The notes beneath the pieces are model-generated. The model did not search any database. It was not told the origin of the DNA and saw nothing but the letters and a program-made list of their open reading frames with translations. A program made the translations under genes and the position numbers. A stretch of DNA of 33,240 bases from NCBI RefSeq assembly GCF_027492755.1, contig NZ_JAPUED010000178.1, positions 11,421-44,660 on the forward strand, written 5' to 3'. The stretch comes from Micropruina sp. (GTDB taxonomy: Bacteria; Actinomycetota; Actinomycetes; Propionibacteriales; Propionibacteriaceae). Positions 1 to 33,240 of this stretch are shown here, piece after piece. Each line of letters starts with the position of its first letter. Position 1 is the stretch's first letter.

Positions 1-28
1 CGAAAAGAACCGTCCCCGCGTACCACTC

Positions 29-823
29 TCAGCCGGTGGCCATCGGGTTGCCGAGCAGGGTGGCGACCCGCTTCAGTTCCGCGACCATGGTGTCCCGGAC
101 GTCGTCGCTCCACTCCGACTTGTGCTTGGTCACACTGATCGCGAGGATCGGGGCTCGGACGCCGCGGGTGGGGACGACGACGGCGACGCCGACCACGCTG
201 TCGGCCGATTCCTCGTCGTCGATGGCGTAGCCGCGGGCACGGGCCAGGCGAATGTCCTTGAGCAGCCTGGGGACGGTGCGCCGGGACCGGCCGGTGAGCC
301 GGGGCAACTCGTCGATGCCGTAGTAGAGCCGCTCGATCTCGGAGTCGTCCAACCTGGCCAGCAGCGCCTTGCCCTGAGCGCAGGACGACGCCGGCAGCCG
401 GTCGCCGATGTTCGTGGTGAGCCGGATCGCCGGGTGGCCCTCGTAGCGGGCCAGGCATAGCGTGTCGATGCCGGCGGCGGTGGAGAGCCGCAGGGTCTCG
501 TCGCGCAGGACGTCCGACTCCAGGCAGGCGCGATGGAACTCGCTCACCTGGTCGAGGCGGGAGAGGTACGAGCCACCCAGTTCGACCAGCTTGCGGCCCA
601 GCGAGTAGCCCAGGTCGTCGCGTCGGATCAGTCCGCCCAGCTCCAGTGCGGTGCAGATGGTGCTGGTGGACGACTTGGGGACGCCCAGGTCGCGGCTGAG
701 GTCGGACAGGGTCATGCTGCCGGACTCGCTCGCGGCGATCGCGTCCAGGACGGCGACGGCCCGGCTCACCGCGGGCGCGGCACCGGGCGGGGTGACATCA
801 GTTCCACCACGAACGGGAGACAT
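29..823 (-). CDS. IclR-family transcriptional regulator
   Basis: This 264-residue protein has the IclR layout. An N-terminal winged helix-turn-helix (about residues 18-78, with SRAVAVLDAIA and the recognition stretch LGVPKSSTSTICTALE) is followed by the effector-binding domain (about 85-262, including SSCAQGKALLARL and RARGYAIDDEESADSVVGVAVVV). Length matches the family norm of about 250-270. It should bind DNA as a dimer or tetramer and respond to a small molecule, usually a carboxylic or aromatic metabolite; the ligand cannot be read from sequence. The ATG lies 7 nt after a TAGGGT box, so the mRNA is probably leaderless. A perfect palindrome (GTTCAA-N4-TTGAAC, 844-859) covers the expected -35 and spacer region, which suggests autorepression. 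It diverges from the ligase gene at 953, a plausible but unproven target. Confidence 0.9.
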   Translation of the reverse strand: MSPVRGGTDVTPPGAAPAVSRAVAVLDAIAASESGSMTLSDLSRDLGVPKSSTSTICTALELGGLIRRDDLGYSLGRKLVELGGSYLSRLDQVSEFHRACLESDVLRDETLRLSTAAGIDTLCLARYEGHPAIRLTTNIGDRLPASSCAQGKALLARLDDSEIERLYYGIDELPRLTGRSRRTVPRLLKDIRLARARGYAIDDEESADSVVGVAVVVPTRGVRAPILAISVTKHKSEWSDDVRDTMVAELKRVATLLGNPMATG

Positions 824-830
824 GGCCGAA

Positions 831-859
831 ACCCTAGCGTTCGTTCAACTGATTGAACA
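831..859 (-). promoter_or_regulatory. IclR gene promoter with palindromic operator
   Basis: Read on the minus strand, TAGGGT (836-831) is a -10 box placed 7 nt before the ATG at 823. The perfect inverted repeat GTTCAACTGATTGAAC occupies 844-859, immediately upstream, where RNA polymerase contacts the -35. This is the usual placement of an autoregulatory operator for IclR proteins. The assignment is inference from position and symmetry. Confidence 0.6.
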
Positions 860-939
860 TAGGCCAGTGAACTGAATGCTGATTCCATTGCGGGTTCGCT
901 GCGTGGCTGCAATTGATGCGCCCGGCGGCCGTGGTGGGC

Positions 940-945
940 CATACT
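940..945 (+). promoter_or_regulatory. -10 box of the GCS2-family gene, leaderless
   Basis: CATACT ends 7 nt before the ATG at 953 and no purine-rich ribosome-binding site fits between them. Transcription would start at or next to the start codon. The IclR-type palindrome at 844-859 lies about 80 nt upstream, so the repressor might act on this promoter only indirectly. Confidence 0.5.
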
Positions 946-952
946 CCCGGCC

Positions 953-2434
953 ATGGGCCGGGACATCGAAGCCAGGACGTACACCAGGGAACAACGACAG
1001 CGGTACCGCGAGAAGGTGCAGCACTGCCTGGACGTGTTCGAACAGATGCTGACCGCGGACAGCTTCGATTTCGACGAGCCGATGACCGGCATGGAGATCG
1101 AACTCAACCTGGTCGGCGCCGACTACCGGCCGAAGATGGACAACGCCGACGTGCTGTCCGCGATCGCCGATCCGGAGTACCAGACCGAACTCGGCCGGTT
1201 CAACATCGAGTTCAACGTGCCGCCGGGCCGGTTGGCCGGTGACGAACTGGCCCGCCTCGAGGAGTCGTTGCGGACGTCGATGAACGCGGCCGAGCGACGT
1301 TCGGCCGCGTTGGGCACGCACATCATCATGACCGGCATCCTGCCCACGGTGATGCCGGAGACCTTCGAGGGCGACTGGATGAGCGAGAACATCCGGTATG
1401 CCGCGATCAACGACGCCGTACTGGCCGCGCGCGGCGAGGACATCAACATCGACATCGAAGGCCCCGGCGGCGAAACGCTGATTCGCTACATCGACTCCGT
1501 CGCACCCGAATCGGCCTGCACCTCGATGCAATTGCATCTGCAGGTGCGCCCCGAGGAATTCGCCGACAATTGGAATGCCGCCCAGGTGCTGAGCGGACCG
1601 CAGCTGGCGCTGGCCGCCAATTCGCCTTTCCTGATGGGCCGCCAGCTGTGGGCCGAGACCCGCATCGTGTTGTTCGCGCAGGCCACCGATACCCGTCCGA
1701 TCGAATACGCCAATCAGGGGGTGCGGCCCCGGGTCTGGTTCGGCGAGCGCTGGATCACGTCGATCTTCGATCTGTTCGAGGAGAACGCGCGCTGGTTCCC
1801 GGCGTTGCTGCCCGAACTGGATCCGGAGGATCCCCAGGCCGTGTTCGATGCCGGCGGCGTACCTCAGCTGTCCGAGATGCGGCTGCACAACGGCACCATC
1901 TACCGCTGGAACCGGCCGATCTACGACGTGGCCGGCGGGACGCCGCACCTGCGGCTGGAGAACCGGGTGTTGCCGGCCGGGCCGACGATCGTCGACACGC
2001 TCGCCAACGCGGCCTTCTACTACGGCACGCTGCGCACGCTGGCCGGCGAGGATCGTCCGGTGTGGTCGCGGATGGCGTTCTCGACGGCGGAGGCGAACTT
2101 CGTCCAGGGCGCGCGGCACGGCATCGACGCCGACCTGTTCTGGCCCGGGGTGGGGGAGATGCCCGCCTCGGAATTGATCCTGCGACACCTGCTGCCGCTG
2201 GCGCACCAGGGGCTGGACGCCTGGGGCGTCGACCCGCAGATCCGGGACCGCCTGCTCGGCGTGGTGGAGGGCCGCTGCAAGACAGGCATCAACGGTGCGC
2301 AATGGCAGGTGGAAGCCGTCCGTGCATTGGAGGCATCGGGAATTCCCCGGGTGGAGGCATTGCGTCGAATGGTGGCCGCCTACGCGGAACGCATGCACAC
2401 CAATACTCCCGTCCATACCTGGGAGAAGATCTAA
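953..2434 (+). CDS. GCS2-family glutamate--cysteine ligase-like protein
   Basis: The 493-residue product resembles actinobacterial proteins of the glutamate-cysteine ligase family 2 (carboxylate-amine ligase fold). The N-terminal core contains GMEIELNLVG, the Glu-rich strand expected to bind metal-ATP, then FNIEFNVPPG, and later MQLHLQVRP, NSPFLMGR and HLRLENRVLPAGPT, the conserved blocks of this fold. The reaction would be ATP-dependent amide bond formation between glutamate and an amine such as cysteine. Members this long (about 490 aa) are often annotated glutamate-cysteine ligase, but the true substrate is uncertain. No glutathione synthetase, ergothioneine (egtB-D) or other thiol-pathway gene lies nearby. 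The start at 953 follows a CATACT box by 7 nt. The gene is single-standing, followed by a separate promoter for the M23 gene. Confidence 0.78.
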   Translation: MGRDIEARTYTREQRQRYREKVQHCLDVFEQMLTADSFDFDEPMTGMEIELNLVGADYRPKMDNADVLSAIADPEYQTELGRFNIEFNVPPGRLAGDELARLEESLRTSMNAAERRSAALGTHIIMTGILPTVMPETFEGDWMSENIRYAAINDAVLAARGEDINIDIEGPGGETLIRYIDSVAPESACTSMQLHLQVRPEEFADNWNAAQVLSGPQLALAANSPFLMGRQLWAETRIVLFAQATDTRPIEYANQGVRPRVWFGERWITSIFDLFEENARWFPALLPELDPEDPQAVFDAGGVPQLSEMRLHNGTIYRWNRPIYDVAGGTPHLRLENRVLPAGPTIVDTLANAAFYYGTLRTLAGEDRPVWSRMAFSTAEANFVQGARHGIDADLFWPGVGEMPASELILRHLLPLAHQGLDAWGVDPQIRDRLLGVVEGRCKTGINGAQWQVEAVRALEASGIPRVEALRRMVAAYAERMHTNTPVHTWEKI

Positions 2435-2494
2435 GAGGTCGTGAGAAAAGTTCAGAGAGGGTATCTGATCGGCACGTCTGTCTGACTTCCTTGT

Positions 2495-2500
2495 TAAGCT
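2495..2500 (+). promoter_or_regulatory. -10 box (TAAGCT) for the M23 peptidase gene
   Basis: TTGTTAAGCT contains an extended -10-like TAAGCT at 2495-2500. Transcription would begin near 2507, leaving a leader of about 28 nt that carries the purine-rich GGGGGGA just before the ATG at 2535. I see no good -35. The short leader rules out a large riboswitch here. Confidence 0.4.
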
Positions 2501-2534
2501 CCGCGGATTGGTTGCGAGGAAAGTTGGGGGGAAC

Positions 2535-3812
2535 ATGACCACGCCACCAGAAAACACCGCGCGCGACGACGCCCGAGCGGCGCGTCGAGCCGACGAGACA
2601 ACACCGGCACCACACCATCGACGACCGCGCCGCACCATGCGCGGGGGACTGCCCTTGCGGGCCTATCTGCTGAACGCCGCGGCGATCGGGATCGCGGTGC
2701 TGCTGATTCCGGCGCTGAGCAGGTCGACCGTGACGTCCGCGGTGCCCAGGACGGCCCCGGTGACCACGCCGAGTCCGGTCGCACCGAGTCCGACGGCCAC
2801 GACCACACCGACTCCGAGCGCCACCGCGTCGCCGTTCGTCAACGGACTGCCGACACTGCCGCCCGACGGGCAGGCGAGCCAGGACGGGATCGACCATGAC
2901 GACAGCGTGCCCGCTCCGCCGCCGGCCACGCTGGTGGCGACCAACGGCAGTGCCTTCGTCTCGCCGGTGCCCGGCGCGATCACGGGAGCGTTCGGGCAGC
3001 GCTTCCACCCGATCCTGCACTACTGGCGGATGCACAACGGCGCCGACATGCACGCCGCCTGCGGCACCGTGGTCGTCGCGGCCTACCGCGGCCGGGTGGT
3101 CGAGGCGGGCCGCAACGGCGGCTACGGCAACCTGGTGGTCGTCGACCACGGCCGCTACAAGGGCAAGCACGTGATCAGCAAGTACGCCCATCTGTCCCGG
3201 ATCGGGGTGCGGGTCGGTGATCGGGTCGACACCGGCCAGGGCATCGCGCTGTCCGGGACGACCGGGCTGTCGACCGGCTGCCATCTGCATTTCGAGATCA
3301 AGGAGAACGGCGTCTATGTCGACCCGGCGCCGTACCTGACCGGCAAGAAGTCGCCGCGCCCGGACGGCCCGATCAAGGATCTGGGTCCGACCACCCCGCC
3401 CAGCCCGTCGCCCTCAGCCAGCGCCAGCCCGAAGGCCAGCGCCAGCCCGAAGGTCAGTGCGAGCCCGAAGCCGACCACCAGCCCGACCCGATCGCCCAAG
3501 CCGACTCCGACGCCGACCTCGCCCTCAGTCCGCCCGTCGCCCACGCCGTCCATCACACCGCCGAGCCCGTCACCGTCCGATCCGGAGCCGAGCGAGACGC
3601 CCACCCCGGATGCGCCGAAGCCGACCCCGTCCAACAGCCCGACGCCGTCCGCCGCACCGAGAGAGAGCAAGGCGCCGAAGGATCCGAAGCCGACGGCCTC
3701 GGCCAAGCCCCCGGCGCCCAGCCCGACGCCGTCCGAGAAGGAGGATCCGACGCCGTCGCCGCGTGAGTCGCTGACCGAACGGACGAGTCCCTCGGCATCG
3801 CCCACCCCGTAG
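2535..3812 (+). CDS. membrane-anchored M23 (LytM-type) metallopeptidase
   Basis: I chose the ATG at 2535 because GGGGGGA lies 4 nt upstream; an in-frame TTG at 2508 would add nine residues. The 425-residue protein has a short cytoplasmic basic segment, one membrane helix (about 43-61), a Pro/Thr/Ser linker, and an M23 peptidase domain (about 138-268). The zinc motifs are complete: HNGAD (H167, D171), YAHLS (H219) and HLHFE (H250, H252). It should cleave peptidoglycan cross-bridges or stem peptides outside the cell. Residues 276-425 form a low-complexity Ser/Pro/Lys/Thr tail that includes three ASASPK-type repeats and probably threads into the wall. The RyR-protein gene starts 27 nt downstream on the same strand. 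Confidence 0.9.
   Translation: MTTPPENTARDDARAARRADETTPAPHHRRPRRTMRGGLPLRAYLLNAAAIGIAVLLIPALSRSTVTSAVPRTAPVTTPSPVAPSPTATTTPTPSATASPFVNGLPTLPPDGQASQDGIDHDDSVPAPPPATLVATNGSAFVSPVPGAITGAFGQRFHPILHYWRMHNGADMHAACGTVVVAAYRGRVVEAGRNGGYGNLVVVDHGRYKGKHVISKYAHLSRIGVRVGDRVDTGQGIALSGTTGLSTGCHLHFEIKENGVYVDPAPYLTGKKSPRPDGPIKDLGPTTPPSPSPSASASPKASASPKVSASPKPTTSPTRSPKPTPTPTSPSVRPSPTPSITPPSPSPSDPEPSETPTPDAPKPTPSNSPTPSAAPRESKAPKDPKPTASAKPPAPSPTPSEKEDPTPSPRESLTERTSPSASPTP
3417..3470 (+). repeat. three 18-bp tandem repeats in the M23 tail
   Basis: Units at 3417-3434 and 3435-3452 are identical, and 3453-3470 is a third, diverged copy. They encode ASASPK, ASASPK and VSASPK. Exact neighbouring copies suggest recent slippage, and copy number may vary between strains. 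Confidence 0.8.
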
Positions 3813-3839
3813 GCAGGCGTCCACTATGCTCTGGGCGCG

Positions 3840-6146
3840 ATGAGCGGGCTGATCTCAAGCCGGCGGCGGCGCAGGCTGTTCGCCGCGCCGGTGCATGGCC
3901 GGCGTCCGATCCCGCGCTGGAGTTGGGTCCCGTTCGCGGCGCTGGCCGGCGGTCTCGCCCTGCTGACCGCGCTGCGCGCTCTCGGGCTCGATGGCCCGCT
4001 GTGGTACCTGTGGCTCACCGACGCCCGGCAACCGATCGTTCCCGCGGTCTTCCTGGGTTCGATCGTCGCCGCCGCGGCGCTGTACGGACGGTCACGCAAC
4101 ACCGCTGGGCGGGTCGTCGGCGTGATCTCGGTCTCGGCCTTCGCCGTGGCCGCCGTGCTGCTCGGCCTGGTCTCCTATCTGCACTGCAGCACCGACGGCC
4201 CGCCCTTCTTCGATCAGCTGGTCTGGGTGTTGTCCGGGAACGGCGCCGACCCGTGGGGGTCGGCGCCCGGGTGCCCCGTGCAGCCGCCACTGGCCCACCA
4301 TCTGGCCCGGCTGTGCGCATTGTGGGGTGCGCTGGCCAGCGTGCTCGGGGTGGTGGCCGCCATGTTGCGGCGGCAGCTCGACCGGTGGCTGGCGGCCCGC
4401 GCCGACCGGGCGATCGTCGTACTCGGTGCCGCCGAACAGGCCGCGGCGATGGTCCGGGCCGCGGCCGCCGAGCGGTCGCCGTCCGCCGCGCTGCTGGTCG
4501 TCGACCACACCGGTGACGAGGCGTTCGCCGCGACGGTCCGGTCCCAGGGCGGTCGCGTCGTGGCCGCCGAGGGCGTGGACGCGGATCTGCTTCGAAGCCT
4601 GCTCACCCGGCGTGGCCGGATCGCCGTCGAGACCGTGCAGATCATCGAGGAGCGGGTGCCGGAGGCGCTCAGCACCTTCGCCCAGATCGCCAGGGTGCTG
4701 GACGGCGCTGAGCCGAACCCGGCGCTGGTCAGCCGGGTGCAGCTGCGGATCGACGACCCCTGGGCCGCGGAGAACTGGCGACGCACCGTCACCGGAACCC
4801 AACGGACGTGGCTGGCCGATGCGCTGTCGGCCACCGAACAGACCGCGCGGGCGCTGGTGGCCCGGCTCGACTGGGTGCAGGCGGAGCGCCTGGTGCTGGC
4901 CGGACGGGGTGACCTGGCCGCCGCGGTACTGGCCGAGTTGGCTCGTGCGGAACGCGAGCGCCGGGTGCTGCGCGTGGACCGGGCGGCGGCGCCGTTGCAG
5001 GTGACGGTGGTGGACGAGAGTGCGGCCGAGTTCGTCGCGGAGCACACCGCCCAGCAGGCACGTTTCGGCAACGATTCGGGCCTCGCCGAGGTGAGGGTCG
5101 TCGCCCGGGCCGCCACCGACGCCGTCCTGATCGCTGAGGCGGGCGGCGAGCTGAACACCGTACTGGTCATCGCCGATGACGAGCCGGAGCTCAACCGGCC
5201 CACCCGGCTGGCCGGACAGCTGCCGCAGGTGACGATCCTGGCCGTCGATCCGGCCAGCTCGGAGTTCCCCGACCAGCCTCTGGTGGGCCGGTTGACCAGT
5301 TTCGGCGTCGGGCTGCTCAGCGGCGATGAGCCGCCGGAGGATCACTGGACGCGCATCGCGCGGCTGCTGCACGCGGCCTATCTGGGCCAGCTCGGCGACG
5401 CCGTCGGTTCCCGCCCGTCGTCGCGGCCGTGGACGGAGTTGCCCACCTTCTACCGACAGAGCAATCTGCGCCTGGTCCACGCGCTGCTCACCGGGGTCGC
5501 CCAACTGGGCCGCACCTGGGCCGCGGAGGGAGCCGGCGAGGAACTCAGCGCGGCCGAGATCGACTTCCTCAGCCGGGCCGAACACGAATCCTGGCGCCGC
5601 TTCTACACCGCGCACGGGTGGCGTCCGGGGCCGCGGCGCGACGACTCGCGGTTGGTGCACGACTGGCTGGTCGACTGGGACGGGTTGCCGCCGGCCGCGC
5701 GGATGCGGACCATTGCCGGCGTCCGACGGTCGTTGGCACTGCTCGACACCGCGGGCTACCGCTCGCAGCGGGTGCGCACGCTGGCGCCCTTCCGCAGGCA
5801 CGGCGAAGTGCGGGCCACCCGGCTGACCGAAACCCATCGCTGGCTCACCGAATCCGGTAGTGAGATGACCGGGGCAGCCGGCGACTGGCTGGTCACCGAC
5901 CCGGACACAGGCCGGCAGTGGACCGCCGATCCGCGCGCTTTCGCGTCCGGCCACGAACGGATCGAGGGCGACCGCTACCGCCGGACCGGAACGGTGCTGG
6001 CCCGGCCCGCGCATCTGGGCGAACAGGTCGACACGATCGAGGGACCGGCCCTCGGACACGCGGGCGACTGGCTGGTGCAGGGCAGCCTGGATGAGCTGTG
6101 GTTGGTGCCCACGGCCCGGTTCCGGACCGCCTACGAACCTGTGTAG
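3840..6146 (+). CDS. membrane protein with Rossmann (TrkA/RCK-like), RyR and PGDYG-like domains
   Basis: The 768-residue product begins with about four membrane helices (roughly 28-48, 65-83, 91-113, 155-177). A 40-residue extracytoplasmic loop with two cysteines (C116, C145) and DQLVWVLSGNGADPWG lies between helices 3 and 4. Residues 188-290 look like a TrkA-N/RCK Rossmann unit (AIVVLGAAEQAAAMV, then LLVVDHTGD). Residues 347-515 look like a second, degenerate one (LVLAGRGDLAAAVLAEL, VTVVDE). WTELPTFYRQSNLRLVHALL leads into an RyR domain (about 568-640, EHESWRRFYTAHGWRPGPRRDD...LPPAARMRTI). Two PGDYG-like repeats end it (665-702 GAAGDWLVTD; 728-766 VDTIEGPALGHAGDWLVQG...F...Y). The layout suggests a ligand-gated ion channel or sensor in the membrane; substrate and ligand are unknown. 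TATGCT at 3825-3830 may give it its own near-leaderless promoter. Confidence 0.72.
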   Translation: MSGLISSRRRRRLFAAPVHGRRPIPRWSWVPFAALAGGLALLTALRALGLDGPLWYLWLTDARQPIVPAVFLGSIVAAAALYGRSRNTAGRVVGVISVSAFAVAAVLLGLVSYLHCSTDGPPFFDQLVWVLSGNGADPWGSAPGCPVQPPLAHHLARLCALWGALASVLGVVAAMLRRQLDRWLAARADRAIVVLGAAEQAAAMVRAAAAERSPSAALLVVDHTGDEAFAATVRSQGGRVVAAEGVDADLLRSLLTRRGRIAVETVQIIEERVPEALSTFAQIARVLDGAEPNPALVSRVQLRIDDPWAAENWRRTVTGTQRTWLADALSATEQTARALVARLDWVQAERLVLAGRGDLAAAVLAELARAERERRVLRVDRAAAPLQVTVVDESAAEFVAEHTAQQARFGNDSGLAEVRVVARAATDAVLIAEAGGELNTVLVIADDEPELNRPTRLAGQLPQVTILAVDPASSEFPDQPLVGRLTSFGVGLLSGDEPPEDHWTRIARLLHAAYLGQLGDAVGSRPSSRPWTELPTFYRQSNLRLVHALLTGVAQLGRTWAAEGAGEELSAAEIDFLSRAEHESWRRFYTAHGWRPGPRRDDSRLVHDWLVDWDGLPPAARMRTIAGVRRSLALLDTAGYRSQRVRTLAPFRRHGEVRATRLTETHRWLTESGSEMTGAAGDWLVTDPDTGRQWTADPRAFASGHERIEGDRYRRTGTVLARPAHLGEQVDTIEGPALGHAGDWLVQGSLDELWLVPTARFRTAYEPV

Positions 6147-6250
6147 GCGCTGCAGCTCGGGATGCCAACCGTGGGCGTCCGGTTGCCCGTGGGTTGGAAG
6201 TCTTTCGGGGAATGTCCACGATTCCCGCCTGCGGTTCCCATTGGGCTCGC

Positions 6251-6256
6251 TAACGT
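6251..6256 (+). promoter_or_regulatory. -10 box of ldh, leaderless
   Basis: TAACGT ends 7 nt before the ATG at 6264, and the intervening TCTCCCC cannot serve as a ribosome-binding site. Transcription should start at the A of the start codon. No convincing -35 is visible. Confidence 0.5.
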
Positions 6257-6263
6257 TCTCCCC

Positions 6264-7226
6264 ATGGCGACTTCCTTGAACACCCCGTCCAAGCTCTCGA
6301 TCATCGGAGCCGGCGCGGTCGGTTCCTCCCTTGCGTATGCCTCACTGATCCGCGGCTCGGCCGATGAGATCGCGCTGTACGACCTCGACGAGAAGAAGGT
6401 GGACGCCGAAGTCCGCGACCTGGGCCACGGCAGCCAGTTCACGCCGTCATCGGGTGTGATCGGCGGCAACAACATCGAGGTCGTCAAAGACTCCCACGTG
6501 GTGATCATCACCGCCGGCGCCAAGCAGAGGCCCGGTCAGACCCGACTCGACCTGGCCGCCACCAACGTGAACATCCTGAAGTCGCTGATGCCGCAGCTGC
6601 TCGAGCAGGCGCCGAACGCGCTGTACGTGCTGGTCACCAATCCGTGCGACGTGCTGACCGTGGTGGCGCAGAAGATCAGCGGACTGCCCAGCAGCCGGGT
6701 GTTCTCCACCGGCACGATGCTGGACACCTCGCGGCTGCGCTACGCGATCGCCCAGGCCGCGAACGTGTCGACGGCTCACGTGCACGCCACCATCATGGGC
6801 GAGCACGGCGACAGCGAGTTCCCGGTGTGGTCGAGCGCGCGGATCAACAGCGTCCCGATCCGCGACTGGGTCGACTCCACCGGCAAGCGGATGTTCGACG
6901 AGGTGCTGCTGGCACAGCTCGGCGACGAGGCCATGCACGCCGCCTACACGGTGATCGAGGGCAAGGGCGCCACCAACTACGCGATCGGCCTGACCGGTGC
7001 CCGGCTCACCGAGGCGCTGTTCAGCGGCAAGCGTTCGGTGTTCCCGCTGTCCAGCGTGCTGGACGGCTTCCACGGCCTGAGCGGGGTGGCGTTGTCGGTG
7101 CCCAGCCTGGTCTCCAGCCGCGGCATCGAGCGGGTGCTCCAGGTACCGATGGACGCCCAGGAGATCACCATGCTGAAGCGCTCGGCCGCGACCCTGAAGG
7201 AGTCGCTGAAGGCGCTGGGCTTCTGA
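6264..7226 (+). CDS. ldh: L-lactate dehydrogenase
   Basis: The 320-residue protein interconverts pyruvate and L-lactate with NAD(H) in the cytoplasm. The Rossmann motif [13 protein letters not shown] (GAGAVG at 15-20) binds NAD. The mobile loop [11 protein letters not shown] (84-94) carries Gln at the specificity position, which favours lactate over malate dehydrogenase. DTSRLR (154-159) and [12 protein letters not shown] with catalytic His181 complete the active site. Length equals the family norm. I chose the ATG at 6264 because the upstream in-frame codons back to 6162 are not conserved-looking and a TAACGT box sits 7 nt before it. The gene is monocistronic; repeats forming a hairpin lie just after its stop. 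Confidence 0.95.
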
Positions 7227-7232
7227 GCCTCC

Positions 7233-7320
7233 CGACGGTTGAGCTCGTCGGAACCCGCTGAGCCACCGCTGATTGGGCTTGTCGAGAAATCCAGGTCTCG
7301 ACAAGCTCGACCAACGGCTG
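7233..7320. repeat. dispersed repeat cluster forming a hairpin between convergent genes
   Basis: This gap between ldh and the convergent lipoprotein gene holds three diverged copies of the window's dispersed repeat: about 7233-7255 and 7266-7292 direct, and 7293-7320 inverted. The last two pair as GGGCTTGTCGAGA (7275-7287) with TCTCGACAAGCTC (7296-7308), one mismatch, loop of 8 nt. It could serve as a terminator for both genes, although there is no T-tract. Confidence 0.7.
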
Positions 7321-7333
7321 GGCGACCGGCGGG

Positions 7334-7897
7334 CTACTTGAGCGACTCGGTGCGGGCGGCGATGTCCTTGGCGAGGTCCAGGGCGGCTTCGCGCTGGACC
7401 TCGTCGCTGCCGCCCAGGCCGAGCACCCGCACGTAGTAGTTCGCATCGATGGCGACCAACGCGGTGGTGGTGGAGTCCTCGCCGGTCACGCCCGAGCGCT
7501 TGTCGCCGGCGTAGTTCGTGGTCTGGCTGAGGGTCTGCAGTTCCTTGGCGAGCGCGGTGCCCTTGGGGTCGTGGACCACCTCGACGGTCAGCAGGCCGCC
7601 GCCGTCCTCGGCCTGCAACGCGCAGCTGCCGACGCGGCGTCCGTGCTGGAAGGTGGAGAGTTCGCGCAGGCCGGCGACCGGCTGGTCGACCACCGATTCG
7701 GCCTTCGCGGCGTCCACCCGGTCATCGCACAACTGCCCGCGGGTACCGACCAGCGAGGGGCCGGGATCGGGATCCTGGGCGGCGCAGCCGCTCAGCAGGG
7801 CGGCGGCGGCCAACGGCACCAGGCAGAGCCGGAGGAGCTGGCCGGGGGCGTGGCCGCGCGCCCGGCGAGAACCGCTGCGGGGTGAGGGGGAGGGCAT
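7334..7897 (-). CDS. putative lipoprotein, DUF3558-like
   Basis: Starting at the ATG at 7897, the protein has 187 residues. A basic N-terminus (RSGSRRARGHAPGQ) and hydrophobic stretch end in the lipobox LSGC (lipidated Cys38), so it is exported and anchored to the outer face of the membrane. The mature part holds two more cysteines (CDDRVDAA and GSCALQAED), spaced as in actinobacterial DUF3558-type lipoproteins; the match is by general appearance only. No catalytic motif is recognised. TAGGGT (7910-7905) lies 7 nt upstream of the ATG, so the transcript is probably leaderless, which argues against the longer frame reaching 8173. Confidence 0.75.
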   Translation of the reverse strand: MPSPSPRSGSRRARGHAPGQLLRLCLVPLAAAALLSGCAAQDPDPGPSLVGTRGQLCDDRVDAAKAESVVDQPVAGLRELSTFQHGRRVGSCALQAEDGGGLLTVEVVHDPKGTALAKELQTLSQTTNYAGDKRSGVTGEDSTTTALVAIDANYYVRVLGLGGSDEVQREAALDLAKDIAARTESLK

Positions 7898-7904
7898 GAC
7901 CCGA

Positions 7905-7910
7905 ACCCTA
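7905..7910 (-). promoter_or_regulatory. -10 box of the lipoprotein gene, leaderless
   Basis: Read on the minus strand, TAGGGT (7910-7905) ends 7 nt before the ATG at 7897. The same box and spacing occur before the IclR gene, and TAGGGT also precedes the PPDK_N-like and gdhA genes at 6-8 nt. Confidence 0.55.
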
Positions 7911-8114
7911 CTCTGCTGAGGCTGCCGCACCGGCGTCGCCCAGTGCTCGGCGGATCTGCAGCCGACGCCGGCGGGACCCGTGGAGCGGCCGCATCGCGCC
8001 GCCGAGCCTGCCGTCGTTGTCGGCTGCCGCCGCTGGATTTCGTCGGATCGGCTTCGCGGCCACGGGTGCCGAGCACCCGGTAGGCTAACCTCGCGCCTCA
8101 CAGATTGGACGCCG

Positions 8115-9083
8115 ATGCTGCCGTTGTCCGGACCAGGGTTCTCCCTGTTCGAACAGAACATCCCGCTCGCCATCGCGATCGTGGTCTGCTCGTCGGTCGC
8201 CTATGCGGGCGGCTCCACCTTGCAGCACGTCGCTGTCGGACGGCTGGTCGATCCCGACGCCGACAACCGGGCGATGGGGTTGCGGCAGCTGTGGCGGTTG
8301 ATCCGCACACCGCTGTGGCTGCTGGGCCTGTTCACCATCTTCGTCGGCGCGTCGGCGCACATCGTGGCGCTGATGATGGCGCCGGTCACCGTGGTGCAGC
8401 CCGTGGGCATCCTCGCCGTTCCGTGGGCCGTGCTGATGTCGGCCCGCATCCACCGGCACACCATCACCCGGGCGATGTGGCTGGCGGTCTCGATGACCGT
8501 CGCGGGCATCGTGGTGTTCACCCTGCTGGCGGCCTCCGCGGCGTCCGAACACACCGTGCTCGACCCGGTCGCGATCGCCATCGGCTGCACGGTGATCTGC
8601 CTGGCCGGCACCTCGCTCGGCCTGCTCGGCTGGAAGGGCCCGGTGCAGCTGCGCTGCCTGATGTGGGCCTCCGGCGGCTCGTTCTTCTACGGGCTTTCCG
8701 CCGGCATGGTGAAGGCCACCTCCGAGGTGATCAAGCACGACGGCTTCCACGGCATGCCGATCTTCTGGGTGGTCGCTCCCTTCCTGGTGCTGTCCTACGG
8801 CATCGGTGGTTTCATGGTGCAGCAGGCCCTGGCCAACGGCCCGGCCGAGATCACCGTGGGTTCGATGACCACCACCGACCCGATCGTCGCGGTCACCTTC
8901 GGCCTGGTGGTGCTCGGCGAGGGCGTCCGGATCACGGCGTTGACCGGTGTGGGCATGGCGCTCGCCGGCATCTTCGCGGTGTGGGGCGTGGTGCTGCTCT
9001 CCCGTTACCATCCGGATGCGATCAAGCCCGAATCGGCGACACCGCCGGAGGCGCCGCGGGTGGCCGCTCAGCAGAACTCCTGA
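8115..9083 (+). CDS. DMT-superfamily (NIPA/EamA-like) membrane transporter
   Basis: The 322-residue protein is almost entirely hydrophobic, with about nine or ten predicted membrane helices. Blocks such as AYAGGSTLQHVAVGRL, MMAPVTVVQPVGILAVPWAVL and GSMTTTDPIVAVTFGLVVLGEGVRI recall the drug/metabolite transporter superfamily and its magnesium-transporter-like NIPA branch. The Pro/Gly-rich helix pair repeats in each half, as expected from internal duplication. The substrate cannot be assigned. The start is the ATG at 8115; a TAGGCT box at 8082-8087 would give a leader of about 20 nt. An in-frame extension back to 7980 lacks membrane-protein character. A dispersed-repeat copy follows the stop. 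Confidence 0.82.
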   Translation: MLPLSGPGFSLFEQNIPLAIAIVVCSSVAYAGGSTLQHVAVGRLVDPDADNRAMGLRQLWRLIRTPLWLLGLFTIFVGASAHIVALMMAPVTVVQPVGILAVPWAVLMSARIHRHTITRAMWLAVSMTVAGIVVFTLLAASAASEHTVLDPVAIAIGCTVICLAGTSLGLLGWKGPVQLRCLMWASGGSFFYGLSAGMVKATSEVIKHDGFHGMPIFWVVAPFLVLSYGIGGFMVQQALANGPAEITVGSMTTTDPIVAVTFGLVVLGEGVRITALTGVGMALAGIFAVWGVVLLSRYHPDAIKPESATPPEAPRVAAQQNS

Positions 9084-9088
9084 ATGCC

Positions 9089-9112
9089 CCGCTGGTTGAG
9101 CTTGTCGAAACC
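9089..9112 (+). repeat. dispersed repeat copy
   Basis: CCGCTGGTTGAGCTTGTCGA followed by AACC lies just after the transporter stop codon. It is close to the family consensus also found at 20383-20406. Confidence 0.85.
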
Positions 9113-9159
9113 TCTCGCTTCCCGCTGGAGCCTTCGCTCGGCTCAGCCGTCCGCCGCGT

Positions 9160-9948
9160 TCAGCCCTTCACCGGGAGCGCCGACATCTGGCGACCTGTTC
9201 CGGTGGCCAGGATGATCGTGGCGTCGGCCCTGCTCATCGGGAAGAACACGTAGCCGGTGACGGGTTCGCTGTTGTAGACGATGCCCTTGCGGATGTCGGG
9301 CGAGCGGGGACTGCTGGTGGGGGACACCACCTCGGTCGACGCGTTGGAGAACGCCAGGAACGTGAAGCTGATGCTGCCGCCGTCGGAGTACAGCCTCAGC
9401 TGCAGTTGCAGACCCTCATCGGTCCATGACGAGTCGAGGATCTCCCAGCGGCCCTTCTGGCGCTCGTCGGGAGTGTTGAACGGCTGACCCGGACCGGCTG
9501 CGACCGTGCCGCTCGGGCTGGGGCTCGCGCTCGGCGCACCCTCGGGCCGGGACCGGACGTAGATGCCGCCGCCGATGACCAGCACCAGGGTGATCAGGGC
9601 GGCGAGGGTGACCAGTAGCGGCGTGCGATTGGGGGGCGGCGTGAACTGGTCGATCGACACGTGCGCCGGGGGTTGTGCTCCCAACGCCTGTCGAGGGTCG
9701 AAGCCGGGCGTCTGGCCGGGTTGCCCGGAGCCGGGCTGTGGCTGCTGCCCGTAGGACGCCTGGTACGGCGGAGTCCCTGGGACGACCTGGCCGGGGCCGC
9801 CGGGATACGACGGGCCGCCGGGATTACCGGCGGACGGCGAGGTTCCCTGGCCCAGTGGCGGCCAAGGCTGCGTGCCCCAGGGCGGAGGAGTTCCGGGGCC
9901 TTGGGGCGGCGGCGAGCCGGGCCAGCCGTTGCCGGGTGCGTTGGTCAT
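9160..9948 (-). CDS. proline-rich single-pass membrane protein, function unknown
   Basis: The 262-residue product has a Gly/Pro/Gln-rich cytoplasmic N-terminus (1-108), one membrane helix (about 110-130, LLVTLAALITLVLVIGGGIY), a short Ser/Pro linker, and an extracytoplasmic domain of about 110 residues. The latter includes PDERQKGRWEILDSSWTDEGLQLQLRLYSDGGSISFTFLAFSN, which looks like a beta-rich DUF4352-type fold, though this is a weak impression. Proteins of this shape are common in actinobacterial envelopes, and their roles are mostly unknown. I use the ATG at 9948; a GTG at 9954 is in frame. TAGCCT (9962-9957) ends 8 nt before the ATG, supporting a leaderless start. Confidence 0.75.
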   Translation of the reverse strand: MTNAPGNGWPGSPPPQGPGTPPPWGTQPWPPLGQGTSPSAGNPGGPSYPGGPGQVVPGTPPYQASYGQQPQPGSGQPGQTPGFDPRQALGAQPPAHVSIDQFTPPPNRTPLLVTLAALITLVLVIGGGIYVRSRPEGAPSASPSPSGTVAAGPGQPFNTPDERQKGRWEILDSSWTDEGLQLQLRLYSDGGSISFTFLAFSNASTEVVSPTSSPRSPDIRKGIVYNSEPVTGYVFFPMSRADATIILATGTGRQMSALPVKG

Positions 9949-9956
9949 CGTCACTC

Positions 9957-9962
9957 AGGCTA
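9957..9962 (-). promoter_or_regulatory. -10 box of the proline-rich membrane protein gene
   Basis: TAGCCT on the minus strand ends 8 nt before the ATG at 9948. Transcription would start at or next to the start codon. It is divergent from the DUF4192 promoter. Confidence 0.45.
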
Positions 9963-9973
9963 CCCGCCCGGGG

Positions 9974-10012
9974 TTTTCCACAGCACCGCGTCCGGGCTCG
10001 AACATTTTGACC
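9974..10012 (+). promoter_or_regulatory. DUF4192 promoter region: DnaA-box-like site and TTGACC
   Basis: TTTTCCACAG (9974-9983) differs by one base from a DnaA-box core (TTATCCACA), and TTGACC lies at 10007-10012. Exactly 31 nt separate TTGACC from the ATG at 10044. The comEA promoter has the same TTGACC-N31-ATG spacing and a TTATCCACAG upstream. The shared arrangement suggests common regulation; what binds is unknown. Confidence 0.45.
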
Positions 10013-10043
10013 ACTTTCGCGCTGTGCGGGCGTCACTGAGGGC

Positions 10044-11024
10044 ATGACTTCAGATACTTCCGTTCCGATCGCCCGGGTCCGTGACCTACCCGACCTGTTG
10101 GGGGTCATTCCGCACCTGCTCGGCTTCCATCCCGAGGAGTCGATGGTGCTCGTCGTCCAGGACGAGGGCCAGATCGAGCTGACCGCACGCGCCGACCTGG
10201 ATGACCTGAGGGGTGCCGGGCACCTCGAACTGCTGATCGACCGGATGCTGTTGCGGTGGCCGTCCGGCGCGATCTGGCTGGTCGCCTACACCGCCCGCGA
10301 GAGGCAGGGCTGGCGCATGCTGCGCAGGGGACGTGCGCATCTGGGCGACGCCTTGGCCGGCGATCCGATCTGCGTCTCCGGGCACCGCTACCGGGTCGGC
10401 AGCGCCCATGGTCCGATCTACCGGCACGATCCCCGGGCTGCTCCGACCGCGGCCTCGGCGACCCTGCACGGCCTGCAGGCGCGGCCCAGCCGCTCGACGC
10501 TCACCCAGTTGGTGCGTGCCGATCCGCACGACTGGAGGGCAGCCGAGGATGCCTGGGTGCGGGGGTTGGGCCGTGCCCTCGACCTCGAGGGGGACGACCG
10601 TCCCGACGAACTGATGCGCGCCCTCGCCGAGGCGCTGCGGGCACCCGGCCAGGTGACCCGCGACGACCTGGCCTGGCTGGGCCTGCTGATCAACGACCCG
10701 CTGGCCCGCGACCGGGTGGTGCTGTCGCTGGAACAGCCTGCGGCAGAGGCCTGGGTGGAGCTCTGGTCGCGCGTGGTGCGCGCCTGTCCGCCAGGCACCC
10801 AGGATCAGCCGTTGGCGATCCTGGCGCTGGCGGCCTGGGTCAACGGCGATGGGGCATTGCAGTCGGTGTGCCTGGAGGAGATGGATCTGCTCGGCATTGC
10901 TCCCGGCCTGAAGCAGATGCTTGAGGGTTTGAACGAGGCGGTGGTGCCGCCCAGCGAATGGGCCGACCTCCGCGAGCGGCTGCGTGCCCTGCTCGAGGAG
11001 GACATCCAGGAGGCCGCTGGGTGA
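10044..11024 (+). CDS. DUF4192 domain-containing protein
   Basis: The 326-residue protein matches the actinobacterial DUF4192 family. It opens with the signature RVRDLPDLLGVIPHLLGFHPEESMVLVVQ and continues through ELLIDRMLLRWPSGAIWLVAYT to a helical C-terminal half (DQPLAILALAAWVNGDGALQSVCLEEM). There is no signal peptide or membrane helix, so it is cytoplasmic. The function of the family is not established. The gene stands alone, divergent from the proline-rich membrane gene and convergent with the VIT-family gene. Its promoter resembles that of comEA in spacing and sequence near the start, the best available hint to its role. Confidence 0.88.
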   Translation: MTSDTSVPIARVRDLPDLLGVIPHLLGFHPEESMVLVVQDEGQIELTARADLDDLRGAGHLELLIDRMLLRWPSGAIWLVAYTARERQGWRMLRRGRAHLGDALAGDPICVSGHRYRVGSAHGPIYRHDPRAAPTAASATLHGLQARPSRSTLTQLVRADPHDWRAAEDAWVRGLGRALDLEGDDRPDELMRALAEALRAPGQVTRDDLAWLGLLINDPLARDRVVLSLEQPAAEAWVELWSRVVRACPPGTQDQPLAILALAAWVNGDGALQSVCLEEMDLLGIAPGLKQMLEGLNEAVVPPSEWADLRERLRALLEEDIQEAAG

Positions 11025-11060
11025 TGCGGTCATGCCGGCGCCTCGACCTGCGGCGCTTCG

Positions 11061-11085
11061 TCATCCCGGCGAACGCCGGGATCTC
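11061..11085. repeat. second dispersed repeat type, hairpin between convergent genes
   Basis: TCATCCCGGCGAACGCCGGG continuing to ATCTC contains 9-bp perfect arms (ATCCCGGCG 11063-11071, CGCCGGGAT 11074-11082). It sits in the 60-nt gap between convergent DUF4192 and VIT genes and touches the stop codon of the latter, so it can terminate either transcript. A related copy is at 33181-33206. Confidence 0.75.
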
Positions 11086-11789
11086 TAGAACAGCCCACCC
11101 ACCAGGCTGCCAGCCAGGTAGGTGAGGCCCATGGACAGGCTGCCCACCACCACGTTGCGCACCACCGGGCGCAACGGACGTGCGCCGCTCAGCCGGGCGC
11201 TGGTGTATCCGGTGATGGCGAGGGCGGCTAGGACGGCGGCGATGGTGATTCCCAGGCGCACCTCGATCGGTGACAACGCGATGCCGAGCAGTGGGATCAG
11301 AGCGCCCAGGATGAACGCGGTCATCGACGCGATGGCGGCCTGCCATGGGTTCGTCTGTTCTTCGGCGTCGATGCCCAGCAGGTCGCGCGCGTGCGCCGGC
11401 AACCCGTCATGATCGGCCAGTTCGCCCGCCACCTGGCGGGCCAGTCGCTCCGACAGGCCGCTGTCGACATAGTGGGCGGTCAACTCGTCGAGCCGGGCAT
11501 GCGGGTCACTGTGGAGCTCATCCCGCAACTCTGCCAATGCCGCCTTCTCGGTGTCGCGCTGGGTGCTGACCGAGACGTACTCGCCGCCACCCATCGACAA
11601 TGCGCCGGCAACCAGGCCGGCAACGCCGGCCACGAACACGGCGAACGAGTCGCTGGTTGCGCCGGCCACCCCGAACACGATGCTGGCCGTGGACACGATG
11701 CCGTCGTTGGCCCCGAGCACTCCGGCGCGCAACCAGTTGAGCCGCGACGCCAACTCGACGTCGGGCCGACTGGCCGCAGCGGTGCTCAT
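11085..11789 (-). CDS. VIT-family (CCC1-like) iron/manganese transporter
   Basis: The 234-residue protein belongs to the VIT1/CCC1 family. Its first helix carries the hallmark NWLRAGVLGANDGIVSTASIVFGVAGA. LVAGALSMGGGEYVSVSTQRDTE follows, then a cytoplasmic helical segment with conserved acidic residues (LRDELHSDPHARLDELTAHYVDSGLSE). Three C-terminal helices include NPWQAAIASMTAFILGALIPLL. Members move Fe2+ or Mn2+ out of the cytosol; in bacteria this is usually export or detoxification. Start at the ATG at 11789, with CACAGT as a possible -10 ending 6 nt upstream. It diverges from comEA, with about 167 nt between starts. Confidence 0.92.
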   Translation of the reverse strand: MSTAAASRPDVELASRLNWLRAGVLGANDGIVSTASIVFGVAGATSDSFAVFVAGVAGLVAGALSMGGGEYVSVSTQRDTEKAALAELRDELHSDPHARLDELTAHYVDSGLSERLARQVAGELADHDGLPAHARDLLGIDAEEQTNPWQAAIASMTAFILGALIPLLGIALSPIEVRLGITIAAVLAALAITGYTSARLSGARPLRPVVRNVVVGSLSMGLTYLAGSLVGGLF

Positions 11790-11896
11790 GCGCCCACTGT
11801 GACGCGGGTGACCGGCCTCCGACAAGCAAGGAAAGGCTTGCCTTTGTTCGCCCGGCAGGCTGCTGAGGAGTGCCCGTGGGTGAGCGGGCGTCCGAG

Positions 11897-11950
11897 TTAT
11901 CCACAGAGCCCGAACCAGTTTGACCGAATCTCTGGGCAGCGGCCCACAGT
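11897..11950 (+). promoter_or_regulatory. comEA promoter region: DnaA box, TTGACC and CACAGT
   Basis: TTATCCACA at 11897-11905 is a perfect DnaA-box sequence. TTGACC occupies 11920-11925 and CACAGT 11945-11950, ending 6 nt before the ATG at 11957. The 19-nt spacer is longer than the usual 16-18, a feature of activator-dependent promoters. The same TTGACC-to-ATG distance recurs before the DUF4192 gene. Confidence 0.5.
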
Positions 11951-11956
11951 GAGGAC

Positions 11957-12817
11957 ATGGTGCGCAGAGATCGATCGGCCGATGACCTCTCCGAGGTGGT
12001 CAGGCGGCGCCTGGAGGCATTGCTCGCCGAGATCCCGCCGCGGCGCGGCGTCGACACCGATGAGATCTCGCCGCCATCGCCGGCAACAGAGCCCGAGCGG
12101 CGGCCCGTCCTGGCTGTACCTGCCGGCGACAATCCCGAACCCGATCCTCCCGTTGCGGCCCGTAGCCGGGCACCGCTGATGGCGTGGGCGCCACGGGTGC
12201 GTCAGTTCGTCGGTGAGCATCTGATCGTCGTGGGCATCGTCGTGCTGAGCGGGGTGCTGTGGGGCGGATACAGCCTGATGCAGGCGCGTTCGGTTCCGGT
12301 GGCGGCGGCCGCCCAGCCTTCGGTAGCGATCAGCGCGGCGTCCCCGACACCCGGCCCGACGGCGACGACACAGCTGCTGGTGCACGTGCTCGGTGAGGTG
12401 CGCCGGCCCGGGGTGGTGAAACTGCCGGAGGGTGCACGAGTGCAGGACGCCCTCGTGGCGGCGGGTGGGCTGACCCGGCGGGCCAGGCCGGGTGATCTCA
12501 ACCTGGCCGCACCGGTCGCCGACGGGGCGCAGCTGATCATCGGTCGTACGGGCAGCCAGGTGCGCGGCGCTGGCGGAGGCGGAGGCGGAGGCGGGAGCGG
12601 CGGTGCGGCCGGCGCTGGCACGACCGGCAAGATCGACCTGAACACCGCGACCGCCGAGCAACTCGACGCCCTGCCCGGGGTGGGCCCGGTCACGGCGCAG
12701 AAGATCCTCGCCTGGCGCGCCGCGCACGGCCGCTTCCGGTCGCCGGCAGAGCTGCAGGAGATCGACGGCATCGGTCCTAAGAGCTACGCGGAGATCGCAC
12801 CCCATGTCCGAGTCTGA
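11957..12817 (+). CDS. comEA: competence protein ComEA (SLBB and helix-hairpin-helix)
   Basis: The 286-residue product is a membrane-anchored DNA receptor for transformation. It has a cytoplasmic N-terminus (1-87), one membrane helix (about 88-107), and an SLBB/ubiquitin-like domain (139-196, LLVHVLGEVRRPGVVKLPEG...AGGLT). A glycine-rich linker (204-219) leads to tandem helix-hairpin-helix motifs (225-283: IDLNTATAEQLDALPGVGPVTAQKILAWR and ELQEIDGIGPKSYAEI). These motifs bind double-stranded DNA non-specifically outside the membrane and hand it to ComEC. It overlaps comEC by 14 nt, implying translational coupling. The promoter is unusual (see the shared-promoter finding). The N-terminal cytoplasmic extension of nearly 90 residues is longer than in the Bacillus protein but common in Actinobacteria. 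Confidence 0.95.
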   Translation: MVRRDRSADDLSEVVRRRLEALLAEIPPRRGVDTDEISPPSPATEPERRPVLAVPAGDNPEPDPPVAARSRAPLMAWAPRVRQFVGEHLIVVGIVVLSGVLWGGYSLMQARSVPVAAAAQPSVAISAASPTPGPTATTQLLVHVLGEVRRPGVVKLPEGARVQDALVAAGGLTRRARPGDLNLAAPVADGAQLIIGRTGSQVRGAGGGGGGGGSGGAAGAGTTGKIDLNTATAEQLDALPGVGPVTAQKILAWRAAHGRFRSPAELQEIDGIGPKSYAEIAPHVRV

Positions 12818-15137
12818 GCCGCCCACCCCGCCGGCTCCGGTCGACTTCCGTCTGGTACCCGTTGCGGTTGCCGCCTGGGTGGGCATGTGGATCGCGACCG
12901 CCGGGGACACCGGCTGGCTCACCCTGGGTGCGGTGGCCGGCGGTGCCTGCGCAGCACTGTCGTGGCGCAGACGCTCATGGGCGCTCGCCGCGATCGCCCT
13001 GGTCGTGCTGGCCTGCATGCTGATCGGATGGGCGCGATGGTGGTCGCGCGGACACGACCCGCTGACCCGGCTCGCGCAGGAGCAGGCGGTCGGTGTGGCC
13101 GAGTTGACGGTGGCCGGCACAGCACGGGTCGGCGAGCGACAGGGCGTCCGTCCGCCGTGGTGGTCGAGCAGCGCTCGGCTGGAGAGCATCGAGATGCGCG
13201 GTGAACGACTGCGCAGCGCCGCGATGGTCCGGGTGAGTGCCAGCGGCGGTGCGATGACGTCGTGGGCGGCCCTCGCCCCGGGAACCCGGGTGCGGGCCAC
13301 CGTCCGGCTGGCTGAGGCCGAGCCCGGTGAGGCGGTATCGGTCATGGTGCGGGCCCGGGAACCACCGGTCGTCGTGACACCGCCGGCGCCGCTCGACGCC
13401 GCGATCGAGCGGGTCCGAGCCGGACTGCGAGCCAGTGCCGCCCACCTCGACCCGGAGCCACGCGCCCTGGTGCCGGCCCTGGTCGTCGGCGACACCTCGG
13501 CGATGCCGAGCGGATTGGTCGACCGGTTCAAGATCACTGGATTGACCCATCTGACCGCAGTTTCGGGCGCCAACCTGACGCTGCTGTTGGCCTTCCTGGG
13601 AACGGTGGCCCGCAGTTGCGGAGTGACCGGCTGGTGGCTGCGAGGGCTGCTCGGTGTGGGTGTGGTGGGCTTCGTTTTGTTGTGCCATTCCGAGCCGAGC
13701 GTGGTGCGGGCCGCGGCCATGGGTCTGGTCGGGCTGGTGGCGCTGGGGGCCGGTGGCAGGGGCGGTCAGGCTGTCCGGGCGCTGTGCGTGGCCGTAGTGG
13801 TGATCGTCTTCGTCGACCCGGGGATGGCCCGGTCGGCGGGATTCGCATTGTCGGTGCTGGCCAGCGCGGGGATCGTGGCATGGTCACGACCGTGGACCGA
13901 TGCGCTGGCCCGCTGGCTGCCGCGTCCGCTCGCCGAGGGGCTGGCGACGCCGCTGGCCGCTCAGCTCGCCACGCAGCCGCTGGTGACCCTACTGTCGGGC
14001 CAGATCAGCCTTGCGGGTCTGATCGCGAACCTGGCGGCCGGCCCGTTGGTCGGTCCTGCGACCGTGTTGGGATTCCTTGCCGCAGCGGTCGCGGTGCCGC
14101 TGCTGCCGGTCGCCGCCGTCTGCGCGACAGGTGCCGGATGGTGTGCTCAGGGTTTGTGTTGGATCGCTCGGCTGGGGGAGTTGTTCCCGGCAGCGGCGGT
14201 CGCCTGGCCGGCCGATGCGGTCGGGGTCACGCTGGTGCTCGGCGGTTGTGTCGGCTTGGTGCTGGTGATGCCCCGGTTGTTGCGCAGCAGGGTGTGGGCG
14301 AGCGCTGCCGGTCTGCTGCTGATGCTCGCGTTGCTCCGGCCGCCGAGTCCACCCGGCTGGCCGCCGCCGGAATGGTCGGTGGTGTTCTGCGATGTGGGTC
14401 AGGGTGATGCCACCCTGCTGCGAGTCGGTCCGCGGGCCGCGGCGCTGGTCGATACCGGGCCCGACCCGGCGAAGTTGCGCAGCTGCATCGACGGGCTGGG
14501 TGTCGAGATGGTGCCGTTGGTGGTTCTCACTCACTTCCACGCCGACCACATCACCGGCGCCGCGGTAGCCGTCGAGGGGAATCGGACGGAGGCCGTGGCG
14601 GTGTCCGCGGCGACCACCCCCGCGTCCGGCTTCGACCTGGTGAGGACAGCGGCCGGTGGCGTTGGGCTGACCATTCTGAGGCCGGGTGACGTCGTTCGGG
14701 CGGGCGCCGTGAGCCTGGAGGTGCTGGCGGTGCGGGCGTCTCCCTTCGCGACCGGCAGCAACGAGGGCGAATCGGCTGCCGAGAACGATGGCTCACTGGT
14801 GCTGCGGGCCTCGGTCGGCGGCCTGCGGGTGCTGCTGGCGGGCGACGTCCAGGAGGACGGGCAGCGCAACGCACTCACTGCGGGAGCGGACCTCACCGCC
14901 GACGTGATGCTGGTGCCGCACCACGGTTCCGGTCACCAGTCGCCCGAGTTCCTGGCCGCCAGCAAAGCCACGGTGGCGGTGTTCAGCGTCGGCGCCGACA
15001 ACGACTACGGACATCCGGCGGTGCGCACCCAGCGTGCCGTCCAGAGTCTCGGTATGCGGGTCGCTCGGACCGATCAGCAGGGAGCCGTGGCGATCAGCCG
15101 GGTGGACGGCTCGCTGCTGATCACCACCCAGCGGTGA
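12804..15137 (+). CDS. comEC: ComEC/Rec2 DNA-uptake channel
   Basis: The 777-residue membrane protein transports single-stranded DNA into the cytoplasm. It opens with three short hydrophobic helices and an OB-like extracytoplasmic region (about 85-200). The competence domain follows (about 215-510, with GDTSAMPSGLVDRFKITGLTHLTAVSGANLTLLLAFLG and QLATQPLVTLLSGQISLAGLIANLAAGPLVGP). The C-terminal metallo-beta-lactamase domain begins near residue 517 (VVFCDVGQGDATLLRVG) and has the metal motif THFHADHITG plus LVPHHGSGHQSP, so the nuclease-like active site appears intact. It starts inside comEA (14-nt overlap). holA follows after 46 nt. With comEA it indicates capacity for natural transformation, although pilus genes and dprA are not in the window. 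Confidence 0.95.
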   Translation: MSESEPPTPPAPVDFRLVPVAVAAWVGMWIATAGDTGWLTLGAVAGGACAALSWRRRSWALAAIALVVLACMLIGWARWWSRGHDPLTRLAQEQAVGVAELTVAGTARVGERQGVRPPWWSSSARLESIEMRGERLRSAAMVRVSASGGAMTSWAALAPGTRVRATVRLAEAEPGEAVSVMVRAREPPVVVTPPAPLDAAIERVRAGLRASAAHLDPEPRALVPALVVGDTSAMPSGLVDRFKITGLTHLTAVSGANLTLLLAFLGTVARSCGVTGWWLRGLLGVGVVGFVLLCHSEPSVVRAAAMGLVGLVALGAGGRGGQAVRALCVAVVVIVFVDPGMARSAGFALSVLASAGIVAWSRPWTDALARWLPRPLAEGLATPLAAQLATQPLVTLLSGQISLAGLIANLAAGPLVGPATVLGFLAAAVAVPLLPVAAVCATGAGWCAQGLCWIARLGELFPAAAVAWPADAVGVTLVLGGCVGLVLVMPRLLRSRVWASAAGLLLMLALLRPPSPPGWPPPEWSVVFCDVGQGDATLLRVGPRAAALVDTGPDPAKLRSCIDGLGVEMVPLVVLTHFHADHITGAAVAVEGNRTEAVAVSAATTPASGFDLVRTAAGGVGLTILRPGDVVRAGAVSLEVLAVRASPFATGSNEGESAAENDGSLVLRASVGGLRVLLAGDVQEDGQRNALTAGADLTADVMLVPHHGSGHQSPEFLAASKATVAVFSVGADNDYGHPAVRTQRAVQSLGMRVARTDQQGAVAISRVDGSLLITTQR

Positions 15138-15183
15138 GCGGGCCCGACCGGTTGATGTCGGTGGCGGATGGCATGCTGAGCCC

Positions 15184-16170
15184 ATGACCGCGCCGTTCGC
15201 GACCGTGACGCTGATTCACGGTCCTGAAAGCCTCCTCGCCGAGCGTGCCGTCCAGCAGTTGGTGGGCCAGGCGACCCAGGCTCATCCGGACGCGACCGTC
15301 AGCAGGGTGCCGGCCGGCGGACTGGATCGCGGCGGCCTGGCCGAACTGGCGACCGGGTCGCTGTTCTCGGAGGCCACCGTGGTCGTGGTCGAGCAACTGG
15401 CGGAACTGCCCGCCGACGTGGCGGACGACCTGGTCGCCCTGGCGTCCGACCCCGGTGACGACCTGGCCCTGATCCTCGTCCACGAAGGCGGCGCCAAAGG
15501 CAAAGCGCTGCTCGACCGGCTGCGCAAAGCCAAGGTCACCCAAGTGGACGCACCGGCGGTGAAGGCCTGGGAACTTCCCCAGTTCGTCACAGCAGAAGTG
15601 CGCCGCCAGAACGGCCGGGTCGACCGGCCCACCGCCGAGGCTCTGGTGAGCGCCGTCGGCAGCGACCTGCGCAGTGTGGCCGCCGCAGTCACCCAGCTGC
15701 TCGCCGACACCGAAGGGGTGATCACCCAGGCCGATGTGCAGCGCTACTTCGCCGGCCGGGCGGAGACCACTGGTTTCGCGGTCGCCAATCACTGCCTCGA
15801 CGGCAATCGCGAGGCGGCGCTGGGCAGCCTGCGCTGGGCTCTGGAGACCGGTGTGGCGCCGGTCCTGCTGACCAGCGCTGTCGCCTCGGCGCTGCGCAAC
15901 CTCGGCAAGTACCTCGACGCCCGCGACGAGCGCCTGCGCGACGCCGATCTGGCCCGCCGGGTCGGAGTGCCGCCGTGGAAACTGAAAGACCTGGCCCGTC
16001 AGGCACGCGGCTGGACGGCGTCCGGTATCGCGGCGTCTATCCAGCTCGCCGCCCGCGCCGACGCCGAGGTCAAGGGAGCGGCCGGCGATGCCGGCTTCGC
16101 CCTGGAGATGCTGGTGCTGGGCGTCATCGAGCACCGGGGCCGGGCACGTCAGACGTCGGGCCGGGTCTAG
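15184..16170 (+). CDS. holA: DNA polymerase III subunit delta
   Basis: The 328-residue protein is the clamp-loader delta subunit, which opens the beta sliding clamp during replication. The N-terminal part (VTLIHGPESLLAERAVQQLV, then LFSEATVVVVEQL and DDLALILVHEGGAKGKALLDRL) forms the degenerate AAA+ domain, without a Walker A motif as expected for delta. The middle and C-terminal helical domains include TAEALVSAVGSDLRSVAAAVTQLL, VQRYFAGRAETTGFAVANHCLDGN and GVPPWKLKDLARQARGW. Position directly after comEC and near rpsT is the normal actinobacterial order. Its own promoter is not obvious, so it may be read through from comEC. Confidence 0.95.
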   Translation: MTAPFATVTLIHGPESLLAERAVQQLVGQATQAHPDATVSRVPAGGLDRGGLAELATGSLFSEATVVVVEQLAELPADVADDLVALASDPGDDLALILVHEGGAKGKALLDRLRKAKVTQVDAPAVKAWELPQFVTAEVRRQNGRVDRPTAEALVSAVGSDLRSVAAAVTQLLADTEGVITQADVQRYFAGRAETTGFAVANHCLDGNREAALGSLRWALETGVAPVLLTSAVASALRNLGKYLDARDERLRDADLARRVGVPPWKLKDLARQARGWTASGIAASIQLAARADAEVKGAAGDAGFALEMLVLGVIEHRGRARQTSGRV

Positions 16171-16204
16171 GCGCGCATTCGTCCACCGACTGAATGCCAG
16201 ACCA

Positions 16205-16289
16205 TCCGTCGGTCGAGCTGTCGAGACCCATCCGTCGGTCGAGCTTGCGAGACCTCTCAGGGATGGATCTCGACAAGATCGATCAGCGG
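16205..16289. repeat. dispersed repeat cluster after holA
   Basis: Two direct copies (16205-16229 and 16231-16254, sharing TCCGTCGGTCGAGCT) and one diverged inverted copy (about 16265-16289, ATCTCGACAAGATCGATCAG) fill the start of the gap between convergent holA and the ARB_07466-like gene. The near-identical direct pair suggests a local duplication. Confidence 0.75.
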
Positions 16290-16313
16290 CGGCGGGCAAT
16301 CAGGCAGGGAAAG

Positions 16314-16361
16314 GCGAAGCCCGTCCGGCGGCGGGGGGACGACCGCGCGGACGGGCTTCGC
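16314..16361. terminator. strong hairpin between convergent genes
   Basis: GCGAAGCCCGTCCG (16314-16327) pairs perfectly with CGGACGGGCTTCGC (16348-16361) across a 20-nt loop. It lies between holA and the convergent hydrolase gene ending at 16400, so it probably terminates both. No T-tract follows in either direction, as is common in high-GC Actinobacteria. Confidence 0.65.
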
Positions 16362-16399
16362 GTGCGGGGGAGATTGGCGCGTCCCCCGGTCTTGAGATC

Positions 16400-16942
16400 T
16401 CAGCGCTTGACCGAGACGTGTACGTGATCGAAGTGGTTCGCGGTGGCCCCGCCGCGGTTGGCCATCTTGCGCCAGCGCGGGGTCTGCACCGTCCAGATCT
16501 TCTGCCGGAAGATCACGTAGTGGATCTTGTACTTCTTGGCGTTCTTCTTCTTCGCGAAGTACTTGGCGATGGACCAGCCCAGCCTCGAGTTCTTCTTCCA
16601 TTTCGGGATCATCACGTCGATGGCGCGGCCCCCGGGATGGTCACCGGAATACCTGCTGCCCGCGCGCCAGCCGCCGATCGACTTGATCGCCCGCCAGTCG
16701 TTGCGCACCTTGTTGGCGACCTTCTTCGCCTTCTTGGTGAGGCGCTTGTAGTTGTGCACCTTGGCCTTCGGGGCGTTGCCGCTGAGCAGCGCGGTGGAGG
16801 TCGTCTGCTGGACGGCGGCGGACTGTGACTCGACGACACCCGAACTGACCGGAGTCGTGCCGACGGCGAACGTGCCGGCGGCCAGCGCCAGCGTGACAGA
16901 CGCCGTGGCGGCCGAGATGGCCAAGCGCGTGCGATTGCTCAT
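16400..16942 (-). CDS. secreted ARB_07466-like / M15-like hydrolase
   Basis: From the ATG at 16942 the product has 180 residues and a typical signal peptide (MSNRTRLAISAATASVTLALAAG). The conserved C-terminal domain (about 75-180) contains SGDHPGGRAIDVMIP (H102, D109), VIFRQKIW and NHFDHVHVS (H173, H175). These His/Asp positions follow the HxxxxxxD...HxH zinc pattern of LAS/M15-type peptidases, and the whole matches the ARB_07466-like C-terminal domain seen in many actinobacterial secreted proteins. It probably acts on cell-wall peptides, but activity is not shown. The upstream reading frame to 17029 lacks a start supported by a ribosome-binding site, whereas GGGGAAGAA precedes 16942. The lysine-rich stretch (115-140) may bind wall polymers. 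Confidence 0.85.
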   Translation of the reverse strand: MSNRTRLAISAATASVTLALAAGTFAVGTTPVSSGVVESQSAAVQQTTSTALLSGNAPKAKVHNYKRLTKKAKKVANKVRNDWRAIKSIGGWRAGSRYSGDHPGGRAIDVMIPKWKKNSRLGWSIAKYFAKKKNAKKYKIHYVIFRQKIWTVQTPRWRKMANRGGATANHFDHVHVSVKR

Positions 16943-17012
16943 GATTCTTCCCCGTTGCTCTGTGGACTCCCGGAGCCCAGTGGGTCCGGCGGCACCGCCA
17001 GCCCTGAACTGT

Positions 17013-17048
17013 CTGAGAAACCTAATCACATTCTCAGGATCGACGCAA
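17013..17048 (-). promoter_or_regulatory. promoter and inverted repeat upstream of the ARB_07466-like gene
   Basis: On the minus strand TTGCGT (17048-17043) and TAGGTT (17024-17019) form a -35/-10 pair with an 18-nt spacer. Start of transcription near 17012 would give a leader of about 70 nt. CTGAGAA (17013-17019) and TTCTCAG (17031-17037) form perfect arms spaced 11 nt that bracket the -10 box, an arrangement expected of a repressor site. Confidence 0.5.
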
Positions 17049-17148
17049 TTCGTTCAGAATCGTCGAGGGGCGTGGCGCCGGCTCCGGGACGTGCGAAGAC
17101 TCCGGGACGTGCGAAGGGGGGCCGGGGGAAAGCGTCTGAGGGGACGCG

Positions 17149-17180
17149 CAAGCGCCGCCCGAACGAACGGGCGGCGCTTG
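17149..17180 (-). terminator. rpsT terminator hairpin
   Basis: CAAGCGCCGCCCG (17149-17161) pairs perfectly with CGGGCGGCGCTTG (17168-17180) over the loop AACGAA. It begins 10 nt after the rpsT stop codon at 17191. The 13-bp GC-rich stem is a convincing intrinsic terminator despite lacking a U-tract. Confidence 0.85.
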
Positions 17181-17190
17181 GCTATTCAGT

Positions 17191-17451
17191 TCAGAGAGCG
17201 GCGGCCTGCGCAGCGATGGCCGACTTGCGGTTGGCGGCCTGGTTGCGGTGGATGACGCCCTTGGAGGCGGCCTTGTCGAGGGCGCGGCAAGCGGTCCTCG
17301 CCAGGGTCTGCGCCTTCTCGGTCTCGCCGGCCTCGGCAGCCTCGCGGAACCTGCGCACATGGGTGCGCAGGGTCGACTTCACGGCCTTGTTGCGCTGACG
17401 AGCCTTCTCATTCGTCTTGATGCGCTTCATCTGGGACTTGATGTTCGCCAC
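17191..17451 (-). CDS. rpsT: 30S ribosomal protein S20
   Basis: The 86-residue basic protein matches S20 along its full length: [35 protein letters not shown] at the start, then the helical [27 protein letters not shown]. It binds 16S rRNA early in small-subunit assembly. The start is GTG (17451), with GAGG 8-11 nt upstream. The promoter (TTGCTG and GATAAT) gives a leader of about 60 nt containing a short hairpin. S20 often controls its own translation, and a non-ATG start fits that. Confidence 0.97.
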
Positions 17452-17517
17452 AGGGCATGCCTCTTCGGTACTGGGTGCTCACGATGATGCGCGCCCACAG
17501 CAGGCGCGACCACTCAC

Positions 17518-17545
17518 ATTATCAAAGCGCGCTCCCGGTCAGCAA
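17518..17545 (-). promoter_or_regulatory. rpsT: rpsT promoter
   Basis: On the minus strand TTGCTG (17545-17540) and GATAAT (17523-17518) are separated by 16 nt. This is the closest match to a consensus vegetative promoter in the window, as expected for a ribosomal protein gene. The leader contains CGCGCC paired with GGCGCG around a 7-nt loop. Confidence 0.6.
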
Positions 17546-17728
17546 AGCGGACCGCTTCGGCGCCGACATCCCTGTGGTGCCGCGGGCTCCTGCGCGGTGG
17601 GAATTCGGCGGGATCTCCTCCCGGGGCGAGCCCGGATGATGAGTGCCTGCGTCATCGCCGGGGTCTCGATGAGCTCGGCCAACGGGGCGCGGCACGCTCG
17701 ACCAGCGAAGACGCCCGGCCGGCTGGGC
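17546..17728. other. non-coding gap between rpsT promoter and the PPDK_N-like gene
   Basis: I see no gene, tRNA or clear RNA structure here. Only fragments resembling the dispersed repeat (GCTCGACCAGCG near 17697) and GC-rich sequence are present. Confidence 0.5.
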
Positions 17729-20287
17729 TCAGGTCCATTGGACGACCATGCGTTGGTCGGTGACATCGGCGTGCAGGATCAGGCCCGGGGTGTGGGCGAC
17801 GTGGACGACCTCGGTGAGCCATGGTTCCTCGGGGCACAGCTCGGCATGCCGGTTCGGCAGCGAGGTGACCAGTCCGGGCTGGAACGACACCCCGGGGCGG
17901 TCGTCGAACAGCGCGGCGTACCAGATGCCGGTCTCGACCAGCTCCTGGAAGAAGTGGCTTCCGTAGGACAACTCCGGCCGGAACGAGCCCGCCGCGTAGG
18001 TGGTCTCCACCAGCACGGTGAACCGGTTCAGGTCGCTGAAGTGGGTCGGCACGCCCAGCGCCGGCATTGAGGTTCCCCAACGTCCGGGACCCGCCAGCAG
18101 TGCGGTGCCGTCCAGTACGCGGTTGAGGGCGCCGATCCGGCGGGCTACCGCGTACCGGCCGGGTTCGCCCAGCGCCAGGTAGGCGTCCGGGCGCACCAGC
18201 ACCACCCATTCGATCGGCAGCCGGGCGTTGCCGCCCATGAAGTTTCCGGCGGTGGAGAGCAGGCAACGCTCCGGCACCACCTCGGGGACGCCGACAGCTC
18301 CGCCGACCCCGCGGGTCTGCAACGGGCGGCACTGGACGAGGTTGAGCGACACCCGGCCCGCGCGGTCGGGGTTCACGGTGAACTCGATGTCCACCGGATG
18401 GTCGTAGGTGCCGGCGAGCCGCGCGAGCATCGTCCGCAACAGCACGGGGAAGTCCGTGTCGCGCAGCAGCGTGCCGAAGTCGATCACCTCGGGCACTCCA
18501 TGCCCGCGGCGGCCGAGCTCGCGCAGTCGGCGGGCCGCCGCGGCGTCCGGGCTGGCCACCAGCGACCAGTCCAGGTCGGACGCCCGGGCGCGGACGTCCC
18601 CCACCCGCAGCGTGACGGACGCGTTGCCGGCCAGGTCGAGCGCGTCCACCCGCCGCTGGCTCCAGCTACCCAACTCGTCCGCCGGTGCCGGGTTGGCGTT
18701 CGGCGCGGCCAGGCTGACGATCCGGGCGAAGTCTCCGCCGGTCCGGTCGACGGCTCGGGTGCCGAGGCCAACCACCAGGCGTGCCATGCCGGCATCGGGC
18801 AGTGTGGCGTCCCACACGTACAGGCTGGACGAGTTGGCCACCCCGGCGGCCAGCGGGAAGAACAGCTCGCCGTGCAGATCGCCGGAGACCCGCTGCACCA
18901 GGATGGCCATCTGTTCGTCCAGGTCGAGCAGGCCCCGGTCGGCTCGGTAACGCAGCGCCTGCGGGCTCACCGCGCTGGCGTAGACGGTGCGGACGGCGTC
19001 CTCGAAGGCGGCCAGCCGCTCCTGAGGCGTGCCCTGGTTGGCGCAGAACACGCTGTCGTAGGTGCCGGCGAAGGCGTTGCCGTAGTCGTCCTCGAGCAGC
19101 GAACTGGAACGGACGATGATCGGCGCCTGCCCGAAGTGCTCCAGCACCTGCAGGAAGTCCTCCCGGAACCGGCGCGGAAAGCTGCCGCTGGGGATCTGTG
19201 CATGCAGTGCCTCGGCGGATCGGCCGCCGTCGTCCTCGGCGCGGTGGGCCGTCCAGTCCCGCCACCAGCCGTTGGCGACCAGGAAACTGACGAACACGTC
19301 GCTGCCGAGGAAGAACGAGTCGTGTGGTTCGAGGCGTCCCGCGACGCCGTCCGGTCCGAACGCCGAGTCAGGTTCGGGCGCCGACTGTTCCAGGATCGCC
19401 CGGGCCAGCAGCACGCCCAGCGCCTTGCCGCCGATCCGTCCGGTGCCGACCAGCCGGGACGCCACCGCGAGCAGGTCGACCAGCCGCAGCCGGCGCCGGC
19501 ACAACTCGGCCATCCGGCCACGACCACCGACCAGCACAGCCAGCAGGATGGTGCGTGCCGCCTGCTGTGCCGCGGCGTCCGAGGAGAGCGCCGCCCAGGC
19601 GTCCTCGACCATCCGCTGCCAGACGTCCGGTGGGTCGATCCGCCTGGCCAGCGACGAGAACAGCTGGGTACTGGTCGCGGACGAGGTGATCGAGATCGCC
19701 TGCCCGCCGTCCAGCCGGTGCGGGAAGAACATCGTGGGGGAGTGCCGCTGCCACACTTTCAGTGGATGCACGTAGAGGGCGTCGTCGATGCGGTGCAGGT
19801 CGAGCAGCACCTGGGTGGTTTCGCGGATGCCGGCCACTGTGGCGTAGGTGTGCCGGTTCCGCAGCAGCGGGAAGTAGGCGATGGTGTCGAGCTCGAACAG
19901 GTAGGGGCAGGTGGCCTTGAAGAAGTTCAGCACCATCAGGTCGGAATGCCAGGCCTGGTGCAGGTCGGTGAGCGGGTCGACCACGTAGAAGCCGTGCGGG
20001 CCGATCTCGGCCAGCAACTCATGGGTGGCGATCGCGAACCGTTCGAAGCCGACGCTCGGATCGACGGTGTGCACCTCGACGGCGTCCAGATCCTTCAGCA
20101 GCGGCGGACGCAATCCGAAACTCAGGTAGACCAGCCGGCGGTCATCGGCACGGGCGCGAGCAACGAACGGCGCGGCGACAGCCTGGAAGTCGGCCGGCGA
20201 GTCGACCTGCCAGACCACGTTGTCACCGATGCGCAGGTGGTCGATGGTGTCGTCCAGGCCGGGGATTCCCGTGCTGGCCAGCGTCAT
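17729..20287 (-). CDS. KaiC-like/PPDK_N fusion (PEP/pyruvate-binding domain protein)
   Basis: The 852-residue protein has two parts. Residues 1-210 resemble a RecA/KaiC-type fold (STGIPGLDDTIDHLRIGDNVVWQV, then RLVYLSFG and GFYVVDPLTDL). Where KaiC proteins have a Walker A loop, this one has VDSPADF, so ATP binding there is doubtful. Residues from about 281 form the ATP-grasp PPDK N-terminal domain (GTGRIGGKALGVLLA, PIIVRSSSLLEDDYGNAFAGTYDSVF at 389-414, ending with a domain containing NLVQCRPLQT). The phosphohistidine swivel domain and PEP-utilising barrel of true PPDK or PEP synthase are absent. It may phosphorylate or bind an unknown partner. TAGGGT ends 6 nt before the ATG, so the mRNA is leaderless. 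The gdhA gene lies 212 nt upstream on the same strand. Confidence 0.72.
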   Translation of the reverse strand: MTLASTGIPGLDDTIDHLRIGDNVVWQVDSPADFQAVAAPFVARARADDRRLVYLSFGLRPPLLKDLDAVEVHTVDPSVGFERFAIATHELLAEIGPHGFYVVDPLTDLHQAWHSDLMVLNFFKATCPYLFELDTIAYFPLLRNRHTYATVAGIRETTQVLLDLHRIDDALYVHPLKVWQRHSPTMFFPHRLDGGQAISITSSATSTQLFSSLARRIDPPDVWQRMVEDAWAALSSDAAAQQAARTILLAVLVGGRGRMAELCRRRLRLVDLLAVASRLVGTGRIGGKALGVLLARAILEQSAPEPDSAFGPDGVAGRLEPHDSFFLGSDVFVSFLVANGWWRDWTAHRAEDDGGRSAEALHAQIPSGSFPRRFREDFLQVLEHFGQAPIIVRSSSLLEDDYGNAFAGTYDSVFCANQGTPQERLAAFEDAVRTVYASAVSPQALRYRADRGLLDLDEQMAILVQRVSGDLHGELFFPLAAGVANSSSLYVWDATLPDAGMARLVVGLGTRAVDRTGGDFARIVSLAAPNANPAPADELGSWSQRRVDALDLAGNASVTLRVGDVRARASDLDWSLVASPDAAAARRLRELGRRGHGVPEVIDFGTLLRDTDFPVLLRTMLARLAGTYDHPVDIEFTVNPDRAGRVSLNLVQCRPLQTRGVGGAVGVPEVVPERCLLSTAGNFMGGNARLPIEWVVLVRPDAYLALGEPGRYAVARRIGALNRVLDGTALLAGPGRWGTSMPALGVPTHFSDLNRFTVLVETTYAAGSFRPELSYGSHFFQELVETGIWYAALFDDRPGVSFQPGLVTSLPNRHAELCPEEPWLTEVVHVAHTPGLILHADVTDQRMVVQWT

Positions 20288-20293
20288 GACCGC

Positions 20294-20299
20294 ACCCTA
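20294..20299 (-). promoter_or_regulatory. -10 box of the PPDK_N-like gene, leaderless
   Basis: TAGGGT (20299-20294, minus strand) ends 6 nt before the ATG at 20287. The gene therefore appears to have its own promoter rather than depending on gdhA read-through. Confidence 0.55.
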
Positions 20300-20317
20300 C
20301 GCGGCAGTCGCCCGCTA

Positions 20318-20448
20318 CCGCTGGTTAAGCCTGTCGAAACCCGTCGAGGGAGGACTCTGAGATTTCGCCAGCATCGCACCCTCCGCTGGTTGAGCTTGTC
20401 GAAACCTCTTGTCAGCGGGGAATGGGCCTCGACAAGCTCGACCAACGG
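20318..20448. repeat. dispersed repeat cluster between gdhA and PPDK_N-like gene
   Basis: Copies lie at 20318-20341 (diverged) and 20383-20406 (CCGCTGGTTGAGCTTGTCGA then AACC), with an inverted copy at 20425-20448. The last two can fold into a hairpin with 20-nt arms and two G-T type mismatches, loop about 26 nt. Just downstream, 20449-20490 holds further degenerate GGTCTCGACC fragments. The hairpin lies 52 nt past the gdhA stop and may end its transcript. Confidence 0.8.
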
Positions 20449-20499
20449 TGGCTGGGTCTCGACCAAGGGCGATCGGTCTCGACCCGCGGCCTTTTGAAC

Positions 20500-23814
<3,315 letters not shown>

Positions 23815-23866
23815 TTGGGCAGGGCCTGATGCCGAGGCAGGCTCGGGCGGGTGGCGGCGGCCGCGA

Positions 23867-24637
23867 TCAGGACGCGAGCTCGCCGAGGTAGAACCGGGTC
23901 AGCGTGCTTTCGGGCTTGCTCTGACCTGAGTGCTGGGCGTTGAAAGCGGCGCTGGCGTCGGTGCCGCACAGCGGGGTGATCCGCTCGGGGCCGCCGGGGT
24001 GCTGGCTGATCCAGTCGGTCAGGTTGTAGACGCCACCGTTGATCGCGGCCCAGCAGTCGCCCGCCGTGTTGTGCTGCTGCACCTGGGCCAGGGTGTAGCT
24101 CTGCTGGGTGCTCGCGGACGCCGAACTGCTCGGCGAGGCGTCCCCGGTGGCGGACGGCTGGGCGCTGGCCGAGGCTGTCGGACCGGCGGACGTCGGCGTC
24201 ACCCCGGTGCCCGACCAGACCGCGGTGGCGCCGCTGTGCCCGACGACCACCGTCAGCGCCACGCTGACCGCCGCCAGCAGTGCGGTGAGCATGCCGAGGC
24301 CCTTGACCAGGTTGTCGGGCTCGGCCTTGCCGCGCTGCAGGAAGTACCACACGGCTGCGGCGACCAGGGTGGCGGTGGCGACCCGCGGCAGCCACTCGCC
24401 CCAGGCCATGTGCGCGGCAGGCGTGCCGACCTGGTCGGCGAGGGCGTGCCCGGACAGCATCGCCACCCAGGCGGCTGCGGTGCCGGCGACCATGCCCAGC
24501 AGCGCTAGGCCCGCGTAGCCGCGGCGGAGCCGTCCGAACACGATGCAGGCGATCAGTCCCAGTGCGGAGAGCGGCAGCAGCACCACCACCGCGTGCACGA
24601 CCAGGGGGTGCAGCGGGAGGCCGAAGAAGTCGTACAC
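23867..24637 (-). CDS. DUF2231 membrane domain fused to cytochrome b5-like heme domain
   Basis: The 256-residue protein starts at GTG (24637) with GAGGAG 8 nt upstream. Residues 1-140 are a four-helix DUF2231-type domain ([25 protein letters not shown]10 and H15 are typical). A Ser/Ala/Thr/Pro linker (about 145-180) leads to an extracytoplasmic cytochrome b5-like domain (181-256). The heme ligands are visible: SQHPGG (H213) and FNAQH (H236). DCW (C195) and PLCGT (C224) could form a disulfide or be a paralogue signature, since both recur in the lipoprotein encoded at 25364-25717. It probably carries electrons at the outer membrane face. It follows the rhomboid gene on the same strand. Confidence 0.82.
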
Positions 24638-24678
24638 CGGTCAAGCTCCTCGGTCGGCTGGGGGTGCCAGCTGGACTA

Positions 24679-24690
24679 TTGACGTGTCAA
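24679..24690 (-). promoter_or_regulatory. palindrome upstream of the DUF2231-cytochrome b5 gene
   Basis: TTGACGTGTCAA (24679-24690) has perfect 5-bp arms around GT, and on the minus strand its half TTGACA is a consensus -35. It lies about 42 nt before the GTG at 24637 and 44 nt past the rhomboid stop. I do not see a good -10 at 17 nt, so an operator is as likely as a promoter. Confidence 0.4.
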
Positions 24691-24733
24691 CAATACCGGT
24701 CGGCGGCTCCCACCCCTGTGATGAACCTGTGAG

Positions 24734-25333
24734 TCAGCCGTGAGCACGCGCCGTCCGACGCCGATGCAACGACCAGGCGGCCAGGACGCCACCGATCGCG
24801 CCGCCCAGATGTGCCTGCCAGGACACCCCTGCCTGAGTGGGGAAGACGCCCCAGAGAATGCCGCCGTAGACGACGAAGATGACCACCGCGAGCAGGATCT
24901 GCTTGCCGTTGCGGGCGAAGAGTCCACGGGTGAGCAGGTAGGTGAGCCAGCCGAAGATCAGCCCGCTGGCGCCGATGGTGATCGTGTTCGGTGCGCTCAG
25001 CAGCCAGGCCGACAACCCGCTGACCACCACCGACCACAGTGTGGAGAGCACCGCCCGGACGGCGCCGCCGATCATCACCAGAAAGCCCAGCACCGCGAAC
25101 GGCAGCGTGTTGGCGCTCAGGTGCGCCCAGTCGGCGTGCAGCCATGGCGCGAGAAAGATCGACGGCAACGACCAGACCTGCCACGAGTGGATTCCCAGGG
25201 CGTCCAGCGAGCCGCGGGTGATCTGGTCGACCAGTTCGATCAGCCACAGCAGTGCCACCCCGATCCCGACCACGATTGCGGCCTGCCGGGGTGCCACCGG
25301 CGCGTTCGACCGGACCGCGAGAGAACTGCTCAT
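24734..25333 (-). CDS. rhomboid-family intramembrane serine protease
   Basis: The 199-residue protein has six predicted helices. The rhomboid hallmarks are present: HADWAHLSANTLPFAVLG (66-83, the His...His...Asn stretch), TIGASGLIFGWLTYLL with nucleophile Ser123 in GASG, and SWQAHLGGAIGG with catalytic His175. It would cleave membrane proteins within or near the bilayer. The N-terminus is short, without an extra domain. CAGACT (25345-25340) ends 6 nt before the ATG, so it may be leaderless. It lies 30 nt downstream of the cytochrome b5 lipoprotein gene and 96 nt upstream of the DUF2231-cytochrome b5 gene, all on one strand, so the three may be functionally linked. Confidence 0.92.
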   Translation of the reverse strand: MSSSLAVRSNAPVAPRQAAIVVGIGVALLWLIELVDQITRGSLDALGIHSWQVWSLPSIFLAPWLHADWAHLSANTLPFAVLGFLVMIGGAVRAVLSTLWSVVVSGLSAWLLSAPNTITIGASGLIFGWLTYLLTRGLFARNGKQILLAVVIFVVYGGILWGVFPTQAGVSWQAHLGGAIGGVLAAWSLHRRRTARAHG

Positions 25334-25363
25334 GAAGCCAGTCTGCCCAGTCCGGCCAAGCCG

Positions 25364-25717
25364 TCAGTCGAGCAGCGCGCCGATCCGGAAGGAAGCCAGT
25401 TGGGTGTTGGGCTTCTCCTGATCTCCGTGCTGGCCGTGGAACGCGGAGGTGGCGTTCGTGCCGCACAAAGGAAGGATCTTGTCCGGGCCGCCGGGATGCC
25501 GGCTGATCCACGAGGTGACGTCGTACACGCTGTCGTCGACCGCCACCCAGCAGTCCTGCTGCGTGTTGTGCTGCGCAACGTCGGCCATCCGGTAGCCGTC
25601 CGAGGCCGATCCGGTGGGCGCGGCGTCCACGGACGTCGAAGGGGCAGGGCTGCCGCCGCACGCGGTCAGCAGCACGATCGTCAACGGTGCCAGCAGTGCG
25701 CCGGTGCGTAGTTTCAC
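25364..25717 (-). CDS. cytochrome b5-like heme lipoprotein
   Basis: I start this at GTG 25717 (117 residues) because TAGGCT (25730-25725) ends exactly 7 nt before it; an ATG at 25741 would lie upstream of the promoter. The lipobox LTAC lipidates Cys20, so the protein is anchored outside the cell. A Ser/Ala/Thr linker leads to the heme domain (about 42-117) with SRHPGG (H74) and FHGQH (H97) as likely axial ligands. The pair of cysteines C56 (DCW) and C85 (PLCGT) matches the paralogue at 23867-24637, and the C-terminal FRIGALLD parallels FYLGELAS there. The two domains are clearly duplicates. Electron partner unknown. Confidence 0.82.
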   Translation of the reverse strand: MKLRTGALLAPLTIVLLTACGGSPAPSTSVDAAPTGSASDGYRMADVAQHNTQQDCWVAVDDSVYDVTSWISRHPGGPDKILPLCGTNATSAFHGQHGDQEKPNTQLASFRIGALLD

Positions 25718-25724
25718 GCGACGA

Positions 25725-25730
25725 AGCCTA
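25725..25730 (-). promoter_or_regulatory. -10 box of the cytochrome b5 lipoprotein gene, leaderless
   Basis: TAGGCT read on the minus strand, ending 7 nt before the GTG at 25717. It could drive the following rhomboid gene as well. Confidence 0.55.
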
Positions 25731-25942
25731 TGTGGTTGCACGTCGTTGCCGCGCTATCGCGGACTCGACCGGGGGTGTGGTGTGCACGCGGCCCGCCGCG
25801 GGGGGCTCGGCGTGCGCCCGGGATGACGTTGGCCGGCCCTTGTTGCGGGACTGCTTCGGCAACTCGCTGAGACGTCAAACGTCCTTGTCCGATCGCCTAT
25901 TTCAAAACTCAACCAGGCCTGGCCGGATGGCTCGAGGGGAAC

Positions 25943-25948
25943 TAGGCT
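25943..25948 (+). promoter_or_regulatory. -10 box of the ABC importer operon, leaderless
   Basis: TAGGCT ends 6 nt before the ATG at 25955. Upstream, CCAGGCCTGG (25913-25922) is a perfect palindrome and GACGT/ACGTC (25871-25875 and 25879-25883) another pair. Either might bind a sugar-responsive repressor, but none is encoded nearby. Confidence 0.5.
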
Positions 25949-25954
25949 CCGACC

Positions 25955-26854
25955 ATGCCCACCCGACGTGCTCAGCGGACCGGCGGGCGCATGCGACACG
26001 GCCGGTTGGCCGGGTTGCTGCTGGCCCCGAGCCTGTTCGGGTTGGCGCTGTTCCTGCTGTTCCCGATTCTCGTGGTGATCTGGCTGTCGCTGAACCGCTG
26101 GGATCTACTCACCCCGATGCGTTTCGTCGGGCTCGACAACTACATCGACGTGCTCGGTGACCCGACTTTCGGCAACTCGATGCTACGCACGGTGATCTTC
26201 GTCCTCTCGGTGATCCCGCTGCAGACCGCGCTCGGGTTGTTCCTGGCGGTGCTGCTGTCCCGCGGGCTACCCGGATCGGGACTGTTCCGGGTGATCTACG
26301 TCATCCCGTGGATCTGCGCGCCGCTGGCGCTGGGCGTGGTGTGGAAGTGGATCCTCGCCCCCTACGACGGTGCGCTGAACAACCTGCTCGGCCTGGACGT
26401 CGAATGGTTGACCGACCCGACGTTGGCGATGCCGGCCGTGGCCGCGGTCACCATCTGGTCGCAGGTCGGCTACACCACGTTGTTCTTCGTGGCCGGACTG
26501 GCCGCGATTCCGGAACCGATCATTGAGGCGGCCCAACTGGACGGCGCGAACGCCTGGCAGGTCTTCTGGCAGATCAAGCTGCCACTGCTCGGGCCGACGC
26601 TGTTCTTCGTGCTGGTCACCGGAGTGATCTCGGCGTTCCAGGCGTTCGACCAGATCTACGCGTTGACCCCCCGCGGCGGCCCGGAGGGCACCACCGACGT
26701 GATCGCCAGCCGCATCTATCTGGAGGCGTTCCAGGGTGCCTTCAACCTGGGCCGGGCATCGGTGATGGCGCTGGTGCTGTTCGCCATCCTGGTGATCGTC
26801 ACACTGCTGCAGCAGCGGTACTTCGCGGGGAGGATCACCTATGACCTCAGCTGA
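25955..26854 (+). CDS. ABC sugar importer permease (MalF/UgpA type)
   Basis: The 299-residue protein has about six helices and the binding-protein-dependent permease signature EAAQLDGANAWQVFWQIKLPLLGPTLFFV, the EAA loop that contacts the ATPase. The opening GRLAGLLLAPSLFGLALFLLFPILVVIWLSL and the block FVGLDNYIDVL are typical of carbohydrate uptake type 1 (CUT1) MalF/UgpA partners. It pairs with the next permease to form the channel. The 14-nt overlap with that gene implies coupled translation. The start at 25955 follows the TAGGCT box directly. The specific sugar is unknown. Confidence 0.93.
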   Translation: MPTRRAQRTGGRMRHGRLAGLLLAPSLFGLALFLLFPILVVIWLSLNRWDLLTPMRFVGLDNYIDVLGDPTFGNSMLRTVIFVLSVIPLQTALGLFLAVLLSRGLPGSGLFRVIYVIPWICAPLALGVVWKWILAPYDGALNNLLGLDVEWLTDPTLAMPAVAAVTIWSQVGYTTLFFVAGLAAIPEPIIEAAQLDGANAWQVFWQIKLPLLGPTLFFVLVTGVISAFQAFDQIYALTPRGGPEGTTDVIASRIYLEAFQGAFNLGRASVMALVLFAILVIVTLLQQRYFAGRITYDLS

Positions 26855-27710
26855 GTCGCGCGCCGGCGTGCGTCGCCGAGCGTCGCTGAGCAAGCCGGTG
26901 GCCGACCTGCTCACCTACCTGGTGCTGATCACGGGAGCCCTGCTGACTCTGGGTCCATTCGCACTGAGCTTCATGACGGCCTTCAAGTCGCCGTTGCAGT
27001 TCGCGTCCGAGCCGTCGCTGAATCTGCCCAACCCGGTGACGACCGAGAACTTCACGACGCTGTTCAGCGGCGACTACAGCTTCATCTCGCCGATCGCGGT
27101 GACCGCCCAGGTCGTGGTGGTCATCCTGGCCGGTCAACTGATCTTCTCGATCATGGCCGCCTACGCGTTCGCCAAGCTGCGGTTCGCAGGCCGTGACGCA
27201 CTGTTCTGGCTGTACCTGGCCACATTGATGATCCCCCAGGTGGTGATCGTCATTCCGCTGTACACGATGATGGTGCAGACCGGCCTGCGGAACTCCTTCT
27301 GGGCCTTGGTGCTGCCATTCCTGTTCGGCTCGCCGTACGCGGTGTTCTTGCTGCGTGAGCACTTCCGCAGCATTCCGGACGACCTGATCGACGCGGCTCG
27401 CATCGACGGAGCCGGCGACTGGCGGATCCTGTGGCAGATCGTCGCCCCGATGTCGCGGGGGATCATCGCGACGCTGGCGATCATCACGGTGGTGACGCAC
27501 TGGAACAACTTCATGTGGCCGCTGATCATCACCACCGGACGCGACTGGCAGGTGATCACCGTCGCCACGGCCAACCTGCAGAGCCAGTACAACGCGAACT
27601 GGACGCTGGTGATGGCGGCCACGACCGTCGCGATGGCGCCGTTGCTGGTGATTTTCGCCATCTTCCAGCGAACCATCGTGAACTCGATCTCGCTGACGGG
27701 CTTCAAGTGA
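26841..27710 (+). CDS. ABC sugar importer permease (MalG/UgpE type)
   Basis: The 289-residue protein has about six helices and the MalG-type layout. LGPFALSFMTAFKSPLQFASEPSLNLPNPVTTENF comes near the N-terminus, then AAYAFAKLRFAGRDALFWLYLATLMIPQVVIVIPLYTMM. The EAA-like loop reads DAARIDGAGDWRILWQIVAPMSRGIIATLAII. The C-terminus VNSISLTGFK is a close form of the usual ending of this family. It begins inside the preceding permease gene. The binding-protein gene follows 57 nt later. Confidence 0.93.
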   Translation: MTSAESRAGVRRRASLSKPVADLLTYLVLITGALLTLGPFALSFMTAFKSPLQFASEPSLNLPNPVTTENFTTLFSGDYSFISPIAVTAQVVVVILAGQLIFSIMAAYAFAKLRFAGRDALFWLYLATLMIPQVVIVIPLYTMMVQTGLRNSFWALVLPFLFGSPYAVFLLREHFRSIPDDLIDAARIDGAGDWRILWQIVAPMSRGIIATLAIITVVTHWNNFMWPLIITTGRDWQVITVATANLQSQYNANWTLVMAATTVAMAPLLVIFAIFQRTIVNSISLTGFK

Positions 27711-27767
27711 GCGCCGTCTGCGGCTATTGATGTGATGATTGGCAAGAACCGAACCGAGGAGGATTCT

Positions 27768-29123
27768 GTGAGATCGGCACACAAGTTGGGTCGCCGGACG
27801 TTGGTCGCAGCGGTGGCGTCCGCGCTGGCTCTGGGGGCGGCGGGTTGCTCGCCGGCCCAGTCGCAACCCAGTGCAAGCACCGGCGGAGCCACGACGACCG
27901 TGACCGTGCGGATGTGGGATGAGCAGTGGCAGAAGGCCTACGACGCCTCGTTCGCGGAGTTCACCAAGCAGAACCCCACCATCGCGGTGAAGACCGTGCT
28001 GGTGCCCTGGGCCGACTACTTCACCAAGCTGCGCACCGATGTCAGCGGTGACAACGCCGAGGACATCTTCATGATGAACGGCTCATACCTGCAGCCCTAT
28101 GTGACCTCGGGCTCGCTGCTCGAGATCGGCTCCGATTTCGAGGCGCAGAAAGCCGATTGGGTGCCGGCTGCGATCGAGCAGTACACCCGTGACGGCAAGT
28201 TGTGGGGCGTTCCGCAGACCACCGATGGCGGCATCGCCGTCTACTACAACAAGAAACTGCTCGCCGATGCCGGAGTCACGCCGGAACAGCTCACCGGTCT
28301 GACCTGGGCGCCCGATGGCGGCAGCGCTGACACGTTGTTGCCGCTGATCAAGAAGCTCACCGTGGACGCCAACGGCAAGCGTGGTGACGAGAGCGGGTTC
28401 AACGGCGCCAAACCCAAGCAGTGGGGTTATTCCGCCGCGCAGGACCTGCAAGGCATCTACTACAACTTCATCGGCTCCAACGGCGGTCAGTTCCAGGACA
28501 GCTCCGGCAAGTTCGTGTTCGCCTCGCCCGAGTCCACCGAGGCGTTCCAATACATCGTCGACCTGATCAACAAGTACAAGGTCTCACCCGCGGCGTCGAA
28601 CACCAACGGCAACGACAACTTCACTCGTGACCAGTTCCTGCAGGGCAAGATCGCACTGTTCCAGTCGGGTGTGTACAACCTGAAGAACGTCTCCGACGGC
28701 GCCAAATTCGACTGGGGGATCGCACCGCTGCCCGCCGGGCCGAAGGGTGCGGTCTCGGTGGTGAACTCGATCATCGCGGCGGGCAACGCCAAGAGCAAGA
28801 ATCTGGACGCCACCAAGAAGGTGCTGCAATGGATGGGCTCGACCGACGGCGCGAAGTACCTGGGTTCGACCGGCACGGCCATACCCGCAGTGGTCAGCGC
28901 GCAGCCGGCATTCGCCGATTTCTGGAAGGCCAAGAACGTCGATCCGTCGCAGTTCGCGGCCCAGGGCAAGCTGCCGTCGATCCCGGCGCCGGCCGGTGAG
29001 AACTACGGCGCGGCGTTCAACGCCTGGAAGCCGATCTTCGATGAGATCTTCCTCGGCCGGACGCCGGTCGCGGCTGGTCTGAAGAAGGCCGAGGACGCGG
29101 CCAACAAGGCGGCCGGTTCGTAG
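27768..29123 (+). CDS. ABC sugar-binding lipoprotein
   Basis: I chose GTG 27768 because GAGGAGGA lies 4 nt upstream and the signal peptide (RSAHKLGRRTLVAAVASALALGAAGC) then starts normally; an ATG at 27732 would precede the ribosome-binding site. The 451-residue protein is a type-1 extracellular solute-binding protein, lipidated at the Cys of AAGC. Core blocks include VTVRMWDEQWQKAYDASFAEFTKQNPTIAVKTVLVPWADYFTKLRTDVSGDNAEDIFMMNG, KLWGVPQTTDGGIAVYYNKKLLADAGV and WGIAPLPAGPKGAVSVVNS. It hands a sugar or glycoside to the two upstream permeases. Its very strong ribosome-binding site fits the excess needed over the permeases. No ATPase follows; a shared MsiK-type ATPase elsewhere would be needed. 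Confidence 0.94.
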   Translation: MRSAHKLGRRTLVAAVASALALGAAGCSPAQSQPSASTGGATTTVTVRMWDEQWQKAYDASFAEFTKQNPTIAVKTVLVPWADYFTKLRTDVSGDNAEDIFMMNGSYLQPYVTSGSLLEIGSDFEAQKADWVPAAIEQYTRDGKLWGVPQTTDGGIAVYYNKKLLADAGVTPEQLTGLTWAPDGGSADTLLPLIKKLTVDANGKRGDESGFNGAKPKQWGYSAAQDLQGIYYNFIGSNGGQFQDSSGKFVFASPESTEAFQYIVDLINKYKVSPAASNTNGNDNFTRDQFLQGKIALFQSGVYNLKNVSDGAKFDWGIAPLPAGPKGAVSVVNSIIAAGNAKSKNLDATKKVLQWMGSTDGAKYLGSTGTAIPAVVSAQPAFADFWKAKNVDPSQFAAQGKLPSIPAPAGENYGAAFNAWKPIFDEIFLGRTPVAAGLKKAEDAANKAAGS

Positions 29124-29142
29124 ACCTCTCGTACGGACACTC

Positions 29143-29175
29143 CGGACGCGTCGGCCGACTCGGCCGGCGCGTCCG
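29143..29175 (+). terminator. terminator hairpin after the ABC importer operon
   Basis: CGGACGCGTCGGCCG (29143-29157) pairs with CGGCCGGCGCGTCCG (29161-29175) around ACT with a single T-G mismatch. It starts 19 nt after the binding-protein stop and is followed by TTCTGTC, a weak U-rich stretch. It also faces the end of the convergent DUF1345 gene. Confidence 0.8.
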
Positions 29176-29209
29176 TTCTGTCGAGGGGCACCGTATGGTT
29201 CGGCGCCTC

Positions 29210-29848
29210 TCAGCTGGTCAGCGCGCCGGTCACCAGGTTGATCGTGGTGGCCAGGATGGCCAGGCCGAACACGTACGAGAACAAGCAGTGGCGCAGCGCC
29301 ACGGCACGCACCGCCGCGCTCTGGACGGCGGTGTCCGAGACCTGGTAGGTCATCCCGAGGTTGTAGCTGAAGTAGAAGAAGTCGCGGAAGGTGGGGTGCT
29401 CGTCGGAGTTGAAGTCGATGGCCTTGTCGACGCCGGTGGCGTAGTAGAGAAAGGCGTAGCGAACGGCGTACATCAGATGCAGTGCCCCCCAGGTCATGAA
29501 CACGCCCAGCACCCCGATCGCGCCGAGGATGCTGCCGGCCGCCCCGCCGCCGGCGACCACCAGCGAGACGATCGCGCCCAGGCCGCACAGGGTGGCCCCG
29601 ACCACGATCAGCTCGTCGGCGAGTGGCCGGAACTCCTCCCGCCGGACGTGGCTCTGAGTCGTTGCGGCGTCCATCGGCCACAGGATCAGCCACCCCAGCA
29701 CCACGAACGTGGTCGCGGCGACCGCGACCCCGACGATGACGCCCAGGGCCGGCCCCGTCAGTCCGCCGACCAACCCGGCGACGATTCCGGCGACGACGGC
29801 GGCGATCAGGCGTGGCGGGGCGGTCACGAACACTCGGCGCAACGTCAA
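29210..29848 (-). CDS. DUF1345 membrane protein
   Basis: From TTG 29848 (GAGGAG 8 nt upstream) the product has 212 residues; an in-frame ATG at 29878 would add ten. It has about five or six membrane helices. The conserved block [48 protein letters not shown] identifies DUF1345, preceded by [20 protein letters not shown]. The family is of unknown function, and the pattern of aromatic and acidic residues resembles a small channel, which is only an impression. It is convergent with the ABC operon and divergent from the mtnP-like gene. Confidence 0.88.
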
Positions 29849-30056
29849 GGGAGGCTCCTCAGCTCGGTAGGCGCCCACCGGCCTGAACGCCTCCTCAGAG
29901 TATCCAGCCGTCCGCTCGCGGTGCGGTGGCGAAGCCCTGGTGTGGCGCTCGATCCGAGGGTGGTCTCGACCAGCCGTGCGTCAATACTTCCGCCGGACGC
30001 GTCCGGTCGTCTCTGATCGCACCTCGGCCGTGCCCTTCGGCGGCGCCGCTTCGACG
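29849..30056. other. gap between DUF1345 and MTAP-like genes
   Basis: No gene is supported here. It holds the ribosome-binding region of the DUF1345 gene, a repeat-like fragment (GGTCTCGACCAG near 29963), and a perfect palindrome CCGGACGCGTCCGG at 29993-30006 about 50 nt upstream of the next gene's -10 box, a possible operator. Confidence 0.5.
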
Positions 30057-30062
30057 TAGAGT
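30057..30062 (+). promoter_or_regulatory. -10 box of the MTAP-like gene, leaderless
   Basis: TAGAGT ends 6 nt before the GTG at 30069, which supports that codon as the start of a leaderless transcript that runs on into hemW. Confidence 0.5.
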
Positions 30063-30068
30063 CTCCGG

Positions 30069-30872
30069 GTGCACGCGGATATCGGGATCATCGGCGGATC
30101 GGGCTTCTACGACTTCTTCGCCGGCGCCGACACGGTGGAGATCGACACCCCGTTCGGCGAACCGAGCGCCCCGCTGGCGATCGGCGAAGTGGCCGGACGG
30201 CGGGTCGCCTTCCTGCCCCGGCACGGCTTCCGGCATCAGTTCCCGCCGCACCGGGTGAACTACCGGGCCAACCTGTGGGCGCTGCGTTCGGTCGGCGTCC
30301 GGCAGGTGCTGGCCCCGTGCGCGGTCGGCGGGCTGCGACCCGAGCTGGCCCCGGGGACGTTCGTGGTTCCCGACCAGGTGGTCGACCGGACCTGGGGCCG
30401 CGCGCACACCGTCTGGGACGCCGTCGGCCCGGTCGTGCACGTCTCGTTCGCCGACCCGTACTGTCCGCGCGGCCGGACGGCCCTGCTTGCTGCCGGTGAG
30501 CCGGTTGTCGACCGCGGCACGTTGGTGGTGATCAACGGTCCGCGGTTCTCCTCGCGCGCCGAATCGCGCTGGCACGCCGCGGCCGGCTGGTCGGTGGTCG
30601 GCATGACCGGCATGCCCGAGGCGTCCGTGGCGCGCGAACTCGCGATGTGTTTCAGCACCGTCTGCATGGTCACCGACGCGGACGCCGGCGTGGAGGGGCC
30701 GGGGGTGTCGCACGCCGAGGTGATGCAGGTCTTCGCCGGCAATATCGAGCGGCTGAAGGCGATGCTGGTTCGAGTGATCGCGGCGTTGCCCGAACCGGAG
30801 CCGGACGAGACGGCGACCTGCTCCTGCCGCCGTGCGCTGGATGGCCAGCGACTGCCGTTCGAGCTGCCCTGA
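30069..30872 (+). CDS. mtnP: methylthioadenosine phosphorylase-like purine nucleoside phosphorylase
   Basis: The 267-residue enzyme belongs to the PNP/MTAP family, which splits 5'-methylthioadenosine or a purine nucleoside with phosphate. The N-terminal GIIGGSGFY binds phosphate; FLPRHGFRHQFPPHRVNYRANLWALRSVGV is the conserved PNP/MTAP block; GGLRPELAPGTFVVPDQVVDRT follows. VVGMTGMPEASVARELAMCFSTVCMVTDADAG carries the base-contacting Asp residues seen in 6-aminopurine-using MTAPs. The substrate could instead be inosine or guanosine, so the symbol is provisional. The GTG start follows TAGAGT by 6 nt. A short Cys-containing tail (CSCRR) ends the protein. Its stop overlaps the hemW start (TGATG), so the two are translationally coupled. 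Confidence 0.82.
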   Translation: MHADIGIIGGSGFYDFFAGADTVEIDTPFGEPSAPLAIGEVAGRRVAFLPRHGFRHQFPPHRVNYRANLWALRSVGVRQVLAPCAVGGLRPELAPGTFVVPDQVVDRTWGRAHTVWDAVGPVVHVSFADPYCPRGRTALLAAGEPVVDRGTLVVINGPRFSSRAESRWHAAAGWSVVGMTGMPEASVARELAMCFSTVCMVTDADAGVEGPGVSHAEVMQVFAGNIERLKAMLVRVIAALPEPEPDETATCSCRRALDGQRLPFELP

Positions 30873-32173
30873 TGCCCTCCGCGCTGCCCGCCGGGGATCC
30901 GGCGCCCGCCGACGGCTCCCTCCCCGCGTCGGCACTCACTGAACTGGGCGATGAACCCGTCTCGCTGTATCTGCATGTGCCGTTCTGTGCGACGCGCTGC
31001 GGCTACTGCGACTTCAACACCTACACCTCGGCGGAACTGGGCTCGGCGCCCGGTTCGTCCCGTCAGGCCTTCCTGGACGCCACACAGGCCGAGCTCGCGC
31101 TGGCCGCCGGAGTGCTGGGCGAGCGTCGGGTCGACACCGTCTTCGTCGGCGGCGGCACCCCGACCCTGCTCGCAGCCGACGAACTGGTCGGCCTGCTGGC
31201 TGCCGCCCGGCAGCATTTCCCCTTGTCGGACGACGCTGAGGTGACCACCGAATGCAATCCCGAATCGGTGGATGCCGGCTACCTGGAGGCGTTGGTCGCC
31301 GGTGGCTTCAACCGGATCTCGTTCGGCATGCAGTCGGCCCGTGGTCACGTGCTGCGGGTATTGGAGCGCAGCCACACGCCCGGACGCGTCGCGGACGTCG
31401 TCGGTTGGGCGCGTGCGGCCGGCTTCGGCTCGGTCAGCCTCGACCTGATCTACGGCACGCCGGGGGAGTCGCTGGACGACTGGCGGGCCTCCCTGGAGAC
31501 CGCGCTGGCCTTGGCGCCCGACCATGTCTCGGCCTACGCGCTGATCGTGGAGGAGGGCACCCGGCTGGCCGCGCAGATCCGCCGCGGCGACCTGCCGGCG
31601 CCGATCGACGACCTGCAGGCCGACTGCTATGAGTTGGCGGACGACCTGCTGTCGGCGTCCGGCATGGGCTGGTACGAGCTGAGCAACTGGAGCCGGCCGG
31701 GTCATCAGTGCCGGCACAACCTGGCGTACTGGCGGGGTGCGTCCTGGTGGGGCGTCGGACCGGGTGCGCATTCGCACGTCGGCGGCGTCCGGTGGTGGAA
31801 CGTGAAGCATCCGCGGCGCTACAGCGCGGTACTGGCGCAGGGCCACAGCCCGGCCGCCGCCCGTGAGCTGCTGGACGCCGACGCTCGCCGGGTCGAACGG
31901 GTGCTGCTGGAGTCCCGGTTGGGCGAGGGGCTGGAGCTGAGCGTGCTCACCGCGTCCGAGCGGGCACGGGTGCCGGATCTGCTCGCGCGCGGCCTGATCG
32001 AGGTGGGCTCCGACGACCGCTGGTCGAGCCAGCCCGAGGTCAACAACCTCCGGTCGAGCGTGCCCGACCACCGCTGGTCGAGCTTGTCGAGACCCCTTGC
32101 CGACGCCCGCCTACGCCTCACCCGCAAGGGCCGGCTGCTCGCCGACGCAGTCGTCCGCGACCTCCTGGACTAG
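30872..32173 (+). CDS. hemW: HemW, radical-SAM heme chaperone
   Basis: The 433-residue protein begins at the ATG inside TGATG, overlapping the previous stop. The radical SAM cluster motif is FCATRCGYCDF (C39, C43, C46). Next come VGGGTPTLL, ECNPESV, NRISFGMQS and SLDLIYGTPGES, then the C-terminal HemN-like domain with YELSNWSRPGHQCRHNLAYWRG. HemW binds heme and delivers it to respiratory enzymes; it lacks the coproporphyrinogen dehydrogenase activity of HemN. Near the end, about 30 residues (RWSSQPEVNNLRSSVPDHRWSSLSRPLAD) are encoded by copies of the window's dispersed repeat, inserted in frame before the usual RLRLTRKGRLLADAVV ending. The conserved core is intact. Confidence 0.92.
   Translation: MPSALPAGDPAPADGSLPASALTELGDEPVSLYLHVPFCATRCGYCDFNTYTSAELGSAPGSSRQAFLDATQAELALAAGVLGERRVDTVFVGGGTPTLLAADELVGLLAAARQHFPLSDDAEVTTECNPESVDAGYLEALVAGGFNRISFGMQSARGHVLRVLERSHTPGRVADVVGWARAAGFGSVSLDLIYGTPGESLDDWRASLETALALAPDHVSAYALIVEEGTRLAAQIRRGDLPAPIDDLQADCYELADDLLSASGMGWYELSNWSRPGHQCRHNLAYWRGASWWGVGPGAHSHVGGVRWWNVKHPRRYSAVLAQGHSPAAARELLDADARRVERVLLESRLGEGLELSVLTASERARVPDLLARGLIEVGSDDRWSSQPEVNNLRSSVPDHRWSSLSRPLADARLRLTRKGRLLADAVVRDLLD
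32019..32094 (+). repeat. dispersed repeat copies inside the hemW coding sequence
   Basis: CCGCTGGTCGAGC (about 32021), a degenerate copy CCGGTCGAGCG (about 32050) and a full copy CCGCTGGTCGAGCTTGTCGA then GACC (32071-32094) lie in the hemW frame. They read RWSS, RSS and RWSSLSRP. The full copy matches the GTCGAG variant of the intergenic repeat. Confidence 0.75.
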
Positions 32174-32192
32174 AGCCGGGGTGCTACCTGCT

Positions 32193-32269
32193 GGCGGCGC
32201 TTTCCGCCGCTCCAACACCGAAACGCTCGCCCAAGTGGTGACCGCTCGCCGAATTCGGCGAGCGGTCAC
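32193..32269. terminator. bidirectional terminator with 32-bp perfect palindrome
   Basis: Positions 32238-32269 read the same on both strands: GTGACCGCTCGCCG, AATT, CGGCGAGCGGTCAC. It can form a 14-bp stem on a 4-nt loop in either direction and lies between convergent hemW and NlpC/P60 genes. A smaller hairpin (GCGGC/GCCGC, 32194-32210) precedes it. Confidence 0.8.
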
Positions 32270-32301
32270 TAGTCAGACGAGCGCTGAGTGGGGGAGAAGC
32301 G

Positions 32302-32850
32302 TCAGCGGATGACGCGACGGGCCGAGTGGTAGTGGCCGTACTTCTTCAGGTTCGAGATCTGCAGATCATCGCGGGTGTTGCGCGCGTGAATGATCTTGCC
32401 GTCGCCGATGTACATGGCGACGTGGCTGACCGGGCTGTAGAAGAACACCAGGTCGCCGGGCTTGAGGTTCTTCTTGGCGACCTTGACGCCCTTCTTCGAC
32501 TGGGCGCGCGAGGAGTGCGGCAGCTTGATGTCGATCTTGCGGAAGGTCCAGAGCATGAAGCCCGAGCAGTCGAACTTGTTCGGGCCGGCGGCGCCCCAGA
32601 CGTACTGGCCCTTCTTGAGCTTGGTCTTCGCGGCCTTGATCGCCTTATTGGCCTTGGCCTTCAGCTTCTGGGCCTTGGTCTGCTTCTTCGGCGGGTTGGG
32701 GTTCACCGAGGTCGGCTTGGTGGCGCTGGCCGACGTGGTCGGCGGGGTCGTCGTGTCGGCACCGGCCTGGGGAGCGGCGGGGCCTACCACCAGGGCCAGC
32801 GAAGCGGCAACGGTGACACCGACGGACAACGCAGATTTGCGGACGGACAT
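32302..32850 (-). CDS. secreted NlpC/P60 peptidoglycan endopeptidase
   Basis: From the ATG at 32850 (GGAGG about 8 nt upstream) the product has 182 residues. A signal peptide (MSVRKSALSVGVTVAASLALVVGPAAPQAGA) is followed by a Thr/Pro linker, a Lys/Ala-rich helix (56-80), and an NlpC/P60 domain (about 65-182). The catalytic residues are visible: Cys95 in NKFDCSGFMLWTF, His143 in SHVAMYIGDGKIIHA, and His155 as the third polar residue. It should cut D-gamma-glutamyl-diaminopimelate or similar bonds in the wall stem peptide. The N-terminal frame extension to 32991 has no ribosome-binding site. The lysine-rich stretch resembles that of the ARB_07466-like protein and may bind anionic wall polymers. 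Confidence 0.93.
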   Translation of the reverse strand: MSVRKSALSVGVTVAASLALVVGPAAPQAGADTTTPPTTSASATKPTSVNPNPPKKQTKAQKLKAKANKAIKAAKTKLKKGQYVWGAAGPNKFDCSGFMLWTFRKIDIKLPHSSRAQSKKGVKVAKKNLKPGDLVFFYSPVSHVAMYIGDGKIIHARNTRDDLQISNLKKYGHYHSARRVIR

Positions 32851-32924
32851 GGACGAGCCTCCAGGAACGTGGACAGGGAGCTTGGCTGAGAGCCGGTTGA
32901 GTGGAACCTGAGCCGAAGCTGAGA

Positions 32925-32956
32925 GGAACGTTAACTGTTCCGTCAGGCGATGGCAA
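32925..32956 (-). promoter_or_regulatory. promoter of the NlpC/P60 gene
   Basis: On the minus strand TTGCCA (32956-32951) and TAACGT (32933-32928) form a -35/-10 pair with a 17-nt spacer; transcription would begin near 32921, giving a leader of about 70 nt. GGAAC and GTTCC arms (32925-32941) flank the -10. The TCTCAG just after the -10 also occurs at the ARB_07466-like gene. Confidence 0.5.
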
Positions 32957-33075
32957 ACCCGTCGTCGGTCCAGACCTCTATGTCGCTCCAAAGGCGGCCG
33001 TGAAGTGCCTTGTGGCGGACGATTCTGGTCGTCCTGAGATTTTCATGAAAACAGACCGTGCCGTCCCTGAGACGA

Positions 33076-33156
33076 CATCGCCCTGCTTCGGCTTCCTTCA
33101 CAGGTTTCGAACCGAGTGGTTTCGAACCGAGTGAGAGAAGTCGGAGCAGGGCGATG
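33076..33156. repeat. 81-nt imperfect hairpin with internal 15-bp tandem repeat
   Basis: CATCGCCCTGCT (33076-33087) and AGCAGGGCGATG (33145-33156) are perfect 12-bp arms; pairing extends inward with CGGCTTC against GAAGTCG (one G-T). The loop holds GGTTTCGAACCGAGT twice without a gap (33103-33117, 33118-33132). No open reading frame here is convincing. It may be a small non-autonomous repeat element or a structured RNA. Confidence 0.55.
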
Positions 33157-33180
33157 CGGGTACGGCAGACGCCGAGAACG

Positions 33181-33206
33181 TCATCCCGGGTTCGACCCGG
33201 GATCTC
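33181..33206. repeat. second dispersed repeat type, copy near the window end
   Basis: TCATCCCGGGTTCGACCCGG followed by GATCTC carries 8-bp arms (33183-33190, 33196-33203). It shares the TCATCCCGG...CCGGGATCTC frame with 11061-11085. A further GGAGATCCCG at about 33224 may belong to a neighbouring inverted copy cut by the window edge. Confidence 0.7.
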
Positions 33207-33240
33207 GAAGCGGTCGATCCGGTCCGGAGATCCCGCCGTC

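What the first reader, a model, noticed from the sequence alone, without database searches (positions are those of the whole stretch)
3840..6146. Channel-like membrane protein joining two Rossmann units, an RyR domain and PGDYG-like repeats
Seen: about four N-terminal helices with a two-cysteine external loop, two Rossmann-like segments, an RyR-type block (about 568-640), and two C-terminal segments sharing GDWLV and a closing W/F...Y pattern like PGDYG proteins. Known: RyR domains occur in animal ryanodine receptors and, in bacteria, next to TrkA/RCK-type domains. Inference: the protein senses a cytoplasmic nucleotide or metabolite and gates an ion pathway. The PGDYG-like tandem at the end is, to my knowledge, not a described partner of RyR and may be a second ligand module.
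Basis: partly seen in the sequence, partly recalled or inferred. Interest (0 to 1): 0.72.

Follow-up and report, generated by a model that had tools for sequence, protein, structure and literature searches.

The report
TIR-linked, RyR-domain bacterial channel-like protein
This gene encodes a bacterial membrane protein that looks like an ion channel carrying the ligand-binding domain of animal ryanodine receptors, and in most relatives outside this genus it sits beside genes for TIR enzymes, whose known members make cyclic ADP-ribose signals, so bacteria may have their own version of cyclic ADP-ribose opening a ryanodine-type channel.

Summary
Window 3840-6146 (+) encodes 768 aa: four TM helices with an invariant Cys pair around a short loop helix, two RCK/TrkA-type Rossmann domains, a RyR domain, and a true tandem repeat of a PGDYG-like unit. 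A 71-sequence AlphaFold2 model has mean pLDDT 87, pTM 0.82.

The window's genus is Micropruina. In relatives (Mycobacterium, Georgenia, Gordonia, Smaragdicoccus, a Rhodococcus plasmid) the gene lies beside TIR-domain genes. 68 of 80 loci have one within about 8 kb, although mycobacterial genomes carry only about 0.4 TIR genes per Mb. TIR type and orientation change about 18 times on the family tree while the association persists. The RyR domain keeps the H/W/H ligand residues that bind 2'/3'cADPR in the phage protein RyDEP but lacks its catalytic Asp, as expected of a receptor.

Best reading: a Thoeris-like pathway in which TIR makes an ADP-ribose-type signal, the RyR domain binds it, and the RCK assembly opens a membrane pore. 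Ligand, conductance and antiphage function are inferred. Micropruina itself has no adjacent TIR; a TIR-WD40 gene elsewhere co-occurs. One possibly relevant preprint on TIR systems was unavailable.

The parts
3840..6146 (+). CDS, 768 aa: 4TM - RCK - RCK - RyR - tandem PGDYG-like protein
   Evidence: orthologues; codon-position differences; model
3927..4094 (+). TM1 (residues 30-47) and TM2 (66-85), the extra N-terminal hairpin; N-terminus strongly basic, so cytoplasmic (inferred)
4110..4400 (+). TM3 (91-113), loop with short helix 123-132 between Cys116 and Cys145, TM4 (151-187): pore-like TM-P-TM unit (the pore is inferred; loop pLDDT only about 60)
   Evidence: GsuK/MthK alignments that start at model residues 80-95
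4407..4829 (+). first RCK/TrkA-like Rossmann domain (about residues 190-330)
4887..5309 (+). second RCK/TrkA-like Rossmann domain (about residues 350-490)
5337..5774 (+). RyR domain with two leading helices (about residues 500-645); ligand residues H582, W585, H607; RyDEP Asp117 position is T624
   Evidence: residue roles from PMC13232231
5784..5966 (+). PGDYG-like repeat 1 (649-709)
5967..6143 (+). PGDYG-like repeat 2 (710-768)

Best explanation
The protein is the membrane effector of a TIR-based nucleotide-signalling pathway that works like Thoeris. A TIR enzyme converts NAD+ into an ADP-ribose-type signal (probably a cyclic ADPR isomer). The cytoplasmic RyR domain binds it without cleaving it. 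The RyR domain sits on a tandem-RCK unit, which is expected to assemble into a gating ring and transmit binding to the TM3-loop-TM4 unit, changing membrane permeability, most likely to stop growth of an infected or stressed cell. The PGDYG-like tandem would be a second module of the same pathway, for ligand, oligomer or partner binding. Shown by computation: the domains, the duplicated tail, the TIR linkage in relatives, and retention of the RyR ligand residues with loss of the catalytic Asp. Inferred: the ligand, the assembly, the pore, the outcome, and that the Micropruina copy answers to a TIR encoded elsewhere (candidate: TIR-WD40).
For: TIR linkage: 64/80 relatives' loci have a TIR gene in the flanks by the first profile, plus four more by a broader profile. 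Mycobacterial genomes have only 1-6 TIR genes each, 18 in about 46 Mb, so about 0.007 expected per 18 kb. In an unbiased class sample all nine non-Micropruina genomes with the four-TM protein have a TIR within 6 kb. TIR architectures differ: TIR-PknH_C, TIR-nSTAND1-WD40, TIR-NACHT, TIR-DeoRC, Macro-TIR, and short TIRs, one 4 bp upstream in Georgenia. The arrangement changes about 18 times on the tree. A Rhodococcus mobilizable plasmid repeats the link with an NCBI-annotated TIR gene. Catalytic Glu is conserved in 46/46 of the main TIR cluster. RyR: H582 56/57, W585 57/57, H607 56/57; the RyDEP Asp117 position is A/T/S/V in 57/57. Phage RyR domains bind 2'/3'cADPR through the equivalent H/W/H residues (PMC13232231). 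Fold: tandem RCK and RyR, Z 14-15. Three standalone PGDYG-tandem-type genes lie within about 6 kb of TIR genes. In 33 family genomes a TIR-WD40 is present in the four with the RyR protein and in none of the 29 without.
Against: The window's own locus has no TIR, and its neighbours in Micropruina are housekeeping-like. The two-TM RyR-RCK relatives sampled from large actinobacterial genomes show no TIR linkage. No canonical selectivity filter; the loop is low-confidence. RyR domains also bind ATP, ADP and AMP analogues in solved structures (titles), so the ligand may be an adenine nucleotide. Much of the mycobacterial linkage is inherited synteny. Antiphage function is untested, and PADLOC does not list the protein.
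Confidence: 0.6

Rival explanations
1. An adenine-nucleotide (ATP/ADP/AMP) or NAD(H)-gated channel or transporter regulator: the RyR and RCK domains read energy or redox state, and TIR genes are neighbours because NAD+ depletion by TIR is what it detects.
For: TrkA, KtrA and GsuK RCK folds are the best matches, several with nucleotides or NAD bound; solved RyR repeat structures carry ATP, ADP or AMP-PCP; the two-TM relatives are not TIR-linked.
Against: The TIR link recurs through about 18 arrangement changes, more than a general energy sensor needs; the first RCK lacks a clear glycine-rich NAD motif in the window protein (sequence).
Confidence: 0.2
2. A TIR-linked membrane-damaging effector that is not a selective channel: signal binding drives oligomers that perturb the membrane.
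For: No TVGYG-type filter; poorly modelled loop; TM-containing effectors that respond to nucleotide signals are established in bacterial defence (own knowledge; macro-domain Thoeris effectors are the subject of PMC11204291, listed).
Against: Tandem RCK plus TM-short helix-TM is the layout of RCK-gated channels (GsuK, MthK matches), and the Cys-bracketed loop is strictly conserved.
Confidence: 0.12
3. An ordinary housekeeping ion or osmotic regulator; TIR proximity in mycobacteria reflects a shared genomic island rather than function.
For: The Micropruina locus is stable between an M23 peptidase and lactate dehydrogenase; two-TM relatives sit beside housekeeping genes, read from the sequence as SAM synthetase, peptide deformylase and threonine aldolase.
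Against: TIR genes are rare and are adjacent in different lineages, orientations and on a plasmid.
Confidence: 0.08

Closest known systems
Thoeris antiphage systems (TIR ThsB plus nucleotide-activated ThsA)
   Same: TIR gene with conserved catalytic Glu next to a gene for a protein with a domain type known to bind cADPR isomers
   Different: effector is a 4TM-RCK-RCK-RyR-PGDYG protein rather than SIR2-SLOG or TM-macro; no antiphage test; window copy not TIR-adjacent; PADLOC finds no match to the effector
RyDEP, phage RyR-domain 2'/3'cADPR glycosidase or sponge (PMC13232231)
   Same: RyR (PF02026) domain with the H-x-x-W and second His ligand residues at equal spacing
   Different: catalytic Asp117 replaced by A/T/S/V; fused to a membrane and RCK apparatus; cellular rather than phage; linked to the signal-making enzyme rather than countering it
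RCK-gated channels and K+ transport regulators (GsuK, MthK, TrkA, KtrA, CASTOR gating ring)
   Same: TM-loop-TM followed by tandem RCK Rossmann domains
   Different: no TVGYG filter, extra N-terminal TM hairpin, Cys-bracketed loop, RyR and PGDYG-like domains added
Animal ryanodine receptors
   Same: homologous Repeat12 RyR domain in a membrane protein that appears channel-like
   Different: one RyR unit (two in the copy on contig G217:C110), different pore and gating fold, roughly a sixth of the length
Two-TM RyR-RCK proteins of large actinobacterial genomes (L018-L035)
   Same: TM-loop-TM, two RCK-like domains, RyR
   Different: no N-terminal hairpin, no Cys pair, no PGDYG tandem, no TIR linkage in 20 loci, Asp117 equivalent kept in 11 of 14

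Membership tests
Thoeris | adjacent TIR gene able to process NAD+ (catalytic Glu) | tested here: inconclusive
   met in 68/80 relatives' loci with Glu in 46/46 of the main cluster; not met at the window locus, where only an unlinked TIR-WD40 exists
Thoeris | effector of a described type (SIR2-SLOG or TM-macro ThsA) | tested here: not met
   no PADLOC hit to the effector; Pfam shows RyR and PGDYG-like domains, no SIR2 or macro
Thoeris | signal-dependent antiphage protection | not testable with these tools
   needs phage challenge
RyR domain (PF02026) | sequence and fold match | tested here: met
   13/13 members at E<=0.01; window 25.0 bits and 28.9 bits, cut-off 27.4; fold Z 14.2, rmsd 2.5 over 146 residues
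RyDEP-type RyR glycosidase | catalytic His75/Asp117 dyad | tested here: not met
   His kept (56/57), Asp position A/T/S/V in 57/57
RyDEP/RyR adenine-ligand site | H75, W78, H100 ligand residues | tested here: met
   H582, W585, H607 align at equal spacing and are conserved in 56-57 of 57
RCK-gated channel | tandem RCK domains C-terminal to the membrane part | tested here: met
   Z 14-15 to TrkA, KtrA, CASTOR, GsuK
RCK-gated channel | re-entrant pore loop between the last two TM helices | tested here: inconclusive
   short helix 123-132 between TM3 and TM4, pLDDT about 60; oligomer not predicted
K+-selective channel | TVGYG-type selectivity filter | tested here: not met
   loop reads LSGNGADPWG in the window and varies in relatives
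PGDYG (PF14083) | match over the curated cut-off | tested here: inconclusive
   E 0.028 in the window protein; 11/13 members at E<=0.01, best 1.4e-6; the class scan gave none over the cut-off

The most novel reading that the evidence does not exclude
Bacteria use a TIR-made cyclic ADP-ribose isomer to open an ion channel through a RyR domain: a prokaryotic counterpart of the cADPR-ryanodine receptor axis and a new class of TIR signalling effector, with the PGDYG-like tandem as a further dedicated module of TIR pathways.
Probability: 0.42. Interest if true: 0.92.

Novelty: new variant of a known kind. Interest (0 to 1): 0.8.

Why it matters
Whether and where cyclic ADP-ribose acts on ryanodine receptors is a long-standing open question. 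A small bacterial protein that joins a RyR domain to an RCK-type channel-like membrane part, and that stays beside TIR genes through many rearrangements, offers a minimal system in which RyR-domain ligand binding and gating can be tested directly. It would also add a possible ion-flux effector to TIR immunity, in non-tuberculous mycobacteria among others, and could explain why a mycobacteriophage carries a RyR-domain enzyme that destroys cADPR signals.

Tried and rejected
First structure job with only four close orthologues gave pLDDT 46 and was discarded; the 71-row alignment solved it. First orthologue alignment used the wrong strand for L003 and was redone. CASTOR/POLLUX membership: the loop SGNGAD recalled their filter from memory, and the gating ring matches at Z 14.2, but TrkA, KtrA and GsuK match equally, so not claimed. 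TIR linkage of the two-TM RyR family was tested and not found. In one TIR training set I took the macro-domain half of the L113 protein by mistake; the profile was rebuilt without it, and one search shows that protein is Macro-TIR. The 655-aa antisense ORF 4092-6059 was treated as a high-GC shadow of the conserved gene. PF14083 alone found almost nothing in the class; a family-specific profile was needed. Key possible prior art, Yirmiya et al. 2025 (doi 10.64898/2025.12.03.692087), could not be read, nor NAR gkv1267. The May 2026 RyDEP preprint, which cites the former and has Sorek among its authors, calls the RyR homology surprising; the two parts read in full and the passages searched mention no bacterial RyR effector.

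Full report
Observation. The ORF at 3840-6146 (+) is a 768-aa gene between an M23 peptidase (2508-3812) and an L-lactate dehydrogenase (6162-7226). The genus is Micropruina: the loci of the three orthologue genomes reappear under that name. Orthologues in three other genomes of the genus share 67-76% identity, with differences concentrated at third codon positions, and the peptidase-gene-dehydrogenase order is kept.

Anatomy. A 71-row alignment gave a model with mean pLDDT 87.4 and pTM 0.82. Helices 30-47, 66-85, 91-113 and 151-187 are the four membrane helices. A short helix 123-132 lies in the loop between the last two, bracketed by Cys116 (57/57 four-TM family members) and Cys145 (55/57). 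The loop is modelled at only about pLDDT 60, so a re-entrant pore is an inference. Residues about 190-500 are tandem RCK domains: Z 15.0 to TrkA, 14.7 to KtrA, 14.2 to the CASTOR gating ring, 14.1 to GsuK. Several GsuK and MthK entries also align from model residues 77-95 onward, i.e. including TM3 and TM4, at high rmsd because domains are oriented differently. There is no TVGYG filter.

RyR domain. Pfam finds it at 575-641. A family profile matches RyR1/RyR2 chains at about 1e-26, and the fold matches a bacterial/human RyR repeat chimera at Z 14.2, rmsd 2.5 A over 146 residues. In the phage protein RyDEP, His75 and Asp117 form the catalytic dyad and Trp78 and His100 hold the ligand (PMC13232231). 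The aligned positions here are H582, T624, W585 and H607, by spacing and by the phmmer match to 35tm_A, which from its name and residue spacing I take to be RyDEP. H, W and H are kept in 56-57 of 57 four-TM members. The Asp position is A, T, S or V in all 57, whereas it is Asp in 11 of 14 two-TM relatives. The four-TM proteins therefore look like binders that do not cleave. A copy on contig G217:C110 carries a duplicated RyR unit.

C-terminal tandem. The two halves align with each other at hhalign probability 98%, E 4e-14; a control against the RyR region gave E 0.13. The model repeats the same strand/helix order about 60 residues apart at pLDDT 94 or more. Pfam's PGDYG family is a weak match (E 0.028 here; 11/13 relatives at E<=0.01, best 1.4e-6). 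In 395 genomes of the class, the tandem profile finds strong matches only in these channel-like proteins and in one standalone protein of the window's own genome, with weak matches in two more genomes. Three standalone proteins lie near TIR genes: in the window's genome about 0.9 kb from a TIR-WD40 gene (L156), in G013 about 0.9 kb from a TIR-beta-propeller gene (L159), and in G058 about 6 kb from a TIR-STAND-like gene with a patatin nearby (L191). A fourth, weak match lies in what looks like a prophage (L192).

TIR linkage. A scan of 84,980 species' genomes with the family alignment gave 80 loci, mostly Mycobacterium and relatives, plus Georgenia, Gordonia, Smaragdicoccus and the Micropruina copies. 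Clustering of neighbours exposed a TIR protein. A profile built from that cluster found TIR in 64 of 80 loci; a broader one added L047, L051, L071 and L114. Pfam confirms TIR_2 in representatives of the different architectures: TIR-PknH_C, TIR-NACHT, TIR-DeoRC, Macro-TIR, short TIRs, and the N-terminus of TIR-nSTAND1-WD40. TIR genes are rare: 18 in eight mycobacterial genomes of about 46 Mb, so about 0.007 are expected per 18-kb locus. In the independent class sample, all nine non-Micropruina genomes with the four-TM protein have a TIR within 6 kb. On the family tree the TIR type and orientation change about 18 times (quick tree, long branches noted), so the association is not one frozen synteny, although part of the mycobacterial signal is. 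A Rhodococcus mobilizable plasmid carries the gene with a DUF4062 gene upstream and WD40 and TIR genes downstream, as annotated by NCBI. The catalytic Glu is present in 46/46 members of the main TIR cluster.

The window's own copy. No TIR lies next to it. Of 33 genomes of the family, the four with this gene also carry a TIR-WD40 gene and the 29 without it do not. That is suggestive but may reflect a single subclade.

Contrast. The two-TM RyR-RCK proteins of large actinobacterial genomes lack the TIR linkage (20 loci), the Cys pair, the tandem, and the Asp loss. The features that mark the four-TM subfamily thus occur together with TIR linkage.

Mechanism. Best supported: TIR makes an ADP-ribose-type signal, the RyR domain binds it, the RCK assembly transmits it, the membrane part opens or is perturbed. 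The domain content, linkage and residue pattern are computed here; ligand, assembly, conductance and outcome are inferred. The TIR-PknH_C partners carry an extracellular sensor-type domain, so some of these pathways may answer envelope signals rather than phage.

Novelty. It works like Thoeris but is not filed as Thoeris: the described effector types are absent, PADLOC has no match to it, and antiphage activity is untested. The RyDEP preprint of May 2026 presents RyR homology as unexpected and, in the parts read, names no bacterial RyR effector. One preprint on TIR systems was unavailable and could lower the novelty.

Noticed in passing
L156 2974-5844 (-) and 6754-7194 (+) (contig C106 of the window's genome): A TIR-WD40 gene (956 aa) lies about 0.9 kb from a standalone PGDYG-tandem gene (146 aa), with a metalloprotease-like ORF mainly between them; candidate partner in trans for the window's protein.
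   Followed up: partly
L158 4351-4833 (-): A 160-aa protein that is essentially a RyR domain alone (E 4e-17) lies convergent to the four-TM RyR gene, near patatin and several TIR-STAND genes; it could be a signal-degrading or sponge-type off-switch.
   Followed up: partly
L015 / L158 1550-4324: A 924-aa family member with a duplicated RyR unit, reminiscent of the tandem repeats in animal RyR Repeat12.
   Followed up: no
L084 10350-11879, L069 10319-11833: TIR proteins with a C-terminal PknH_C extracellular domain: a possible envelope sensor driving a TIR enzyme, widespread in the mycobacterial loci.
   Followed up: partly
L113 3293-4561: Macro-TIR fusion protein about 3.4 kb upstream of the RyR gene.
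   Followed up: no
L056 10286-11458 and similar loci: A patatin-like phospholipase gene lies between the RyR gene and the TIR-STAND gene in nine loci, a possible second effector.
   Followed up: no
L059 412-2151 and L086 1844 onward: Tandem shorter (568-579 aa) RCK-RyR paralogues upstream of the four-TM gene, suggesting possible hetero-oligomers.
   Followed up: no
L192 6237-6638: A PGDYG-like protein in a region with what look like phage-type genes; a phage version might counter the pathway.
   Followed up: no

Follow-up and report, generated by a model that had tools for sequence, protein, structure and literature searches.

A gene for a putative rhomboid protease lies between two genes for extracytoplasmic cytochrome b5-like proteins in Micropruina sp., and this arrangement raises the question of whether the protease acts on one of its neighbors or whether the two cytochromes serve a membrane electron-transfer pathway beside which the protease merely happens to lie. 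We analyzed the locus within a stretch of 33,240 nucleotides, hereafter the window, together with its counterparts in related genomes.

Gene layout of the locus

Exploring the window, we found the arrangement that a preliminary description had given, namely three same-strand genes encoding a b5 lipoprotein (LIP), a rhomboid (RHO) and a fusion of DUF2231 with a b5 domain (FUS), and all three families scored over their Pfam cut-offs (Table 1). FUS matched DUF2231 (PF09990) with 45.6 bits (cut-off 26.4) and Cyt-b5 (PF00173) with 73.9 bits (cut-off 23.7), RHO matched Rhomboid (PF01694) with 89.2 bits (cut-off 22.6), and LIP, which has a GTG start and was scanned from its second codon, matched Cyt-b5 with 74.0 bits. 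The lipobox-like motif of LIP was identified by eye. The genes are closely spaced in the order LIP, RHO, FUS, with gaps of 30 bp between LIP and RHO and 96 bp between RHO and FUS, and converge on a gene that we take to be lepA; the radical SAM gene of the window is presumably hemW-like. Apart from the b5 domains of LIP and FUS, no Cyt-b5 domain was found in this genome, whose assembly is 84.9% complete.

Table 1. Features of the window, with coordinates counted from its first nucleotide.
Feature	Coordinates	Strand	Description
LIP	25364..25717	(-)	lipoprotein-type signal, lipobox LLTAC, short Ser/Ala/Thr linker, cytochrome b5 domain (HPGG, QH, two Cys)
RHO	24734..25333	(-)	rhomboid; Ser in GASG, His in AHLGG
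FUS	23867..24637	(-)	four-helix DUF2231 domain, Ser/Ala/Thr linker, cytochrome b5 domain at C-terminus
lepA (presumed)	21985..23814	(+)	converges on FUS; landmark beside RHO in several b5-less loci of other genera
radical SAM gene	30647..32173	(+)	Pfam Radical_SAM 85.4 bits; second landmark of RHO neighborhood

The two cytochrome b5 domains

Both b5 domains carry the HPGG motif, a second His (QH) and two Cys (DCW and PLCGT), as described earlier, and 40 of 79 residues are identical between them. In alignment A2, which combines the window with 70 of 81 detected fusion frames, the heme ligands H213 and H236 of FUS as well as C195 and C224 are kept in all 71 rows, and the ligands are nearly invariant across the fusion alignments rather than absent from most orthologues. 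The modelled FUS b5 domain superimposed on a cytochrome b5 structure (1icc_C) with a VIA Z of 14.5 over 78 residues at 1.1 A. These motifs suggest that both domains bind heme. A tree built from 38 b5 domains did not resolve the backbone, but in it the LIPs of three Micropruina genomes clustered (88/41), as did the FUS domains of the same three genomes (95/89). Given that LIPs and FUS domains form separate groups, the split between them predates these Micropruina species, and the earlier proposal that one copy is a duplicate of the other was not confirmed for this locus.

Predicted fold and orientation and the conserved histidines of FUS

The AlphaFold2 model of FUS, built on the 71-row alignment (mean pLDDT 88.3), predicts four long helices (residues 9-33, 35-70, 74-101 and 109-144) joined to the b5 domain by a low-confidence linker; modelled alone, the DUF2231 domain reached a mean pLDDT of 94.4. 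Membrane orientation can be read by the positive-inside rule, and the mean numbers of Lys plus Arg (0.03 at the N-terminus, 2.85 in loop 1, 0.90 in loop 2 and 3.59 in loop 3) predict that FUS has both its termini outside. H10 and H15 are placed where helix 1 begins, H76 where helix 3 begins and H134 close to where helix 4 ends; with this orientation all four His are predicted to lie toward the outer face.

To what extent these His are conserved depends on how the sequences were gathered. The 80 fusion loci from GTDB genomes were collected with LP[LVA]HPL[VIF]VH as the seed pattern, which contains H10 and H15; the conservation of these two His in A2 is therefore circular, whereas alignment A1 (23 rows) was not so chosen and provides a fair test. 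In A1, H10 and H76 are present in 23 of 23 rows and H15 and H134 in 22 of 23. H76 is also invariant in A2, where position 134 is His in 65 rows and Asp or Glu in the other 6. The sole exception in A1, a second copy in one genome (L046), has lost H15, H134, H213 and H236 together. Such joint loss of ligands is expected if the DUF2231 and b5 domains act as one unit, and suggests that the two domains of the fusion work together. The L046 copy (L046:7199-7993; G129:C2) still matches both Pfam families, and an intact FUS copy is located elsewhere in that genome.

Distribution of the rhomboid and b5 genes

RHO is a putative intramembrane protease, judging by its profile match and its catalytic residues; S123 of the GxSG motif and H175 are kept in all 17 aligned RHO sequences. 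Searching its sequence against the PDB gave no match at E <= 0.01. Assignment of RHO as a rhombosortase (NCBIfam TIGR03902) was rejected, its score of 39.2 bits being below the equivalog cut-off of 84.

Of six Micropruina genomes searched, four hold RHO, and in all four a b5 gene lies beside it. The window and M. glycogenica (L129) share the arrangement LIP-RHO-FUS. Micropruina sp. KQZ13P-5 (L031, L076) carries RHO-FUS with LIP 3.6 kb off, beyond an inserted stretch that includes MFS-like and MarR-like genes (named by eye); in Micropruina SSC1 (L077), RHO comes after a pair of FUS genes, one of which encodes two b5 domains. The other two genomes, which are less clean assemblies, gave no RHO match, and one of them only a partial b5 match. 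The adjacency has thus outlived rearrangement within the genus, which is not predicted if RHO is a pure bystander.

Beyond Micropruina the picture differs. Among 196 genomes of the order sample, Cyt-b5 was found in 23, the DUF2231-b5 fusion in 20 (23 genes) and a RHO orthologue in 149. Sixteen of the 20 fusion genomes hold a RHO orthologue; the two genes are adjacent in two of these, both Micropruina, and apart in the remaining 14, and a related genus contributes four genomes in which the fusion occurs without the RHO orthologue. Occurrence of RHO and b5 was independent both in the order sample (Fisher p = 0.80) and in the 75 genomes of the family sample, where 17 of the 22 b5-bearing genomes and 41 of the other 53 have RHO (Fisher p = 1.0). 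A RHO-like gene was detected in four of the 80 fusion loci, three from Micropruina and one (L149) from another lineage. The rhomboid-b5 adjacency for which the preliminary description sought conservation in related genomes is hence genus-specific, and a conserved rhomboid-b5 module was discarded, as neither adjacency nor co-occurrence holds beyond Micropruina.

Two single cases were recorded at other fusion loci. The rhomboid at L149 lies 1.8 kb from the fusion on the opposite strand, and at L034 (7190-8002) a rhomboid-like frame with DUF6576, devoid of GxSG, ends 16 bp from the converging end of FUS.

The neighborhood of RHO in other genera points to its history. Among 35 fetched RHO loci outside Micropruina, nine gave tblastn matches to lepA and none gave a match to FUS or LIP; a radical SAM gene adjoins RHO in L065, L068, L069 and L071. 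In one of these genomes (G101), a Thioredoxin/DsbA-like protein is encoded between lepA and RHO (L065:7093-7896). Since relatives without b5 genes at this place also have RHO close to lepA, the b5 genes probably came to adjoin RHO in the Micropruina line. The protease gene is most likely no more than an old neighbor, and its link with the cytochromes is probably a matter of local history.

The suggested cleavage of FUS by RHO

The preliminary description had also suggested that the DUF2231 fusion is the substrate of the rhomboid. According to a study of Shigella (PMC7232013), known rhomboids tend to cut proteins with a periplasmic N-terminus and a cytosolic C-terminus (type I or III). The loop charges predict that helix 4 of FUS, which precedes the linker, runs from inside to outside, opposite to this rule, and LIP has no membrane helix at all. 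Helices 1 and 3 are predicted to have the permitted orientation, but a cut there would leave the b5 domain tethered. With these two helices so oriented, quality control of FUS by RHO is conceivable, and the same study describes Shigella rhomboids as removing orphan subunits of redox complexes (PMC7232013). Rhomboid effects on respiratory-chain proteins have been suggested for Corynebacterium (PMC8899591).

We therefore weighed an explanation in which RHO either cuts FUS at or near the linker and so frees the b5 domain, or clears FUS that has remained unassembled. The intact catalytic Ser and His of RHO and the persistence of a b5 gene next to RHO in every RHO-bearing Micropruina, even after the rearrangement in SSC1, are in its favor. 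Given the helix 4 orientation, the helix-free LIP, the separation of the two genes in 14 of 14 other genomes holding both and the four fusion genomes devoid of RHO, we judge this explanation improbable, and the idea of FUS as a rhomboid substrate unlikely.

DUF2231 joined to other redox domains

In the phylum sample of 149 genomes, 64 have DUF2231. We scanned 65 DUF2231 proteins (taken from 30 listed loci and from 36 frames picked mainly by length, with L174 and L176 dropped as being in the wrong frame and the window added) and found a Rieske domain in 22, a cupredoxin domain in one and Cyt-b5 in two, including that of the window; as the sample is enriched in long frames, the 22 of 65 give no estimate of frequency. 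The Rieske fusions (L186-L207 and L211) have the Rieske Cys-His motifs in place, and at L210 (1422-2741) a cupredoxin-like domain is fused to DUF2231. H10 and G63 are invariant in all 65 proteins, while 38 of them have Asp and 12 have His at position 15. A His where helix 3 begins also looks general in this wider set, in an alignment that is shifted there and gives no count.

Additional b5 domains recur next to the fusion. DUF2231-b5-b5 proteins are encoded in Kineosporia (L112, L131) as well as in Micropruina SSC1, and at L099 (6588-7067) and L109 (6525-7055) a secreted b5 gene directly follows FUS. RHO was not found in the stretch at L112, L131, L099 or L109. The extra b5 outside Micropruina thus occurs without RHO, indicating that the recurring partner of FUS is a further b5 domain and not the rhomboid.

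Across the 80 fusion loci, 62 of which have more than 2.5 kb on both sides and many of which have flanks ending at contig ends, no redox gene was a conserved neighbor of FUS. The only recurring neighbor was a response regulator, in eight of the 80 loci (one of them Pfam-named); in L081 and the seven other loci it lies less than 5 kb from FUS, mostly on the opposite strand. Heme-copper oxidase was not linked to b5 in the family sample, being present in 17 of 22 genomes with b5, a count that includes one very weak match (G050) and one lower-scoring match (G164), and in 39 of 53 others. Neither comparison revealed an electron donor or acceptor, and this counts against an electron-carrier role. 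Of the 5.39 million papers searched, a single one names DUF2231, and we found nothing joining b5 with rhomboid and actinobacteria, b5 with Micropruina, or cytochrome b558 with Ectothiorhodospira.

What DUF2231 does in the fusion is the point on which the remaining explanations part. It may be a membrane anchor and nothing else, FUS and LIP being differently anchored b5 carriers that are served by another membrane donor, and its His being structural or metal-binding. The replacement of H134 by Asp or Glu in the six fusion rows and the Asp at position 15 elsewhere, as at a metal or proton site, agree with this, as does the finding that the b5 domain is anchored or secreted differently in other lineages (L055, L056, L057 and L039). 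A fold search with the complete FUS model yielded b5 structures as well as helical bundles. DUF2231 alone, also in line with an anchor, gave no solved redox fold above helical-bundle chance (Foldseek, best E 0.17), its matches at the generic helical-bundle level including cytochrome bd, oxidase subunit III and CcmC. A mere anchor leaves unexplained why H10 is invariant across DUF2231, why the domain has been fused repeatedly to three kinds of redox domain and why L046 lost the ligands of both its domains together, and we regard this explanation as doubtful.

A second possibility is that the b5 domains deal with heme itself, binding it or handing it on in capture, storage or delivery, and not with electrons. 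The proteins are extracytoplasmic and paired, one tethered and one lipid-held, and a radical SAM gene, presumably of the hemW kind, lies in the neighborhood; CcmC, which handles heme, was listed by Foldseek at an E of 0.98, that is, at chance level. Two axial His, which both b5 domains keep, are typical of stable electron carriers, and the Rieske and cupredoxin domains that partner DUF2231 elsewhere carry no heme. Heme handling thus appears highly improbable.

A proposed electron-carrier pair

Together, the conserved ligands and Cys of the b5 domains, the DUF2231 His, the Rieske and cupredoxin fusions, the repeated occurrence of additional b5 domains and the paralogue L046, with ligands lost in both domains, support the other suggestion of the preliminary description, a membrane electron-transfer module, and make electron transfer the likely role of FUS and LIP. 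We lean toward an explanation in which the two proteins form an extracytoplasmic pair of b-type electron carriers with a redox or quinol site in DUF2231, RHO being an older bystander. The four-helix DUF2231 domain would be embedded in the membrane, its N- and C-terminus both facing out, and close to the outer face the conserved His would form a redox or quinol site. This site would exchange electrons with the b5 domain, which would be stabilized by a disulfide and tethered on the flexible linker, and LIP, as a second, mobile carrier held by its lipid, would pass electrons between FUS and an extracytoplasmic partner. RHO would be an older resident of the lepA-radical SAM neighborhood that the b5 genes joined in the Micropruina ancestor; it would share transcription with them at most, and the pair would not need it. 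A heme site in DUF2231 is not fixed by these data, as H134 is exchanged for Asp or Glu in six of 71 rows and only H10 and G63 are invariant in the wider set, where Asp prevails at position 15. The lack of a fold match to solved redox proteins above chance also speaks against the redox site; an electron- or quinol-handling role of DUF2231 itself is something we infer from its His and its partners.

A broader proposal, which we offer as speculative, is that DUF2231 represents an unrecognized membrane redox module, a small four-helix unit that would bind quinol or heme at the outer face and combine with b5, Rieske or cupredoxin domains as interchangeable electron carriers. FUS and LIP would then be its b5 branch, a wire from quinol to the outside that is extended by extra b5 domains. 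DUF2231 being widespread and scarcely described, its repeated redox fusions offer a concrete and testable function, and DUF2231 as a redox module is the general lead from this locus, beyond the eye-catching rhomboid link.

Comparison with known systems

RHO belongs to the same Pfam family as the bacterial rhomboids GlpG, Rhom7 of Shigella and Cg2767 of Corynebacterium and has the Ser and His in place; set beside these, it has a b5 link that was seen only within Micropruina. The b5 domain of FUS shares its fold with cytochrome b558 of Ectothiorhodospira vacuolata, a prokaryotic cytochrome b5 (1cxy; VIA Z 14.1, 1.5 A, 78 residues), and both of its Cys align with the DCW and WCG positions of 1cxy, as in a two-cysteine b558-type domain. 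Assuming that the Cys pair of the 1cxy type forms a disulfide, one is predicted in the b5 domain of FUS as well. The 1cxy record is a single domain that has neither DUF2231 nor a lipid anchor. The DUF2231-Rieske and DUF2231-cupredoxin proteins of Actinomycetota differ from FUS in their redox cofactor and in having mostly Asp in place of H15, and the Rieske type has an extra N-terminal stretch; they are built on the same plan as FUS, with a four-helix DUF2231 domain, the invariant H10 and a redox domain at the C-terminus.
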